The position numbers were made by a program, and so were the translations under genes. Shown here piece by piece: positions 1 through 64,000 of a DNA stretch of 64,000 nt (its first letter is position 1; each line of letters opens with the position of its first letter). The stretch is from an uncultured Latescibacterota bacterium (GTDB taxonomy: Bacteria > Latescibacterota > UBA2968). Below the pieces are notes generated by a model. The model searched no databases. It had not been told where the DNA came from and saw nothing but the letters and a program-made list of their open reading frames with translations. The DNA lies in contig OY282377.1 of assembly GCA_958295785.1 (NCBI GenBank), positions 696,394 to 760,393 on the forward strand, in the 5' to 3' direction.

Positions 1-219
1 TTTGAAGCCATCTCCACGGGCGAACACGATATTTACGCGATGACCCTGACGATAGACAGGCTTTCGGGCGATGCGGCCTCATGGCGGCGGGGCAATCAGG
101 GCTTTATGAACGCGCTCCGCAAACAGTTTTTGATCTGGCGCACGGTCGATCCCGCCTATCGCGTGAAATACACGCAAAAGGGACGGGACTTGCTCGCTGC
201 CCAACCCATCACGGCATAG
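1..219 (+). CDS. C-terminal fragment of an unrecognised protein (cut by window start)
   Basis: The frame is open from base 1 and ends in TAG at 217-219, giving the last 72 residues of a protein whose start lies outside the window. The fragment is mostly hydrophilic, with aromatic and basic residues near the end, and I cannot assign it to a family. It ends 8 bases before the next gene on the same strand, so the two are probably co-transcribed. The reading frame of the next gene also runs back across this region, but this frame is the more plausible coding one because the downstream gene has a clear start at 228. Confidence 0.6.
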   Translation, partial: FEAISTGEHDIYAMTLTIDRLSGDAASWRRGNQGFMNALRKQFLIWRTVDPAYRVKYTQKGRDLLAAQPITA

Positions 220-227
220 GAAAATCA

Positions 228-2669
228 ATGGCTTTAAGCAATCTATTGAGACGCAACAAAGACACGGAAAAGAAAAATACCCAATTTGAGGAGATCGAAG
301 AGTACCGCGATCTGCTCGACGACCCCGACGAATTTGTCGATGGCTTCAACATGAAGACCATTGTGGGGGCGTTGTTCGTGTCGATAGTGATGGTGCCGGG
401 CAATATCTATCTCGATTTGATGATCGGCGGCTCGATAGGCGCGGCCGCGCAATGGGTGACAATTATTCTGTTTATCGAATTGGCCAAGCGCTCGTTCACA
501 ACCCTCAAGCGGCAGGAAGTCTATTTGCTGTTCTACGTGACGAGTTCGCTGGTCAATCGGGAATCCAATGCGTTTGAAGGGCTGTTGTGGCACCAGTATT
601 TTGTGCAGTCGCCCGCAGCCGTGCAATTCGGCATCCAAAAGGCGTTGGGCGAACTGTGGTGGTGGGCGCCGCCTGCAGATTCGGAAGCCCTCGTGGAGCG
701 CACGTTTTTACACGCCGATTGGTTTTGGCCCATTACATTTTTGGTGCTGGGCACCATTATGGGGCGCACCGCGTGGTTTTCCGCCAGCTACGTGTTGTTC
801 CGAATCACGTCCGACTACGAAAAATTGCCCTTTCCCTTTGCCCCGATCAACGCGCACGGGGCCATGGCGCTGGCCGAAGAAAGCAGCGGGGATATTACGT
901 GGCGCTGGCGCATGTTTTCTATCGGTGCTGTCATCGGCGTGGTTTGGGGGATGCTCTATGTCGCCGTGCCCGCGATTTCGGGCGCGTTTATGGAACAACC
1001 CGTGCAACTCATCCCCATTCCCTGGGTGGATTTCACGCAGTACACGGGCTATTTTTTGCCGGCCACGCCATTGGGCTTTACCCTGCACTTGGGGCCCATT
1101 TTTACCGGCTTTCTCGCCCCCTTCTGGGCGGTGATCGGCACGTTTATCGGCGTGCTCATCCACACGATAGCAAGCCCGCTCTTATACCATTACGGCTATA
1201 TGCCCCACTGGTTTATGGGCATGGACACCATCCAGACGCACTTTGTGACCGGCATCGATTTCTGGATGAGCTTTGGCATTGGCATTACATTTGCCATTAC
1301 GGTTATCGGGTTTTATCAGGTGTGGCGGGGCGTGCGAACCGGTCGGATTGAAAAGACGGAAAAGGGATCGTGGGAGACCCCGCCCGGACGAGGCGATTTT
1401 AAGATTTGGATCTGCGTGGTGTTGTTTTGTTTGGCGAGCCTGTACACCATCGTCATTTCAAAAATTTTATTTCCGCAGTTGGTCACCGTCACTTTGCTGA
1501 TCTTTTTCTTTGTGTTTTCCTTTGTGTACACGCCCCTCATTTCATTTGTCAATGCCCGCTTAGACGGGATGGTGGGGCAAAACGTGAGCATTCCCTACAT
1601 CAAAGAAGCCACCATTTTTCTCAGTGGTTTCAGGGGCATTCAGATCTGGTTTGTCGATTTTGGCTTGGACAACTACGGCGCGGCGGCCCAACGCTTTAGG
1701 GAGATCGAGTTGACGGGCACCAGCTTTAGAAGCATTTTGAGGGCCGAAGTGTTTATGGTGCCCCTGGTTTTTGTCACCAGCTTTATGTATTGGTCCTACA
1801 TCTGGAAACTCGCGCCCATTCCGTCCGATGCCTATCCCTACGTGCAGTTGTTCTGGCCCTTGCGCGCGCTTCAGCGATGCGTGTGGATTACGAGCACCAT
1901 GCGCGGGGAAGTGGATTACGACCGAGAGGGCATGGTGACGTGGACGCCGGCCAATTTGTCGAATCATGCGTGGTGGTACTGGCGGGTGCGGGCGACAACT
2001 GACGATCCAGAAAACGTGCCGCCCAAACAGCGCAGGTATGGCCCTTGGTCACAAACCGCCTATTTTTACACCAATTTTGAAGACACGCAGCCCCCGCCCT
2101 ATCCGGCAACCACCTTGAGCCGCGCGCCGCCCGATATTTCCGATGCCCTGGCGCAGGGGTTGCCTTCTGCCCCGGAAATCCGCAGCGCGGACCAGGGCGC
2201 ACACATGAACACGCCCAACCCGGAAATGGTCATTTCCATAGCCATAGACCCGCAAGGGCGGGAATTGTTCTACCAATTCGAAGTCGATCAAGTGCCTTCT
2301 TTTGACGGCGCGTTTTTGCAGTCGTCAGACGATCAGCCCATTTTGTTCGAGGCCCTCAAGCCCTGGGTGATCGGCTCTGGCTTTGCCGTTGGGCTCGCGT
2401 TCTTCTGCGTTCTTTCCGTGTTTGGGTTGCCCATTTTGCTCATCTTTGGCTATGTGCAGAGTTTGACCAATATTCCGCATGTGGTGATCACGCAGATCAT
2501 CGGCGCGCTGATCGCCCGCTACTATTTTTGGAAGCGGTTTGGCAAGAAGCAATGGCGCCTGTACGCGACGGTGTTGGCGGTGGGCTTTTCGGTGGGCATG
2601 GCGCTCGTGGGCATGGCGTCGGTGTCCATTGCCATGATCCAGAAGTCGGTATCGGTCTTGTTGTTCTGA
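228..2669 (+). CDS. Large polytopic membrane protein, OPT/peptide-transporter-like
   Basis: 813 residues. The N-terminal 50 residues are charged and cytoplasmic-looking, followed by many hydrophobic segments, then a hydrophilic stretch around residues 570-700, then two or three more C-terminal membrane spans. The segment EKLPFPFAPINAHGAMAL resembles the conserved LP-P motif of oligopeptide transporter (OPT) proteins and the DUF6785/6784 families common in Latescibacteria-type genomes. A transport role is therefore inferred, with unknown substrate. The start at 228 follows TAGGAAA. An upstream in-frame ATG at 81 was rejected because it overlaps the previous gene and adds residues unlike the family. 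A second protein of this general kind lies at 52028-53980. Confidence 0.7.
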   Translation: MALSNLLRRNKDTEKKNTQFEEIEEYRDLLDDPDEFVDGFNMKTIVGALFVSIVMVPGNIYLDLMIGGSIGAAAQWVTIILFIELAKRSFTTLKRQEVYLLFYVTSSLVNRESNAFEGLLWHQYFVQSPAAVQFGIQKALGELWWWAPPADSEALVERTFLHADWFWPITFLVLGTIMGRTAWFSASYVLFRITSDYEKLPFPFAPINAHGAMALAEESSGDITWRWRMFSIGAVIGVVWGMLYVAVPAISGAFMEQPVQLIPIPWVDFTQYTGYFLPATPLGFTLHLGPIFTGFLAPFWAVIGTFIGVLIHTIASPLLYHYGYMPHWFMGMDTIQTHFVTGIDFWMSFGIGITFAITVIGFYQVWRGVRTGRIEKTEKGSWETPPGRGDFKIWICVVLFCLASLYTIVISKILFPQLVTVTLLIFFFVFSFVYTPLISFVNARLDGMVGQNVSIPYIKEATIFLSGFRGIQIWFVDFGLDNYGAAAQRFREIELTGTSFRSILRAEVFMVPLVFVTSFMYWSYIWKLAPIPSDAYPYVQLFWPLRALQRCVWITSTMRGEVDYDREGMVTWTPANLSNHAWWYWRVRATTDDPENVPPKQRRYGPWSQTAYFYTNFEDTQPPPYPATTLSRAPPDISDALAQGLPSAPEIRSADQGAHMNTPNPEMVISIAIDPQGRELFYQFEVDQVPSFDGAFLQSSDDQPILFEALKPWVIGSGFAVGLAFFCVLSVFGLPILLIFGYVQSLTNIPHVVITQIIGALIARYYFWKRFGKKQWRLYATVLAVGFSVGMALVGMASVSIAMIQKSVSVLLF

Positions 2670-2695
2670 GCGGTGAAAGGCGGAGATTTATGACG

Positions 2696-2735
2696 AAATT
2701 CCGTTGGTGATCGTTTGTGCCAACGGAATTTTTTT
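2696..2735 (+). terminator. Rho-independent terminator
   Basis: A perfect 12-base inverted repeat (AAATTCCGTTGG / CCAACGGAATTT) with a 12-base loop runs straight into a T tract. It lies 27 bases after the stop of the OPT-like gene and separates it from the epimerase gene. Confidence 0.85.
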
Positions 2736-2834
2736 AAGGCTGTTTTAATTCGTTAAACCCATTCCCCAATGCGAAAAGTGAGGGGATGAGGTCTCCTCTC
2801 CCCGGCGCGAGGAGGGGGCATATCAGAGGAAATA

Positions 2835-3833
2835 ATGGCTGACGAACATTTTTTGATCACGGGCGCGTTGGGGTGCATCGGCGCGTGGACCGTGCGGAAT
2901 CTCGTGCGCGAAGATGTGCCAGTCACGGTTTTTGATCTGGCGACAGAGCCGCGCCGGTTGCAGTTGTTGCTGTTGGATGACGAACTCGCGCAGGTGAATT
3001 TTGCCGCTGGCGATATTGCGGATTTGCCCGCATTTGAACGGGCTTTGGACGACAATGGAATTACGCACGTCATTCATCTGGCCGGGTTGCAAGTCCCGTT
3101 TTGCAAGGCGGACCCGCCCTTGGGCGCGCGCGTCAATGTGGTGGGCACGGTGAATGTTTTCGAAGCGGTGAAACGCCGGAAAGATCGCATGGGCAAAGTG
3201 GTCTATGCCAGTTCGGTCGCCGTGTTTGGCGCGCCCGAAGATTACGCGCCCGGACAGGTGATGCGCGATGATTCCGCGCTGATGCCCCACACGCATTACG
3301 GCGTGTACAAACAGGCCAATGAAGGCACTGCCCACGTGTATTGGCTGGACGAGGGCGTATCCTCCGTTGGCTTTCGGCCCTACGTGGTCTATGGCGTGGG
3401 GCGCGACCAGGGCATGACCTCCACGCCCACGACCGCGATGCTGGCCGCAGCGGCCAATCTGCCCTATCGCATTTCTTATGGCGGGCGCACTGTCTTTCAA
3501 TACGCCGATGATACGGCGCGGGCGTTTATTCAAGCGGCGCGGGCGGATTACGCGGGCGCGGGCGCGTTTAATTTGGGCGGATTTGCACCGGAGATGCAGG
3601 AGGTGAAAGATGCGATTGACCGCGCAGCCCCGCAAGCGGCAGATAAGATCGCGTTTGAAGATATCCAACTGCCATTTCCGCAAGAAGTCGATGGCAGTGG
3701 CTTAGAGGCCGCGATAGGCGCGCTGTCTCACACGCCGCTGACCCAAGGCGTGGGCGAGACTGTGGCGCTGTTCCGCGAATTGATCGACGCGGGAAAAATC
3801 GATCCCCAAACGTATATTGCCGACCGATTGTGA
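2835..3833 (+). CDS. NAD(P)-dependent epimerase/dehydratase (extended SDR)
   Basis: 332 residues, the normal length for an extended short-chain dehydrogenase/reductase. The N-terminus has the Rossmann glycine motif as GALGCIG (residues 10-16). The active-site Ser-Tyr-Lys is visible as YASSVAVFG followed by HYGVYKQANE. Members oxidise or epimerise nucleotide sugars or related alcohols; the substrate cannot be read from sequence. AGAGGAAATA precedes the ATG. It is the first gene after the terminator and lies 9 bases before an amidohydrolase, so it probably begins a carbohydrate or amine catabolic operon running to about 8.9 kb. Confidence 0.8.
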   Translation: MADEHFLITGALGCIGAWTVRNLVREDVPVTVFDLATEPRRLQLLLLDDELAQVNFAAGDIADLPAFERALDDNGITHVIHLAGLQVPFCKADPPLGARVNVVGTVNVFEAVKRRKDRMGKVVYASSVAVFGAPEDYAPGQVMRDDSALMPHTHYGVYKQANEGTAHVYWLDEGVSSVGFRPYVVYGVGRDQGMTSTPTTAMLAAAANLPYRISYGGRTVFQYADDTARAFIQAARADYAGAGAFNLGGFAPEMQEVKDAIDRAAPQAADKIAFEDIQLPFPQEVDGSGLEAAIGALSHTPLTQGVGETVALFRELIDAGKIDPQTYIADRL

Positions 3834-3842
3834 GGGCTGGAT

Positions 3843-4994
3843 ATGGCAGATCAATGCGATGTGTTGATAGCAAATGGCCGGATGATCGACCCGGCAAATG
3901 GCGTGGATGCCGTTCGAGATGTCGCGCTGAAAGATGGCAAAGTGTCCGCTGTGGGTCACAATTTGGGCCAAGCTGATGCGGTGATCGACGCCGCGGGATG
4001 TCTCGTGGTGCCGGGCCTGATCGATTTGCACACCCATGTGTACAAGGATGTGTCGATGTTTGGGATTGAGGCCGACGAGTTGTGCCCGCGCACGGGCGTG
4101 ACGACGAGCGTGGATACGGGGACCGCGGGGTGGATCAATTACCGCGGGTTGGAACGCTATGTGATCGAACCCTCTGCAACGCGCATTTTGGCCTATGTCA
4201 ACCTGTCGGGCGTTGGGTTGCCCTGGCGGCGCGGCGAGATGGTGTATGAAGGCTATGTATCGGCCAGCGAATGCGCCCGCGCGGTTTTGAACCACCCGCA
4301 AACCGCATTGGGCGTTAAGGTGCGCCTGTACAGAGGCGTGGGCGGCGACGCGGATTTGCGCGATCTGTTGCAAATCGCGATAGAAGCGGCCAATCGGTGC
4401 GAAAAACCCCTGATGGTTCACGTCAGCAATGCCGATGTGCCCCTGCGCGATTTGATCCAACACCTGCGCCCCGGCGATATCGTCACCCATTGTTTTCACG
4501 GCACGCAACCCGCGTCCATTATCGACAGCCGAGGAAAGGTAATTTCCGAAGCGTGGGAGGCGCGGGACCGCGGGGTGATTTTTGACATTGGGCACGGATT
4601 GGGCAGTTTTAGTTATGACATAGGTCGCGCGGCTATGGAAGATGGGTTTCCGCCCGATACCATCAGCAGCGATATTCATACATTTAATATCGACGGCCCA
4701 GTTTACGATTTGCCCACGACGATGTCCAAGTTCTTGAATTTGGGCATGTCGCTCAATGATGTGATTCGCCGCGCGACCCTTGAACCGGCGCAGGTGATCT
4801 ATCGGGCAGATGATCTCGGGCATTTGGGCGTTGGTGCTGCGGGCGATGTCGCCGTATTGGAATTGGAAACGGGCGCGTTTGCGTTGACCGATTCCATGCA
4901 ACAGGTGTTGATGGGCGCGCAGCGCTTGGTGTGCCGCGCGTCTGTTCGAGATGGCAAAATTTGGTGGCAGAATCGGGAAAACGCACATGGATAG
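3843..4994 (+). CDS. Amidohydrolase/deacetylase-family metallohydrolase
   Basis: 383 residues of the amidohydrolase superfamily. Expected metal ligands are present in order: H63 and H65 (DLHTH), a likely carboxylated lysine K159 (GVKVRLYRG), H193 (MVHVSN), H216 (THCFHG) and D277 (SSDIHT). The sequence is closest in my recognition to the EF_0837/AHA_3915-type amidohydrolase/deacetylase group, often linked to N-acylated amino compounds; the exact substrate is unknown. It follows the epimerase by 9 bases and its 3' end precedes a PHP-domain gene, consistent with one catabolic operon. Confidence 0.8.
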   Translation: MADQCDVLIANGRMIDPANGVDAVRDVALKDGKVSAVGHNLGQADAVIDAAGCLVVPGLIDLHTHVYKDVSMFGIEADELCPRTGVTTSVDTGTAGWINYRGLERYVIEPSATRILAYVNLSGVGLPWRRGEMVYEGYVSASECARAVLNHPQTALGVKVRLYRGVGGDADLRDLLQIAIEAANRCEKPLMVHVSNADVPLRDLIQHLRPGDIVTHCFHGTQPASIIDSRGKVISEAWEARDRGVIFDIGHGLGSFSYDIGRAAMEDGFPPDTISSDIHTFNIDGPVYDLPTTMSKFLNLGMSLNDVIRRATLEPAQVIYRADDLGHLGVGAAGDVAVLELETGAFALTDSMQQVLMGAQRLVCRASVRDGKIWWQNRENAHG

Positions 4995-5058
4995 CCAGGA
5001 TGAAAACCGGATGTCCGCCAATCCCGTCAATCCCGTTTATGATCGAGGAGGTTGTTTT

Positions 5059-6000
5059 ATGTATCGGCAAAATGAGTTGGTCAATCCATTTGTTCTGCCC
5101 GATGTCAATGGTTATATGTGGCTGAAGGGCAACTTGCACGCCCATTCGACAAATTCGGATGGGCGGGTATCGCCGCAAGAGCGCGTGGATGGTTATGTCA
5201 ATCGGGGCTACGATTATTTGTGTCTGTCCGATCACGACAACATCACGTTTGTCAACACCCTGACCCGGCCTGAAAATTTCACGCTCATTCAGGGGGCTGA
5301 ATTGCATCCCGACAACCCCTTTGGTGGCGACCGTCACCACTTTGTGGCACTCAATATCGCAGAGGATATGGATGCTCGGTCTATGCCGCCGCAACACGTG
5401 ATCGATGCGGTAAAAAAACAGGGCGGTTCCGTCTGGTTGGCACACCCGCACTGGAGTGGGATAAATATTTTGCGAGATACAATGCCGCTGACGGGTTTGG
5501 CCGGAATCGAAGTCTTCAATACGACCTGTCGGTGCGCCGGGCGTGGCGAATCTGCTGTCCACTGGGATGACTGGATGGATTTGTCGGGCCAATTGTTCCC
5601 CGCAATGGCCAATGACGATGCCCACGGGGCCGATTCGGAAGAACGCGATACCTATCAGGGCTGGACAATGGTGCGCGTGAAGGAACGGTCGCCCGCAGCC
5701 ATTGTTGAAGCATTGGAATTGGGCGCGAGTTATTCGTCAACAGGGCCCATAATTTTCGATATTCAGTTGCGGCGCGCCGAGGAAAAGCGCGTCGTTGAAG
5801 CCGCGGTAAAATGCTCACCCGCGCAGCGCATTGCCGCGGTCTTGGATTCGAGAGGAACCGAATACCACGAAGGCGGCAAGTTGTTTGAGACTGCCACATT
5901 CAAGTTGCGGCCCAACTCAAAACATGTGCGTTTTGAGATTGTTGCACCAAATGGCAACAAGGCCTGGTCCAATCCCTTTGATCTCACCGCACTTTATTGA
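5059..6000 (+). CDS. PHP-domain metal-dependent phosphoesterase-like protein
   Basis: 313 residues. PHP (polymerase and histidinol phosphatase) metal-binding motifs are clear: NLHAHSTNSDG, LSDHDN, GAELH, AHPHW and NDDAHG. The C-terminal third is beta-rich and lacks further recognisable motifs. The start at 5059 follows a strong GAGGAGG. A longer in-frame reading from 4951 would overlap the amidohydrolase gene and was rejected. Such proteins are usually phosphoesterases or metal-dependent hydrolases; no substrate is inferred. It belongs to the same gene run as its neighbours. Confidence 0.8.
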   Translation: MYRQNELVNPFVLPDVNGYMWLKGNLHAHSTNSDGRVSPQERVDGYVNRGYDYLCLSDHDNITFVNTLTRPENFTLIQGAELHPDNPFGGDRHHFVALNIAEDMDARSMPPQHVIDAVKKQGGSVWLAHPHWSGINILRDTMPLTGLAGIEVFNTTCRCAGRGESAVHWDDWMDLSGQLFPAMANDDAHGADSEERDTYQGWTMVRVKERSPAAIVEALELGASYSSTGPIIFDIQLRRAEEKRVVEAAVKCSPAQRIAAVLDSRGTEYHEGGKLFETATFKLRPNSKHVRFEIVAPNGNKAWSNPFDLTALY

Positions 6001-6008
6001 AGGACACG

Positions 6009-6752
6009 ATGATGACACTGCCCCCCGAGCAGATCGCACAATACGAGCGCGAGGGATTTCTGATGGTCCGCGGTTTGTTGACCGATGCGGAAATCGAGAC
6101 TTTTCTCGCCGCTGAACGGGACCCCAAACCCCAGCGCACGTTGGGGCTCAGGCGTTATACGGCCGATCCGCACTGGCGGTATCTGGCGATGCACCCCAAA
6201 ATTTCGGGGATGGTCGCGCAACTGCTCAATGGGCATCCGCGCATTGTGCAGACGATGTATATGAACAAACAGCCCGATGGGGGCACGGGCGTGGCACTGC
6301 ATCAAGACGTGCATTATATTCGGAATGAACCCGAGACCTTGATGGCGTGCTGGCTGGCGTTGAGCGACACGGACCGCGACAATGGGGGGCTGTGCGTGGT
6401 GCCGCGCAGCCACAAGCGACCCGTGTATGAAACCGCGTTGCCCAAAGACAGCCGCGAACACGCGCATTGGGAGAAGGTCTATCAGATGCGCGGGCCCGAT
6501 GGACAGGCGTGGGATGAACCCATGCATTCGCACGAGGTGCAGGGGTTGGATTTGGACGAGGTGGTGTATTTGCGCGTGCCAAAGGGCGGCGGGGTGTTTT
6601 TTACCGACCGCACGATCCACGGCTCGTTTGCCAATCGGTCAGGGGATCGCCCGCGCCTCGCATTCGCCACGCACTATGTCAAAGATGGCACATGGGTTTA
6701 TCGGAAGGATATTCAAGAGACGGTGTTGGTGGAAAAATGCGAAAGGCAGTGA
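6009..6752 (+). CDS. Phytanoyl-CoA dioxygenase (PhyH) family oxygenase
   Basis: 247 residues, typical for the Fe(II)/2-oxoglutarate-dependent PhyH family. The iron-binding facial triad is H98-x-D100 (ALHQDVHYI) and H204 (RTIHGSF), and an arginine about ten residues later (GDRPRLAF) can bind 2-oxoglutarate. These enzymes hydroxylate small molecules; the substrate is unknown. AAGGA lies just upstream; either ATG at 6009 or the next at 6012 could be used. It is one of three paralogues in the window (also at 17963 and 25248). Confidence 0.85.
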   Translation: MMTLPPEQIAQYEREGFLMVRGLLTDAEIETFLAAERDPKPQRTLGLRRYTADPHWRYLAMHPKISGMVAQLLNGHPRIVQTMYMNKQPDGGTGVALHQDVHYIRNEPETLMACWLALSDTDRDNGGLCVVPRSHKRPVYETALPKDSREHAHWEKVYQMRGPDGQAWDEPMHSHEVQGLDLDEVVYLRVPKGGGVFFTDRTIHGSFANRSGDRPRLAFATHYVKDGTWVYRKDIQETVLVEKCERQ

Positions 6753-6765
6753 CCCCAAGACGAGA

Positions 6766-6797
6766 CGTAGGGGCGGTGCCCCCCGTGCCCGCCCAAA
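6766..6797. repeat. Short interspersed GTAGGGGC-type palindromic repeat
   Basis: One copy of an intergenic repeat of about 30 bases whose core can form a GGGGC/GCCCC stem. Related copies occur near 18775, 22310, 23092, 23294, 23398, 24418, 24545, 35549, 41801, 51844, 51894 and 58175. All lie between genes and occur in both orientations. Confidence 0.8.
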
Positions 6798-6813
6798 ATG
6801 GCTATGGAGGTGC

Positions 6814-7920
6814 ATGATGAAGAGGTATCCGAAGTTGGATAGGGAAAAGGAGCGGCACGCTGGCATCCCATCCGGGAAGATCGGCGTGCTGTGTAAGGTT
6901 GGGGCCGTCGTCATCGCGCTGACCATCGCGGCAGGCGCAGCGCAGGCCGCGGGCAAACTTTCAATTTACCACTGGTTCGAGTACTTCCCCCAAGCACTCC
7001 TCGACAAGTTCTCTGCCGAGACCGGGATCGAGGTGACCATAGACACGTACACGTCCAACGAGGCGATGCTGGCGTCGCTCAAGGCGGGTAAACTCGGCAC
7101 CTATGACGTGGCCGTTCCAAGCGATTATATGGTGCAGATCATGATCCAAGAGGGGATGCTGGACGAGATCGGGCCGGGCGAGTTGACCAACGCCGGCAAC
7201 ATCGAGGCAAAGTGGATGGCGGTGTCTTACGATCCGGGCCGCAAATACTCAATCCCGTACCAATGGGGCTCGACCAGTTTTGCCGTGAATCGCGATGTTT
7301 ACGCCGGCGACATCAACACCACCGCCATTCTCTTTGACCCGCCCGAAGTCCTGCGCGGCAAGATCAACGTGCTCGACAGTCAGGCCGAGGTCCTGGCGAT
7401 GGCGTCGCTGCATTTGGGGATTCCGCAGTGCGTCGCCGACCGCGAGAAGTTGGACGCGCTCGACGCGCTTCTTCAGAACGCGAAACAGCATTGGGCCTCT
7501 TTTGGGTCGGACACTGCCAAAGATGCTTTGATCTCTGGCACTGCCGCTGCCAGCATGATCTACAACAGTCTCTCTATCCAAGCGCGTGCAGCGGGGGCGA
7601 ACATCGAGTACGCCTATCCAAAGGAAGGCTACATCGCGTGGATGGATAATGTCGTTCTCCTAAAGCACGCTCCCAACCGCGAGCGTGCTATCGAGTTCAT
7701 GAATTTCTTGCTGGAGCCGGAGAACATCGCGGCCGTGAGCAACGACGTACGCGCCGCCGCTGGCGTTGAGGGTGTGACCGATCTGCTCAATGCGGAACTG
7801 ACCTCCTCGCCCGAATACGCGCCCCCGGCAGACGCGCCGCAAGGGACTTTCGTCGCGGTTTGCGATCAAAAAACCCAAGCGGTCTATGACGCGATCTGGG
7901 CCCGGCTAAAAAAGGAATAG
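6814..7920 (+). CDS. PotD/PotF-like polyamine-type ABC transporter substrate-binding protein
   Basis: 368 residues if started at 6814. GGAGG at 6806 favours ATG at 6817, one codon later. An unusually long basic N-terminus (about 25 residues) precedes a hydrophobic signal-like segment ending AAGAAQAA. The mature protein begins KLSIYHWFEYFP, and the YQWGSTSFAVNRD segment resembles the substrate pocket of spermidine/putrescine periplasmic proteins. No permease or ATPase gene lies nearby, so it is an orphan receptor here. Leucine codons are mainly CTC/CTG rather than the TTG favoured by its neighbours, a hint of transfer. A longer frame reaching back to 6382 is a shadow of the PhyH gene. Confidence 0.8.
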   Translation: MMKRYPKLDREKERHAGIPSGKIGVLCKVGAVVIALTIAAGAAQAAGKLSIYHWFEYFPQALLDKFSAETGIEVTIDTYTSNEAMLASLKAGKLGTYDVAVPSDYMVQIMIQEGMLDEIGPGELTNAGNIEAKWMAVSYDPGRKYSIPYQWGSTSFAVNRDVYAGDINTTAILFDPPEVLRGKINVLDSQAEVLAMASLHLGIPQCVADREKLDALDALLQNAKQHWASFGSDTAKDALISGTAAASMIYNSLSIQARAAGANIEYAYPKEGYIAWMDNVVLLKHAPNRERAIEFMNFLLEPENIAAVSNDVRAAAGVEGVTDLLNAELTSSPEYAPPADAPQGTFVAVCDQKTQAVYDAIWARLKKE

Positions 7921-7960
7921 CCATAAAGGAGTGCCTCTCAACGCACTCGGAGGATATTTT

Positions 7961-8932
7961 ATGAAGCGCGTGATCAAACCCGAAGGCGCGTGCCACATCG
8001 AGATCGAAGATGTGCCTTTGCCAGAGATTCGACAAACAGAAGTGCTCATCAAAACGGAACGCACCCTGATCAGCAGAGGGTCTGAGATCTGGCGGCGGTA
8101 CGTGCGGGAAGAAGCGATTGATCCACAAATTATGGGCTATTCGCTGGCCGGTACTGTTGTGCAGGTGGGCGCGCAGGTCAATGATTTTTCAATGGGAGAA
8201 CGGGTGGCCGCGCTCGCGCCACACGCCGAGTACGCGGCTGTTGAGGCTGTCCATGCGCGCAACAAACCATCGGTGGTTTCGCTGCCCGATGCGATTACAG
8301 CCGAAGCCGCGACTTTTTGGCCCCTGCTGACGAGTTCAGTGTTGTGGATGCGGGAAACCGGGGCGGGTCAGAACGATACGATGGCGATTTTGGGACAGGG
8401 ATTGGTGGGCAGTTGCTGTATGCAAGTCGCCCGGAACTTACAAAATTGCCGCGTGATTGCGGTCGATGCGTTGTCCCTGCGTTGCGATTTGGCCGCGCAA
8501 TTGGGCGCAGACGCCGTGGTGAATGCCAGTCAGACCGATCCGATTGCCGCAGTGCGGGAACTCACAGAGGGCCTACGCGCAGATGTCGTGGTCGAAGCAG
8601 TGGGCGGACGCGCAGGCGCGAAGGCATTTTTGCAGGCGCAAGATATGGTGCGGCGCGGCGGCTTGTTGCAGGTTATCGGATTGTATGAAGGCGAACCCCT
8701 GCCCCTCGATTCGTCAAAAATTCAGGGCAAACGCTTGGTGGGCGGGTATTTGGACAGGGCGCGTCGGCCCCGAGGATCGGATTTGGCCCTTCAGTTGTTG
8801 ATGGAAGGAAAAATTCAAACCGAGGCGATGGTGACACACCGCTTCGATTTTGAAGACGCCGCAACCGCATTCGATTTGCTGTACACGCGCCTCGACGAAG
8901 CGATGGCTGTGGTGTTGGTCTGGAAGGATTGA
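7961..8932 (+). CDS. Medium-chain dehydrogenase/reductase (zinc-independent-looking)
   Basis: 323 residues with the GroES-like N-terminal fold and a Rossmann domain (LGQGLVGSCCMQVARN) of the MDR alcohol dehydrogenase superfamily. The usual catalytic zinc ligands (the GHE and early Cys motifs) are not evident, suggesting a quinone-oxidoreductase or sugar-dehydrogenase-like member. GGAGGATATTTT precedes ATG 7961, which I prefer to a GTG at 7931. It closes the left-hand catabolic gene run. Its NAD(P) substrate pair cannot be deduced. Confidence 0.75.
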   Translation: MKRVIKPEGACHIEIEDVPLPEIRQTEVLIKTERTLISRGSEIWRRYVREEAIDPQIMGYSLAGTVVQVGAQVNDFSMGERVAALAPHAEYAAVEAVHARNKPSVVSLPDAITAEAATFWPLLTSSVLWMRETGAGQNDTMAILGQGLVGSCCMQVARNLQNCRVIAVDALSLRCDLAAQLGADAVVNASQTDPIAAVRELTEGLRADVVVEAVGGRAGAKAFLQAQDMVRRGGLLQVIGLYEGEPLPLDSSKIQGKRLVGGYLDRARRPRGSDLALQLLMEGKIQTEAMVTHRFDFEDAATAFDLLYTRLDEAMAVVLVWKD

Positions 8933-8949
8933 CGCCATCGGGAAGGAAT

Positions 8950-8982
8950 ATGAACGGTGAACTTGGAAGCAGGCACAAATGA
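8950..8982 (+). other. Possible 10-codon leader minicistron before the NO VEIN-like gene
   Basis: GGAAGGAAT precedes an ATG that opens a 10-codon frame. Its TGA overlaps the ATG of the following large gene as ATGA. The big gene itself has only a weak ribosome-binding site (GGAAG), so the short frame could couple translation. It may instead be chance or a remnant. Confidence 0.3.
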
Positions 8983-11900
8983 CTGACACGCAGAAAAAAA
9001 GAAGATGCATTAAGTCTTTGGCTCATGAGAATCAGGTGTTCTACAACACACAGGATGGCCGCGGGGCACTGCGCGCACTTGATCTGGCTTCCGAGCACCG
9101 CTGGATTTACCTTTTCGAGTTGGTTCAGAACGCCCTCGATGCCGGCGCGAAATCAATCGCGCTACGCCTTGCAGAAGAAGATGCCTTGATCTTCCAGCAC
9201 GACGGAACCAAGGAGATCAATGACGAGGATGTAAAGGGACTCTCAAAAATTTTTCGCTCGACTAAAGGGGCCTTGTCCGTGGGGTTCATGGGAATCGGCT
9301 TCAAGAGTATTTTCAGGCGTTTCGGCGAGGTTCGGATTTCAGGATGGGATTGGACCTTTCGCTATGAAGTGAGTCAGGAGCGAGGCGAAAAATTTGGGGA
9401 TGTGCAACCCGACTTAATTGGGGCGGTAACGCCGATCTGGGATGACACGATTGATATGCCAGAAGCGGACTTCACGACCCGATTTGAGATGCGTCGGCGA
9501 ATAAATCCTACAGCCGATCTACGATCCGACTTGGCGTCTTTCCTTCCCGCCGATGATGGCACGTCTCTGGCGATCTTAGCTGGGTCTGGCTTGAAACGTC
9601 TTGAAGTAGATGGTCAGGTTTGGGAACTCGACACCCATGAGGATCCCGATGGAAGTGTGGAAGCGACTGCTCTCTCCGAAACAGAGAAGCGGCTCTGGCA
9701 ACTTTTCCCTGTGAAATTCACGCCATCGTCGGAAGCCATAGCCCGCTTCCTTGAGCACCGAAGGATTCGACCTTCCAAAGATGAAAGCAAACAGGTGTAC
9801 GCCGAGGCTGCCCGGCCACGCCAAGTACTGGGCGTGTTGCTTTTGAACAACGATGGCATGCCTGCACCACCAAAAAGAGGACGAGTCTATGCCACATTGC
9901 CCACCGAGGTCATGTTGCCGTTCGGTCTTCATATCAATGCGGACTGGCTACTGAACATCTCGCGGACAGGGCTTATGGAAATTGAGGAAAATGCTTGGCA
10001 ACGCGGTCTTGTGGACCAGATTGCGGATGTGTTGTCGTGCTTCCTAGGTTGGGTTGCCCGCACATTCTCGGAGACTGATGGGGCCAAGGCGGCTTTTGCC
10101 GCGCTCTCACCGCCAACACCCGAGGTAAGCGGTCTTGAAGCACTCCTCGCTAAAGATCGTTGGCTGTCGAGATTGCGGAAGCGACTTGAGGATGCGGCAG
10201 TGCTTCCCGTGTGGACCGAGGAGACAGACACCTTGACTTTTGCGAAGCCGATCCAAGTCATCGTTCCACCTGAGCCGCTGGCGGAGGCGTTCAAGCAACA
10301 CCCGGCATTGCAACCAGCGGTTCTTTTGAACGGATCTGTTCTTGTGCGTGATGTGCTCGGAGAGGGTGCGCGAACATTGCTACGCCGTGCAGGTCTTATA
10401 GCGGAGATGTCGCCGCAAGATTTGGAGAACGCTTGGGCGGATGGCTTGGAAAATTGGTGGGAGGTACTGCCTGACGCTGAGACGAAACGCCGCGACTTGC
10501 TTTTTCGAGTGTGGGGGGCTGTGTCCAAGCTGATGTCTCAAGGATCTTGGTCGACTATTGATCTTCCATGCGTCCGAACCGTCGATGGGACATGGCGATC
10601 CGTGAACGAGGTGGAGTTTTTCAACGAGGCTTTGCCTTCGGAAGGCGAGCCGGGCGGCGGCGAGACGCACCTGCTGATTCAGCCGTTCTTTCCGTATGCG
10701 GACCGTCGTTTGCCTGAAAGTTGGATCAATGCACTTCGACAAATGAAACGGAGAAAGGAGTCACTGTCACAGGCTTTGGATTGGGTAGAAGATAACGCCA
10801 AAAGTATCTCTCTCCGTGAAGTCATTGAGGACGCTACGACGGCCTTAGCATCCTCGCCGACGCCGGACTGGTCAGTACTCGTCCCGCTTGGACACTGGGC
10901 TATGCACAGAAATCGGCCCGATCTACTGACCTATGTGCTTGTGGAATCGGAAACTCATCAGTACGGAACACATGTCAATGAGGCACTCTTGGCAAATCCC
11001 TATGTTGAGCGTGGACAATGCCGACGCCACTTGTTTCCAATGAAACCACCCGTTTCCGTAGCTTATTTAGAACAGGATCCTAGGAACGCAGGGCGACATA
11101 AGTGGCGTGATTTCTTTGAGAAAGCAGGAGTGCAAGGCGCACTCAAAGTGCAACCTATCGAGAGTCAAGCTGGACGATGGAACAAAGGGCACGTAGCGAA
11201 GTTCTTGGGGCTTGATCTCGAAGATATCTACAGATCGAGATCGAATAAAAAAGGCTACAAATTGCTGGACTTCGATATCGAGGAACTTCCCGAACCGGGC
11301 GCGTCCAAAGAAGCATGGGCCGCGGTTGCCGCATGGCTTGAGGATGGCCTCAGTGCTTTACATGACAAGGGCAGCAGGAAGTGCGAGTACTTTTTTAGGT
11401 ATTCACGTTCCAAAACAGGTAAGCGGCAGAGTGCGTGGGTCGCCAAGCTCTCCGAACTCGCCTGGGTTCCTTGCGATGATGGTGAGCTCCGTCGTCCGCG
11501 AGATGTGCTTTCAGACTTTGACCCTGTGCGTGAGGGCGTACCAGTAGCAAAACTGTCGCCTGAACTCTTGTCCGTTCTTCAGCAAGAAGGGGTGGCCTTC
11601 GGCACAGCGATTCCCGAAGCTACATTGGTTTACAAACTCGCTACGGTGGGGTCGCAACTCGATGCGGAAGAATTGGCGGAGTTGCTTGGAGAGATCCGCG
11701 AACAGATTGCAACCGACGAAGACGGGCATGAATCTGAACAGTTTGAACAGGTTGTAAGAAAACTCGCTGTGCCGTCAAGCAGTGGTGAGCGCATTCCGAT
11801 CAATCGCGTCGTTCAGCGGGTCGGAGGGCAACTCCGTGGCAGGCTTGGTGGCTGGGTTCTCCCATTGGAGCGTATTGACGAAGTGCTATGGGAGGAATTG

Positions 11901-13472
11901 AAACATCCCGATTTCCCCTATGAGTTTCCAGACACGACAACGGGTGAGCAAGCGTTGGCTTATATCCGGGATGTTTGGGCGCGTGCTCGATCATCCCCCG
12001 AGCGGTTGGCAAACGAGGTGCGCGATGTGTTGCCGACTGCGTATGCGTACTGCCTGAAGGATTGCGACGAGGACGATTCTCTGTCCAAGCTGTGGGACGC
12101 CGCTGTTTCCTACGCGGCCGTCTTTGCTGAGGGGAAGTGGATCTTTTTGGATGATGCGGAGAACATCTACTTGGATGATCTCGAAGATCGAAGGTTTCTC
12201 CCCGAAAATGCCGAGTTGCAAATTGTCACGGGTGGACATCTTGGTAATTCTCTATCTGATCGGATTCGCACCGCGGCCGCGCTTGAGTTGCCATGCCTGT
12301 CTTCTGCCATTGAGATGAAATGGAACGAGACAGGCAAGAAGGGTGATCCCGACTGGAGCGACAAGTTTACGCTCATCTGCAAACTTCTTCACTCAGTTCG
12401 AGGCGAGCATGTGGATGATGGAGACAAGACAGAAACCGACCAAGCTAAATATTTACGACTTTGCCTGTTCGAAAAAATTGAGCTTTCTGTAAAAATCGAA
12501 AAGGGACCATATAAGCCAGTGCCCGTGAACGCTCGCTTGGACAGTGGCGTTCTAAAGATCGCTGGCCGCCCTGTTCAATTTGGAGCAGACGCTACCAAAG
12601 AGCTTTTGCGCGACTATTCTTTTCGCCAACGTGGAGACCTGGCCGCTGATCTCACCGGAATGTTGGGAGCAATTGACAACGAGGAGGATTTCCGGCTGGC
12701 CGTGGAAAAATTTAGACGATCCTTTGCTCCAGACTTTGAGTTACCGTCGGGAGAATCAGGCCCGGAAAAGCCGGTGGATTTGGGAAATGATCTGGCCAAC
12801 ACTGGAAATGCTAACGAGCCTGGTATGGGAAGTCAGGTAAGCGAAGATGAGCCGATGAATACAAATGGGAAAACAACTCCTGAGAATGGCGATTCCAATA
12901 GCGTGGGAGGTTCCTTTACGCGAGATCGTGCCTTTGCTCAACAAAAAGCTTTGAAGAAGAAGTTGGAGGATTCGCTCAAAGGTGAGATCACACCTGATGA
13001 CGAAGCCGCAGAGACAAGCGAGACAAACCAAGGGACTGAGGCGGGTGGAAGCGAGGGGGGACTGCTTGGGGACGAGATTTACCGCCGAGTTGCCATGCAA
13101 TACGAAAGAAAACTGAGTCGTGTCCCGAAGCTTGGTGATCCTCGCCAAGAGGGCTGGGATATCCGCAGCGTTGATCTGGAAGGATCGGAACGCCTGATTG
13201 AGGTGAAAGGTAAAGGATGTCCTTGGGAGGGAGACGAGGTTGTGGAATTGAGTCGCGCACAAGTACACAAGGCGTTCGAGATGTCAGATGGTCAGGCAAC
13301 AGGTTCTTGGTACCTCTATGTTGTGGAGCGGATAGACAATAGCAACTATCGAGTGCTACCGATTGAGAATCCAGCACAAGTTTCCGGCAAGTGGATGCTC
13401 AGTGGTGGAGCTTGGCGGATGATCGCAAAGGAGTGCCGCTCAATCACACTGGAGGAGGCCAATGATGTATAA
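8979..13472 (+). CDS. Giant GHKL-ATPase protein with C-terminal DUF3883 (NO VEIN-like) domain
   Basis: 1497 residues. The N-terminus is a GHKL/HSP90-like ATPase domain as in sacsin: N-box ELVQNALDA (E47, N51, D54), HDG (D75-G76) and the lid motif GFMGIGFKS (residues 102-110). A long middle region of about 1100 residues has no motif I recognise. A low-complexity linker (about 1270-1370) leads to a DUF3883/NOV_C domain with a PD-(D/E)xK-like signature, D1394 and E1408-V-K1410 (RLIEVKGKG). The same end-to-end architecture is known from the plant NO VEIN protein and from bacterial genes in restriction/defence islands. A DNA-targeting or phage-defence role is therefore inferred, not shown. Codon use differs from flanking catabolic genes. 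Confidence 0.85.
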   Translation: MTDTQKKRRCIKSLAHENQVFYNTQDGRGALRALDLASEHRWIYLFELVQNALDAGAKSIALRLAEEDALIFQHDGTKEINDEDVKGLSKIFRSTKGALSVGFMGIGFKSIFRRFGEVRISGWDWTFRYEVSQERGEKFGDVQPDLIGAVTPIWDDTIDMPEADFTTRFEMRRRINPTADLRSDLASFLPADDGTSLAILAGSGLKRLEVDGQVWELDTHEDPDGSVEATALSETEKRLWQLFPVKFTPSSEAIARFLEHRRIRPSKDESKQVYAEAARPRQVLGVLLLNNDGMPAPPKRGRVYATLPTEVMLPFGLHINADWLLNISRTGLMEIEENAWQRGLVDQIADVLSCFLGWVARTFSETDGAKAAFAALSPPTPEVSGLEALLAKDRWLSRLRKRLEDAAVLPVWTEETDTLTFAKPIQVIVPPEPLAEAFKQHPALQPAVLLNGSVLVRDVLGEGARTLLRRAGLIAEMSPQDLENAWADGLENWWEVLPDAETKRRDLLFRVWGAVSKLMSQGSWSTIDLPCVRTVDGTWRSVNEVEFFNEALPSEGEPGGGETHLLIQPFFPYADRRLPESWINALRQMKRRKESLSQALDWVEDNAKSISLREVIEDATTALASSPTPDWSVLVPLGHWAMHRNRPDLLTYVLVESETHQYGTHVNEALLANPYVERGQCRRHLFPMKPPVSVAYLEQDPRNAGRHKWRDFFEKAGVQGALKVQPIESQAGRWNKGHVAKFLGLDLEDIYRSRSNKKGYKLLDFDIEELPEPGASKEAWAAVAAWLEDGLSALHDKGSRKCEYFFRYSRSKTGKRQSAWVAKLSELAWVPCDDGELRRPRDVLSDFDPVREGVPVAKLSPELLSVLQQEGVAFGTAIPEATLVYKLATVGSQLDAEELAELLGEIREQIATDEDGHESEQFEQVVRKLAVPSSSGERIPINRVVQRVGGQLRGRLGGWVLPLERIDEVLWEELKHPDFPYEFPDTTTGEQALAYIRDVWARARSSPERLANEVRDVLPTAYAYCLKDCDEDDSLSKLWDAAVSYAAVFAEGKWIFLDDAENIYLDDLEDRRFLPENAELQIVTGGHLGNSLSDRIRTAAALELPCLSSAIEMKWNETGKKGDPDWSDKFTLICKLLHSVRGEHVDDGDKTETDQAKYLRLCLFEKIELSVKIEKGPYKPVPVNARLDSGVLKIAGRPVQFGADATKELLRDYSFRQRGDLAADLTGMLGAIDNEEDFRLAVEKFRRSFAPDFELPSGESGPEKPVDLGNDLANTGNANEPGMGSQVSEDEPMNTNGKTTPENGDSNSVGGSFTRDRAFAQQKALKKKLEDSLKGEITPDDEAAETSETNQGTEAGGSEGGLLGDEIYRRVAMQYERKLSRVPKLGDPRQEGWDIRSVDLEGSERLIEVKGKGCPWEGDEVVELSRAQVHKAFEMSDGQATGSWYLYVVERIDNSNYRVLPIENPAQVSGKWMLSGGAWRMIAKECRSITLEEANDV

Positions 13473-13667
13473 GTATGAGATCATTTTTTATTGGCGCGAT
13501 GAAGACCTCGCTTTTGTGGCGGAAGTGCCGGAACTTTTCGGATGTATGGCGCGTTGCGACGCGAGAGAAGCCGCGCTCAGGCACGTCAATCGCTCTAGAT
13601 TGACACCGCGAGCGCGTTCGGCGATCCAATACCCAAACCCAAGGGCGAGCGTCTGATGCCGGCGTGA
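13462..13667 (+). pseudogene. hicB: Broken HicB-family antitoxin gene
   Basis: The gene starts with GGAGGAGG and ATG 13462, overlapping the 3' end of the NO VEIN-like gene by 11 bases. The first about 45 residues are HicB-like (YKYEIIFYWRDEDLAFVAEV, then ALRHVN). Near 13600 the frame breaks. The normal HicB tail is recovered in another frame (IDTASAFGDPIPKPKGERLM, stop at 13665-13667). Compared with intact HicB proteins, about ten bases appear to be missing at the break. In the original frame a 64-residue product would end at 13656. No hicA is adjacent, so this is a decaying orphan antitoxin. Confidence 0.75.
13615..13667 (+). repeat. hicB 3'-end repeat, left copy
   Basis: This segment coding the GDPIPKPKGER tail is repeated imperfectly at 15823-15882 (GGCGATCCAATACC is identical in both, and the ends GATGCCGGCGTG and GACGCTGGCGTG align). 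The two copies flank the ligase-methyltransferase cassette. Confidence 0.55.
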
Positions 13668-13717
13668 GGCCACATAGTACGGGCGCTTCAAAGACGATTA
13701 AATCCAAGAGGTGGGAC

Positions 13718-14920
13718 ATGGCATCTGAGCATCTGCACAGTGCGAGCAGCGGCGAGAATGACGGGGATATCGAGATCACCCTTGGGATTGAAGAGGAATT
13801 TTTTCTCGTCGATCCCGAATCCCGCGACCTGCTCGCGGACCCGGACATCGGCATTTTCGAGACCTGCGAAAAGAACAGCGGGCCGCACAAGGTCACGCGG
13901 GAATTTATCCGCAGCCAGATCGAGACCAACACCCGAGTCTGCGCGTCTATCGCCGACTTGCGCGCCATGCTGTGCGAGACCCGCCGGGTAGCACTCGACG
14001 CGGCGGAGCAACACGGGGCCGCGTTGCTGGCTGCCTCGACCCATCCCTTTGCGGAATGGCGGGCGCAACTGACCACCCCCGGGGAACGCTACGAACACTT
14101 TGTGGTCATCTTCCAAGAAACCTTGCGCCGGTTCATCATCGGCGGCATGCACATCCACGCGGGTTTTGGGGATCCGGATTCGCGCATCCGGGTTATGACC
14201 GCGCTTCGGCGCTATCTTCCCCTGCTCCACGCGCTCTCCACCTCGTCGCCGTTCAACGCCGGGCGCGATACGGGGTTCAAGTCCTACCGCCTAAACCTCA
14301 TTGGCAGCCTCCCGCGCACCAGCCTGCCCGGCCCGTTGTGGTCGCGCGCAGAATACGACCAACTTTTGACCGACTACCGGCGCATGGATTTTCTCAGGGA
14401 TGGCAGCGAGTTGTGGTGGGACATCCGCCCGTCTCAATTATATCCGACCATCGAGTTGCGAATCTGCGACATCTGCCCGCGCATTGAGGACGCCGTGTGC
14501 GTCGCGGCGCTCTACGCCTCCCTCATTCGCTATCTTTTGCGGCAGGATCGAGAAGGCGCGTTGCCGCCCGAGCCGCACACCGAGATCATCGCCGAAAACC
14601 GGTGGATCGCCCAGCGCTATGGCGTGTTTGGCTTCCTCGGCGACACGCGAGACGGCGGGCGGATGGACATCGAAGATTACGCGGGCGAACTCGTGGAGGT
14701 ATTATCCGGCGACGCCCGTGCGCTCGGTTGCGAGAAAGCGTTGCGCCACGCCTTGTCCATCATCCGCAATGGCAGCGGTGCCGACCGACAAATCGACCAT
14801 TTCCGCCTCCGTCGTTTGGAAGGCGATACAGACGAGCAGGCCCTGCGTTCTGTGGTCGATTTGGTGATCGCAGAGACTCGGGAGGGAATAGAGGAAACGG
14901 GTTGCCAAAGTTCTCATTAA
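13718..14920 (+). CDS. Carboxylate-amine ligase, YbdK/GCS2 family
   Basis: 400 residues, slightly longer than the usual about 370. It matches glutamate-cysteine ligase family 2 (GCS2/YbdK): N-terminal GIEEEFFLVDP for ATP/metal binding, the GGMHIHAGF motif, ELWWDIRPS, and ELRICDICPR. The family joins a carboxylate to an amine using ATP; YbdK has weak gamma-glutamyl-cysteine ligase activity, and natural substrates are often unknown. The start at 13718 follows AAGAGGTGGGAC; an earlier in-frame ATG at 13664 overlaps the broken hicB. It lies 22 bases before a methyltransferase, forming a two-gene cassette flanked by hicB-tail repeats. Confidence 0.85.
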   Translation: MASEHLHSASSGENDGDIEITLGIEEEFFLVDPESRDLLADPDIGIFETCEKNSGPHKVTREFIRSQIETNTRVCASIADLRAMLCETRRVALDAAEQHGAALLAASTHPFAEWRAQLTTPGERYEHFVVIFQETLRRFIIGGMHIHAGFGDPDSRIRVMTALRRYLPLLHALSTSSPFNAGRDTGFKSYRLNLIGSLPRTSLPGPLWSRAEYDQLLTDYRRMDFLRDGSELWWDIRPSQLYPTIELRICDICPRIEDAVCVAALYASLIRYLLRQDREGALPPEPHTEIIAENRWIAQRYGVFGFLGDTRDGGRMDIEDYAGELVEVLSGDARALGCEKALRHALSIIRNGSGADRQIDHFRLRRLEGDTDEQALRSVVDLVIAETREGIEETGCQSSH

Positions 14921-14942
14921 AATTGAAAAGGGGCCCAATTTC

Positions 14943-15872
14943 ATGCCGCCACTTCAACCCGAAACATCTACGCGCAAACGCGGGACGAGCGCGACTGCGA
15001 CCCTCGCGGCGGGCATCCGCGCACATCATTGGCAGTGGAATAAATCCCCGATCTTCGCCGACGATTGCGCGATTGATATGGTGTCATTTTTCTGGCGTCT
15101 CATCGTCAAGAACAAGCCGCTCAACTGGCTCGTGGTTCACAAACTGCTCGGCGCGTTCCATCCGATCCACACCGAGATCATTTTGCGGACGCGCTATGCC
15201 GAAGACTGTCTCATGGAGGCGATATCCAAAGGCGTGGGCCAATACGTGATTTTGGGCGCGGGACTCGATACCTTTTCCCTGCGCCACAAAAAACTCGCTG
15301 CCCGCGTGCGGATATTCGAATTGGACCATCCCGCGACTCAAGCGATGAAACGGGAGCGCGTGCGCCGCGCCAATGGCGACATCCCGCCCAATTTGGCGTT
15401 CGTGCCGATTGACTTTGAGACGGATCGCTTGAACGAAGCTCTTTCCCGCGCGGATTTTGATTCGCAGGATCCCGCCTTCTTTTCCTGGTTGGGGACGACG
15501 TATTATCTCACAAAAGACGCAATCAGAGAGACGCTCGGCTGTGTTGCAGACGCCGCTGCGCCTGGCAGTCGCATTGTTTTCGATTACAAACTCCCCAAGC
15601 ATCTCATCCCCGAACGCGGCTTGCCCCTCGCCGATAATTTGGATCGCTTTGTGGCTCGCCTCGGCGAGCCAATGGTGTCCGAGTTCACGCCCGAGGAATT
15701 GAATGGCGAGATGGCGCGCATCGGCTTTGTCGAGATGGAGACCCTCCCGCCCGAGGCGCAAGCGCGCCGCTATTTGAAGAACAGACCTGACGTGGTTGAT
15801 CCCGCGCCGAATTTTTCCTTCGCGCTATTTGGCGATCCAATACCAGAATCCAAGTGCGAGCCGAGCGGTTGA
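14943..15872 (+). CDS. Class I SAM-dependent methyltransferase (PPM1/TcmP-like)
   Basis: 309 residues resembling the leucine-carboxyl-methyltransferase/TcmP group. Visible are RYAEDCLMEAISKG, the SAM-binding loop VILGAGLDTFSLR, the acidic FELDHPATQAMKR and FFSWLGTTYYLT. AAAAGGGG precedes the ATG. The last dozen residues (GDPIPESKCEPSG) look like a HicB antitoxin tail rather than the family's usual C-terminus, so the 3' end may be chimeric. Pairing with an ATP-dependent ligase suggests amide formation plus O-methylation of a small acid; this is inference. Confidence 0.8.
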   Translation: MPPLQPETSTRKRGTSATATLAAGIRAHHWQWNKSPIFADDCAIDMVSFFWRLIVKNKPLNWLVVHKLLGAFHPIHTEIILRTRYAEDCLMEAISKGVGQYVILGAGLDTFSLRHKKLAARVRIFELDHPATQAMKRERVRRANGDIPPNLAFVPIDFETDRLNEALSRADFDSQDPAFFSWLGTTYYLTKDAIRETLGCVADAAAPGSRIVFDYKLPKHLIPERGLPLADNLDRFVARLGEPMVSEFTPEELNGEMARIGFVEMETLPPEAQARRYLKNRPDVVDPAPNFSFALFGDPIPESKCEPSG

Positions 15873-15925
15873 CGCTGGCGTGTTGCAGAATTGCCAAATG
15901 GGTCAGAAATTTTCGGAGCATATAG
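15823..15925 (+). repeat. hicB 3'-end remnant, right copy
   Basis: The DNA at the end of the methyltransferase matches the hicB tail at 13615-13667. If the 5-base unit CCGAG near 15861 is read as an insertion, the downstream frame continues as ERLTLACCRIAKWVRNFRSI to a TAG at 15923-15925, a plausible HicB C-terminus. It thus looks like a second hicB relic behind the cassette. Confidence 0.5.
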
Positions 15926-16036
15926 AGTTGTCAGGCATTCAAAATCTGGGATGAAAACAAAGGATTAGCCAAACGCAATACAACATCGGTCAATTCTCTC
16001 GCTTTACTCGGGCGAATTAACTTTGGGAGAAACGCA

Positions 16037-16537
16037 ATGGCGCAACCTTACCGATATAGCAACCCACCTGTCGCACAAGCACGCTGTGAGTTTCGCTTTC
16101 AACCGGGTCGGAATGGGGACACCCGTCAAAGAAAGCACCTTGAAGCCCGGCTTTATGCGGCCTTTGAAGCCGAGTTTTTGGAGGACGGTATCGGTCATCC
16201 CGCCGAGGAGATTATTGCGGAGGCGTTGCGATCTGTGGATGACCAACCCGTTCTCGACTGGTTCATGGCTTTCTGCTCGGATGCAGCATGCCCGTCCTTT
16301 GCGGCATCGGTTTTGCGTTGTCTTGGGCGTCAGGAGAATACGGGGACGATTTCATGGCGTGCCGAGATCGTGCGCGGCGGGTTGGCTATGGATGATGTGA
16401 AGATTAGAGACGCCGCGGTGCAAGCCGCGGAATCGTGGAGGGACCGGGATATACTCGATATTTTGAGGTTGCATATCGAGCCGGAACCTTGGCTTCGAAA
16501 CTACATTTTGGACGTCATTGACGACCTACAGGAGTAA
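16037..16537 (+). CDS. Hypothetical HEAT-repeat-like protein, first of a two-gene unit
   Basis: 166 residues. From about residue 35 onward the protein is alpha-helical, with HEAT-like pairs (for example IRDAAVQAAESWRDRDILDI). The first about 24 residues (YRYSNPPVAQARCEFRF) look like the start of a different small family (TIGR04255-type proteins), so the gene may be an N-terminal chimera. TGGGAGAAA precedes ATG 16037. The stop is 3 bases before the next gene, so the two are translationally linked. Function unknown. Confidence 0.6.
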   Translation: MAQPYRYSNPPVAQARCEFRFQPGRNGDTRQRKHLEARLYAAFEAEFLEDGIGHPAEEIIAEALRSVDDQPVLDWFMAFCSDAACPSFAASVLRCLGRQENTGTISWRAEIVRGGLAMDDVKIRDAAVQAAESWRDRDILDILRLHIEPEPWLRNYILDVIDDLQE

Positions 16538-16540
16538 GCG

Positions 16541-17053
16541 ATGTTCTTGGCTCGCAAAATCTCACGCGCCAAATGGCCGGCCACGCGGGAATTGTCGGTC
16601 AGCGAGATTCCGGCCGACGCCGTAACCGGTGACCTGCGTACCCAAAATAATGCCCTATCCTTCTGGCAGTGTGGCATGGGTTCGGAGGACAGTGTCAATG
16701 ATGCCGCACTGGCGATAGCCTCAGCAGGAGATCGCGTCGATAAGATCGACATCGTTTGGTTTTCCGATGAAGATCTGCGGGCCGATGGTCAGACGTGGAG
16801 AGACACAGAGGGACGAACACCTGTCACAGACTTGGTCGGGCGGCACATTGATGTGGAGGGCCTCAATTACGCACGCCTCGGAAAAATCGCTCGTCGCATT
16901 GTTGTTGCAATAGAGGAGAATCGATACCTGCGCCTAACCAAAGCGCGTGTCACCAAACTCCTCGCTACAGCAGTCGGACAAGGGCGTATTGACCTTGACG
17001 ATCTCCGGGAAGGTGTGCAAAAAGAAGTGCGAAAGTCGCCAACGAAAAAATAG
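16541..17053 (+). CDS. Hypothetical protein, second of a two-gene unit
   Basis: 170 residues with no signal peptide or membrane span. The start MFLARKISRAKW and the segment ALSFWQCG look like a conserved family seen beside helical-repeat partners in other genomes, but I know of no assigned function. The C-terminal part is basic (QKEVRKSPTKK). It starts 3 bases after the upstream gene ends and stops 8 bases before the DapF-family gene. Both genes sit at the right edge of the accessory island and may be a stand-alone two-component unit, possibly toxin-antitoxin-like; that is speculation. Confidence 0.6.
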   Translation: MFLARKISRAKWPATRELSVSEIPADAVTGDLRTQNNALSFWQCGMGSEDSVNDAALAIASAGDRVDKIDIVWFSDEDLRADGQTWRDTEGRTPVTDLVGRHIDVEGLNYARLGKIARRIVVAIEENRYLRLTKARVTKLLATAVGQGRIDLDDLREGVQKEVRKSPTKK

Positions 17054-17061
17054 GAGCATGT

Positions 17062-17940
17062 ATGAAGAATGGATTTTTTGTGGGACACGGGTTGGGCAAC
17101 GATTATATCGTGATGGATCCCAAAGCCCTGACGTTTGAATTGACGCCCGAGCGCGTTGCGAGAATTTGCGACCGCAACTGGGGCGTTGGGAGCGATGGCA
17201 TTTTGACATTGGAGGATTCGCAAAAAGCGGACTTTGGGTTGCGGATATGGAATCCGGATGGCAGCGAGGCGGAAAAATCGGGCAATGGGTTGCGGATTTT
17301 TGCACGGTATTTGCATGCCACGCGCAGAACGCGCAAAACCTCATTCTCGGTCGATACCTTGGGCGGGTTGGTTCACATTGCGTTGCACATCGACGCATGG
17401 GGCGATGCCAGCGCGGCGACCGTGGAGATGGGGCAGGCGACCTTTGCCCCCGAGGCATTGCCCTGTTCGCTCGAAGTGGGAGAACTCGTGGAATGCCCGA
17501 TAGGTGCCGCGGGTGAAGAGATGGTGTTCACGGGGGTGAGCGTGGGCAATCCGCACTGCGTGGTGTTCAAGCCCAAAGGCCAAGCGTGGACGCGCGAGGA
17601 CTTATTGCGTTTGGGGCCTGCGTTGGAAACGCACGAGATTTTTCTCCGGCGAACCAATGTGCAGTTGGCCGTGCCCACTGGGGCCAACGAGATTTTCATT
17701 TTGATTTGGGAACGCGGCGCGGGCGAAACGCAGGCGTCGGGGTCTTCGTCATGTGCTGCGGCAAGTGCTGCGGTGCGCTTGGGATTGGTCGCCTCGCCCG
17801 TGACCGTCAAGGCGCCCGGCGGCGCGTTGGAGATCGATGTGGACGACGCATTTCATCTGACGATGGCAGGTCCCGTGGCAGAGGTCGCGCGCGGTAGCCT
17901 GAGTCCGTCGTTTGTGCGCGAGATTGGCGCGTTGCCCTGA
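17062..17940 (+). CDS. dapF: Diaminopimelate epimerase-family protein lacking both catalytic cysteines
   Basis: 292 residues, slightly longer than typical DapF (about 275). The fold signature is intact: GLGNDYIVMD, NWGVGSDGIL, WNPDGSEAE and ERGAGETQA. True DapF uses two cysteines, in the AExCGNG and ETxACGxGACA motifs. Here both are serine: S73 in AEKSGNG and S226 in ETQASGSSSC. The nucleotides (TCG at both sites) leave no ambiguity. It may be an inactive paralogue or an isomerase with another mechanism. The gene symbol is given for family membership only. It is followed 22 bases later by a PhyH gene. Confidence 0.75.
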   Translation: MKNGFFVGHGLGNDYIVMDPKALTFELTPERVARICDRNWGVGSDGILTLEDSQKADFGLRIWNPDGSEAEKSGNGLRIFARYLHATRRTRKTSFSVDTLGGLVHIALHIDAWGDASAATVEMGQATFAPEALPCSLEVGELVECPIGAAGEEMVFTGVSVGNPHCVVFKPKGQAWTREDLLRLGPALETHEIFLRRTNVQLAVPTGANEIFILIWERGAGETQASGSSSCAAASAAVRLGLVASPVTVKAPGGALEIDVDDAFHLTMAGPVAEVARGSLSPSFVREIGALP

Positions 17941-17962
17941 ATTGTTTGCGAAAGGAAAAACG

Positions 17963-18751
17963 ATGTCTTTGGATGCGATGACCGAGGTTTATGAGAAGCA
18001 GGGGTTTTTGACGCAGGTCAAGGTGTTTTCAGAACGCGAGATTGGGCAGTTTCGCGCGTCCTTTGACGCATTGGAAACGCGAGAAGGCCGCGAGAAATGC
18101 CAGATTGGTTTGCAGGGGCGGCATTTTGACGAGGCATTTATCTGGCGGTTGGCAACCGATGCGCGCGTTTTGGACGTGATTCAGGCCGTGATGGGCGAGG
18201 ATGTGATGCTGTTGTCAACCCATTTTTTTTGCAAATATCCCGATCCAGAAGCGAAAAAATTTGTCGCATGGCACCAAGACATTACGTATTGGGGGCTTGA
18301 ACCGCCCATTGCACACACGGCTTGGATCGCCATTGACGACGCGGATGTGGAAAATGGGTGTATGCGCTTTATTCCGGGGTCGCACAAAAATGGGATTGCG
18401 ACGCACGGCAAGTCCATGCGCGAAGGCAATTTGCTGAGTATCAACCAAGAGATTCCCGATGAATGCGTGGATGACAGCGCGGCGGTCAATATTGTATTAA
18501 AAGCCGGGCAGATGTCCGTACACCACGGGCAGTTGTTCCACGCGAGCAATCCCAATCGGTCAACCCGGCGGCGATGCGGCCTGACGGTTCGGTTCATTCC
18601 CCCGAATGTCAAACAGGCCCATCTCAATTCACACGATCAGACGTGGCAACCCATTGTCTTGCGCGGCGAAGATCGCTTTGGGCATTTTCCAAAGACAGAC
18701 ATGCCGTTTCCATTAAAAGCAAGTGCCCCACTGGCAAGGCGCGAGAGGTAA
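17963..18751 (+). CDS. Phytanoyl-CoA dioxygenase (PhyH) family oxygenase
   Basis: 262 residues. Iron ligands are H104-x-D106 (AWHQDITYW) and H193 (LFHASNPN), followed by arginines in STRRRCG that can hold 2-oxoglutarate. The start at 17963 follows AAAGGAAAAA. An upstream in-frame ATG at 17912 overlaps the DapF-family gene and was not chosen. The product should be a soluble Fe(II)/2-oxoglutarate oxygenase of unknown substrate. Close linkage to the DapF-family gene suggests both act on the same, perhaps amino-acid-like, compound; this is inference. Confidence 0.85.
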   Translation: MSLDAMTEVYEKQGFLTQVKVFSEREIGQFRASFDALETREGREKCQIGLQGRHFDEAFIWRLATDARVLDVIQAVMGEDVMLLSTHFFCKYPDPEAKKFVAWHQDITYWGLEPPIAHTAWIAIDDADVENGCMRFIPGSHKNGIATHGKSMREGNLLSINQEIPDECVDDSAAVNIVLKAGQMSVHHGQLFHASNPNRSTRRRCGLTVRFIPPNVKQAHLNSHDQTWQPIVLRGEDRFGHFPKTDMPFPLKASAPLARRER

Positions 18752-18774
18752 GAGGCAAGATGCGAGGATAGGAA

Positions 18775-18805
18775 CGTAGGGGCGGTGCCCCTGTGCCCGC
18801 CCGAA
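18775..18805. repeat. GTAGGGGC-type interspersed repeat
   Basis: A copy of the short intergenic palindromic repeat described at 6766, lying between the convergent PhyH and mutS genes. Confidence 0.8.
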
Positions 18806-18891
18806 AAGGCAAGAGACAAGAAGGCCGCTAGGCTCCAGGCCCTCAAGCGGTCAGCGGTGGGAGCTGATTGCTGATAGCCCCAAACAAAAAG

Positions 18892-18927
18892 CCCGAGTTC
18901 ATTGCGAACCCGGGCTCGTGTTTTTTG
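18892..18927 (-). terminator. Bidirectional-looking terminator between PhyH and mutS
   Basis: The inverted repeat GCCCGAGTTC / GAACCCGGGC (one mismatch) encloses a 5-base loop. On the minus strand it runs directly into TTTTTGTTT, which suits mutS. On the plus strand a T run follows after about five bases. Confidence 0.75.
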
Positions 18928-19018
18928 GATTATCGGAACCAACTGTCCTACCTTCGTTATTCGCTCCGCTCATTTGCCTACGAGAAAGGGGAAATGACTT
19001 CTCGCCTCCCCGCGATCA

Positions 19019-21751
19019 TTACTTCAGTTCTCGTTGCGTCAACGCCCGTTTCCACGCATCCAATTTGACCAGGGCTTCTATCGGCGTGAGGTGGGCCACG
19101 TCTAAGTCGCGCAATTCAGACAGCATGGGGTGGTCTTTGAGTTCGACCCGCACATCTGATGCCGGGGCAAACAAGGGGATTTGCCCGTTTTCCTGCACGC
19201 GGTCAGATGGGGGGGAGAGGTCATTTTGCTCGTTGTAGCGCGATGGCTGTGCGTCGGGGCTGTTTGGTTTTGACTCCGCCGACAAATCGTTTCGCGCTTG
19301 CTGGCGTTTTGGCCCCACTGACAGGTCGTTTTGCTCCAGTCGGGTCAAAATCTCCTTTGCCCGCGCGATCATCTCTGCTGGCATGCCGGCCAGACGCGCC
19401 ACCTCAATGCCGTAGCTGTGATCGCATCCGCCCGGCACTAAGCGGTGCAAAAACGCGATGGCATCGCTCGTCTCGCGCACGGCAACGCTGTAATTCTTCA
19501 CCCGCGGCAACAAGTCCTCCAATTCCGTCAACTCGTGGTAATGCGTTGCAAATAACGTGCGCGGCCTGAGTTGTTCGGCATTGTGCAAATACTCGGTCAT
19601 GGCCCAGGCAATGCTCAACCCGTCAAACGTGCTCGTCCCGCGCCCGATCTCGTCCAAAAGCACCAGACTTTTGGGCGTGGCATTGTTCAAAATATTCGCG
19701 GCTTCGTTCATTTCCACCAAAAACGTACTTTCGCCCCGGGCGAGGTTGTCGGACGCGCCCACCCGTGTAAAAATGCGATCCACCACGCCGATGCGCGCAC
19801 TGCGCGCCGGCACAAAACTGCCAATTTGCGCCAACAGCACAATCAGCCCGGCCTGGCGCAAAATCGTGGATTTCCCCGACATATTTGGGCCGGTGATCAG
19901 CAAAATTTGATCGGACTCGCCGTCTATCGTCAGGTCATTGGGCACAAAATTGCCGCCCGGCAGCAAGAGCTCGACCGCGGGGTGGCGACCTTCTGCAATG
20001 TCGATACGCACGCCCTCGTCCACGCGGGGGCGCGCGTAATCATTGGCAGATGCCACCTCGGCCAACGTGCTCAACACATCTACGGCGGCCACGGCCAATG
20101 CGGTGCGCTGCACGGGTTCGACCCACTCGGCCACCTTTTCGCGCAAGTGGGCAAACAAATCGCGCTCGAGGTCTTTGGCGCGCTCGTCTGCACCCAAAAT
20201 TTTCGCCTCCCAATCCTTCAACTCCGGCGTGATGTACCGCTCGGCATTGACCAGCGTTTGCTTGCGTACAAAATACGCGGGCACCTTGTCCTGATTCGCC
20301 TTTGTCACCTCGATATAATAGCCAAACGCCTTGTTGTATCCCACCTTCAAAGACGCGATGCCGGTCTTCTCGCGCTCATCTGCCTGCAAGTTGGCGACCC
20401 AATCGCGCCCGCCCGAGGCGATCTCCCGCAATTCGTCTAATTCGCTGTGATAGCCCGTGCGGATGTATCCGCCATCGCTGGTCTGCGCCGGGGGATCGTC
20501 TTCGAGCGTTTGGGCGATCAAGTCGATGAGTTGCGTCAGGTCGGGCATGCCGTGATCGCGTGCGCGCACCAGCAAATCCGCCTGAAAAACGCGCAGGGTT
20601 TTTCGCAGGGGCACAACCGCTTCCAAGGATCGGCGCAGGGCCACGAGTTCGCGTGGATTCGCCCGATTGCAACAAATTTTGGACATCAACCGCTCGAGAT
20701 CGCCCACGCGGCGCAGGATTTCTCTCGCATCTTCTCGACACGTCGCCGTTTCGACAAATGCCTGCACGGCGTCCAACCGCGCCTCGATGCGCGGGACATC
20801 CACGAGCGGTTGCGACAGCCATGCGCGCAGAATTCGCGCGCCCGGCGGGGTACGCGTTTTGTCCAAAACCCCGAACAGCGTGCCCTCGCGTCGGCCTTCT
20901 TGAATGGTGGCAATCAACTCCAAATTGCGTTGCGTCACCAAATCCAGTTCCATGGCCGACTCGGTGCGTTCGCGGGCCAAGCGCGTCATGTGCGACACGG
21001 CGCCTTTCTGGTTTTCGCGCAAATAACACAGCACCCCACCCGCAGCGCGGACGCCAACCGTGAGATCGTCGCACCCAAAGCCCTTGAGCGAGGCCACCTT
21101 GAAGTGCTCCTTCAAGGTGTCGTACGCATAGCGGTGTTCAAAATGCCAATCCTCTAATTGCGTGAGCAACGCGCCCGGCACTTGCGCGGCGAACTCGGCT
21201 TCGTTGTCCTTGGCCCATGACTCGGGCGCCAGCACTTCTGCGGGTGTCATGCGCGACAGTGTTTCCCACAAATCCCCTGCGGCGCGTTCAGACGCCTTGA
21301 ACATGCCGGTCGATAAATCTGCGGTCGCCATGCCCAGTTGATCGCTGGCGACAAAAATGCCCACGAGATAATTGTTGCGCTTCTGATCGAGCAAATCATC
21401 GGACAAGACCGTGCCCGGGGATACGACCTGCACCACTTCGCGGCGCACCACTTTTTTGCCCTTTTGCGGGGGCTCCATCTGCTCGCAAATCGCCACCTTT
21501 TTGCCGGCCCTGATGAGTCTCGCCAAATAAGTATCCAGCGCGTGATGCGGCACGCCTGCCAGCGGGATGTTGCTGCTGCCGCGCCCGTTGTTGCGCGCGG
21601 TCAATGTCAATCCCAAAAGTTGCGATGCCACGACCGCGTCGTCGTAAAACGTCTCGTAAAAATCGCCCATCCGAAACAGCAAAATCGCATCGGGGTGTTG
21701 CTCCTTAAAGCGCGTATACTGCGCCATCGCCGGCGTCAATTTTTGTGTCAT
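19019..21751 (-). CDS. mutS: DNA mismatch repair ATPase MutS
   Basis: 910 residues. The mismatch-reading Phe-x-Glu is present (GDFYETFYDD, F31 and E33). The connector and clamp domains follow. The ATPase has GPNMSGKST near residue 620 and LLDEIGRGTSTFDG. It recognises mispaired bases and signals to MutL. The length slightly exceeds the usual 850-880 because of a proline/serine-rich segment near the C-terminus with three NDLS motifs, before the conserved dimerisation tail (LTPIEALVKLDAWK). It stands alone on the minus strand, convergent with the PhyH gene; a terminator lies just beyond its 3' end. Confidence 0.97.
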   Translation of the reverse strand: MTQKLTPAMAQYTRFKEQHPDAILLFRMGDFYETFYDDAVVASQLLGLTLTARNNGRGSSNIPLAGVPHHALDTYLARLIRAGKKVAICEQMEPPQKGKKVVRREVVQVVSPGTVLSDDLLDQKRNNYLVGIFVASDQLGMATADLSTGMFKASERAAGDLWETLSRMTPAEVLAPESWAKDNEAEFAAQVPGALLTQLEDWHFEHRYAYDTLKEHFKVASLKGFGCDDLTVGVRAAGGVLCYLRENQKGAVSHMTRLARERTESAMELDLVTQRNLELIATIQEGRREGTLFGVLDKTRTPPGARILRAWLSQPLVDVPRIEARLDAVQAFVETATCREDAREILRRVGDLERLMSKICCNRANPRELVALRRSLEAVVPLRKTLRVFQADLLVRARDHGMPDLTQLIDLIAQTLEDDPPAQTSDGGYIRTGYHSELDELREIASGGRDWVANLQADEREKTGIASLKVGYNKAFGYYIEVTKANQDKVPAYFVRKQTLVNAERYITPELKDWEAKILGADERAKDLERDLFAHLREKVAEWVEPVQRTALAVAAVDVLSTLAEVASANDYARPRVDEGVRIDIAEGRHPAVELLLPGGNFVPNDLTIDGESDQILLITGPNMSGKSTILRQAGLIVLLAQIGSFVPARSARIGVVDRIFTRVGASDNLARGESTFLVEMNEAANILNNATPKSLVLLDEIGRGTSTFDGLSIAWAMTEYLHNAEQLRPRTLFATHYHELTELEDLLPRVKNYSVAVRETSDAIAFLHRLVPGGCDHSYGIEVARLAGMPAEMIARAKEILTRLEQNDLSVGPKRQQARNDLSAESKPNSPDAQPSRYNEQNDLSPPSDRVQENGQIPLFAPASDVRVELKDHPMLSELRDLDVAHLTPIEALVKLDAWKRALTQRELK

Positions 21752-21819
21752 AGTATCACCTCATCGTATCTCCGGGCGGGCATGGGAACTATGCCCATAT
21801 TCTCACCACTTGTATCTTA

Positions 21820-22242
21820 TACCAATTTGCTTTTAAGTTGTCCGTATCCTGCCTCCCATCAGGGATGAATGAGGAATTGGGGACAGACTTACGTAAAGCG
21901 TTTGGTTCTGCCTCCGCGTGGATTGTCTTTGATGCCTTCGGCGACCTACTTTTTTTCAACAGCAAAAAAAAGTAGGCAAAAAATGCCGCTCTCATGCGCC
22001 GAGGGGCTGGCACAGCGCAAAGTGCTTTTGTAATAGGACGACATGCGTTGGCCTGCGAAGGAAGTTGCAAGAGGGAGGTTGGTTGCACGACGGCCTTGCG
22101 CGCTGTGCATGATGGCCTGGTCTGATGGTCTTTTGGGATGGCCTGGTTGCCCTGGCTTCTTTGAATGACTGGGTAACGTCAAGGGAATCATTTGCTGGCA
22201 ACATAGCGCATCACATGAGGTCAACAGCAATTCAATTTGGTA
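21820..22242. mobile_element. MITE-1 copy 1, about 420 bp non-autonomous repeat
   Basis: This block is nearly the same as 46401-46820 and, with an insertion, 45023-45600. Its ends form short inverted repeats (TACCAATTTG and CAATTTGGTA). An internal hairpin (CCTACTTTTTTT / AAAAAAAGTAGG) could end transcription. Short frames inside are not conserved as genes. It fills most of the 700-base gap upstream of mutS. Confidence 0.75.
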
Positions 22243-22309
22243 TTACATTCACATTTGTATGGGTGTTGTGCGGAGACTGTCCGTTGACTGCTTGGGGGTT
22301 GCGTGTGCG

Positions 22310-22338
22310 GACAGGCACGGGGGCATTGTCCCTACGGG
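22310..22338. repeat. GTAGGGGC-type interspersed repeat (ACAGGCACGGGG variant)
   Basis: An inverted copy of the short intergenic repeat. Together with MITE-1 it occupies the gap between mutS and the gene ending at 22456; nothing else is recognisable there. Confidence 0.65.
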
Positions 22339-22455
22339 TGATGGGGACAGAATGGGGCAATGGACTGCGAATCGCTTGGTCGTTGAGGCGAGCACAGAAG
22401 CTCGAGCCCTTCTGTTTCTCTCGTTCCCATCTCACCTCTTGTATCTCGGCTATGG

Positions 22456-23022
22456 CTACTCACCCACCGCTTTTCGATGCGAATAATCAAATAGCAATTG
22501 CCATTCGCGCAGTTGAATTTCGCGGCAGAGCGCGTCGTGTGTCGAATGGCGTTCGAGGGCATCGGCGCACAGATCGACATAAGCCGCCGCATCCCAGCGC
22601 GACTGCGCGGTCAAAAATTCTGGCGCGTCTGAAACGCCGCTCGCAATACGGGCCGTTGCTCGGCACAACTCGTCAAAAACCGGGTGATCGCCCACTTTGC
22701 CAAACCAGTATTTGGAATTGGAAAAATCGGGTTCGCGGCGGTGCATGATGCCGTGCCAATAACTTCCGGTCGGGGTGTGAATGCCTTGGCTGATGGTGTG
22801 GGACGCATCCAAAAAGTTGTGGTACAACCACGCGCCGGAAATACAGGCATTTGCCATATCTTCATCCACGACTGCTTTGCCGGCAAAAGCAGACCGCACA
22901 GTCAGCGCGTCGAGTTTGCTTTTTGCCGCGGCATTCTCTTTTCCGCCATCCAGCGGATTCAACCGCTTTTCGGAAATCAATTCCGCAAAAACATCGCCAT
23001 AAGCACTTGCGTCAAAAGACAT
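22456..23022 (-). CDS. Conserved hypothetical protein
   Basis: 188 residues, soluble, with no signal peptide. The central segment is rich in histidine and aromatic residues (TPTGSYWHGIMHRREPDF, then YWFGKVGDHPVF), a pattern I associate with an unnamed conserved family in Planctomycetes-like and related genomes. AAAAGGAGTAACAC precedes the ATG. It is transcribed in the same direction as mutS but is separated from it by 700 bases of repeats, so it is probably monocistronic. No function can be assigned. Confidence 0.7.
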   Translation of the reverse strand: MSFDASAYGDVFAELISEKRLNPLDGGKENAAAKSKLDALTVRSAFAGKAVVDEDMANACISGAWLYHNFLDASHTISQGIHTPTGSYWHGIMHRREPDFSNSKYWFGKVGDHPVFDELCRATARIASGVSDAPEFLTAQSRWDAAAYVDLCADALERHSTHDALCREIQLREWQLLFDYSHRKAVGE

Positions 23023-23091
23023 TGTGTTACTCCTTTTTTAGTTGCGGACGCCTCGCCACAATCAGCTATCAGCGCTCGCCGCTGGGTACGA

Positions 23092-23424
23092 GGACAGGCA
23101 CGGGGGCCTGTCCCTACGATTGATGGGGTGGAGGAGGTTGGCCCTGCCCCTGACCACTATTAATCCTAAAAGTTACTTTTAGACATGTAGAAATGTTCGG
23201 CGTGCGTCAAGGGTTTTTCGGAGTGGTCAGCAGTCAGTGGTCAGTCTCCGCCCAACCCCTGTCTGAATCAGGATTTTCAGGATGAAAGGCAATCGTAGGG
23301 GCGATGCCCCCGTGCCCGCCCGAATGGGCGAATCAACGGATGGGATACAAACAACTGGCGACCCCCCGTTCAAAGGCACAAAAGGCGAGCCGTGTGTGTA
23401 GGGGCGATGCCCCCGTGCTCGCCC
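23092..23424. repeat. Cluster of three GTAGGGGC-type repeats in a gene-free stretch
   Basis: The gap 23023-23639 holds repeat copies at 23092-23118 (inverted), 23294-23322 and 23398-23424, plus short TGGTCAG/CAGTCAG runs near 23225. I see no gene in it. Confidence 0.7.
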
Positions 23425-23639
23425 AAAGATAAGGGCGACGGCATTACAGAAGTAATCCAGTGACTTTTTGGAGGTGGAACAGTGGGGGCTGGTCGCTGAT
23501 CGCTTTACCCCTTCAAATTCATTGACATTCCCATTGCGAACTCTATCTTCTGAACGGGTCGGCTATCGCAATCACCATCGCTTTAGGCCCTTTGTTTTGC
23601 CGACCAATAGGGCTGAGGCGACAACGGGAGATACACACA

Positions 23640-24401
23640 ATGAAATTGGGAATCGTGACGTACCAAATCGCCGCGGACTGGGATGTTCCCACCCTCACCG
23701 AAACCTGTGCCAAACTCGGCTACAGCGGGGTTGAACTTCGCACCACGCACGCTCACGGCGTTGAAGCGCACCTCTCGGCGGCACAGCGGCGGGATGTTCG
23801 CAAGCAATTTGAAGATGGCGGGGTTGAAATCGCGGGATTGGGCACGGCGTTTGAATTTCATTCGGACGATCCCGGCGTTGTGCGCGAGAATATCCACGGC
23901 ACTATTGAATACGCCAAACTCGCCGCGGACCTGGGTTGCCCGGGCGTGAAGGTGCGGCCCAATGGCCTGCAAACCGGCAAGGGCATTTCGGTTGAACAAA
24001 CGCTGGAACAAATCGGCACATCCGTGCGCGAATGCGCGGTTGTAGCGGCTGATCTGGGCGTGCAAATTCGCGTTGAAGTACACGGAAAAGAAACGCAAAA
24101 ACCCGCGTATATGCGGACCATCATGGATTGCGCGGATCACGACAATGCGTATGTGTGCTGGAACTCGAACTTGGGCGAGGTCGAAGCTGGATCCATCAAA
24201 GCCAATTTTGATTTGCTCAAACACAAAATCGGTCTGGTACACATCACCGAATTGTGCAACGCAGCCTATCCCTGGCGCGAGCTTTTCGCCTTGCTCAAAG
24301 CCGAGGGCTATGCGGGCTATACACTGGCCGAAATCCCCGGCAGTTCGGATGCCGAGCGACTGCTTCAATATTACAAGGCGTTGTGGGAAGCGTATCAGTA
24401 G
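23640..24401 (+). CDS. Sugar phosphate isomerase/epimerase (xylose-isomerase-like TIM barrel)
   Basis: 253 residues. The start MKLGIVTYQIA and the segments YSGVELRT, VKVRPNG, RVEVHGKET, VCWNSN, VHITEL and LAEIPGS match the AP-endonuclease-2/xylose-isomerase-like barrel. Glutamate and histidine metal ligands lie at strand ends. Such enzymes isomerise or epimerise sugars, often in inositol or uronate breakdown; the substrate is unknown. GGGAG precedes ATG 23640. It is a single plus-strand gene bounded on both sides by interspersed repeats. Confidence 0.8.
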   Translation: MKLGIVTYQIAADWDVPTLTETCAKLGYSGVELRTTHAHGVEAHLSAAQRRDVRKQFEDGGVEIAGLGTAFEFHSDDPGVVRENIHGTIEYAKLAADLGCPGVKVRPNGLQTGKGISVEQTLEQIGTSVRECAVVAADLGVQIRVEVHGKETQKPAYMRTIMDCADHDNAYVCWNSNLGEVEAGSIKANFDLLKHKIGLVHITELCNAAYPWRELFALLKAEGYAGYTLAEIPGSSDAERLLQYYKALWEAYQ

Positions 24402-24417
24402 GAAGAGGTAAGAGAAT

Positions 24418-24571
24418 GTAGGGGCGATGCCCCCGCGCTCGCCTAAAGGTACAAGATGTAAGACGAGCGGTGTGTAGGGGCGTGCCTGTTTCGGTACATC
24501 CCCATGTGTATTCCGCCCTTTGGCACAAAAGGCGAGCGGTGTATGTAGGGGCGATGCCCCCGTGCTCGCCC
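24418..24571. repeat. Cluster of GTAGGGGC-type repeats
   Basis: Full copies at 24418-24444 and 24545-24571 and a partial copy from 24474 fill the gap between the convergent isomerase and pncC genes. Confidence 0.7.
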
Positions 24572-24662
24572 AAAGGTACAAAGACGCGAGACGCAAGAAG
24601 GCCGCGCCCGATCACCCAAGGCGATATGTGCTGAACGCTGAAAGCCGAAAGCGGATTGCTTT

Positions 24663-25145
24663 TCACCTCTTGCCTCTCACCCTTTCAATCGCCATTTGCA
24701 AGGCCGCCTCTGCGATGGCGTTGCGAATGGCATCGCGGTCGCCATCAAATTGAAACTGTTCACACGTCACGCCCGTCGCGCTGGCGAGTGCGATATACGC
24801 CGTGCCGATGGGTTTTGGGGATTGACCGCGAATCGGGCCGGCGATTCCTGTCTCGGCCAATCCCAAATTCGCGCCGCTCGCTTTTTGTATGCCCACGGCC
24901 ATGGCGCGGGCGGCTTTCGCGCTCACCGCACCGTACGTGTCTATCGCCTGTTCGTCTATCCCGAGCATTTCGCATTTGGACGCCTTGCTATACGCGACAA
25001 CCCCGCGCTCGTAATAAGCCGAACTGCCCGGCACCGAGACAATGCGGGCGCTGATCAGCCCTCCAGTCGTGGTTTCTGCAACCGCGATTGTCCAGCCCTG
25101 TTCTCGGAGCAAGTTGCCGAGCGCGATTTCCAATGGTTCAGACAT
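24663..25145 (-). CDS. pncC: CinA C-terminal-domain protein, nicotinamide-nucleotide amidase
   Basis: 160 residues, the size of stand-alone PncC. Family hallmarks are AETTTGGLISARIVSVPGSS, GVVAYSKASK, GAVSAKAARAMA and AETGIAGP. The enzyme deamidates nicotinamide mononucleotide to nicotinate mononucleotide in NAD recycling. The usual AESCTGG is AETTTGG here, so the serine and cysteine are both threonine. No clear Shine-Dalgarno precedes the ATG. It lies at the end of a minus-strand run after a PhyH gene. Confidence 0.85.
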   Translation of the reverse strand: MSEPLEIALGNLLREQGWTIAVAETTTGGLISARIVSVPGSSAYYERGVVAYSKASKCEMLGIDEQAIDTYGAVSAKAARAMAVGIQKASGANLGLAETGIAGPIRGQSPKPIGTAYIALASATGVTCEQFQFDGDRDAIRNAIAEAALQMAIERVRGKR

Positions 25146-25247
25146 GTTTAAAAAAAAGAAAAACTCAGAAGTTGGCTTAAAATTGTCGGGATCTACCCCC
25201 CTAACCCCTGTGACTTGCGCCGCAGCGATGCGCCGTGCCTTCCCGAC

Positions 25248-26075
25248 TCAACCGTGGAAGACCTGCACTTGATCGGATGGCTTACCCGCCACGGTTGCTG
25301 GATTCAGGGCTCCTTCCCCGAAGAGGATCGGAAAAGTCTGTCCCGTACGCAGGGAACGGGTCTTGGCATTCATATAAGTGGTACTGAACGCCCGCCGGGG
25401 CGCCGAGGTCGTGTTGATGCCTGACCGGTGGAGTTGGAAGTTGTGGAGCAGGACGGCCTCTCCTGCCTCGGTCTCCAGATCGATGACGTCCTCGGGGCGG
25501 ATATACTTGGCTCGGTCTTCCTCAGAGGTGTAGTGCCGCTCGTTGAGGATGCCCAGGTTATTGCTGCCCGGCACAATCTGCATGCACCCGCTGGCCACGG
25601 TGGCCGCGTCCAGCCCGGTCCACACCGTGATGATGGGGTTGGTGTCAATGCGCCACCCCGCGCCAATGTCTTGGTGCCAGGGCAAGATGGTGCCGCTTTC
25701 GGCGGGTTTGTTCATGAACATGGCGCGAAATACCGAGACGTTTTCGCCGATGTAGCGACGGGTGATCTGGCGGATGAGGGGATGTTGCATATACGCGAGG
25801 AAGAGGGGGTCTTGTTCGAGGTCGTCGATGCGCCGATAGTTGAGGGTTGGCTCTTGATTGCCCAGCGTTCGGCTCAGGGGGGCGTCAGGGGTTTTGGGGT
25901 TGAGTTGGAAGCGCATGTTGTCGTAGCGCACGCGGGCTAGCATAATATCGTCAATGCGCTGCTGTAGGGCGGCGAGTTTTCCAGGCGACAAAAGATGGCC
26001 CAAGCGCAGGTAGCCCTGGGCCATAAACTGGTCGTGGTGCTGGTCGTCGAACGCCGCGAGCGGGGGCATGTGCAT
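25248..26075 (-). CDS. Phytanoyl-CoA dioxygenase (PhyH) family oxygenase
   Basis: 275 residues. The iron-binding triad is H134-x-D136 (PWHQDIGAG) and H216 (QLHRSGINT), with arginines at PRRAFS for 2-oxoglutarate. AAGGAGA precedes the start MHMPPL. It is divergent in sequence from the other two PhyH genes here. It lies 74 bases after valS, in the same direction. Substrate unknown. Confidence 0.85.
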   Translation of the reverse strand: MHMPPLAAFDDQHHDQFMAQGYLRLGHLLSPGKLAALQQRIDDIMLARVRYDNMRFQLNPKTPDAPLSRTLGNQEPTLNYRRIDDLEQDPLFLAYMQHPLIRQITRRYIGENVSVFRAMFMNKPAESGTILPWHQDIGAGWRIDTNPIITVWTGLDAATVASGCMQIVPGSNNLGILNERHYTSEEDRAKYIRPEDVIDLETEAGEAVLLHNFQLHRSGINTTSAPRRAFSTTYMNAKTRSLRTGQTFPILFGEGALNPATVAGKPSDQVQVFHG

Positions 26076-26149
26076 GGGATGATCTCCTTGGAATTTGTTT
26101 TGGCATCCATCAAATCTACGGATGCCTCATCTTCCGCCCTGATGATTTT

Positions 26150-28840
26150 TTACTCTGCAAGCACGGCTAGATTTTCCCGCAACTTCAATAGTGTCTCTCG
26201 GTATTCGGCCTCGCGTGTGCGTTCTCTTGCCACCACCTCTGCGGGGGCATTGTTCAAAAAGCCCTCGTTGCTCAGTTTTTTTTCCAATCCGATCAGCGCG
26301 TTTTCCAATCCGCCGATCTCCTTTTGCAACCGCTGGCGTTCCACGTTGAGATCGATCACGCCGGCCATGGGCACAAAAATTTCCACGTCGCCAACCACGG
26401 CACTCGCAGACGCGGATGGCCGTTCTAAATCCGCGCCAATGGTCAGATTTTCAACCCGGGCCAACGCCGTCACATAGCCCTGCACAGATGTCAAAATCGC
26501 CCGCACCGCCTCGGAATCCGTCTTGAGCACCACATCCACGCGCTTGCCCGGCGGCACGCGCATCGCGCCGCGGATTTGGCGCACAGTTCCCACCACATCC
26601 TGCATCAGTGCCATGTCGCGCTCGGCCTCGCTGTCAAATCGCGCCTCGTCGCACTTTGGCCAGGGCGCGACCATCAACGCCTCGCCCTCGCGGGGAAATG
26701 TTTGCCACAACGCCTCGGAAATAAAGGGCGCGATGGGATGCAACAGGCGCAGCGTGCCCTCGAACGCGACGCACAAAATCGACTGCGCGGTCTGGCGTGC
26801 GGTTTGATCGGCGGCATTGAGGCGCGTTTTTGCCATTTCCACATACCAATCGCAAAAAGTGCTCCACACAAAATCGTAGAGGGTGCGCGCCGCTTCGTCA
26901 AAGCGATACGCCTCCAATGCCTGTGTGACCTGCAACACCGTGCGGTGGTACGCGCTCAAAATCCACCGGTCAGCCAGATCGGTTATCGACTCGGGCAGGG
27001 CCCGCAACGCGGGATCGCGGATATCGCGGTCGGTCAAATTGAGATGCACAAAGCGCGCGGCATTCCAAATTTTGTTGCAAAAATTGCGGCACATCTCCGC
27101 GATGGGCGACTGCTGCAACTTATTGTCCTTCACATCCGCGTCGAACCGAATGTCTTGCGAACTGCCGCATTGGTACAACAGCGACAAGCGCGTGGCGTCT
27201 GCGCCGTAGCGGTCGATCAATTCGCGCGGATCGATGCCCGTACCCAGGGACTTGCTCATGCGCTTGCCATCGCGCGTTTGCACCGTGGGGTGAACCAGCA
27301 CGGTCTTAAATGGAATCTCGCCCACAAATTCGACCGCGGTCATGATCATCCGTATTACCCACAAGTACAAAATATCCCGCCCCGTAATCATCAAATCCGT
27401 GGGGTGAAACGCCTTCAAATCCTCCGAGTCGTCGGGCCATCCCAAAGTTGCAAAGGGCCACAGCGCCGAGGAAAACCACGTATCGAGCACGTCGGGGTCT
27501 TGCGCCAAGTTTTGGCTGCCGCAACGTGTACACCCGTCGGGGGGATCCACGCGCACCATCACCTCGTCGCACGTTTTGCACGTCCACACCGGGATGCGGT
27601 GCCCCCACCACAGTTGCCGCGAAATGCACCAGTCGCGGATGTTCTCCAGCCATTCTATCGAGTATTCCCGAAATCGGTCGGGCACATAAGCGATCTGCTT
27701 TTCGCGCATCGGGGGCAAAATTAGATCGGCCAACTCGCGCATGGCGACAAACCACTGCTCCATGCACATGGGCTCGATCACCGTGCCACAGCGGTCGTGA
27801 TGCGGCACCGCGTGGGTATAATCCTCGATTTTTTCCATCAGCCCCAACTGTTCGAGCGCGTTGACCACGGCTTTGCGACACGCATATCGGTCTTGCCCGG
27901 CGTACGCGCCCGCCTCATCCGTCATTTTGCCATCCAGCCCGATCACCACCACTTCGGGCAACCCGTGACGTTGCCCAATATCGTAATCATTGGGGTCGTG
28001 CGCGGGCGTCACTTTGACTGCGCCACTCCCCATTTCCGGATCTGCATACTCGTCTGCCACAATGGGAATGGGCCGATCCACAAGCGGCAGCATCACCTGT
28101 TTGCCCACGGCAGGTTGCCAGCGCGCGTCGGACGGATGCACGGCCACGCCGGTATCGCCGAGCATGGTCTCGGGCCGCGTTGTCGCCACGACCACATCGG
28201 GCGCGTCATCTATGCCTCGGTACCGAATATGCCACATGTGGCTGTGGATCTCTTCTTCTTCCACCTCGAGATCGGAAATCACCGTGCCGCACTGCGGGCA
28301 GCAGTTCACCACGCGCTTGCCGCGATAGATCCAGCCCCGCTCGTAAAACCGCGCAAATGTTTCCAACACGGCCCGCACATAGCCCTCGTCCATGGTAAAT
28401 CGCTCGCGCGACCAATCGTAACTACAGCCCAACTCGCGCAATTGTCGCAAAATGGTGCTGCCGTATTTTTCCTGCCACGCCCATATCCGTTTGAGCAATG
28501 CCTCGCGCCCCAACTCGCGCCGCGTTTTTTGTTCGGTCTCCCAAATTTCTTGCTCCACCTTCATCTGCGTGCCAATGCCCGCGTGATCCGTGCCGGGCAA
28601 ACACAGGGTGCGAAACCCCTGCATCCGCTTGTAGCGAATCATCGCATCGTGGATCGCGTGTTGAAGCGCGTGGCCCATGTGCAACTCGCCCGTCACATTG
28701 GGCGGCGGGATCGTCACTGTATAGGCTTGCCCTTGCGCGCGAAACTCGGGGCGAAAATATCCCTTTTTGTGCCAAAAGTCATACCAGGTTTTCTCGATGT
28801 CTTTTGGGTCGTAGGCACTCGCCAAAGCCGTATTCTTCAT
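26150..28840 (-). CDS. valS: Valine--tRNA ligase
   Basis: 896 residues, normal for bacterial ValRS. The class I signatures are HMGH (residues 54-57, PPPNVTGELHMGH) and KRMSKS (about residue 525). An editing domain lies between, and a C-terminal coiled coil (about 830-896) ends the protein. It charges tRNA-Val and edits threonine. The start at 28840 follows AAAAGGAG; a GTG seven codons upstream is less likely. It is the last large gene of the ftsB-like/recO/cNMP/perM-like/valS run. Confidence 0.96.
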   Translation of the reverse strand: MKNTALASAYDPKDIEKTWYDFWHKKGYFRPEFRAQGQAYTVTIPPPNVTGELHMGHALQHAIHDAMIRYKRMQGFRTLCLPGTDHAGIGTQMKVEQEIWETEQKTRRELGREALLKRIWAWQEKYGSTILRQLRELGCSYDWSRERFTMDEGYVRAVLETFARFYERGWIYRGKRVVNCCPQCGTVISDLEVEEEEIHSHMWHIRYRGIDDAPDVVVATTRPETMLGDTGVAVHPSDARWQPAVGKQVMLPLVDRPIPIVADEYADPEMGSGAVKVTPAHDPNDYDIGQRHGLPEVVVIGLDGKMTDEAGAYAGQDRYACRKAVVNALEQLGLMEKIEDYTHAVPHHDRCGTVIEPMCMEQWFVAMRELADLILPPMREKQIAYVPDRFREYSIEWLENIRDWCISRQLWWGHRIPVWTCKTCDEVMVRVDPPDGCTRCGSQNLAQDPDVLDTWFSSALWPFATLGWPDDSEDLKAFHPTDLMITGRDILYLWVIRMIMTAVEFVGEIPFKTVLVHPTVQTRDGKRMSKSLGTGIDPRELIDRYGADATRLSLLYQCGSSQDIRFDADVKDNKLQQSPIAEMCRNFCNKIWNAARFVHLNLTDRDIRDPALRALPESITDLADRWILSAYHRTVLQVTQALEAYRFDEAARTLYDFVWSTFCDWYVEMAKTRLNAADQTARQTAQSILCVAFEGTLRLLHPIAPFISEALWQTFPREGEALMVAPWPKCDEARFDSEAERDMALMQDVVGTVRQIRGAMRVPPGKRVDVVLKTDSEAVRAILTSVQGYVTALARVENLTIGADLERPSASASAVVGDVEIFVPMAGVIDLNVERQRLQKEIGGLENALIGLEKKLSNEGFLNNAPAEVVARERTREAEYRETLLKLRENLAVLAE

Positions 28841-28864
28841 CTTTTTTGCTCCTTTTGCCACACT

Positions 28865-30298
28865 CTAAACCGAATAACTCTTCCACGCCTCGTAGATCGT
28901 CTGCGCGGATACTTTTATCACCGCGGTTGCGGGAACGGCCAGCAACATTCCCACTGCGCCGAACAACTGGCTGCCGACGAGCACGGCAAAAATCACGAGC
29001 AGGGGATGCAAATTCACACTGCGCGCAACCACCACCGGGGCGATGAAGACATTGTCTATGATCTGCACGATCACAAAGACGATCACCACCGGAACGATCA
29101 CCCCCGCGCTCAGGGCGGAATACTGCAAGACAGCGGCAATGATACCGGCGACAATGCCAACCACAGGGCCCAAATACGGAATCACATTGGCCAGCCCCGC
29201 GAACAGGCCAATCACCAAAAAATGCTCCAACCCGATGAGATAGAGCAGGGAAATGGACAGCAGCGAGACTATCGTTACCGACAACACCATTCCGCGCACA
29301 TAGCCGCCCAGTTGCACTTCAATGCGGTACACGAGATTTAAGACCAATTCAAAGTAGCGATTCGGCACCAGCTCGATGAGCGTGCGCTTGATCGCTCGCC
29401 CCTCGCCCAAAAAGAAAAACAAAACCAGGGGCACGATGATGACATAAGTAACCCCGGACAACACTTGCCCGATCAATCTGGGTATTTGCTTAAAAAAATT
29501 GGTGACGATGATCTGAAAACGCGCAGTGATTTCCTCTACGACATCATTGCCTATGAGCATGGGGATCCAGTCTTCGGCCTGAGTCCAAAGGGTTTCCGTA
29601 TAGGATTTCACCAATGCGAAATAGCCGGGCTTGTAACTGCCAAAGACATGTTGGGTTGCCGACACCAAAATGTCCGACCGGCCAAATCGAACCTTTTGAG
29701 TGGGTTCGGAAATGACCGCGTCTGAAACCGATGCCGTGTCGTTCCCCACGAATATCATCGCAATAATGCCATCTCGCCCGCCCGATGAACCGTACACGTT
29801 CAAAAGTGCCCGCCGCGTTTCAGCCCCTTGAGGGGAAAAGACCACGCGCAGGGTATCCCGCTCGCCGGGCATCAATTGGATGGGCAACCCCTCTACCTTA
29901 AAATCTTCGAGGTCGCTTTCAAAACGATCCATCGCGACAATGACTGCGCCGGGATTTTCCACCACACAGGGCCATGATCCCCGCTCGCCAATGATGTGCT
30001 GAACCAAATCTTCTGTGTTGCGCGCGATCATCGGCGCGACCACGACGAGGGGAATGATCACAATGGCAAAAACAGCCATCAAGACAGCGACCACGGCGAG
30101 CAGGCGATTTAAGCGGTAGGACTCGAGGAAATCGACCAAAGGCATCAACAGATATGACAGCACAAACGCGAGAAAAAAAGGGGCTAGCGTGCTCCGAATG
30201 GTATAGAGCAGCCAACCCACCACCGCTATCAGAACCACAAAAATCACAATACGCAAGATCTGCACAGCCCGCATGCCGCTTGAAGAGGGTTCATTCAT
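28865..30298 (-). CDS. AI-2E/PerM family membrane transporter
   Basis: 477 residues with the two-part layout of the AI-2E transporter (PerM/TqsA) family. There are two N-terminal spans, a large soluble loop (about residues 90-260), then five or six spans with YLGPVVGIVAGIIAAV and DNVFIAPVVV near the end. The extended loop is longer than usual (typical members are 340-400 residues). The start overlaps the stop of the cNMP-domain gene by 8 bases, so translation is coupled. Substrate unknown: members export signals or act as Na+/H+ antiporters. A TTG further upstream was rejected because it lies inside the previous gene. Confidence 0.85.
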   Translation of the reverse strand: MNEPSSSGMRAVQILRIVIFVVLIAVVGWLLYTIRSTLAPFFLAFVLSYLLMPLVDFLESYRLNRLLAVVAVLMAVFAIVIIPLVVVAPMIARNTEDLVQHIIGERGSWPCVVENPGAVIVAMDRFESDLEDFKVEGLPIQLMPGERDTLRVVFSPQGAETRRALLNVYGSSGGRDGIIAMIFVGNDTASVSDAVISEPTQKVRFGRSDILVSATQHVFGSYKPGYFALVKSYTETLWTQAEDWIPMLIGNDVVEEITARFQIIVTNFFKQIPRLIGQVLSGVTYVIIVPLVLFFFLGEGRAIKRTLIELVPNRYFELVLNLVYRIEVQLGGYVRGMVLSVTIVSLLSISLLYLIGLEHFLVIGLFAGLANVIPYLGPVVGIVAGIIAAVLQYSALSAGVIVPVVIVFVIVQIIDNVFIAPVVVARSVNLHPLLVIFAVLVGSQLFGAVGMLLAVPATAVIKVSAQTIYEAWKSYSV

Positions 30299-30824
30299 TT
30301 TTTTTGTCCCGTTTTTGTTGTTTTTCCAGCACATCTCGGGCAGCCTGCAAACCGCGATTGGTGCGGCGCAATCGCTCGGCGATGATTTGCGAAAGTTGAA
30401 TGGCAATTTTCACGCCCAAGCGCGGTCGCTGTTCCGCCAACTGGCTCAGCGCGTCCCGGGCGAACAATGCCAATCGGGTGTCTTCTTCTGCCACTGCCGC
30501 AGCGGTTCGGGGCGCGTCGTCTAACAGCGCGGTTTCGCCAAAAAAAGATCCGGATTCGGATTGGGAAAGCAGCACTTGCCCACGGTCTTTCCCATCTTTC
30601 TGACTCACCGCCACGCGCCCTTTCAGCACCACATAGACGCCATCGCCCGCCGCGCCCTGTTCAAAAACCACATCGCCTTCTGAATACGCGCGAATGTCTA
30701 GAAGGTGCGCCACCTGTTGCAACTCTCGGCGGTTCAGGTCACGAAAGAGCGGCACCGCGCGCAATGTGAAAAACAAGGGCTTTTCGCGTACCAACCACTG
30801 TCTGAAAAGATGCGTGAGCATCAT
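30291..30824 (-). CDS. Cyclic nucleotide-binding domain protein without DNA-binding domain
   Basis: 177 residues. A single CRP-type cNMP fold is visible: LFRDLNRRELQQVA, VVFEQGAAGDGVYVVLKGRV and the phosphate-binding cassette FGETALLDDAPRTAAA. There is no helix-turn-helix; the C-terminus is a basic helix. It may sense cAMP/cGMP or act as a scaffold for the overlapping transporter gene. It begins 1 base after recO ends, inside a tightly packed operon. Confidence 0.85.
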   Translation of the reverse strand: MMLTHLFRQWLVREKPLFFTLRAVPLFRDLNRRELQQVAHLLDIRAYSEGDVVFEQGAAGDGVYVVLKGRVAVSQKDGKDRGQVLLSQSESGSFFGETALLDDAPRTAAAVAEEDTRLALFARDALSQLAEQRPRLGVKIAIQLSQIIAERLRRTNRGLQAARDVLEKQQKRDKKNE

Positions 30825-30825
30825 T

Positions 30826-31611
30826 TTATCCCCCCGCGCGATAGGCCGCAGGTTGTTCTGCGGCCCTCAAGCGATTAAAAAAATCCAGTGCTCTTGGGCG
30901 ATAGTGCGATGCGATGTGCTGATCAAAAAATGCGCGCAATACGCGCGTCATCTCTGCGCGATCCACGCCTCGCAAAAGCGCGAGGTCGATGCGGTCGGGC
31001 TGTCTCACTTGTAGATGCGCCATCAAATTCGCGGTCTCGAAACGCACGCGCATGCCCGCGGCTGCGTGGTTGCCACACAGGGTCCCACCCAAGCCCGGGC
31101 TAAACCCCAAATGCCTGCCCGCAAGCCGAGTGCCGCATTGAACGCAGCCGCTCACATGGGGCCGATACCCCGCCGCGCCCGCCGCGCGAATTTGAAAATA
31201 CCACACCGGCACATCCAATGCCGTCTCGGAAATGCTGCCCACCCATTGCATGGCTTCGAGCGCGATGCTAAACAAAAGCGGGTTGCGGTCCTCGTCTTCG
31301 GTAATATGGTCGAGAAATTCGCATATCGCGCTGCCGGCAGCCATGCGCCCGTAGTGTTGCTTGATCGGTTCAAAAGCGTGGGCAATATCGCCTTCGCTCA
31401 GGGTTTGCAATGCGCGATTCTCCCGCCGATAAAAGACATAGCGGCCCCAGGTCATGGGTTCGAGACTCGCGCCAAATTTGCTCTTGGGCCGCCGCGCCCC
31501 TCTGGCGACGAGACGCAACTTGCCGTACTCGCGGGAAAACAGCACGACGACCTTGCTACTCTCGCTCATGCGAAACCCGCGCAACACCAAGCCATCGGTC
31601 TGGCAAATCAC
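30826..31611 (-). CDS. recO: DNA repair protein RecO
   Basis: 261 residues. The N-terminal OB fold begins TDGLVLRGFRMSESSKVVVL. The C-terminal zinc-binding region has CVQCGT and a later CGNH. RecO helps load RecA on gapped DNA with RecR. It overlaps the upstream ftsB-like gene by 4 bases (ATGA) and is followed 1 base later by the cNMP-domain gene. Confidence 0.9.
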   Translation of the reverse strand: MICQTDGLVLRGFRMSESSKVVVLFSREYGKLRLVARGARRPKSKFGASLEPMTWGRYVFYRRENRALQTLSEGDIAHAFEPIKQHYGRMAAGSAICEFLDHITEDEDRNPLLFSIALEAMQWVGSISETALDVPVWYFQIRAAGAAGYRPHVSGCVQCGTRLAGRHLGFSPGLGGTLCGNHAAAGMRVRFETANLMAHLQVRQPDRIDLALLRGVDRAEMTRVLRAFFDQHIASHYRPRALDFFNRLRAAEQPAAYRAGG

Positions 31612-31955
31612 GGCTTCTCCAATTCTGTGGGTGGATTGGTGTAAATCATATAAACCGATTCATTCGGATACACCATGCCGTAGCGTTCTCGGGCAATGCG
31701 TTCAATTTCGCCCAAATTGTCTTCCAACAGGGCGGCCTCGCGCTCCGAGTCCGCATTTTGCTGGCGAATGGTTGCAATCTCCCGTTTCAGCGCGGCGATC
31801 TGTTGCTCGCGCATCACGAGTTGAAAAAATCCGCTGTCTCCTGCAAAGCAAAAATAAACAGAAAGCACCACCGGTGCAAAGATCAGAAATTTGTTCAGGC
31901 GGCGCCGGGTACTTCCCGGCAACACCGTACTGTGTCCGCGATAAAATGCGCGCAT
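31608..31955 (-). CDS. FtsB/DivIC-family septum formation initiator
   Basis: 115 residues. There is a short basic N-terminus, one membrane span (about residues 22-40), a coiled coil (about 45-85) and the conserved tail ERIARERYGMVYPNE. The family bridges FtsL and FtsQ at the division site. TTGGAGG precedes the ATG. It is the first gene of the recO-valS operon and overlaps recO by 4 bases. Confidence 0.85.
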   Translation of the reverse strand: MRAFYRGHSTVLPGSTRRRLNKFLIFAPVVLSVYFCFAGDSGFFQLVMREQQIAALKREIATIRQQNADSEREAALLEDNLGEIERIARERYGMVYPNESVYMIYTNPPTELEKP

Positions 31956-32111
31956 AAAAAACCTCCAAGTGGTCGGTGGTTAGTCCGCCTAGCCCTTCAG
32001 CCGCCCGTGCGTTCCCCAGTCCCCAACGCCCAAGCGGTTAGCAAAACAAGCATTGAGTCCATACATCGCTTTGGGCTGAAAGCTAATTTCCAGCGGTCAT
32101 TGCCCTTTGCA

Positions 32112-33266
32112 CTACCCTTGCCTCTCCCTTCTCAAAACCACCATATCGTCGCGGTGGATAACCGCCGCGCCATTGGCAATCTCGAGAATTTGGACAATTT
32201 CCTGCGTTTTTTTTCCGCAAATACGCCGCACATCATCGGCGCCAAATCGCGTCAAGCCGCGCGCGATCTCAACGCGCTGTTCGGTTTCAACGCCAATGAG
32301 TTCGCCCACTTCAAAGCTGCCAATCACGCGAACAATGCCCGAAGGCAACAAACTTTTGCCCCCGTCGGTCAAAGCAGTGGCCGCGCCCTCATCCACCACC
32401 ACGCTGCCGCGCTTGCGGGAATGCGCCAACCACAGTGCCCTGCTGTTCAAACTGCGATTGTGCGGCACAAAGAGCGTGCCGCAATCTGCGTCGTCCAAAA
32501 TGTCGCGCAAGCCATTTGCATGCCCATTGGCGATCAGTGCCATCTGCCCGCCTTGTAGCACGGCCTCGGCGGCCCTGAGTTTTGTTCGCATGCCCCCGCG
32601 CCCAAGCGCGTTGCCCGAAGCCCCCACTGCTGCGTGGAGTTCTTCGGGCACGCCGCGCACGAACCGAATCAGTTGCGCGTGTGGGTCTTTTGCGGGATCG
32701 CAGGAAAACAACCCATCGACATCGGTCAACAACACCAGCATGTCCGCGTCCAAGAGATGCGACACCAGCGCGGAGAGGCGGTCGTTTTCGCCCACAGACA
32801 ATTGCAATTCTTCCACTGCCACGCTGTCGTTTTCATTGACAACGGGCACCACGCCATACCGAAACAATTGGTCCAAGGTGTTGCGCGCATTCACGTATCG
32901 CGTGCGATTGTCCAAATCATCCGACGTCAACAGCACTTGTCCCACCGACATATCATAAGCCTCAAATGCGCGTTTGTAAGCGTCCATCACCAAGCCCTGC
33001 CCGACCGCAGCCGTGGCTTGCAACTCGGCCAACCGCCTCGGCCGACGCGCCAATTCCAACCGCCCCATGCCCGCGCCAACCGCCCCCGATGTCACTATCG
33101 CCACCTCTACACTGCGATTTCTCAGGTGGGCCACATCGGCGGCCAAGCGATCAATCACGGGGAGATTCAATTCATTGTCGCGCGCCGTTACCACCCGCGT
33201 GCCCAGTTTCACCACCACCCGCCGCACATTGGCGAATAGGGCTTTGCGATTTATTTTTTTTCTCAT
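32112..33266 (-). CDS. proB: Glutamate 5-kinase
   Basis: 384 residues, the long form with a C-terminal PUA domain (from about residue 285). Kinase motifs are VVVKLGTRVVT, SGAVGAGM, NENDSV and LLTDVDGLF. It makes gamma-glutamyl phosphate, the first step of proline synthesis. Its start overlaps the hisF stop (ATGA). It lies in a mixed operon, proC-hisH-hisF-proB. No proA is in the window. Confidence 0.95.
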   Translation of the reverse strand: MRKKINRKALFANVRRVVVKLGTRVVTARDNELNLPVIDRLAADVAHLRNRSVEVAIVTSGAVGAGMGRLELARRPRRLAELQATAAVGQGLVMDAYKRAFEAYDMSVGQVLLTSDDLDNRTRYVNARNTLDQLFRYGVVPVVNENDSVAVEELQLSVGENDRLSALVSHLLDADMLVLLTDVDGLFSCDPAKDPHAQLIRFVRGVPEELHAAVGASGNALGRGGMRTKLRAAEAVLQGGQMALIANGHANGLRDILDDADCGTLFVPHNRSLNSRALWLAHSRKRGSVVVDEGAATALTDGGKSLLPSGIVRVIGSFEVGELIGVETEQRVEIARGLTRFGADDVRRICGKKTQEIVQILEIANGAAVIHRDDMVVLRRERQG

Positions 33267-34069
33267 GTCAAATCAATTTCAATTTTGGGACGCACCGGCA
33301 CCCCGCGTTCGGCGAGATAGGTTTTGACCTCAAAAATGCTGTACTGATGGTAGTGAAAAATGGACGCGGCCAGCGCGGCACTCGCCTTGCCTTTGGACAA
33401 CACGGCATACATATCCTCCGGGCCGCCCGCGCCGCCAGACGCCACGATGGGCACATCCACGCGCTCGGCGACCATGCTGTTCAATTCGATATCGTATCCC
33501 GCTTTTGTCCCATCGGCGTCAATGCTGTTCAAAACCAGTTCGCCCGCGCCGCGATCCACCAGTTCTTCCGCCCATTCGAGGGCGTCTTTGCCGGTAGGGG
33601 TGCGCCCGCCATTGATGACCACCTCCCAGCGCGGTTCTGAACTGCAATCGGAAAGCGGTCGCCGAATCGCGTCTATGGACCCCACGATGGCCTGCGACCC
33701 AAAACTTTCGGCCCCTTGCGTGATGATCTCTGGCGTGTGTATGGCCGCCGAATTGATCGACGCTTTTTCCGCGCCCCCTTCAATAATGGTGCGAATATCG
33801 CGATAGGTGCGAACGCCCCCGCCAACCGTAAAGGGGATGAACACCTCTTCGGACACGCGCCGCACGAGTTCGCCCACGATCTCGCGCTTTTCCGCCGACG
33901 CGGTAATATCGTAAAACACCAGTTCGTCGGCGCCTTCTTTGTCGTATCGCCTCGCCAGCGCGATGGGGTCGCCGGCGTCTTTGTCAGCCGAAAACCTGAC
34001 CCCGCGCACATTGCGCCCGTTTTTCACGTCCAAACACGGAATAATTCGCTTTGCCAACACGCTACACAT
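33263..34069 (-). CDS. hisF: Imidazole glycerol phosphate synthase cyclase subunit
   Basis: 268 residues. The TIM-barrel motifs AKRIIPCLDVKNGRN (catalytic D14), FYDITAS, PFTVGGGV, GSIDAIRR and SIDADGTKAGYD are present. With HisH it forms IGP and AICAR in histidine synthesis. I chose ATG 34069, which overlaps the hisH stop by 8 bases. The partner gene is directly upstream, but no other his gene is near. Confidence 0.95.
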   Translation of the reverse strand: MCSVLAKRIIPCLDVKNGRNVRGVRFSADKDAGDPIALARRYDKEGADELVFYDITASAEKREIVGELVRRVSEEVFIPFTVGGGVRTYRDIRTIIEGGAEKASINSAAIHTPEIITQGAESFGSQAIVGSIDAIRRPLSDCSSEPRWEVVINGGRTPTGKDALEWAEELVDRGAGELVLNSIDADGTKAGYDIELNSMVAERVDVPIVASGGAGGPEDMYAVLSKGKASAALAASIFHYHQYSIFEVKTYLAERGVPVRPKIEIDLT

Positions 34070-34664
34070 GCTCCGCAAAATTTTTCAAAATTTTCAGCCC
34101 GGCGTCCTGACTTTTTTCCGGGTGAAACTGCACGCCAAAAGCCCGCCCGCTTCCGGCGATTGACGCATAATCGATTCCGTAATCCGTCGTGCCGATCACA
34201 TCGTCATCGCGCTTGGAGGCCACGTAAAAAGAATGCACAAAATAAAAATACGACCCATCGGGCACGCCGTCCAACAGGGCGGTCTCGCGCTGGATTCGCA
34301 CTTTGTTCCAGCCAATTTGCGGCACGCGCTGCCCTTTGGGAAAACGCCTCACCCCGCCCGGCAAAATGTCCAACCCTTTGTGCTGCCCCATCTCTTCGCT
34401 TTCGGCAAACATCAGTTGCAAGCCCAAACATATTCCCAAAAACGGGCGGCCCTCTGCGATGGCTTTTACAATGGGAGCGATCAATCCCGCTGTTTTCAGA
34501 TTGTCCATGGCATCGCCAAACGCGCCCACGCCGGGCAACACGACGCGGTCCGCATTGTCGATCTCTTCGGGCCGATGCACAATCGCGGCCTTCGCGCCGA
34601 TGTGTTCAAATGCTTTTTGAACACTCCGCAAATTCCCCATTCCGTAGTTCACTATCGCGATCAT
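34062..34664 (-). CDS. hisH: Imidazole glycerol phosphate synthase glutaminase subunit
   Basis: 200 residues. The class I glutamine amidotransferase triad is visible: C79 in GICLGLQL, H181 and E183 in VQFHPEKS. It supplies ammonia to HisF. GGGAGAATGAG precedes its ATG, which starts just after the proC stop. It overlaps hisF by 8 bases. Confidence 0.95.
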   Translation of the reverse strand: MIAIVNYGMGNLRSVQKAFEHIGAKAAIVHRPEEIDNADRVVLPGVGAFGDAMDNLKTAGLIAPIVKAIAEGRPFLGICLGLQLMFAESEEMGQHKGLDILPGGVRRFPKGQRVPQIGWNKVRIQRETALLDGVPDGSYFYFVHSFYVASKRDDDVIGTTDYGIDYASIAGSGRAFGVQFHPEKSQDAGLKILKNFAEHV

Positions 34665-34665
34665 C

Positions 34666-35472
34666 TCATTCTCCCAGTGCCTTCGATCTCTCTGTGGCAG
34701 CCCAAACAGCGTCCATCAACGCGGCGCGCATCCCCCCTTGTTCCAGCGCGTGCAACCCCGCTATCGTCGTTCCGCCCGCCGATGTGACCCGATCTTTCAA
34801 CCGCGCCGGATGGTCGCCGCTTTCGGCAACCACAAGTGCTGCGCCCAGCACAGTTTGCGTTGCAAGCGTCAGCGCCACGTCTTTGGATAACCCGGAACGC
34901 ACGCCTCCATCTGCCAACGCGTCGATGATGGCGTATACATACCCAGGCCCGCTGCCCGCAAGCCCGGTCACGGCATCCATCTGCGATTCTGAAACGACCA
35001 CGGCTGACCCCACAGCGTTGAACAAAGATAGTGCCGAGCGCAGGTGATCGCCGCCCGCATGCGCGCCCGCACACACGCCCGAACCCGCCGCGCCGACTTG
35101 CGCGAGCAAATTGGGCATTGCGCGAATGATGGGCAATGGGCCTATGACCGCTTCCAATGCCGCAATCCGCACACCTGCCATAAAAGAGATGATCACCTGA
35201 TCGCTGTGAAGCAAATCCCGAAATCCCATGACGCTTTGTTCCCACGATTGGGGCTTCACGCCCAACGCCACCACATCTTGATCCCCCACCACCTCGCGCG
35301 CGTCGGTTGCAACACACACGCCCAATTCGCGTTTTCTCTGCGCCAACACCTCGGCAATGAGATCGACCGCCGTGATATTTTCGGGCGCGATCTGCCCGGA
35401 CCGAATCCAACCGGCCATCAGCGCGCCGCCCATGTTGCCCGCGCCAATCACTGCAATTTTTTTGTTTTTCAT
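34666..35472 (-). CDS. proC: Pyrroline-5-carboxylate reductase
   Basis: 268 residues. The N-terminal NAD(P) fold is KIAVIGAGNMGGALMAG. The C-terminal signature AGSGPGYVYAIIDALADGGV and the tail DRVTSAGGTTIAGLHALEQGG are typical. It reduces P5C to proline in the last step of the pathway. It is the promoter-proximal gene of proC-hisH-hisF-proB. Confidence 0.95.
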   Translation of the reverse strand: MKNKKIAVIGAGNMGGALMAGWIRSGQIAPENITAVDLIAEVLAQRKRELGVCVATDAREVVGDQDVVALGVKPQSWEQSVMGFRDLLHSDQVIISFMAGVRIAALEAVIGPLPIIRAMPNLLAQVGAAGSGVCAGAHAGGDHLRSALSLFNAVGSAVVVSESQMDAVTGLAGSGPGYVYAIIDALADGGVRSGLSKDVALTLATQTVLGAALVVAESGDHPARLKDRVTSAGGTTIAGLHALEQGGMRAALMDAVWAATERSKALGE

Positions 35473-35548
35473 GTCAGTTGTCAGTCTCTGCCCATTCGCC
35501 CAAAAGCGAATCGGGATTTACAGGATTAAAAGATTTTCAAGAGGTCAT

Positions 35549-35578
35549 CGTAGGGGCGCGACCCCTGTGCCCACCCGA
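35549..35578. repeat. GTAGGGGC-type interspersed repeat
   Basis: A copy in the 159-base gap between ilvE and proC, on the presumed promoter side of proC. Confidence 0.75.
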
Positions 35579-35631
35579 AGACGCGAAATGCAATCAACCC
35601 GCTTGTTTTGCCGATTGCTCAGATACAAGGC

Positions 35632-36552
35632 TTACACATACGTCAGCCACTCGTATTTGTCTTCTGTTCGGCCTTCCACTATCGCAAAAAAGGCTTCTTG
35701 GAGTTGCTGTGTAATTTTCCCCCGAGAACCGCTGCCGATTTCAATTTGGTCAATCGCGGTGATCGGCGTGATTTCCGCTGCGCTACCCGTAAAAAACACC
35801 TCGTCTGCAATGTATAAGGACTCGCGGGGAATCGGTCGCGTCGTTACGGAATAGCCCATGGCGCGGGCGAGGGTAAGCGCCGAATGGCGCGTGATGCCGG
35901 GCAAAATGGACGACCCGGTAGAGGGCGTGTAAATTTGCCCATTTTTCACCATGAAGATATTCTCGCCACTGCCTTCGCTCACATACCCCTGCGTGTCTAA
36001 GGCAATGCCTTCGGCATAGCCATCGGCTATGGCTTCCATTTTGATCAATTGTGCGTTCATGTAATTCGCGCCCACCTTGGCCAGCGAGGGCATGGTGTTG
36101 GGGGCCAAGCGATTCCACGACGCAAACCGAACCGACACGCCTTTTTCCAAAGCCTCTGGCCCCAGGTACTTGCCCCATTCCCACACGGCGATCACCACCT
36201 CGACCGGGCAGGGCATCGGATTGACGGCCAATTCGCCAAACCCCCGAAACACCACGGGTCTGATATAACACGCTTGCAAATTGTTCACGCGAATCGTCTC
36301 CAAAATGGCGTCTTCCAATTCCACCTGACTAAAGGGAATCTCCATGCGGTAAATTTTGGTCGAATCATACAGCCTGTTGACGTGATCGCGAAGCCTGAAA
36401 CACGCCGGCCCTTGGGCCGTGTGATAACAGCGCAGGCCTTCAAAAACGCTCGACCCGTAATGCACCACATGAGAGAGGACGTGAATTTTGGCATCGTCCC
36501 AATTCACAAACTTCCCATTGAACCAAATTTTATCCGACTGCGGCATGGGCAT
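35632..36552 (-). CDS. ilvE: Branched-chain amino acid aminotransferase
   Basis: 306 residues, class IV PLP-dependent. The PLP lysine is K159 ([14 protein letters not shown]). EGSGENIF and [13 protein letters not shown] are conserved family motifs. It transaminates Leu/Ile/Val and their keto acids. AAAGGAAT precedes ATG 36552, chosen over the adjacent TTG. It is on the same strand as rsmA, 22 bases downstream. Confidence 0.93.
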
Positions 36553-36574
36553 CAAAAATTCCTTTCTCTAAAAG

Positions 36575-37345
36575 TTACCGCGTCGCCAATGCGCGGCAAA
36601 TCCGTTCATATCCGGCGATAGATATGGTTTCGGGACGTGCGTGACCATCGACCTTTGCCGACCTCAGAATTTCTTCATCTACCACATGGGCGAGGGCATT
36701 CCGCACCATTTTCCGCCGCTGTTGAAATGCGGCGCGCACCACGCCAAACAAACGCTTTTCATCTGCAATATCATAAGCAGAAGGGGCTTCAAAATCCAGC
36801 ATTAACACAGACGAATGCACCTTGGGCGCGGGGAAAAAATGCGCGGGCGGCAGATCGAACAACCGCCGCGCTGTGCATCGCACCTGTGTGGCGATAGACA
36901 ACACGCCATACGTTTTGCTTCCCGGTTGCGCGATCATGCGTTGCCCCACCTCGCGTTGTACTGCAATTACGGCGCGTTTCCAAACCCCGCGCGCATCTGT
37001 AATCTGCCCGATGAGCGCGCCCGTGATGTGATAGGGTAAGTTGCCCACCAAAATCGCCTTGTCTCGGGGGGCGACGAGCGCGGGCAAATTGACTCGTCTG
37101 ACGTCTTCGGATACCAGTTTTAATTGCGAACCGAATTGCGCGGCGAGCAGATCGCACAATTTCTCGTCGATTTCAATGGCGATGACCCGGTCTGCCTGCG
37201 CGAGCAAAAAGCCCGTCAGCGCGCCTCGGCCAGGGCCGATTTCTACGACCCAGTCCTCTTTGCCGATTTGTGCGGCTTCCACAATCCGCGCAGCAGACGC
37301 GCCATTGGTAAGAAAATGCTGGCCCAAGCTCTTTTTCGGTTTCAC
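36575..37345 (-). CDS. rsmA: 16S rRNA dimethyladenosine transferase
   Basis: 256 residues. GQHFLTN, the SAM motif VVEIGPGRGALT (about 33-44) and the catalytic NLPYHI are present. It dimethylates A1518/A1519 in helix 45 of 16S rRNA. I chose the GTG at 37345, whose GTGA overlaps the tatD stop. A longer frame adds a 53-residue basic extension foreign to the family. The tatD-rsmA order is the widespread tatD-(rnmV)-ksgA arrangement. Confidence 0.94.
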   Translation of the reverse strand: MKPKKSLGQHFLTNGASAARIVEAAQIGKEDWVVEIGPGRGALTGFLLAQADRVIAIEIDEKLCDLLAAQFGSQLKLVSEDVRRVNLPALVAPRDKAILVGNLPYHITGALIGQITDARGVWKRAVIAVQREVGQRMIAQPGSKTYGVLSIATQVRCTARRLFDLPPAHFFPAPKVHSSVLMLDFEAPSAYDIADEKRLFGVVRAAFQQRRKMVRNALAHVVDEEILRSAKVDGHARPETISIAGYERICRALATR

Positions 37346-38109
37346 GATGGCAATCCAAACAAGGTCTGGGCATTTTGCGTTGTCTGTCGGCACACCGAGT
37401 CGAATTTCCCGCGTCCGGCACGCGCCAAGCACTCGGCGACATAGCGCACGTACGCCGGCTCGTTGCGCTTGCCGCGTTTTGGCACTGGCGCGAGAAATGG
37501 ACAATCGGTCTCCAAAATCAACCGCTCGACGGGCACGCCCAATGCGACTTTTAAGGCGTGCGAATTTTTGAAGGTGACAATGCCGCCAAAACCCAGATGA
37601 AAATTGAGATCAACCGCGCGACGGGCTTCCGCCGCGTTCCCGCCAAAACAGTGCATTGCGCCGCCCACTTTCGATCCGCCTTCTGCCTCCAAGATGTCCA
37701 ACACGCGCGTTTCAGCAGCGCGGCTGTGGATGATCAGCGGCATGCCCATTTCGCACGCCAGACGGATATGCACCCGAAACGCCCGTTCCTGCATCTCGCG
37801 CGGCGCGTAATTGCGATAAAAATCCAGCCCGGTTTCCCCGACGGCAACGACCCGGCGACGCGCCAAAAGATCGGGCAATTTTTTGAGGGATGACGCATCC
37901 GCCTTTTCAGAATCCGCCGGATGAAACCCCGCCGAGGCAAACACAGTGTCATGGGTTTCGGCCATGGCGATGGCGGCGCGGCTCGTCTCCAAATTGGTGC
38001 CCACGTTCACAATTTGCCCCACCCCTGCGGCGCGTGCCCGCACGAGCAATTCGTCCAAATCCCCGCTAAACTGCGGAAACATCAGATGTGCGTGTGAGTC
38101 GATGAGCAT
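37342..38109 (-). CDS. tatD: TatD-family metal-dependent deoxyribonuclease
   Basis: 255 residues. The metal-binding start is MLIDSHAHL (H6, H8), with [21 protein letters not shown] and [10 protein letters not shown] further on. It is a 3'-5' exonuclease or DNA repair/turnover enzyme. The start at 38109 is shared with sequence of a hicB remnant that reads across it. Downstream it overlaps rsmA by 4 bases. In many bacteria its upstream neighbour is metG; here a 3.7 kb island lies between. Confidence 0.92.
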
Positions 38110-38222
38110 GCGAAAATCCTGTGGTCGAATGTCTCGGCTTGGGTCGCGCAACCCTCAATGGATGGCCCTTCTGCCCAGTACCCACCTTCTTCTGCTTTGT
38201 GAATAACGACCTTGAGTTTCAT
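38076..38222 (-). pseudogene. Truncated HicB-like antitoxin remnant
   Basis: GAGGGAATAAT precedes an ATG at 38222 opening 48 codons. The first about 30 residues ([18 protein letters not shown], then [10 protein letters not shown]) are a HicB N-terminus. The frame then runs into the tatD start region and stops, so the protein lacks the C-terminal half of HicB. Confidence 0.6.
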
Positions 38223-38264
38223 ATTATTCCCTCTTTTTTTTTGACTGCCAAGACCAAGAATCGG

Positions 38265-39065
38265 CTAATCGTCGGCCTCTGGCCCGCGTTCATAGTGGAG
38301 CTTGAGACCCAAGAGATTGGCGGTTGATGCGACGGACTGTTCATTGGTTAGAAACCACTCTCTATTCCCTTGACGACGATTCTGGAAGTTGCCATGGCCA
38401 ATCGTACGCAAATGATCGTGGATTTTTTTTTCGATTTCCTTTAGATCATTGTCGTTTTCGACCATCCAGATTTGCAGGAGCATTGGCGGCTCTGGCATGG
38501 GCGTCGTCTGTTGTCTAACGCGCTCAGAGGCGTCTCTTGCAGACATCCCAATTTTCAGGTATGTCCGATCATCTGTCTCGTCATCTCCTTTTATGACTGG
38601 ATAGCGGTAGTAGTGGGGATAGGTGTACACGTAAATCCCCGCGACGCCAGACAGATCGGCTTGGCTCTCGGCTTGGCTCGTTTCTCTTTCTACCTTGACA
38701 TACTCCTGTTCCAAGGCTTGGGGATCATTTGCCCGGCGCTCGCATTCTTCCGCTTGCTTTTCAAGTATCTGGATGGTCTCTTGGGAGAGATACTCATGAC
38801 CGCGTTTTATGAAACCTCGCAACGAGTCTCTACACTCGATAGCTGTCGTACGACTTGTGGGTAGGACACTGATACCCTCCTCACCCATCTCAATGATCTG
38901 TATGAACTTTCTGTAAACTGACGATATATTTGTTTCAAGACCCAATTCTTCTGACATATCGGCGGGGGACTTGTCTTCTTTGGTAAGTCGCCAGACATCA
39001 CCGAGTCGCTTTTGGTCTTTCTCAAGGGCCTTCCGCACTTCCTCCAGATACTGATCTTTATCCAT
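38265..39065 (-). CDS. GIY-YIG (T5orf172-type) domain protein
   Basis: 266 residues. The N-terminal 130 residues are helical and charged. The C-terminal half holds a GIY-YIG-like nuclease core: GIY (143-145), KIG (171-173), arginines R182/R184 and E236 in GNREWF. This layout resembles the phage T5 Orf172 family, often found beside restriction systems. AGAGGAAT precedes ATG 39065; an ATG at 39080 overlapping the hicA stop is also possible. It lies directly downstream of hicBA in the same direction, within the restriction island. Confidence 0.7.
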   Translation of the reverse strand: MDKDQYLEEVRKALEKDQKRLGDVWRLTKEDKSPADMSEELGLETNISSVYRKFIQIIEMGEEGISVLPTSRTTAIECRDSLRGFIKRGHEYLSQETIQILEKQAEECERRANDPQALEQEYVKVERETSQAESQADLSGVAGIYVYTYPHYYRYPVIKGDDETDDRTYLKIGMSARDASERVRQQTTPMPEPPMLLQIWMVENDNDLKEIEKKIHDHLRTIGHGNFQNRRQGNREWFLTNEQSVASTANLLGLKLHYERGPEADD

Positions 39066-39076
39066 TGGATTCCTCT

Positions 39077-39301
39077 TCATCGCGATAACCGCACAAACTC
39101 ATCTACATAGAGACCTGCTTGTCTGATGATGGCGCGCAATGTGCCTCTATCCAATTCCTTATGGTTGGGAACAACAACCTGAGCAAAAGGATTATCTCGG
39201 CGCAAAATCAGATGACTTCCCTGCTGTCGCTTCAGATAAAATCCAACTTTGCCAAGTGCTTTGACGCAGTCTCTCCCTGAAATCCTCGGCAATCTGCTCA
39301 T
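39077..39301 (-). CDS. hicA: HicA mRNA interferase toxin
   Basis: 74 residues, the normal size. The double-stranded RNA-binding-like fold is shown by ISGRDCVKALGKVGFYLKRQ. The catalytic histidine is H30 in GSHLILRR, and NHKELDRGTLRAIIRQAG follows. It cleaves mRNA when free of HicB. The hicB stop overlaps its ATG by 4 bases. The antitoxin-first order is common in one subgroup. Both genes look intact. Confidence 0.88.
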   Translation of the reverse strand: MSRLPRISGRDCVKALGKVGFYLKRQQGSHLILRRDNPFAQVVVPNHKELDRGTLRAIIRQAGLYVDEFVRLSR

Positions 39302-39336
39302 ACGGTTACGACCAATGCCTCAAAGTGTTCTTCGGG
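39292..39336. repeat. 45-bp direct repeat (hicB 3' end), left copy
   Basis: This stretch, coding the end of hicB, recurs at 41731-41775 with one mismatch. The two copies bracket the DUF2442-HicB chimera and the HindIII-like restriction-modification genes. Confidence 0.85.
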
Positions 39337-39504
39337 AACTGACAGGCCATCCTCCTCAAGAGAAATGATATATCCTTCGATGGCCTCTTTGATATTGGCG
39401 ATGGCCTCTCGTTTCGTTTTTCCCTGACTGATGCAACCGCGCAAGCTCGGGCATTCAGCCACCCAATAGCCATCTTCGCCCGGATAAATAACGACTTGTC
39501 TCAT
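39298..39504 (-). CDS. hicB: HicB-family antitoxin
   Basis: 68 residues. VVIYPGEDGYWVAECPSLRG and SQGKTKREAIANIKEAIEGY form the partial RNase H-like fold of HicB. No separate DNA-binding domain is evident. GAGGTGAACC precedes ATG 39504, chosen over one ten codons upstream. It neutralises HicA. Its 3' end is the source of the 45-bp repeat found again at 41731. Confidence 0.88.
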   Translation of the reverse strand: MRQVVIYPGEDGYWVAECPSLRGCISQGKTKREAIANIKEAIEGYIISLEEDGLSVPEEHFEALVVTV

Positions 39505-39523
39505 CGGTTCACCTCTGTTCTGC

Positions 39524-39757
39524 CTAACGCTCAATAAATTCCAAGGCTTCCCGAAGCGTGACTCTCAGAGAATTGAGCAAGTCTCCTCGCGTTCTCTCTT
39601 GACAGTTCACGCCTAGGATTTCTTCAACCCACCCAATCCACCAACCTCCGCGCTGTAGATAGGGTTTGATGTCGAATAGTCTTTGCTCGCCGTTCTCGAA
39701 TATCACCTCTATCTGGTAATTTTCTATCGGGCGCACCTGTTTAACCTGGGGATTCAT
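39524..39757 (-). CDS. Chimeric DUF2442-HicB-like small protein
   Basis: 77 residues in two unrelated parts. Residues 1-36 are a DUF2442 N-terminus (VRPIENYQIEVIFENGEQRL, then FDIKPYL). Residues 38-77 are the C-terminal part of a HicB-type protein (WWIGWVEEI, GVNCQERTR, TLREALEF). Each is normally a whole protein, so a recombination joined them in frame. It lies 20 bases upstream of hicB, same strand. It may be a working hybrid antitoxin or a relic. Confidence 0.65.
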   Translation of the reverse strand: MNPQVKQVRPIENYQIEVIFENGEQRLFDIKPYLQRGGWWIGWVEEILGVNCQERTRGDLLNSLRVTLREALEFIER

Positions 39758-39830
39758 GGTTCACGCGCTTAAAAATTTTATTGTAAAAACAATGAGTTAT
39801 GACCTCTGCAAGTTCGGGTATCCCCCGCGT

Positions 39831-40802
39831 TCAGTTCCCATATCCATCTTTTGCTGTCTCGAAAAGCATGGGCTGGATCGCGTGGGCGTCTTCCGCATCT
39901 CCCATTTCGCAATTTGAGTTTAGCCGCTGAAGCGCGCCGCGATGAAATTCGGGTGCGATCTCAAAACAGATAAAATGCCTGCCGAGCCGTTGTGCGGCAA
40001 CCGCCGTGGTGCCGCTTCCCGCGAACGGGTCGAGCACCACTTGGCTTTCTTTTGTCGTAAGTTCGATGAGAAATTCGATGAGTTTCAACGGCTTTTGCGC
40101 TTCGTGAATTTTGTGTTCGCCCTTTTGGAAACCATAAGCCAAGAGATTGGTCGGATTCGCGCGATGAACCTGACACGCTTTTAGATTCATTGCGCCCACG
40201 CCGTGCTCGAGAATATTGTCGGCGAGGGTGCCGCCAATTTTGTAGGGTTTGGTGAACCACGCTATCGGCTCGTAAATAGGAGCGAGGTTGCCCAAACGCC
40301 AGCCATCCCACGCTTCGGCTTCGGATTGTAATCCGCGCCGTTCAAAAACAATGCTTACCCGTTGCGCCCTGTGGTGTGCCGATTCCTTTTTCCAAGCGAG
40401 GATATCCTTGAGCAAAAAGCCACTGTCTTCAAACGCATTGACGACGCGGTGTATGGTGCGCCGCGCGCCAAAAACAAAGAGGGAAGCCCCGTTTTTCATT
40501 TTCGGCAGAACCATTTTAGCCCAACGCTGACACCACTGCTGATATTCTCGTCCGATGTTCCTATCGGCCCGCGACCAGCCATTGATCGGCTTGCCCCGCC
40601 GCTTGAATGCGGATTTCCCAACCTGCGCGGGCGACTGCCCCAACAGTGCCGAGTTCGCGTTGTCGTGTAACACATCCCAATCATCCATGCTGATGCCGTA
40701 GGGAATATCCGACAAAAAAAGTTCAATGCTGTTGTCCGCCAAGTGGGGAATGTGGTCTCGGCAATCGCCTCGTGTAATTTTGTCGAGGTATTTTTCGTTC
40801 AT
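39831..40802 (-). CDS. Type II DNA methyltransferase of a HindIII-like system
   Basis: 323 residues. The catalytic motif IV is DIPY (D32-Y35). The SAM motif DPFAGSGTTAVAAQRLG (from residue 258) comes later, so the order is that of beta-class N6-adenine/N4-cytosine enzymes. TTGGAG precedes ATG 40802, 6 bases after the endonuclease gene ends. By partnership with a HindIII-like nuclease it should protect AAGCTT; that is inference. It lies inside the direct-repeat bracket. Confidence 0.85.
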   Translation of the reverse strand: MNEKYLDKITRGDCRDHIPHLADNSIELFLSDIPYGISMDDWDVLHDNANSALLGQSPAQVGKSAFKRRGKPINGWSRADRNIGREYQQWCQRWAKMVLPKMKNGASLFVFGARRTIHRVVNAFEDSGFLLKDILAWKKESAHHRAQRVSIVFERRGLQSEAEAWDGWRLGNLAPIYEPIAWFTKPYKIGGTLADNILEHGVGAMNLKACQVHRANPTNLLAYGFQKGEHKIHEAQKPLKLIEFLIELTTKESQVVLDPFAGSGTTAVAAQRLGRHFICFEIAPEFHRGALQRLNSNCEMGDAEDAHAIQPMLFETAKDGYGN

Positions 40803-40807
40803 GACCA

Positions 40808-41725
40808 TCACTCCAAGCTGAGAATCCCGTTTTCGGCGACCGATTGAACCTTTTGAATTTTGTTGTCGAGCTTTCTCCACTTTAGCACTTCGTTTATCGC
40901 TTCATATCGGGACAGTCTCATAATACGCTCTCTTTCCACAGCGAGGAAAGTGAGAGCTTCCTCTCTTGAGATGAGGATCGCCTCATTTGACGCGAGTTTC
41001 TCATCTCGCCATATTCCACCGATTACGCTGTCAAAATCCAAAAGCGTGCGGTTCACTGTCTGCCAGTAGCTAGCTGCATCTCTTGAGGGGTTCATCGCTT
41101 CAACCGTTCTAAACACCTCGTGAACCAACGCCACCGCCTTGCTTTGTGTTGTCTCTTGGGCATAACGAACAAGCACGGCCAAATGCGTATATGTCGCAAT
41201 ACAAACGGACCTCACCGTAGCTTGCTGGTATATCTGGCTCGTCCGAGATGGCAATTGGTACACCGGGCAGACAACCATTGCATAGGGTTTTCCGTGCTTC
41301 CAACTGTCCATTTCTTGGACCTTGAAATCCTTCTGATTCTTTGCCGTGCGACTCAGTCTAAATGCTTTTGCATCGGCGACAAAACTGTAATTGTCAGTGA
41401 CGCACTCAACATCCGCCACGTTTGCCCGTTCCCTGAGGACCAGACTCGCAAATCCCATTGCAGTATACGCTTCGTGAATGACAACATCGGTGTACTTGGC
41501 GTAAAGTTTCTCTTCGCTGGTATCGTGTCCATAGCACTCTGGAATTGCGCCACACAGACGCAGGTGTCCAAGCAGTGGCTCAATCCCATACGTCCTGATT
41601 TCTTGCCGTAGCTCTTGCTCAATCCTCTCAGCATCAACGCCAAAATCGCCACTTAGACGACTGATCTCGTCAATCCAGTGCGTTCGGTTCTTTACCTGCT
41701 CTTTGGTGATCAACGCAATTTCCAT
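40808..41725 (-). CDS. HindIII-like type II restriction endonuclease
   Basis: 305 residues, near the length of HindIII (300). The segment ADAKAFRLSRTAKNQKDF matches HindIII almost residue for residue and carries the catalytic D118 and K120, with D105 upstream (NVADVE). ERGNA-like and SQIYQQ segments also align from memory. It should cut AAGCTT. The sites at 12946 and 13128 show that the motif is not absent from this DNA. It is followed directly by its methyltransferase. It inserts between metG and tatD. Confidence 0.88.
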   Translation of the reverse strand: MEIALITKEQVKNRTHWIDEISRLSGDFGVDAERIEQELRQEIRTYGIEPLLGHLRLCGAIPECYGHDTSEEKLYAKYTDVVIHEAYTAMGFASLVLRERANVADVECVTDNYSFVADAKAFRLSRTAKNQKDFKVQEMDSWKHGKPYAMVVCPVYQLPSRTSQIYQQATVRSVCIATYTHLAVLVRYAQETTQSKAVALVHEVFRTVEAMNPSRDAASYWQTVNRTLLDFDSVIGGIWRDEKLASNEAILISREEALTFLAVERERIMRLSRYEAINEVLKWRKLDNKIQKVQSVAENGILSLE

Positions 41726-41730
41726 AGGTC

Positions 41731-41775
41731 ATCTGCTCATACGGCTACGACCAATGCCTCAAAGTGTTCTTCGGG
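41731..41775. repeat. 45-bp direct repeat (hicB 3' end), right copy
   Basis: This copy encodes an isolated HicB tail on the minus strand (PEEHFEALVVAV then stop) with no gene attached. It marks the right side of the restriction island, 82 bases from the metG stop. Confidence 0.85.
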
Positions 41776-41800
41776 CATCGGGGGTAGGTCACTTCTCGCT

Positions 41801-41831
41801 TTCGGGCGGGCACAGGGGCCGCGTCCCTACG
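41801..41831. repeat. GTAGGGGC-type interspersed repeat, inverted
   Basis: A copy between the island's right repeat and the metG 3' end. Confidence 0.7.
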
Positions 41832-41856
41832 TTTTTATTATCGCCTCTCAGCGCTG

Positions 41857-43743
41857 TCACCGCACCTCGGCGCCAGTGCTGATCTCGCCATCGGGTGCGA
41901 TGAGTGCGAGGTCGCGATCATCGGATGCGGCCAACAGCATGCCTTGGGATTCCACGCCGCGAATGGTCGCGGGTTGCAAATTGGCGACCACCACGATCTG
42001 TCGCCCGATGAGCGCGTCTATGGCGTAGTGCTCGGCAATGCCGGCGACGATTTGGCGTTGCTCATCGCCCAAACGGATTTGCAAACGTAGCAAGCGATCC
42101 GCGCCTGCCACGCGGTCCGCGGCTTCAATTTTTGCCACGCGCAAATCGAGTTTCTGAAATTCCGAAAAAGAAATCAGGTCTTCTCTCGGTTCTGCTTTTG
42201 CCACATCGACCTCCTCGATACGCGGGAATACCGGATCGCCGGGGGCGACCTCGCCATTGGCGTCCAGACCTCCCCATGGTTTCAAATCGTCCAGATGAAT
42301 ATCCTCGGGCGATCCCGTCGCGCCGAGTTGTTGCCAAATCTCCCGCGCTTTTGACGGGATCACCGGAAATAACAAAACGGCCAGTTGCCGCATGGTTTCC
42401 AGCAGCGCGTAAATGGTCACTTCGAGCTCGGCCCGTTTGCTCGCGTCCTTCGCCAAATTCCAAGGCGTTTGCACTTCGACAAATCGGTTGGCCTCGCGCA
42501 CCAATCGCCAAATCGCATCGAGCGCGGCATTGGGATTCATCGCATCGATGGCTTCGCCCACGGCGGCGAGCGTCAAATCGGTTCGCGCTTTCAATGCGCC
42601 AAGTGCCGCATGGTTGCGATCTATATTGGGCACAACCCCATCCAAATATCGCGCGGCCATCACCACAGAGCGATTGAGCAAATTGCCCAACTCATTGCCC
42701 AACTCGGTATTGTAACGCTGAACAAAAGCCACCTCGCTAAAATCGCTATCTTGCCCCAGGGTCATGGCGCGCACCAAAAAATACCGAAACGCATCTACGC
42801 CGTATTTGTCGGCCAAGTCCAAGGGTCGCACCGCATTGCCCAGCGACTTGCCCATTTTTGTCTCATCCACGAGCCAAAAGCCATGCCCCATAATCGTTTC
42901 CGGCTGCGGCGCGCCCATCGCCTTGAGCATGGTGGGCCAATACACGCAGTGCGTGGTCAAAATGTCTTTGCCGATCAGATGGCAAGACGCGGGCCACCAG
43001 TGTTCAAAGCGCGCAACATCGGCGAGATAGCCCGGCGCCGTGATGTAATTGATCAACGCATCGAACCACACATAGCACACGTAATTTTCGTCAAAGGGAA
43101 GCGGAATCCCCCATTCCAAACGCGACTTGGGCCGAGAAATGCACAAATCGCCCAGGGGTTGACGCAAGAACCCGAGAATCTCGTTGCGCCGCTTTTCCGG
43201 GCGAATAAAGCGGGGATGCGTCTCGATGTGTTCGATGAGCCAGTCTTGGTATTTGCCCATTCTAAAAAAGTAATTCTTCTCGGATATTTTCACCGTGGGG
43301 CGCCCGCAATCCGGACAATTGCCCGCAATCAGATCTTTTTCCGTCCAGAATCGCTCGTCCGGGATGCAATACCAGCCCTCGTAATTGTCGGCATAAATCT
43401 CGCCCGCGTCGTAAATGCGCTGCAAAATTTCGGTGACAACGTGCGTGTGCCGCGCCTCGGTGGTGCGGATAAAATCGTCGTTGGAAATATCCAGCACCCG
43501 CCACAAATCCCGAAAGCGCCCCACCATCTCGTCGGCATGCGCCTGCGGCGACAAATTGCGTTTTTTGGCGGCCTCATCCACTTTTTGCCCGTGCTCATCC
43601 GTGCCGGTGACAAACAGCACCTCATCGCCGGCCAAGCGGTGAAAACGCGCCAGCACGTCGGCCATAATCGTCGTGTACGCATGCCCGATGTGGGGTTCGT
43701 CGTTGACGTAATAAATCGGGGTCGTAATGTAAAATGTGCCCAT
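41857..43743 (-). CDS. metG: Methionine--tRNA ligase
   Basis: 628 residues. The class I HIGH motif is exact (H18-H21). A zinc-binding CPDCG and KMGKSLGN (near residue 295, KMSKS equivalent) follow. The C-terminal about 105 residues form a tRNA-binding OB domain (DLRVAKIEAADRVAGADRLL). ATG 43743 is preferred to a GTG four codons earlier. It lies 12 bases after holB. In many bacteria tatD and rsmA follow it directly; here the restriction island intervenes. Confidence 0.96.
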   Translation of the reverse strand: MGTFYITTPIYYVNDEPHIGHAYTTIMADVLARFHRLAGDEVLFVTGTDEHGQKVDEAAKKRNLSPQAHADEMVGRFRDLWRVLDISNDDFIRTTEARHTHVVTEILQRIYDAGEIYADNYEGWYCIPDERFWTEKDLIAGNCPDCGRPTVKISEKNYFFRMGKYQDWLIEHIETHPRFIRPEKRRNEILGFLRQPLGDLCISRPKSRLEWGIPLPFDENYVCYVWFDALINYITAPGYLADVARFEHWWPASCHLIGKDILTTHCVYWPTMLKAMGAPQPETIMGHGFWLVDETKMGKSLGNAVRPLDLADKYGVDAFRYFLVRAMTLGQDSDFSEVAFVQRYNTELGNELGNLLNRSVVMAARYLDGVVPNIDRNHAALGALKARTDLTLAAVGEAIDAMNPNAALDAIWRLVREANRFVEVQTPWNLAKDASKRAELEVTIYALLETMRQLAVLLFPVIPSKAREIWQQLGATGSPEDIHLDDLKPWGGLDANGEVAPGDPVFPRIEEVDVAKAEPREDLISFSEFQKLDLRVAKIEAADRVAGADRLLRLQIRLGDEQRQIVAGIAEHYAIDALIGRQIVVVANLQPATIRGVESQGMLLAASDDRDLALIAPDGEISTGAEVR

Positions 43744-43755
43744 TTTCGCATCCAC

Positions 43756-44799
43756 TCAAAAGGACCGAATCCGTTGCCAAAACGAGATCAGCCCCAGGTT
43801 TATATTCACATTGCGGTGGTTCATTTCGCGCAGGGATTCGATCTTTTTCACCGTCGCTGTAAGGTGGTCGAGATCGAAAACCTCTGCCAATCGCCCGACA
43901 TTGTCCACCTGCGCGGCATTGGCAATCTGGTCGGGCAGCCCGCATTGCAGCAACAGCGCGTCCCGCAGCCAGACCTCCACGCCTTCCAAAATCTCCAATG
44001 CCTCTTGCCGGTCGAGTTTTGCCAAGGCTTCAAACGTGCGCTCGTCCTGCCCCCACAGCAGGGCATCCAAAAACCGAAACGCGCGATCCTGCCGGTCTGC
44101 AACACGGCCTTCGGTCATGTCCATTGCCCGCCGAAAATCGCCCCCGCAGGTGCGCGCGATGAAATCTGCCGCGGTTTCATCCACGCCCTGTGCCGCCAAC
44201 GCCGTGCGGATGTCAGCGGGCAACAGCGCGGGAAATTTCACGAACTGACACCGCGACACAATGGTGGGCAACAGCGCGTCTTTGGGGGAGGCGACCAAAA
44301 TGATCAAGGACCGATCCGGCGGTTCTTCCAGCGTTTTTAACATGGCATTGGCCGCTTCGGCGCGCATCTGTTCGGCGTGCAACACGAGGGCCGTGCGCCA
44401 GCCGCCTGCAAACGCGCTGTGGGCGAACTGCCGCTGCATTTGCCGCACGCGATCGATGGCGATGTTCTCGTTGTCGCCGGGCAGGGGATAGCGATAGGGC
44501 GATTGCCACACTTCGAGCAGTGCCGCCTGCATGTCGTCCTCTTTCACGCGTCGAGAAAAGGGAAAGAGCAACGTATTATCCGGATGATTGAGATGTGCCA
44601 CCTTTTGACAGGAGGGACAACGCCCGCAGGCGACTGCACCCTCTGCCCGACAGTGCAATGCCTGCACAAACTCCAAGGCCGCGGCCACTGCGCCCGTGCC
44701 AGAAGTGCCCAAAAACAACAGCGCGTGGGGGATGCGGTCTTTTTCGACCCATTCGGCCAAAACCCGAGCCGCTCGCGCCTGTCCAATCACCCGTTTCAA
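43756..44799 (-). CDS. holB: DNA polymerase III delta' subunit
   Basis: 347 residues. The clamp-loader AAA+ fold starts KRVIGQARAARVL. The P-loop is degenerate (GTSGTGAVAA, without the lysine), as expected for a delta' subunit. The zinc module CGRCPSCQ and the ANAMLKTLEEPP/SRCQ motifs are clear. A TTG at 44799 eight bases after GGAG is the likely start. An ATG-initiated frame back to 45126 adds a cysteine-rich non-homologous stretch. Confidence 0.88.
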   Translation of the reverse strand: MKRVIGQARAARVLAEWVEKDRIPHALLFLGTSGTGAVAAALEFVQALHCRAEGAVACGRCPSCQKVAHLNHPDNTLLFPFSRRVKEDDMQAALLEVWQSPYRYPLPGDNENIAIDRVRQMQRQFAHSAFAGGWRTALVLHAEQMRAEAANAMLKTLEEPPDRSLIILVASPKDALLPTIVSRCQFVKFPALLPADIRTALAAQGVDETAADFIARTCGGDFRRAMDMTEGRVADRQDRAFRFLDALLWGQDERTFEALAKLDRQEALEILEGVEVWLRDALLLQCGLPDQIANAAQVDNVGRLAEVFDLDHLTATVKKIESLREMNHRNVNINLGLISFWQRIRSF

Positions 44800-44817
44800 C
44801 GCAACATCTCCATGATG

Positions 44818-44852
44818 AAAAGCCGCTGGAACGGAACATTCCAACGGCTTTT
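44818..44852 (-). promoter_or_regulatory. Stable hairpin just upstream of holB
   Basis: AAAAGCCG-C-TGGAA pairs with TTCCA-A-CGGCTTTT around a short loop. It ends about 20 bases before the holB start, on the minus strand followed by TTTTCATC. It could be an attenuator or the terminator of an element upstream. Confidence 0.5.
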
Positions 44853-45022
44853 GAGTGTCAAACGACCAAAATGATCCGCTATCCATGCACCCGCTCACGA
44901 GGGGAATGTACTGCGCGCATCGCCCGTACAACGACGGGCATTGAGAGTGCAGGGGAAAAAGACAACATGGAGCGGCTCCTAAAATCAAAAGTGCATTACA
45001 ACGCGGGGAAAAATAATATGCC

Positions 45023-45600
45023 TTATCCAGCCATTTGTCAAGCCCTATCCTGCCTCCCATCAGGGAGGAATGAGGAATAGACGTTCTGTACGGATCATGC
45101 GTTGCTTGTCTAAGAAGCCCTAACATAAAGAAATCAAGCGTCTGAAACAGATGAGTGAACAGCCGTAGGAACGCCTCAAAGTCGGCCTCTCACAAATCCA
45201 TGTCAACGCTTTTTGTTAGGGACTCTAAAACGTTTGGTCCTAACTCCTCGTTTGTTACCTTCGATGCCTTCGGCGACTTCCTTTTTTTCAACAGGAAAAA
45301 AAAGTAGGCGAGCGGGGTACAACTGCCCCAGCAGTTCAAAAATGCCGCTCTCATGCGCCGAGGGGTGCTCTGCACAGCGCAAATCGCTTTTGTAATAGGA
45401 TGACATGCGTTGGCCTGCGAAGGAAGTTGCAAGATGGCTGTTGGTTGCGAGACGGCCTTGCGCGCTGTGCGCGATGGTTTTGTCTGATGGTTTTTTGGGA
45501 TGGTATTTTTGCCATGGCTTCTTTGAATGACTGCGGAACGTCAAGGGAGATCTCTTGCTGGCAATATATCGCACCAGGTCAATAGAAAATCAATTTAGTA
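45023..45600. mobile_element. MITE-1 copy 2, interrupted by MITE-2
   Basis: This copy shares the MITE-1 body but has a degenerate left end, an extra about 40-base segment near 45310, and a 113-base second element inserted at 45113-45225. The right end (GAAAATCAATTTAGTA) is identical to copy 3. It fills the gap between holB and the GroES-like gene. Confidence 0.7.
45113..45225. mobile_element. MITE-2 copy 1 nested in MITE-1
   Basis: A 113-base element with ends AGAAGCCCTAAC and GTTAGGGACTC, flanked by TA on both sides. The uninterrupted MITE-1 copy at 46401 reads GTCTAAAACG straight through the same site. The reverse-oriented relative is at 58359-58472. Confidence 0.75.
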
Positions 45601-45649
45601 TAACGCAGTTGTGCTTTGCTCTGCGTTTTTGCCGTGTATTCTAAAACAG

Positions 45650-45678
45650 TTGACACTGTGAAAGGTATTTTTTAAGTT
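45650..45678 (+). promoter_or_regulatory. Possible promoter of the GroES-like gene
   Basis: A perfect TTGACA at 45650 is followed 17 bases later by a weak TAAGTT. It lies about 50 bases upstream of the GroES-like start, just outside the MITE-1 end. Confidence 0.35.
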
Positions 45679-45723
45679 TGGCGAAATGAAGTCGGTTGTT
45701 TGTACGCGAATTGGGATGCGACA

Positions 45724-46143
45724 ATGCGAATCGGAAACAAGGAATTGGTCGTTATTGGCGACCGCGTTTTGATCAAGCGGGAAGATTTGGAAGAGCGAAC
45801 CAAAGTCGGGCTTTATTTGCCGCAAACAGTGGTCGAAAAAGAAGACGTGCAGAGCGGTCGCATTTTGGCTACAGGTCCCGGTTTGCCCCTGCCAGAAACA
45901 CCCGAAGAGGACGAACCCTGGCGCAACGGGCCCAAAGAGCCGCGCTATTTGCCCCTGCAAGTTGAAGAAGGCGATTTTGCCTTGTTTTTGCAAAAGGCCG
46001 CGATGGAGATTTCTTTTGCAGGTGAGAAATATCTCATCGTCCCTCAGGCCTCCATTCTCGTTGTGATTCGGGAGTTAGACCCATTGATGGATGAAGAAGA
46101 GGGATTGGATGGACTAGAGGATTTAGACGACCTCGGCATATAA
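45724..46143 (+). CDS. GroES-like co-chaperonin with insertion and acidic tail
   Basis: 139 residues, against about 96 for GroES. The Cpn10 fold is clear: VIGDRVLIKRED, KVGLYLPQ for the mobile loop region, GRILATGPG, then EKYLIVPQASILVVI. About 30 extra residues (LPLPETPEEDEPWRNGPKEP) sit after the GPG turn. The C-terminal about 20 residues are almost all acidic or leucine. No groEL is in the window. The ATG at 45724 follows GGGATG. It may serve a special chaperonin or be a GroES-fold protein of different use. Confidence 0.75.
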   Translation: MRIGNKELVVIGDRVLIKREDLEERTKVGLYLPQTVVEKEDVQSGRILATGPGLPLPETPEEDEPWRNGPKEPRYLPLQVEEGDFALFLQKAAMEISFAGEKYLIVPQASILVVIRELDPLMDEEEGLDGLEDLDDLGI

Positions 46144-46171
46144 TCCCGTCTTCCGTTCTGCCCAACACCTG

Positions 46172-46390
46172 TCATCGGGTGAAAGCACCTGCGCCCGAGA
46201 CATTCCTTCCCGCCCGGTCAGCGCGATCATATTGCACGATAATCCCCGCCATTTGCAATGCCACCATCGGAAATGCGCTGACCATATCCGCCCCAGCGGC
46301 GCGTTTATCTTCGCCGCTTCCAACCACTCCTTTCATTGTGTAGCTGATATTTTCAAGCCCTAACGCGGAAACGGCACGCGCCACCAGCAA
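46172..46390 (-). pseudogene. Orphan ORF fragment abutting MITE-1
   Basis: A 72-residue frame (ALGLENISYTMKGVVGSG and so on) remains open upstream until it meets the MITE-1 left end at 46401. It may be the 3' part of a gene cut by the insertion. I do not recognise the family, and it could also be non-coding. Confidence 0.3.
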
Positions 46391-46400
46391 GATGCACTTA

Positions 46401-46820
46401 TACCAATTTGATTTTTATTTGTCCGTATCCTGCCTCCCATTAGGGAGGAATGAGGAACAGACGTTCCGTAGGGATCATGCGTCGCTTGTCTAAAACGTTT
46501 GGTTCTGCCTCCTTGTGGGTTGCCTTTGATGCCTTCGGCGACCTACTTTTTTTCAACAGCAAAAAAAGTAGGCAAAAAATGCCGCTCTCATGCGCCAAGG
46601 GACTTGCACAGCGCAAAGCGCTTTTGTAGTCGCACGACATGCGCTGGCCTGCGAGGTGGGTTGCGAGACGGCCTTGCGCGCTGTGCGTGATGGCTTTGTC
46701 TGATGGTCTTTTGGGATGGCATTTTTGCGATGGCTTCTCTGAATGCCTGGGTAAGGTCAAGGAAATCATTTGCGGGTCGCATATCGCATCACATCAGGGC
46801 AACAGAAAATCAATTTAGTA
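46401..46820. mobile_element. MITE-1 copy 3, most complete
   Basis: The ends form imperfect inverted repeats of about 25 bases (TACCAATTTGATTTTTATTT against TACTAAATTGATTTTCTGTT), flanked by TA/TT. The internal hairpin of T7/A7 arms is present. The element ends 19 bases before a PIN-toxin start and so probably separated it from its promoter. Confidence 0.8.
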
Positions 46821-46838
46821 TTACAGGTGACCGGCGCT

Positions 46839-47245
46839 ATGCGTTCCAAAGTTTACATCGAAACCAGCATCATCGGTTATCTTACGTCGTGGCCGAGTCG
46901 TGATTTGATCACAGCGGCAAACCAGCGATTAACCCACGATTGGTGGAACCGATGCCGCGAAAACTTTGATATATTCATTTTGCAATTTGTCATTGACGAA
47001 ATGTCACCGACGCCGTTGAGACTTTAGCCGATGGGCTTGTCCATCAGGTACCTCTGCCAGAAAGGGCGCGAGTTGATGCCTTGCACATTGCAATTGCAAC
47101 TGTTCACGGCATAGAATATCTGCTAACTTGGAACTGTACGCATATAGCCAATGCTATACTACGTCCTCAGATCGAGACAAGCTGCCGATCATTCAGTTAC
47201 GAGCCACCAACAATCTGTACACCCCAAGAACTCATGGAGGGATAA
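46839..47245 (+). pseudogene. Broken PIN-domain toxin gene
   Basis: The N-terminal half (KVYIETSIIGYLT, WPSRDLI, FDIFILQFVIDE) is a PIN ribonuclease start with its first acidic residues. The frame then breaks near 47010. The C-terminal half reappears in another frame (VDALHIAIATVHGIEYLLTW, NCTHIANA, ICTPQELMEG, stop 47243-47245). About 30-40 codons normally between these parts are missing. The likely antitoxin gene follows 5 bases later. Confidence 0.75.
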
Positions 47246-47249
47246 CATC

Positions 47250-47435
47250 ATGTGGCGCGATACCATCATAGAAGAAGTTCGCCGCAATCGTCAGGTGTAT
47301 GCAACGAGATTTCATCACGACATCAAAGCGATCTGCCGCGCCGCCCGCGAGCAACAAAAGAGAAGCAGTCACAAGATCGTTTCATTGCCACCGCGACCTG
47401 TCAAAATAGCTGTTAAAATTGGTAGCAGCGAATAA
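47250..47435 (+). CDS. Small partner of the broken PIN toxin (putative antitoxin)
   Basis: 61 residues, basic. WRDTIIEEVRRNRQVYATRF and DIKAICRAAREQQ form one long helix, followed by VSLPPRP. Such short proteins commonly follow PIN genes of this type and are presumed antitoxins. GGAGGGATAACATC precedes the ATG. It survives although its toxin is broken. The IS630 element begins 4 bases after its stop codon. Confidence 0.6.
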   Translation: MWRDTIIEEVRRNRQVYATRFHHDIKAICRAAREQQKRSSHKIVSLPPRPVKIAVKIGSSE

Positions 47436-47447
47436 TTACTCTGTAAA

Positions 47448-48158
47448 TTAAGTTATCCTAAGTTTTGAATTGTCTGGATAAACGCGTTGATAATGGGTAT
47501 TCATCTTGTCTCTGGCCTTGGGCAAAGTGAACTGCCAATTCAAGGGGATGCCCTTGGCCTCCCGCTCCTGAAAGAAGGCCAAAACTTCCCGGCGCAGTTC
47601 CGCCTGCGTCGCAATGCGCCTATTCAAACATCCTCGCGCCAGAGCCGAAAATTCGATCTCGATCATGTTTAACCAACTCGCCGACTTGGGAGTAAAGCAG
47701 AACTCAAACTTCTGCGCGAGGGCAAACGCCTCATCGGCCGGCAAGTAACGATAGAAGGCATGGCGAGTATGCGTATTGAGATTGTCTTGCACCAAGCGGA
47801 TTTTCTCCGCCTGTGGCCAATGCTGTGTCAGCGCCTGACAAAAGTGGGTGTCTTCCTTCATCGTGCGCCGAGGATAGATTTCGGCAAGCCGTTTGCCGGT
47901 TAAAGGCTCAATGGCAGCCAACAGCGCACGCGAGCCGTGTTTGGTATAGGCATCATGTTCTTTGGTCACTTGGCCTGTTGTCAGGGGCAAGGGATCCAGG
48001 ACTTGTCCGATGAGAAAACAAGGACGTTCATCAAAGCAGACCACAGGAACGTTGGGATCATAAGGTTGGTCATACAGCCAAAGCAAGGCTTCCATGCGTG
48101 CGAGAAAGGACGCATCCACTTTGCGGATGCACCAGGTTTTCTTCAAGTGGGGCTTCAA
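47448..48158 (-). CDS. IS630 transposase, DDE part (orfB), copy A
   Basis: 236 residues. The DDE catalytic residues lie in VVCFDERPCFL, LVQDNLNTHT and WLNMIEIEFSAL. It lacks its own good start. The likely product is a fusion with orfA made by a -1 frameshift on the A tract at the junction, giving LKKNELKPHLKKTWC. It differs from copy B at about six residues, so both are recent. Confidence 0.9.
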   Translation of the reverse strand: MKPHLKKTWCIRKVDASFLARMEALLWLYDQPYDPNVPVVCFDERPCFLIGQVLDPLPLTTGQVTKEHDAYTKHGSRALLAAIEPLTGKRLAEIYPRRTMKEDTHFCQALTQHWPQAEKIRLVQDNLNTHTRHAFYRYLPADEAFALAQKFEFCFTPKSASWLNMIEIEFSALARGCLNRRIATQAELRREVLAFFQEREAKGIPLNWQFTLPKARDKMNTHYQRVYPDNSKLRIT

Positions 48159-48577
48159 TTCGTTTTTTTTAGACTCGTCTTGACATGCGTGTGTGAGAGA
48201 TGCTCACAATAGCCCAATTCCACGCACTGATCCGCCAAGAGGCGCAACGTCCATCTGCCATGGCCTGCCGGGGGGGTTGAACAGGCCAAGGCGGTGATTT
48301 GGGCCCGTTGCTTGCCGGTCATCTCCACCGGGCGTCCTGGCCGCGGGGCATCTTTGAGGCTGTCCAAGCCGAGGGTGCGGTATTTCTTTGCCCAATGACT
48401 CAGGGTCTGCCCGGTCATGCCGAGGGTTTGAGCCCCTTGGGTGTAGGTTTTGCCTCGGTCGAGTTCAAGCAAGCCCAAAGCGCGTTTGTAGATTCGGGCT
48501 TTTTGGTCTCCTTTGGTGATCAAGGCGGTCAAAGTGTCTCGGTCTGTGGGGGTGAGTTGGACGTGTTGTTTGGGCAT
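48155..48577 (-). CDS. IS630 transposase, helix-turn-helix part (orfA), copy A
   Basis: 140 residues from ATG 48577, preceded by AAGGAGGCGTTCGC. GKTYTQGAQTLGMTGQTLSH is the winged-helix DNA-binding motif, and DAPRPGRPVEMTGKQ the linker typical of IS630. It ends just after the slippery A tract. An ATG 11 codons earlier lies at the IS edge and is less likely. Confidence 0.9.
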   Translation of the reverse strand: MPKQHVQLTPTDRDTLTALITKGDQKARIYKRALGLLELDRGKTYTQGAQTLGMTGQTLSHWAKKYRTLGLDSLKDAPRPGRPVEMTGKQRAQITALACSTPPAGHGRWTLRLLADQCVELGYCEHLSHTHVKTSLKKTN

Positions 48578-48666
48578 GCGAACGCCTCCTTGAAACAATT
48601 GAAATTCCAAAGTATTTAATTTACAGAGTAATCAACAGCGGAGTTACGCAATAACGGGATAATTCC

Positions 48667-51600
48667 ATGCCCCAAGCGGTGAACCAAAAGACCATCTTCT
48701 CAACGTATCTGAACGAGCTAACCGCTATCGCCCGCCAAGGCGACGCGCGGGAGGAGAGTTTCTATCCGGCACTGGCGGACATGCTCACGGAAACGGCACA
48801 TGCCACCGGCAAGACGCACGTACACGTCACCACATTGCCCAAGCCCACCGAGGGCGGCAACCCCGACTTCAGGCTCTGGAATGGGGCGGATCGCATCGTC
48901 GGCTATGTTGAAGCCAAGAAGCCGACCGAAGAGCGATTGGACCTTGTCGAGAACGCTGAACAACTCATGCGTTATCGCGCCACATTTCCCAATCTCATTC
49001 TCACCAACTTTCTCGAGTTCCGCTTGTACCGCAACGGCGAGCGCGTTCAGACGGTCAGCGTGGGGCGCCCCTTTGTGCTCAACGCGCTGGGCACAACGCC
49101 GCCGCTGGAAAACCAAGCCGAACTCGCCGCCCTTTTAGACCGCTTTCTCGATTTCGCACTGCCCCCGACATTCACCGCGGAATCCCTCGCCGTTGAACTG
49201 GCGAAACGCACGCGCCTCCTCCGCGAGGTGATCGGCGAGCAATTTGAGCGGGAACGCAACGCGCCCGGGAGGCTCTCCGGTTTCTTCGAGGCATTTCAGA
49301 CGTATCTCATCGGCTCGCTAACGCCGGAGGCGTTTGCCGATCTGTTCGCGCAGACGATAGCCTACGGCCTTTTTGCGGCTCGCACGCGGGCAGGAGAGGG
49401 GTTCAACCGCCGCGTCGCGTTCGACAATATCCCGCATACTATCGGCGTGTTGCGCGATCTGTTCCGCTTCATTTCGCTCGACGACTTGCCCGCCCCACTC
49501 GCTTGGTGCGTGGATGATCTGGCCGACGTGCTATGCGTGGCAGACGCGCCGGGCATTCTCAACCACTACTACCGAAAGGGCAAGGGTGGCGATCCCATCG
49601 TGCATTTTTACGAGACCTTTTTGGCGCAATACGACCCCGACGAGCGCGAGCGGCGAGGGGTTTATTACACGCCGGAGCCGGTCGTTGGGTACATCGTGTG
49701 TTCTCTGCATGGCCTTCTCAAGACGGAATTTGACCAGCGCGATGGCCTCGCCTCGGATGGCGTAACGCTACTCGATCCAGCGGCGGGGACGATGACGTTT
49801 GTTGCGTGTGCGGCGCAACAGGCGGTCGCCGAGTTCGAAGAGAAATACGGTAGCGGCGGACGGGCGGACTTCATCCGTCGGCATGTTCTCAAGAATTTCT
49901 ACGCGCTTGAGTTGATGATGGCGCCTTATGCAGTAGGCCATCTCAAGATGAGCTTTTTCTTGGAGGAACTCGGCCACCGCCTCGGCGATGATGAGCGCGT
50001 GCCGTTCTATTTGACCAACACGCTCGACATGGCAGAACTGGAGCAGAGCCGGTTGCCCGGCCTGTCCGCATTGGCCGAGGAGTCCCGTTTGGCTGGCGTG
50101 GTCAAGAAGCAGACGCCGATTTTGCTCATCCTCGGCAATCCGCCCTATTCCTACGATTCCAGCAACAAGGGCGATTGGATACGGGGATTGATTGAGGACT
50201 ACAAACGAGTGGATGGCGAGCCATTGGGCGAGAAAAATCCGAAAGGTCTTCAGGATGATTACGTCAAGTTCCTGCGTTTCGCGCAGTGGAAAATTGAGCA
50301 GGCAGGTCGCGGCGTCGTTGGGGTGATCACCAATCACAGTTATCTCGACAACCCGACTTTTCGCGGGATGCGCCGCAGTCTGATGCAGACCTTTGACGAC
50401 ATCTACATTCTCGACCTGCACGGCAATTCGCTCAAGCTCGAAACGAGCCCGGACGGTAGCCCCGATCAAAACGTCTTCGACATCCGGCTGGGCGTGGCGA
50501 TTGCCTTTTTTGTCAAGCGCGGCGACCAACACACGGAAGCCGCCATACATCACGCCGAATGCTACGGGACGAGAGAGAACAAATACACCTATCTGGACGC
50601 CCATGACCTCGGCAACACCGATTGGCAAGAGATAAATCCTGCATCGCCGTTCTATCTGTTCGTGCCACATGACGCCGCGTTTGAAGCCAAATATCGCGAG
50701 TTCATGGCTGTCCCCGAGATATTCCCGCTCAATAGCGTCGGCATTGTAACCGCTCGTGATCGCTTGACGATTCGCTGGTCCGCGGACGAGGCGTGGGATA
50801 CGGTGCGTGCGTTTTCGGGGATGGAGCCGGAACTGGCCCGGCAGAGCTACGCACTGAGTAGCGATACGCAAGAGTGGAAAGTGACGCTGGCCCAGAAGGA
50901 CTTGCGGGATTCCGGCCCGACACGCAAGAATGTGGTTCCGATTCTCTATCGGCCCTTTGACATCCGCCATACCTACTACACGGATCAGTCACGCGGTTTT
51001 ATCTCCCGCCCTCGTTCCGAGGTCATGCGCCACATGCTGGCCGGGGAGAATCTGGCGTTGCATGTCTGTCGACAGATTGTCAGCGAAACATGGCAGCATT
51101 GCTTTGTTACCAATGGCATTACTGAGAGTTGTTGCGTCTCTAACAAGACCAGAGAGCGCGGATATGCCCATCCCCTCTACCTCTATCCCACCGCTGACCG
51201 CGACGACCTTTTCGCCCACCACGAGGCGTCCGAACGACAACCGAATCTGAATCCCAAACTGGTCGCAACACTCGCAGAGGCGCATGGTCGCGTGCCATCG
51301 CCCGAGGACATTTTCCACTATACCTACGCCATTTTGCATGCCCCAGCCTACCGCGAGCAATACGCCGAATTTTTGCGGATCGACTTTCCGCACATCCCGT
51401 TCACATCAGACAGCGCGTTGTTTGCCGAACTCGTCGAACTCGGCGGGCGATTGGTCGATCTGCACTTGCTCACCTCGCCAGAACTCGACCCGCCGACCTG
51501 CCGCTTTGAGGGCGATGGCGACGCTCAGGTCGCCCGGACAAAGGCCAAGGGCTTTCGCTATGACTCTGATGGGCAACGCCAGTACATCAACCAAACGCAG

Positions 51601-51825
51601 TATTTCGGGCCTGTTCCCTCTGAGGTCTATGACTCTCGCATCGGCGGCTACCAAGTCTGCGACAAGTGGTTGAAAGACCGCAAAGATCGCCGTCTCGAAC
51701 TCGACGACATCCGCACCTACTGCCGACTGGTGACGGCCCTCGGGCTGACGCTCGACATTCAGCAGGCCATTGACAGGGTGTATGCGGGTGTGGAAGATAA
51801 CTGTGTGCTGGCTGGGGCCGAATGA
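48667..51825 (+). CDS. Single-chain type ISP/IIG-like restriction-modification enzyme
   Basis: 1052 residues. The N-terminus has a PD-ExK nuclease motif (NPDF at D67, then E82-A-K84). The methyltransferase core has motif I LLDPAAGTMTF (about 369-378) and motif IV GNPPYSY (N491). The C-terminal third, with YFGPVPSEVYD and IGGYQVCDKWLKDR, matches the LlaBIII-type specificity domain. No helicase domain is visible between nuclease and methyltransferase, so it is shorter than true type ISP enzymes. It starts 38 bases after IS copy A, so its native promoter may have been displaced. One polypeptide would methylate and cut. Confidence 0.88.
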   Translation: MPQAVNQKTIFSTYLNELTAIARQGDAREESFYPALADMLTETAHATGKTHVHVTTLPKPTEGGNPDFRLWNGADRIVGYVEAKKPTEERLDLVENAEQLMRYRATFPNLILTNFLEFRLYRNGERVQTVSVGRPFVLNALGTTPPLENQAELAALLDRFLDFALPPTFTAESLAVELAKRTRLLREVIGEQFERERNAPGRLSGFFEAFQTYLIGSLTPEAFADLFAQTIAYGLFAARTRAGEGFNRRVAFDNIPHTIGVLRDLFRFISLDDLPAPLAWCVDDLADVLCVADAPGILNHYYRKGKGGDPIVHFYETFLAQYDPDERERRGVYYTPEPVVGYIVCSLHGLLKTEFDQRDGLASDGVTLLDPAAGTMTFVACAAQQAVAEFEEKYGSGGRADFIRRHVLKNFYALELMMAPYAVGHLKMSFFLEELGHRLGDDERVPFYLTNTLDMAELEQSRLPGLSALAEESRLAGVVKKQTPILLILGNPPYSYDSSNKGDWIRGLIEDYKRVDGEPLGEKNPKGLQDDYVKFLRFAQWKIEQAGRGVVGVITNHSYLDNPTFRGMRRSLMQTFDDIYILDLHGNSLKLETSPDGSPDQNVFDIRLGVAIAFFVKRGDQHTEAAIHHAECYGTRENKYTYLDAHDLGNTDWQEINPASPFYLFVPHDAAFEAKYREFMAVPEIFPLNSVGIVTARDRLTIRWSADEAWDTVRAFSGMEPELARQSYALSSDTQEWKVTLAQKDLRDSGPTRKNVVPILYRPFDIRHTYYTDQSRGFISRPRSEVMRHMLAGENLALHVCRQIVSETWQHCFVTNGITESCCVSNKTRERGYAHPLYLYPTADRDDLFAHHEASERQPNLNPKLVATLAEAHGRVPSPEDIFHYTYAILHAPAYREQYAEFLRIDFPHIPFTSDSALFAELVELGGRLVDLHLLTSPELDPPTCRFEGDGDAQVARTKAKGFRYDSDGQRQYINQTQYFGPVPSEVYDSRIGGYQVCDKWLKDRKDRRLELDDIRTYCRLVTALGLTLDIQQAIDRVYAGVEDNCVLAGAE

Positions 51826-51843
51826 TGGAAAAAACGATCCTAT

Positions 51844-51943
51844 ATCTTCGGGCGGGCACGGGGGCACCGCCCCTACGGTTTCACATCTCGATTATCTTCG
51901 GGCGGGCACAGGGGCACCGCCCCTACGGTTTCACATCTCGATT
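51844..51943. repeat. 50-bp tandem duplication carrying the GTAGGGGC-type repeat
   Basis: Two 50-base units with a single difference follow directly on each other. Each holds an inverted copy of the short repeat. Heptamer-like GCTGACT/GCTGATT runs follow to about 52000. Confidence 0.85.
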
Positions 51944-52027
51944 TTTGGGTTGGCAGGGTGGACTGATTGCTGACTGCTGACTGCTGATTGCTGACCGCTT
52001 GTTTCGCTGCCCACCAAAAGGAATACG

Positions 52028-53980
52028 ATGGCACTTGGGGAACACATTGTTGATCGCGATATACAGACGCATCGAGAAGGCGTGACGGCGCGGGCATTGG
52101 TTTTGGGCCTGGCCCTCGCGCTGCTGGTGATAGGGTGGAACACCTATGTCGAATACATCGCCCACACCGCGCGCATGAACATCACGCATTTTCCCATTGC
52201 CTTATTCGCGCCTTATGTGGTGTTGACATTGGGCAATGCCCTCGCGCGCCGATGGCAGGCCCGATGGGCATTGACCAGCACCGAAGTGTGGACCATGCTG
52301 GCGATGGGCCTGGTGGGCGCGGCTGTTCCCGCGTATGGTTTGACGAGTTATTTTTTGGGCATGATCGCCATTCCGTACTATCTCGCCACGCCGGAGAACC
52401 AATGGGGCAGTTATTTTCACCAGTATTTGCCCAACTATTTGATCCCCTCCAATGAGGGCGGGGCCATGCAGTGGTTGTTCGAGGGGATGCCCAGCCCAGA
52501 CATGCCCATTCCGTGGGGCGTGTGGTTTGTGCCCCTGTTTGGTTGGATGACGTTTATCGCCGCGATTGTGGTGGGGTGTATATGCCTGGCGGTGATGTTG
52601 CGAAAGCAATGGGCAGAGCACGAGCGGTTGGCCTATCCCATTTTGCATCCGGCAGGGGACTTGGCCGAAGCAGAGCGCGGCGTGCCCCTTTTGAAGAACA
52701 AATTTTTCCTGATCGGCGCGGCCATTCCGTTTCTCATCCTGTCATGGAATATCATCAGTTATTTTTCCCCCGGCTTTCCCCGCATCAGCCTGGGGCCGGG
52801 CTGGATGCCCATGGGCGTGTATTTTCCGCGCATCCATGTGCGCTTTAATTTTTACACCGTGGGCTTTGCCTATTTTGCCAACCTCGATGTGCTGTTTTCC
52901 ATCTGGGTATTTTATTTGTTTTACTGCGTGCAGGTCATGTTTTACAGGCGCGTGGGCATCAACCTGAGCAACAAGGGCAGTGCTGGCGATGCGACCACTT
53001 CCCTGCAAGCCGGGGGCGCGTTTGTCGCCATGGTCTTGTTGGGCCTGTGGATGGCGCGGTTGCACATTCGAGATGTGTTCGTCAAAGCGTTTCGCAACGA
53101 CCGCACCATCGACGATTCGGGCGAAATGCTCTCGTATCGCGCCTGCGCGTTTGGCCTGCTGTTCAGCGTGGTTTTTCTCGTGTTCTGGTTTCATGCCGTG
53201 GGCATCAGTTGGGCGGTTGCCATCGCCCTCGCGCTGAGTATTTTTGTCACGTACTTGGGCACGGCGCGGGTCATTGCCGAAACCGGCGTGGTCTATTTCA
53301 GCATGCCGATGTCGCCCAATGGCATCTTGAATTTTATCTTTGGCCCCAAATCGTTTGACGGATCGACGCTGACGGCATTGCGCTTGGTCGATTCCGTGCG
53401 CTCGCAAAACAAAGCGATGTTTATGCCGCCGCTCGTACACGCGGCGCGCATTGCAGATATGGCGGGAAAAAATAAAAAGCGACTCGTTTTGGGCATTGGC
53501 CTCACGCTCGCAATAGGCATTGGCGCGGCCATTGCCTATTCGCTGTATTTGGGCTATTTGCACGGCGCGTACAATTTCAACGATTTTCCATTCACGCGCT
53601 ACCCCCCGCGAACTTATGATGGCTTGGTCAAAGCCCTCAAGGGCGAAGAGAAATGGGAAAGTGAACGGCCCCTGTTCTTGCTGTTGGGCATTGGCATTTT
53701 CGCATTGGTAAGCCTCATGCGCTATCGCTTTGCGTGGTGGCCGCTCGCGCCCATCGGCATGGTCGTGCCGCCAACGCATGCCGTGCATTCCATTTTTTCC
53801 GTGTTTGTGGCATGGGGCATCAAATCGGTCATTTTACGCATCGGCGGCGTGGATCTCTACCGGCGGTTGCGACCCTTCTTTTTGGGCCTGCTCGTCGGCC
53901 ACGCGCTCGGCGTGCTCCTCTCGTTTTTCGTGGATCAAATCTATTTTCCCAGACAGGGCCATCACACGCATGCATGGTAG
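52028..53980 (+). CDS. DUF6785/DUF6784 family polytopic membrane protein
   Basis: 650 residues with about 12-14 hydrophobic segments spread along the chain. The long stretch around LVGAAVPAYGL, RKQWAEHERLAYPI and the later GTARVIAETGVVYF are typical of the DUF6785 family that is abundant in Latescibacteria-type genomes. The family is distantly OPT-like, so uptake of peptides or related compounds is possible but unproven. AAAAGGAATACG precedes the ATG. It precedes the flippase-like gene by 42 bases. Confidence 0.8.
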   Translation: MALGEHIVDRDIQTHREGVTARALVLGLALALLVIGWNTYVEYIAHTARMNITHFPIALFAPYVVLTLGNALARRWQARWALTSTEVWTMLAMGLVGAAVPAYGLTSYFLGMIAIPYYLATPENQWGSYFHQYLPNYLIPSNEGGAMQWLFEGMPSPDMPIPWGVWFVPLFGWMTFIAAIVVGCICLAVMLRKQWAEHERLAYPILHPAGDLAEAERGVPLLKNKFFLIGAAIPFLILSWNIISYFSPGFPRISLGPGWMPMGVYFPRIHVRFNFYTVGFAYFANLDVLFSIWVFYLFYCVQVMFYRRVGINLSNKGSAGDATTSLQAGGAFVAMVLLGLWMARLHIRDVFVKAFRNDRTIDDSGEMLSYRACAFGLLFSVVFLVFWFHAVGISWAVAIALALSIFVTYLGTARVIAETGVVYFSMPMSPNGILNFIFGPKSFDGSTLTALRLVDSVRSQNKAMFMPPLVHAARIADMAGKNKKRLVLGIGLTLAIGIGAAIAYSLYLGYLHGAYNFNDFPFTRYPPRTYDGLVKALKGEEKWESERPLFLLLGIGIFALVSLMRYRFAWWPLAPIGMVVPPTHAVHSIFSVFVAWGIKSVILRIGGVDLYRRLRPFFLGLLVGHALGVLLSFFVDQIYFPRQGHHTHAW

Positions 53981-54022
53981 AAAGGCGAAAAACAATCCGC
54001 AGGTGAACGCAAAGGATATCGG

Positions 54023-54997
54023 ATGAGAACTGCGCGCAGGGCCGTGTTTTGGGCGATGGGGTTGTCGCTGCTGGCGGTGTTGATTTACGAGGTCGGGATC
54101 ATCGCCGCGTGGGAGGATGTGCGGCAGATGGGGTGGGGCTATGTGCCTGTTTTGCTCATTGCATTGAGTTGGCATGCGAGCAATGCGTGGGCGTGGGCGA
54201 TGTGTTTTGATGGGGAGCGACCGGGTTTTTGGGTGCTTCTTCGCACCAAAATTTCCGGAGAAGCCGTTGGCAATGTCACGCCTGCGTCTCATGTGGGCGG
54301 CGAGGTGGCCAAGGCGTATATGTTGCGCGGCCAGGTTGCTGTGACGCGGGGCGTGCCGTCTTTGGTCGTCAACAAGACGGTTGAATTGGTGAGTGGCTTG
54401 GGTTTCGCGCTCGTTGGCGCGGGGGTGGCCGTGTACATGTTTCCGCTTCCGGTGGAAGTGCAGATCGGATTGGGCGCGGCACTGGTGTTGGGCACGGCGG
54501 GGATTGTGGCGGCGTATGTGTCTCAGCGTCAACAGGCGTCTGTGTGGATGCTGAATGTGCTGAAAAAGTTGCGCCTGTCCTTTTTGGAGTCAAAGCGCGA
54601 AAAGTTCGAAGAAGTGGATCGCACTATCGCGGCGTTTTACCGGCAAAATCGCATGGGGTTCTGGCTGTGTATGGTGTTGCACGGGTTGAGTTGGATACTG
54701 GGCACGTTTGAAATTTACGCGATTCTCCACTTGCTCGGGGAGTCGCAGTGTTTTTTGACCGCGTTTTTGTTGATGTCGTTGTCGCTGGTGATCAATACGG
54801 CGTTTTTCTTTATTCCCTCCGGAGTGGGGGTGTTTGAAAGCGGGCATGTGTTTCTTTTTCAGTTGTTGGGGTTGACGCCGGAGTTGGGATTGGGGGTCGC
54901 GTTGATTCGGCGCATTCGGCGCATTTTCTGGGTGATTGTGGGGTTTGTTCTGATGGCGGTGAGAACATTTCCCTCCCAACAGCCCATCTCCAAGTGA
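54023..54997 (+). CDS. Flippase-like membrane protein (UPF0104/LPG-synthase TM domain; HpnL-like)
   Basis: 324 residues, about eight membrane spans. The conserved core SGEAVGNVTPASHVGGEVAKAY and the late IPSGVGVFESG are signatures of the lysylphosphatidylglycerol-synthase transmembrane family, which includes hopanoid-linked HpnL. It lacks the aminoacyl-transferase half, so a lipid flippase role is expected. It ends before a terminator at 55054 and heads a group with TolC-, HpnM- and HpnN-like genes. Confidence 0.75.
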   Translation: MRTARRAVFWAMGLSLLAVLIYEVGIIAAWEDVRQMGWGYVPVLLIALSWHASNAWAWAMCFDGERPGFWVLLRTKISGEAVGNVTPASHVGGEVAKAYMLRGQVAVTRGVPSLVVNKTVELVSGLGFALVGAGVAVYMFPLPVEVQIGLGAALVLGTAGIVAAYVSQRQQASVWMLNVLKKLRLSFLESKREKFEEVDRTIAAFYRQNRMGFWLCMVLHGLSWILGTFEIYAILHLLGESQCFLTAFLLMSLSLVINTAFFFIPSGVGVFESGHVFLFQLLGLTPELGLGVALIRRIRRIFWVIVGFVLMAVRTFPSQQPISK

Positions 54998-55053
54998 GAA
55001 GGGAGAAGGGAGAAGGCCAGTTGTACTCCGTTTCGCCGATTCGCAGATTCCCC

Positions 55054-55077
55054 CCGGGCGCGTGCCCGGTTTTTTTT
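55054..55077 (+). terminator. Rho-independent terminator
   Basis: CCGGGC-GCGT-GCCCGG followed at once by a run of T. It lies 56 bases after the flippase-like gene and ends that transcript before the TolC-like gene. Confidence 0.85.
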
Positions 55078-55217
55078 TGCATTTTAGAAATGGCACGGTT
55101 TTCGCATATATCAAGGGGGTATTGTGTACCCATTTGTCGGGCCTTGCTATAACTCGTTGTTTAATCCAGACATCATTTTTTTGGGTTGCAAATTTTGCCG
55201 TGAAATCGAGGAGGTAG

Positions 55218-56564
55218 GTGTTGTTAAAATGCAACAGGTGTGTCGTTTTTTCACAGTTGTGCGTGCTCGTGGGCATGGTTTTGGGGGGAGCATCTCATCT
55301 GCGTGCAGAAACGTATGATTTGGCGTCGAGTATTGCGCGGGCAATGCAGGTGTATCCCGGGGTGCGCGCAGCGGGCGTCGATGTCGATATCGCACAGACG
55401 CAATTGGATCAGGTCAATGCCGCGCGCTTTTTGCCGCAGTTTGAAGTGCGGTCTGTGATCGGCCCGTCGCCCGAAGCCCGGGGCAACGCGCTCGTCGGCG
55501 AGACTCGGCTGAGTCGGTTGAGCATTTTCACGCAGACCGAGGCCACTGTTGTACAACCGCTGTTCACATTTGGGCAATTGTCTGGGGCCAAAACGGCCGC
55601 GATGGCCGGGATAGCGGCGCGGGAAGCGGGGTTGCGAAAGGCGCGGGGCGATCTCGAGCTTCAAGTTGCCGAGGTGTATTTTGGCCTGCAACTGGCCGAT
55701 GATCTCGTGGCACTGGCATTGGAGGCCCAACGCGATTTTCAAACCGCACGCGATTTTGTGGCGGAGAAGCTCGAGGAAGACGAGGGCGATTTTACGTATG
55801 CCGACTTGGGGCGCATTGACCGATTTGCCTTTGACGTCAGCGAAAAGGTGCATGCCGCGGTCAAAACGAGGGCACTCGCCGAGTCCGCGATGCGCTTGCT
55901 TTTGGGGTTGGGCGAAACGGATTCACTTTTGCTTGCCGAGCCGCTGACGCCGGTGGAGGTGGAGATCGAGCCCCTCGCGTTTTATCTGCAACGCGCGGGC
56001 GAACGCGAGGATATGCAGCAATTGGACGCCGCCGTGCAAGTGCGCGCATCCCTGGCGCGGGTGGCAAAGGCCGAGCAGTATCCGCAGGTTTTTATCGCGG
56101 GCCAATTTAAGTACGGGTACGCGCCGAACCGCGACGATCAAAAAAGTCCGTTTGCCAAAGACGATTTCAATGTGTTGCAAGCGGGCGCGGTGATCGGGAT
56201 TCGGCAATCCCTGTCGTTTGGGCTCGCATCGGTCAAGACGCGCCAAGCCAATTTGGAACACCGCAAATTGGTGTATCAAAAGCAATTGGCCGAGAAGGGC
56301 ATGGCCATTGAAATCGAGCAGATTTACCGCGCGTTGGTCGAAGCGCGAAAAAATATGGCGGTTGCCGGCCAGGCGCGGCGGGCGACCCGCCGGTGGTTTG
56401 TGTCGGTTCGAGATGGATTTAATGCAGGGCTTGAAGAGGCATCCGAGATGATCGATGCCGCGAAAGAGTACGGTATTATTCGCGCCAAATACTACGAAGC
56501 CGTATTCAATTTTAACCGATCCTGGGCGAGATTGCAGCGGGCCATTGGGCGCAGCCTGTTGTAA
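55218..56564 (+). CDS. TolC-family outer-membrane efflux protein
   Basis: 448 residues. A signal peptide (about 30 residues, ending HLRA-ETYDL) precedes the repeated OEP domain: AMQVYPGVRAAGVDVDIAQT, coiled-coil arms with VVQPLFTFGQLSGAK, and a second half ending NFNRSWARLQRAIG. GAGGAGGTAG precedes either GTG 55218 or TTG 55221. It should form a trimeric channel for an inner-membrane exporter; the MMPL protein at 60805 is a candidate partner. Confidence 0.82.
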   Translation: MLLKCNRCVVFSQLCVLVGMVLGGASHLRAETYDLASSIARAMQVYPGVRAAGVDVDIAQTQLDQVNAARFLPQFEVRSVIGPSPEARGNALVGETRLSRLSIFTQTEATVVQPLFTFGQLSGAKTAAMAGIAAREAGLRKARGDLELQVAEVYFGLQLADDLVALALEAQRDFQTARDFVAEKLEEDEGDFTYADLGRIDRFAFDVSEKVHAAVKTRALAESAMRLLLGLGETDSLLLAEPLTPVEVEIEPLAFYLQRAGEREDMQQLDAAVQVRASLARVAKAEQYPQVFIAGQFKYGYAPNRDDQKSPFAKDDFNVLQAGAVIGIRQSLSFGLASVKTRQANLEHRKLVYQKQLAEKGMAIEIEQIYRALVEARKNMAVAGQARRATRRWFVSVRDGFNAGLEEASEMIDAAKEYGIIRAKYYEAVFNFNRSWARLQRAIGRSLL

Positions 56565-56596
56565 GGCGCGGGATTTTGAGAAAGGTTGCAAACGCT

Positions 56597-58057
56597 ATGG
56601 TGACTAAGGCCGTTATTATTGCCGCTGGCATGGGCAGTCGGTTGCGAGGTTATGGGGCGGATTTGCCCAAGCCGCTGGTGCGCTTGGCCGGCGTGCCATT
56701 GCTCAAGCGCGCGATTTTGTCTGCGATGCGCGGGGGCATTTCGGAGTTTGTGGTCGTAGTCGGGTATCGCGGCGATGAGATCGAGCACGCATTGGTCGAT
56801 GATCCGCAGTTTTCAGACGTGGCGATAGACTGGGTTCACAATGAGGCGTGGAAGCGCGGCAATGGGGGATCCGTGCTGTGCGCGAAAGACTATGTGGATG
56901 CGCCGTTTATTCTTTTGATGTCCGATCATCTGTTCGATCCCGAGGTGCTGGTCAAATTGCGGCACCTGCCGGTGGGGCAAGACGAAGCCGTGCTGTGCGT
57001 GGATTCGGATCTCGATGGCATTTTTGACATGGAAGACGCCACCAAGGTCGTGATGCAAAATGATCGCGTGGTCAAAATTGGCAAGGAATTGGCCGATTTC
57101 AATGCCGTGGATACGGGGATTTTTCTGTGTAGCCCCTTTCTGTTTGCGGCTCTGGCGCAGTCCATTGCGCGGGGCGACGGGTCCTTGTCCGGGGGGATTC
57201 GGGTGTTGTGCGAGCGCGGCAGCATGCGAACCGCGGATATCCACGGCGCGTTTTGGCTCGATGTGGATACGCCCGAAGCGCACGTCCACGCCGAGGGCGA
57301 GATGGTTCGCAGGCTGGGCAAGCCGACCGATGGCTTTGTTTCGCGGCATTTCAACCGCAAAATTTCCACGCGCATTTCGCGTTTTTTGGTCGATTTGCCC
57401 ATCACGCCCAATCAGTTGTCGATAGCCACGATGGTGTTGAGTTTTCTGTCCGCGTGGCTGGTGTTTCAGGGCGGGACGAGTTATTTGCACCTCGCGCTGG
57501 GCGGGCTGTTGTTTCAGTTTGCGTCGATTGTGGATGGGTGCGATGGCGAGATTGCCAAGTTGAAATTTATGGGGTCTCGCACGGGCGAATGGGTCGATAC
57601 GCTGGCGGATAATGTGTCGTATCTCGCGTTTTTTGTCGCCGTGCTCGGCGGGATGTACGCCCATACGGGCGATGCGCGTTATCCCATGCTGGGCGGGGTG
57701 ATGGTTTTTCTCGATGTGTTGGGCGTGTTGCTGATTTTTCTGTATTTGAAGGTGGTGGGTTCGGGCAGTCTGGTGAGTTTTAATATGGCGTTTTCGACCG
57801 ATGTGCCCGAAAGCGAACGCGGGTGGTTTCACCGCTTTTGTATGTCGATCAAATTTGTGAGCCGCCGCGATTTTTTTGCCGCGCTCTTTTGCACGCTGGC
57901 CGTCGCCAATAGCATCGCGGGCATGTATTGGTTTCTCGTTGTCGGTTCTGCCGCGTTGACAGCGGGTATTTTTGGCTTTGGCGGGCAGATGTTGCGCACA
58001 CATGGCGCATTGCCCGGCCATGTGGATGAGGCGAAATTTGGAGAGAAGGCGGACTGA
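56597..58057 (+). CDS. Nucleotidyltransferase-CDP-alcohol phosphotransferase fusion
   Basis: 486 residues in two enzymes. The N-terminal about 240 residues are a sugar/inositol-phosphate nucleotidyltransferase (AAGMGSRLRG, then PKPLV). The C-terminal half is a membrane CDP-alcohol phosphotransferase with D313-x2-D316-G-x2-A-K-x8-G-x3-D334-x3-D338; the usual Arg is Lys321. This order matches bifunctional IPCT/DIPPS, which makes di-myo-inositol phosphate in thermophiles. Here the lipid-like neighbours suggest a membrane phospholipid headgroup instead; that is inference. It follows tolC by 32 bases. Confidence 0.75.
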   Translation: MVTKAVIIAAGMGSRLRGYGADLPKPLVRLAGVPLLKRAILSAMRGGISEFVVVVGYRGDEIEHALVDDPQFSDVAIDWVHNEAWKRGNGGSVLCAKDYVDAPFILLMSDHLFDPEVLVKLRHLPVGQDEAVLCVDSDLDGIFDMEDATKVVMQNDRVVKIGKELADFNAVDTGIFLCSPFLFAALAQSIARGDGSLSGGIRVLCERGSMRTADIHGAFWLDVDTPEAHVHAEGEMVRRLGKPTDGFVSRHFNRKISTRISRFLVDLPITPNQLSIATMVLSFLSAWLVFQGGTSYLHLALGGLLFQFASIVDGCDGEIAKLKFMGSRTGEWVDTLADNVSYLAFFVAVLGGMYAHTGDARYPMLGGVMVFLDVLGVLLIFLYLKVVGSGSLVSFNMAFSTDVPESERGWFHRFCMSIKFVSRRDFFAALFCTLAVANSIAGMYWFLVVGSAALTAGIFGFGGQMLRTHGALPGHVDEAKFGEKAD

Positions 58058-58174
58058 TGGCGGGTGAAAGGCAACACGGTCTGAATCGCGGATTGTCGCG
58101 GATTTTGGGATTGCGCGGATTAAAACCCGTCCGCCCATCTGCGCCGCCCCAAGTGGTCAGTGGTCAGCAATCAC

Positions 58175-58205
58175 CCGTAGGGACAGGCCCCCGTGCCTGT
58201 CCTCG
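58175..58205. repeat. GTAGGGGC-type interspersed repeat (ACAGGC variant)
   Basis: A copy in the gap after the fusion gene. The rest of 58058-58325 contains only repetitive GGATTG-type sequence and no gene. Confidence 0.7.
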
Positions 58206-58325
58206 CATTCGGCGATGGCGCAGCTGGCTGAACACATCACGGGCGTAGCCACATCGCAACAAAGAGCACAACCGCGAACCGTTTCACCGTCCCAATCAGA
58301 CTGACCGCGTGCGTTTTCGCCCGAA

Positions 58326-58357
58326 TCGCATTACATCAGGACAACAGAAAATCAATT
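58326..58357. mobile_element. MITE-1 right-end remnant (copy 4)
   Basis: The last about 30 bases of MITE-1 (CATCAGGACAACAGAAAATC) survive here and are broken off by MITE-2. The rest of the element is absent. Confidence 0.6.
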
Positions 58358-58358
58358 A

Positions 58359-58472
58359 AGAGTCCCTAACAAAAAGAGTTGACATGGATTTGTGAGAGGC
58401 CGACTTTGAGGCGTACCATCGGGTGTTCACTCATCTGTTTCAGACGCTTGCTTTCTTTATGGTAGGGACTCT
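58359..58472. mobile_element. MITE-2 copy 2
   Basis: A 114-base element, inverted relative to the copy at 45113. The ends AGAGTCCCTA and TAGGGACTCT are perfect inverted repeats, flanked by TA. It sits between a MITE-1 remnant and the IS630 copy. Confidence 0.8.
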
Positions 58473-58486
58473 TAGTACTCTGTAAA

Positions 58487-59197
58487 TTAAGTTATTTTAA
58501 GTTTTGAATTGTCTGGATAAACGCGTTGATAATGGGTATTCATCTTGTCTCTGGCCTTGGGCAAAGTGAACTGCCAATTCAAGGGGATACCCTTGGCCTC
58601 TCGCTCCTGGAAAAAGGCCAAAACTTCCCGGCGTAGTTCCGCCTGCGTCGCAATGCGCCTATTCAAACATCCTCGCGCCAGAGCCGAAAATTCGATCTCG
58701 ATCATGTTGAGCCAACTCGCCGACTTGGGGGTAAAGAAGAACTCAAACTTCTGCGCGAGGGCAAACGCCTCATCGGCCGGCAAGTAACGATAGAAGGCAT
58801 GGCGGGTATGCGTGTTGAGATTGTCTTGCACCAAGCGGATTTTCTCCGCTTGTGGCCAATGCTGTGTCAGGGCCTGACAAAAGTGGGTGTATTCCTTCAT
58901 CGTGCGCCGGGGATAGATTTCGGCAAGCCGTTTGCCGGTTAAAGGCTCAATGGCGGCCAACAAAGCACACGAGCCGTGTTTGGTATAGGCATCATGTTCT
59001 TTGGTCACTTGGCCTGTTGTTAGGGGCAAGGGATCAAGGACTTGTCCGATGAGAAAACAAGGACGTTCATCAAAGCAGACCACAGGAACATTGGGATCAT
59101 GAGGTTGGTCATACAGCCAAAGCAAGGCTTCCATGCGTGCGAGAAAGGACGCATCCACTTTGCGGATGCACCATGTTCTCTTCAAGTGGGGCTTCAA
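58487..59197 (-). CDS. IS630 transposase, DDE part (orfB), copy B
   Basis: 236 residues with the same catalytic motifs as copy A. The only in-frame start at the junction is a TTG without a Shine-Dalgarno, supporting expression through a -1 frameshift. The slippery A tract is kept although one flanking base differs from copy A (CTC instead of CTA). Confidence 0.9.
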   Translation of the reverse strand: MKPHLKRTWCIRKVDASFLARMEALLWLYDQPHDPNVPVVCFDERPCFLIGQVLDPLPLTTGQVTKEHDAYTKHGSCALLAAIEPLTGKRLAEIYPRRTMKEYTHFCQALTQHWPQAEKIRLVQDNLNTHTRHAFYRYLPADEAFALAQKFEFFFTPKSASWLNMIEIEFSALARGCLNRRIATQAELRREVLAFFQEREAKGIPLNWQFTLPKARDKMNTHYQRVYPDNSKLKIT

Positions 59198-59616
59198 TTC
59201 GTTTTTTTGAGACTCGTCTTGACATGCGTGTGTGAGAGATGCTCACAAGAGCCCAATGCCACGCAGTGATCCGCCAAGAGGCGCAACGTCCATCTGCCAT
59301 GGCCTGCCGGGGGGGTTGAACAGGCCAAGGCGGTGATTTGGGCCCGTTGCTTGCCCGTCATCTCCACCGGGCGTCCTGGCCGCGGGGCATCTTTGAGGCC
59401 ATCCAAGCCGAGGGTGCGGTATTTCTTTGCCCAATTGCTCAGGGTCTGCCCGGTCATGCCGAGGGTTTGAGCCACTTGGGTGTAGGTTTTGCCTCGGTCA
59501 AGTTCAAGCAAGCCCAAAGCGCGTTTGTAGATTCGGGCTTTTTGGTCTCCTTTGGTGATCAAGGCGGTCAAAGTATCTCGGTCTGTGGGGGTGAGTTGGA
59601 CGTGTTGTTTGGGCAT
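59194..59616 (-). CDS. IS630 transposase, helix-turn-helix part (orfA), copy B
   Basis: 140 residues from ATG 59616, preceded by AAGGAGG. It differs from copy A at about six residues (for example TQVAQT for TQGAQT). It ends in the same overlap with orfB. Confidence 0.9.
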   Translation of the reverse strand: MPKQHVQLTPTDRDTLTALITKGDQKARIYKRALGLLELDRGKTYTQVAQTLGMTGQTLSNWAKKYRTLGLDGLKDAPRPGRPVEMTGKQRAQITALACSTPPAGHGRWTLRLLADHCVALGSCEHLSHTHVKTSLKKTN

Positions 59617-59728
59617 GCGAACGCCTCCTTGAAATAATTGAAATTCCAAAGTATTTAATTTACAGAGTACTTAGTATAAGCAGGAGAGGTTATTCAGTAG
59701 GCTGGTGGTTTTAGAATAGGAGATGAAA

Positions 59729-59944
59729 ATGAATGTTCATCGCGTTGAAACGGTTATACGCCAAGATAGAACGGTTGTGCTAAAGGATTTGCCTTTTGGG
59801 GTAGGCGAGCGAGTTGCAGTCATTATTTTTTACTGCGCTTCAAAACGCAGTGAGAAAGACCGTTATCCGCTGCGTGGCACGCCCATAAAATACCTCAATC
59901 CCACTGAACCCGTGGCGCAGGAAGATTGGAGTATATCAAAATGA
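59729..59944 (+). CDS. VapB-like antitoxin
   Basis: 71 residues. VETVIRQDRTVVLKDLPFGVG resembles the short beta-strand N-terminus of VapB-type antitoxins, and YPLRGTPIKYLNPTEPVAQE with DW is the conserved tail of those paired with PIN toxins. TAGGAG precedes ATG 59729. Its stop overlaps the PIN gene start (ATGA). The toxin is truncated, so the unit is probably inactive. Confidence 0.7.
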   Translation: MNVHRVETVIRQDRTVVLKDLPFGVGERVAVIIFYCASKRSEKDRYPLRGTPIKYLNPTEPVAQEDWSISK

Positions 59945-60126
59945 TTGTGCTCGATACGCATATCTGGGTCTGGTGGGTTCATGGCGACGACCGCCTCACA
60001 GGTCAACAAGTGGCTTCGTTGCGACAATATGAATCCCAAGGGCTTGGGGTGAGTGCTATTTCATGCTGGGAAGTGGCGCGATTGGGGGTCTGTTTTTTTG
60101 AGACCAGGCGAGTCGCACTACCTTGA
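59941..60126 (+). pseudogene. Truncated VapC/PIN toxin gene
   Basis: 61 residues. MIVLDTHIWVWWVHGDDRLT and VSAISCWEVARL are a PIN N-terminus with the first conserved aspartate (LDTH) and glutamate (CWEVA). The sequence then turns into an unrelated tail and stops, leaving out the second half with the other catalytic acids. It is the second decayed PIN toxin of the window. Confidence 0.75.
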
Positions 60127-60192
60127 CTTTGTAAGCAAAAGATACTAAACTTGACAAAAGTTTAATCGGTGCGGATACAATGAGGTGAGGTT

Positions 60193-60804
60193 ATGAATCA
60201 GGTGCTTAGGCAAGCGGTTTTGATGTGCGTTTTGATCGGCGCGGCGGTGGCGTCTGAGCAGGGCGATGCGCTGCTCGAGATGGTTAAGAGCCGCGACCGG
60301 GCGATTCGGGACATCGTGCGATCAGACACCGGGGGCGATACGCCCGAAGACCGCGCCGCGCTCAAGGCCATTGTCGGCGAGTTGTTCGATTTTGAGACCT
60401 TTGGTCGGGAATCATTGGGCCGAGATTGGGCGGCGCGCACAGCAGCGGAGCGCGAGGCGTTCATCGCCGTGAACCGGCAGTTGATCGAGAAAAATTACGC
60501 GGATCCCGCGCTTTATACCAAAGCGGAAAAGATCGACTACACGGGTGTGGAGGTCGAAGAGACAAAGGCCATCGTCAAAACGGTGGTGCATTACAAGCGC
60601 GAGACGAGCACCATTGACTACAAACTCCACCTCGTTGAGGGCAAGTGGTTGATTTACGATATGGTCATCGACGAGTTGAGCGTTGCGCGGAGCAACCGGT
60701 CGCAGTTTCGCCGCGAGATCCGCAAATCCAATTTTGCTGGATTAATGGATAAATTAAAGCAAAAACTGCGCGAAGACGCGTCGGATGAGAAAGGTGGCAC
60801 TTAA
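60193..60804 (+). CDS. MlaC/Ttg2-family lipid-binding protein (HpnM-like)
   Basis: 203 residues. An N-terminal hydrophobic signal ends near residue 20 (AAVASEQ). Family motifs are IVGELFDFETFGRESLG, FIAVNRQLIEKNY and KWLIYDMVIDELSV. These periplasmic proteins carry phospholipids, or hopanoids for HpnM, between membranes. TGAGGTGAGG precedes the ATG. The next gene, an HpnN-like MMPL exporter, starts at the stop codon, so the pair acts together. Confidence 0.85.
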   Translation: MNQVLRQAVLMCVLIGAAVASEQGDALLEMVKSRDRAIRDIVRSDTGGDTPEDRAALKAIVGELFDFETFGRESLGRDWAARTAAEREAFIAVNRQLIEKNYADPALYTKAEKIDYTGVEVEETKAIVKTVVHYKRETSTIDYKLHLVEGKWLIYDMVIDELSVARSNRSQFRREIRKSNFAGLMDKLKQKLREDASDEKGGT

Positions 60805-63231
60805 TTGGTCGAAACCTATTTTCGCTTTTTGGCGGGGTGGACGTATCGGCACTACAAAGGCATTCTTGTGGTGTCGATTTTGTTGACAGCCTTTTGCAGC
60901 ATTTTTGTGTACAAATTGGGGCGCAAGCTCGAGACCGATGTCGTCGCGCTGATTCCGGAAAATTATCAGAGCGTGAAAACGCTGGAAGAGATCAAACAGC
61001 GCGTGGGGGGCGTGGGCAGTTTGACGGTTTTGGTGCAAAGTCCGGATTTTGAGGCCAACACCCGGTTTGTCGAGGATTTGGCGCGCGAATTGAGGGGCGA
61101 GGAGTACGCGCAATACATCAATTTTGTCGATTACAAGAACGACGTGGCATTTTATCGCAAAAACGCGTTGCTGTTTATGGAAACGGACGATTTGGATGAG
61201 ATGCTCGCGCGCATCGACGATTATATCATTCGGGAAAAGCTGAAGTTGTCCCCGCTGTACATCGCGCTCGACGAAGGCGATACCCCGCTCGATTTTTCGG
61301 ATATCGAGGCCAAGTATCGGACGTCGGAAAATGGAGACGATACGTATTATACCAATCCGGACCGCACGATCTTGGCGCTGGAGGCACGCGCCGCGGGTAC
61401 GGTGAGCAATATCGGGTTTGCCAAAGAGATGCAGCAGGTGATTCAAGAGGCGATAGATAAGCTCAATCCGCGGCATTACCACGCCGAGATGGCGATTGAA
61501 TACGGCGGGCCGTTCAAAAATAAAATTGACGAATACGATACGATTTTGAGCGATGTCCGCTCCACGCTGATATTTGGCGTTTTGGGCATTGTCGCGCTTT
61601 TGACGTTTTATTTTCGCCAGCCGTTGGCGGCTTTTTTTGTGGCTCTGCCCCTGGTGATGGGACTGGTTTGGGGCTTTGCCATTACCTATTGGGTCATCGG
61701 CAATTTGAACACGATGACGGCTTTTCTGTTTGTGATTTTGTTCGGGCTGGGGATCGATTTTGGCATTCATCTCTTTGCCCGTTATCTCGAAGTTCGCATC
61801 CGCGAGAAAAATGTCCGCTCGTCTATCGAGACGATGTTGAGCCAGACCGGACAGGCGATAGTGACAGCGGCGCTGACCACGTCCATTGCGTTCTTTTCCC
61901 TGACCTTGACGGATTTCAGGGGGTTTTCCGAATTTGGGTTTATTGTGGGCACGGGCATTTTGATGTCGCTGGTGTCGATGACGACCGTGTTGCCGGCCGT
62001 GTTGGTGCTGGCGGACAAAAAATTAAACTGGATTCGCATGCGCCATGTGTGGGGGCACAATTGGAGGGGCAGCAAGGGGCATTTTCCATATCCATTGGCG
62101 GTGCTTTTCTGTGCGTTTGTAATCACACTCTATTTGGGGGTGCATTTGCCGGATATCGATTTTGAATACGATTTCACCAATTTGCGCTCCAACCTGCCCG
62201 CGTCTGTCAAAGTCAAACAAAAGATGGCGACGATCCCGAAATACAGCAGTGAGTCGCAGTCGTATAGCATTGTGCTGGCCGATAGCAAAGCGGACCTCGA
62301 TGATATTGTGCTGGCGTTGGAAAAGAAAATGGACGAAGATGATCCGACGCCGACAATTCACAAAGTGAAAACCCTGTGGACAGAGTTGCGCGATCAGGAT
62401 GAGAAATTGGAGCTCATCGGGGAAATTCGCGCCTTGGTCGATGGCGAAAGCGCGAAATTGATCAAGGGCGAACAAAAGGCAAAGGTCGATTCCCTGCGCG
62501 AGTTGCTGGAGGTCAAAAAACTTTCGGTTGAGGATTTGCCGGAAAATTTGCTGAAAAAATTTGAGACCATCGATGGCAGTCAGGCGTACTTCGCGCAAAT
62601 TGTGCCGAGCGTGCAGTTGCGCGATGGGAAAAACGCGATTGCATTTGCCGAAGATACGCACGAGATTCACACGGAGTCGGGCAAGGTGTTTTACTCGTCG
62701 AGTTCCAATATCATTTTTGCCGATATGTTGCGCCTGATGTTGCGCGATAGCCCGCGCGCGATTGTGCTGACGCTGCTGGTCGTGATTCTCATTGTGCTGA
62801 TTGACTTTCGCAGTTTGCGCGCCTTGCTGATCATCTTTCCCCTGGCCTGCGGCACGGTGTGGATGTGCGGGTCCCTCTATTTGCAGGATGTGAAGCTCAA
62901 TTTTTACAATATCGTCGCGCTGCCGACCATTATTGGCATGGGGATTGACAATGGGGTGCATCTCTATCACCGCTACCGCGAGGAAGGGCCTGGGTCAATG
63001 CCGCTCGTGCTCAAGAGCACTGGGGGCGCGATGCTGATTTCCATGCTGACGACCATGGTGGGCTTTTTGGGCTTGATGACCGCGACTCATCCCGGCCTCA
63101 ACGCGATTGGGCGGTTGGCGATGATCGGGTTGTTGACGTGTTTTGTGACTGCCGTGCTGGTGCTTCCCGCGATTTTGGAAGTGCTCGAAGGCAACAAGTG
63201 GCGGCGGGAAAATGGACAGAACGCGAAATAG
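60805..63231 (+). CDS. MMPL/RND-family transporter (HpnN-like)
   Basis: 808 residues in two halves, each with a span, a large periplasmic loop and a five-span bundle (about 250-400 and 650-795). The GLGIDFGIHLFARY and GIGIDNGVHLYHRY-type motifs (the second reads GMGIDNGVHLYHRY) are the proton-relay segments of HpnN/MMPL exporters. It starts with TTG right after the upstream TAA, preceded by AAAGGTGG. With the MlaC-like protein it should move a lipid or hopanoid to the outer membrane. Confidence 0.88.
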   Translation: MVETYFRFLAGWTYRHYKGILVVSILLTAFCSIFVYKLGRKLETDVVALIPENYQSVKTLEEIKQRVGGVGSLTVLVQSPDFEANTRFVEDLARELRGEEYAQYINFVDYKNDVAFYRKNALLFMETDDLDEMLARIDDYIIREKLKLSPLYIALDEGDTPLDFSDIEAKYRTSENGDDTYYTNPDRTILALEARAAGTVSNIGFAKEMQQVIQEAIDKLNPRHYHAEMAIEYGGPFKNKIDEYDTILSDVRSTLIFGVLGIVALLTFYFRQPLAAFFVALPLVMGLVWGFAITYWVIGNLNTMTAFLFVILFGLGIDFGIHLFARYLEVRIREKNVRSSIETMLSQTGQAIVTAALTTSIAFFSLTLTDFRGFSEFGFIVGTGILMSLVSMTTVLPAVLVLADKKLNWIRMRHVWGHNWRGSKGHFPYPLAVLFCAFVITLYLGVHLPDIDFEYDFTNLRSNLPASVKVKQKMATIPKYSSESQSYSIVLADSKADLDDIVLALEKKMDEDDPTPTIHKVKTLWTELRDQDEKLELIGEIRALVDGESAKLIKGEQKAKVDSLRELLEVKKLSVEDLPENLLKKFETIDGSQAYFAQIVPSVQLRDGKNAIAFAEDTHEIHTESGKVFYSSSSNIIFADMLRLMLRDSPRAIVLTLLVVILIVLIDFRSLRALLIIFPLACGTVWMCGSLYLQDVKLNFYNIVALPTIIGMGIDNGVHLYHRYREEGPGSMPLVLKSTGGAMLISMLTTMVGFLGLMTATHPGLNAIGRLAMIGLLTCFVTAVLVLPAILEVLEGNKWRRENGQNAK

Positions 63232-63240
63232 GATGCGGCG

Positions 63241-64000
63241 ATGAATTTTTATTTGGGCTTGGGCATCAGCGTGGTCTCTGGGCTGTACACGTCTTTGTGG
63301 GGCGCGTTTAAGGACTCGCCCTACGAGGGGTTTAAGCGCGGCACATTTCCCCGAAGCGCGTATTTTCACCTTGCAATTTTTTCCGTCTTGTATTTCGCGC
63401 CCCTGCCCTGTCAGGCCGATTTTTTCGCGCTTGGATGGGTGCAGGTCTTTTTTTTGACTATGGGCATTGAGCGGTTTTTGGCCGAGCTTTACAAGGGGTT
63501 TTTTCGCACAGAAGATCAGGGCAAGTACTTCGTGCCGTCTCGCATGACGTTTTTCGGGCGGTACGTCGCCAGCGATGTATTGCGCTATGCGGTGGGCTCC
63601 GCGCTGGTGCTCGGGGTTTTCGCGGTGCTGCTGATTCCCGCGCCGATGGTGTCGTTCTTGAGCTTTCTCCTGATCGCATATCTCACGGGCTTGCTGGTGT
63701 CTCTGGGCGGTGCGTACAAGGACGCGCCCTTCGAGGGTTTTCACGCGCTCAAATTTCAGCGGTCGGGCGTGGTGCTGGCGGTTTGCGCGCCCCTGTTTTA
63801 CTTTTTGAACGATCCCGCGCATCCCATATCGTTCGGCTTTCTAGTCTATATGAATGGCGGCTTGGAACGCTTTATCGTGGAGTATTACAAAACCTACATC
63901 CAACGCACCATGTCGGGCAAGTTCCGCCCGGATTTGCCGCGCATTCAGCAGTATGTGGATACGCGAGAGAAATTCCACTACGCGGCCCTCGCCATCATCG
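63241..64000 (+). CDS. Membrane protein with internal duplication (cut by window end)
   Basis: At least 253 residues, open at the window end. Two homologous halves are visible: SLWGAFKDSPYEGF with ERFLAELYKGFF, and SLGGAYKDAPFEGF with ERFIVEYYKTYI. Each half begins with two or three membrane spans. I do not recognise the family. It follows the HpnN-like gene by 9 bases and is likely part of the same lipid-export operon. Confidence 0.7.
   Translation, partial: MNFYLGLGISVVSGLYTSLWGAFKDSPYEGFKRGTFPRSAYFHLAIFSVLYFAPLPCQADFFALGWVQVFFLTMGIERFLAELYKGFFRTEDQGKYFVPSRMTFFGRYVASDVLRYAVGSALVLGVFAVLLIPAPMVSFLSFLLIAYLTGLLVSLGGAYKDAPFEGFHALKFQRSGVVLAVCAPLFYFLNDPAHPISFGFLVYMNGGLERFIVEYYKTYIQRTMSGKFRPDLPRIQQYVDTREKFHYAALAII

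Follow-up and report, generated by a model that had tools for sequence, protein, structure and literature searches.

Tiamat is said to have been reported by Millman et al. in 2022 as an anti-phage system, and NO VEIN of plants, the founder of the NOV_C (DUF3883) domain family, is a giant eukaryotic protein that carries an Hsp90-like ATPase together with NOV_C and has a developmental, non-defence role. The mechanism of Tiamat was listed as unknown in a 2026 review (PMC12926258). In metagenomes, 100% of the Tiamat calls in plant samples were located on plant contigs (PMC12409356), and the plant sequences matched by the Tiamat models are presumably NO VEIN. DUF3883 was earlier described as an REase domain (PMC3710099). 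VcSduA, a GHKL-type Shedu protein (paraMORC3-like), combines an N-terminal GHKL ATPase and a C-terminal PD-(D/E)xK domain in one stand-alone protein, and both of its active sites are needed, as the E27A and K557A substitutions each abolish defence (PMC12137116). The catalytic arginines of sacsin and Hsp90 are R474 and R380, respectively (PMC9880540).

The DNA analysed here (the window) is a stretch of 64,000 nucleotides from an uncultured Latescibacterota bacterium, whose genome, a single contig of 5.66 Mb, encodes one NOV_C protein. A sequence-only reading of the window had proposed that this protein of 1,497 residues joins a GHKL/sacsin ATPase to DUF3883 and has a defence-type role. The gene was confirmed as a single intact ORF from ATG to TAA with zero internal stops, and E47, N51, GIGFKS, D1394, E1408 and K1410 are all found where that reading had placed them. 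Its features are as follows.

8979-13472, + strand: Tiamat (TmtA)-like protein with a sacsin/Hsp90-type GHKL ATPase and a DUF3883 PD-(D/E)xK domain (ORF; NOV_C, TmtA and NF047352 matches; full-length orthologues)
9105-9368, + strand: GHKL/Bergerat ATP-binding domain, residues 43-130 (invariant motifs; sacsin and HtpG/Hsp90 by profile)
9117-9140, + strand: N-box, E47-N51-D54
9291-9308, + strand: G2 loop GIGFKS, residues 105-110
9369-10073, + strand: Hsp90/sacsin-like middle domain, residues ~131-365, with R329 at 9963-9965 (conservation, model)
10074-12728, + strand: middle region, residues ~366-1250, predicted mixed alpha/beta (AlphaFold2 model; motifs conserved in orthologues)
13062-13454, + strand: DUF3883/NOV_C PD-(D/E)xK domain, residues 1362-1492 (Pfam, invariant motifs, AlphaFold2, Foldseek)
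13104, 13158 and 13200-13208, + strand: predicted catalytic residues E1376, D1394 and E1408-x-K1410, respectively

Both ends of the protein were recognised by profiles above their cut-offs. Residues 1368-1456 correspond to Pfam NOV_C (PF13020; E 5.5e-9, 36.4 bits, gathering threshold 22.1 bits), and residues 45-118 correspond to the NCBIfam family NF047352, 'sacsin N-terminal ATP-binding-like' (56.5 bits, cut-off 50 bits). The only other Pfam match was a sub-threshold one to SACS, and DUF4263, a feature of type I-D Shedu, was not found with Pfam. In addition, seven TmtA (Tiamat) models of PADLOC match the protein with a best E-value of 4.4e-35 (119 bits), these models being without a supplied curated cut-off and none of them spanning the protein end to end. 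Residues 45-611 are matched at E 4e-35, and residues 1273-1487 align with residues 1300-1507 of PDLC03969, the C-terminal region of TmtA. As in Tiamat (TmtA, PADLOC PDLC03964-PDLC03972), a single large protein with an Hsp90/sacsin-type N-terminus and, by the PDLC03969 alignment, a DUF3883-containing C-terminus is encoded by a stand-alone gene in a defence-locus context. However, the best match of 119 bits covers partial stretches whereas a full-length member from the same phylum scores 720 bits, and the function may have diverged from that of Tiamat because of this distance. Judged from the profiles and its chromosomal setting, the protein can most likely be assigned to the Tiamat family as a divergent member, with a clade of its own that comprises proteins of ~1,445-1,603 amino acids from Pseudomonadota, Acidobacteriota, this phylum, Planctomycetota and Myxococcota. 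The earlier reading is corrected in that the protein belongs close to a named family, Tiamat, that is reported to act against phages. VcSduA differs in its DUF4263 domain and in what seems to be a much smaller size (K557 is the catalytic lysine), whereas the window protein has DUF3883/NOV_C and a middle region of ~1,000 residues. The architecture of plant NO VEIN is related, and a link to it is drawn here only through the metagenome calls (PMC12409356).

For the ATPase module, thirteen positions are invariant in 58 sequences (E47, L48, Q50, N51, A52, D54, H74, G76, G102, G105, G107, F108 and K109), and by its N-box Glu/Asn and G2 loop the protein is a member of the GHKL superfamily. The protein alone gave a chance match only when searched against PDB; a profile of 11 relatives retrieved the crystal structures of sacsin SR1 (5v44-5v47, E ~1e-17) and many Hsp90s/HtpG. 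An AlphaFold2 model of residues 1-1200 built from the 58-sequence alignment (mean pLDDT 84.6, pTM 0.66) has TRAP1/Hsp90, PMS2, ParE/GyrB, MLH1 and MutL as its best Foldseek neighbours, which supports a predicted Hsp90/MutL/gyrase-type module at the N-terminus. Phage RIIA and topoisomerases, matched by Foldseek among viral proteins, are accounted for by the common GHKL fold. Throughout the family, the G1-box reads H74-x-G76 in place of the adenine-contacting Asp of the Hsp90 type (DxG), and since this Asp is replaced by His, adenine binding may differ. At the same profile position HtpG has D-N-G and sacsin has Y-N-N, so that sacsin also is without the Asp.

About 1,100 residues between the two terminal domains had been described as matching nothing recognisable. 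This no longer applies to ~235 of them (residues ~131-365), which form the Hsp90/sacsin-like middle domain; the remainder is a conserved alpha/beta region together with a variable linker, and matches TmtA-type proteins across long stretches. R329 is present in at least 90% of the 58 sequences and invariant in seven orthologues, and in the AlphaFold2 model it lies in a loop between a strand (318-320) and a long helix (339-362). By its position, R329 is a candidate catalytic arginine of the sacsin/Hsp90 type that would contact ATP; the arginine of sacsin is placed equivalently (PMC9880540). The model has pLDDT values of mostly 80-95 up to residue ~860 and lower values thereafter, and strand-turn-strand motifs that are repeated in the middle region by visual inspection ('LPVWT', 'LPCVRTVDG.W' and 'WVPCDDGEL.RP') are conserved in orthologues. 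The SR1 (SIRPT) repeat of sacsin provides the closest solved ATP-binding domain, but sacsin differs in having UBL, XPCB, J and HEPN domains, and it has not been described as carrying DUF3883. As sacsin and Hsp90 are the nearest solved structures at the N-terminus and the role of plant NO VEIN lies outside defence, a chaperone or a DNA-repair/housekeeping protein of the sacsin or MutL kind, with DUF3883 serving only to bind nucleic acid, deserves consideration. Such a role is improbable for a gene that is patchy within its genus, is inserted where congeners carry defence systems, is spread over phyla and keeps an invariant catalytic motif.

That motif is located in the C-terminal domain, where G-x-D1394 and E1408-x-K1410 are invariant across 36 of 36 diverse DUF3883 domains and an upstream glutamate, E1376, extends the pattern to E-D-ExK. 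An AlphaFold2 model of this domain (36 DUF3883 domains; pLDDT 81, pTM 0.76) is closest in Foldseek to the PD-(D/E)xK enzymes Hjc, RecU, the SPARDA effector and EcoRV, with modest E-values, from 6e-4 upward, as is usual for this fold. The kinship is based on fold comparison alone, since a profile of the domain found no match among PDB sequences. The model and the conserved residues support a PD-(D/E)xK core fold with the catalytic D and (D/E)xK, and the domain would be a metal-dependent nuclease with DNA as its likely substrate. Both folds that the sequence-only reading had predicted are thus present in structure models, and the resulting active-site map (E47/N51, R329 and E1376/D1394/E1408/K1410) is new.

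The most economical reading of this architecture is an ATP-operated clamp that would control a fused DNA nuclease, and we consider it probable, though by no means assured, that the protein is a divergent stand-alone effector of the Tiamat (TmtA) type against phages. The sacsin/Hsp90-type ATPase and the middle domain would form the clamp, likely as a dimer, which may detect a DNA or nucleoprotein state specific to infection; closure of the clamp, presumably accompanied by ATP hydrolysis, would free or position the C-terminal nuclease to cut DNA and so protect the cell from phage. The tested precedent for this reading is VcSduA, which loses its defence when either site is mutated (PMC12137116). 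Such an architecture is not by itself proof of defence, because plant NO VEIN, with a related one, has a developmental role; the defence-type role proposed earlier is supported by the TmtA match, by the defence locus in congeners and by orthologues located near restriction-modification genes or a dGTPase, and homologues did not prove to lie consistently outside defence settings. The SPARDA effector nuclease, one of the fold neighbours above, acts indiscriminately. This and the decay of one congener copy favour an abortive-infection effector, that is, a triggered nuclease that degrades the host chromosome or RNA so that the cell dies. This proposal overlaps with the clamp-controlled nuclease and differs in its target; the sequence gives no distinction between host and phage DNA, and we regard it as possible but clearly the less probable of the two.

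The genomic context of the gene is a short insertion between conserved genes.

7931-8932, + strand: conserved zinc-type alcohol dehydrogenase, left flank (Pfam; 81-83% DNA identity in congeners)
13465-13667, + strand: frameshifted relic of a HicB-like antitoxin gene (translation compared with intact congener copies)
13664-14920, + strand: passenger carboxylate-amine ligase, GCS2/YbdK (Pfam GCS2, NCBIfam PRK13515)
14943-15872, + strand: conserved LCM-family methyltransferase, right flank (Pfam; synteny, empty sites)

In most congeners the methyltransferase starts a few bases past the stop codon of the dehydrogenase, and positions 8933-14942 of the window (~6 kb) are therefore an insertion, which holds the large gene, the broken HicB-like antitoxin gene and the carboxylate-amine ligase. 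The large gene has a GC3 of 0.54 as compared with mostly 0.60-0.75 in its surroundings. An accessory island had been suggested for this position: a defence insertion is indeed present, but a long island is not, as both flanks are conserved metabolic genes. The suggested antitoxin relic proved to be real. The relic begins with a start codon that overlaps the stop codon of the large gene, it has 71-76% DNA identity to congeners, and an intact congener copy matches HicB_lk_antitox (E 5e-10). At least five congeners have this antitoxin gene in intact form at the same general locus. The orthologue of the carboxylate-amine ligase sits at a different locus in congeners, and the gene seems to have been relocated beside the defence gene; its true start may lie downstream of the listed GTG.

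Between the dehydrogenase and diaminopimelate epimerase lies a defence hotspot of the genus. One congener (G035) has at the same insertion site, directly adjoining the dehydrogenase, a 1,697-residue helicase with an MTES_1575 nuclease that is a divergent relative of Hhe/ProA/PDC-S37 (L054:8350-13440, - strand). Another (G030) carries SIR2-APAZ with a short Argonaute, a SPARSA-type pair (L057:11596-14795, + strand), and a third (G038) carries homologues of HEC-01A/HEC-01B (L055:12055-13823, + strand), with members of this cluster also in G033 and G034. PADLOC gave zero matches on the flanking genes tested. Where congeners carry defence genes, the window has two small genes of 166 and 170 amino acids (16037-17053), for which no Pfam or PADLOC match was found.

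A second hotspot is occupied by relatives of the same gene. A full-length copy, 58% identical to the window protein, is present in one congener (G029) at a locus different from that of the window, and at this site another congener (G036) retains a remnant.

L016:13120-14237: decayed Tiamat-like gene of G036 at the second hotspot, covering residues ~980-1172 and ~1313-1492 with one in-frame stop

Within the genus, the gene is thus found as a full copy in one of ten congeners and as a remnant in another. Two further genomes (G035 and G032) have a cassette of a sacsin-type ATPase and a DrmD-like helicase at this hotspot instead. In one such locus (L022:5317-12591, - strand), the cassette consists of the DrmD-like helicase, a 205-residue protein, the sacsin-type ATPase with an HNH-like C-terminus and a 113-residue protein, with no recognised domain in the 205-residue partner; a similar cassette is also present in G032. 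An AAA-ATPase_like/PDDEXK_9 gene of 515 amino acids (L014:10568-12115) has many copies across genomes of the genus. The decayed copy in G036 and the broken antitoxin gene next to the window gene would fit an accessory gene that is neutral or in decay and at present functionless, but a frame of 1,497 codons that has remained intact, with its motifs kept among homologues only ~58% identical, makes this very improbable.

Outside the genus, the nearest relatives (48-61% identity) are from Pseudomonadales, Acidobacteria, Ca. Multivorans, another gammaproteobacterium and an alphaproteobacterium, and more distant ones (~30%) are from Planctomycetota and Myxococcales; they were found by an alignment search of genome contigs, the single-sequence search having given none. 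The frame is kept full length at 58% identity in the congener and at 48-58% in other phyla, so it is not a chance ORF. In the tree, the close group branches in the manner of a star and its members are not arranged by phylum, which implies that this large gene has been transferred between phyla. Vertical inheritance within the genus was considered for the copies of G029 and the window genome (G000), and found no support, since these copies lie at separate sites, share only 58% identity and form no supported clade. A search of plasmids gave one weak haloarchaeal match, and phage records gave none. The alphaproteobacterial carrier is bin95, a symbiont of the sponge Aplysina aerophoba, and defence genes are enriched in sponge symbionts (PMC5649159). 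With at least one carrier thus a documented sponge symbiont, the other carriers and the Poribacteria-like organism of the window may be sponge symbionts as well, and the phylum with the two hotspots has been little studied and is probably associated with sponges.

Among the neighbours of the orthologues are a type II-like methyltransferase ~1 kb away (L127), a type III restriction-modification pair (L129) and a defence-type dGTPase (L126), and no conserved partner is present beside the copies of the window, L014, L126, L127, L129, L130 and L131. The first two are consistent with a restriction-type enzyme, in which clamp and nuclease would cut DNA that lacks host methylation and the methyltransferase would be encoded nearby or elsewhere, the protein being a restriction-modification component rather than a sensor of the infection state. 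Relatives of 1.05-1.14 kaa with the same C-terminus accompany a DNA methyltransferase and a UvrD-like helicase, and GHKL proteins are found in restriction-modification operons (Iyer et al. 2008, PMC2292703). For the window protein this is nevertheless unlikely, as a DNA methyltransferase is absent among the annotated neighbours of the gene, none was recognised beside the L126 and L130 copies, and the giant class has no consistent partner. A fixed partner gene was also sought among the five giants outside the genus, with none being consistent. Recurring partners, for which a neighbourhood survey had been proposed, are thus lacking for the giants, but SNF2 helicases and methyltransferases do recur in the other classes.

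For the wider family, the retrieved complete-gene relatives share the ATPase chassis and divide, by motif patterns, into 40 with an HNH-like C-terminus and 13 shorter ones with a PD-(D/E)xK C-terminus. A SNF2-type helicase is encoded within 200 nt on the same strand in 33 of the 40 and in none of the 13 (Fisher p 9e-8, a value inflated by relatedness), whereas a DNA methyltransferase is located within 5 kb in 10 of the 13. The HNH-like end is a treble-clef without the usual histidines, and its activity is doubtful for this reason. The cassettes of a SNF2 helicase (DrmD/HmaA-like) and a sacsin-type ATPase (L022, L018, L135) have the same ATPase chassis as the window protein and, within its genus, occupy the second hotspot; they differ in their HNH-like C-terminus and a usually adjacent helicase, and the window gene has neither. 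An adjacent SF2 helicase, a Hma/DISARM-like trait, is absent, the neighbours of the window gene being the dehydrogenase and the carboxylate-amine ligase.

The presence of two nuclease-like ends with different partners on one chassis argues for the C-terminus as the weapon, with the Hsp90-like part acting as a switch. The comparison of the two-nuclease chassis, the two chromosomal hotspots and the cross-phylum spread are, like the active-site map, new. More speculatively, and with odds that we would put rather low, the sacsin/NO VEIN-type Hsp90 clamp could be a general bacterial sensor of invading DNA with plug-in nucleases, PD-(D/E)xK in the one-gene giants and methyltransferase operons and HNH-like beside SNF2 helicases; Tiamat, the cassettes and plant NO VEIN would in that case be united in a single mechanistic family, NO VEIN having its origin in phage defence. 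If the mechanism of a clamp that controls a nuclease holds, plant NO VEIN and the sacsin-type ATPases gain a bacterial immune counterpart.

Two minor observations were made in addition. An apparent four-gene system (L205:2587-13288) that recurs in about eight loci encodes an ATPase-DUF3883 protein, a PcrA-like helicase with a Cas4-like end, a DNA methyltransferase and an unrecognised protein of 754-905 amino acids. Elsewhere in the window, a two-ORF segment (236 and 151 amino acids) that is probably an insertion sequence is present twice, at 47437-48630 and 58476-59669, the copies being 96.7% identical over 1,194 bp.
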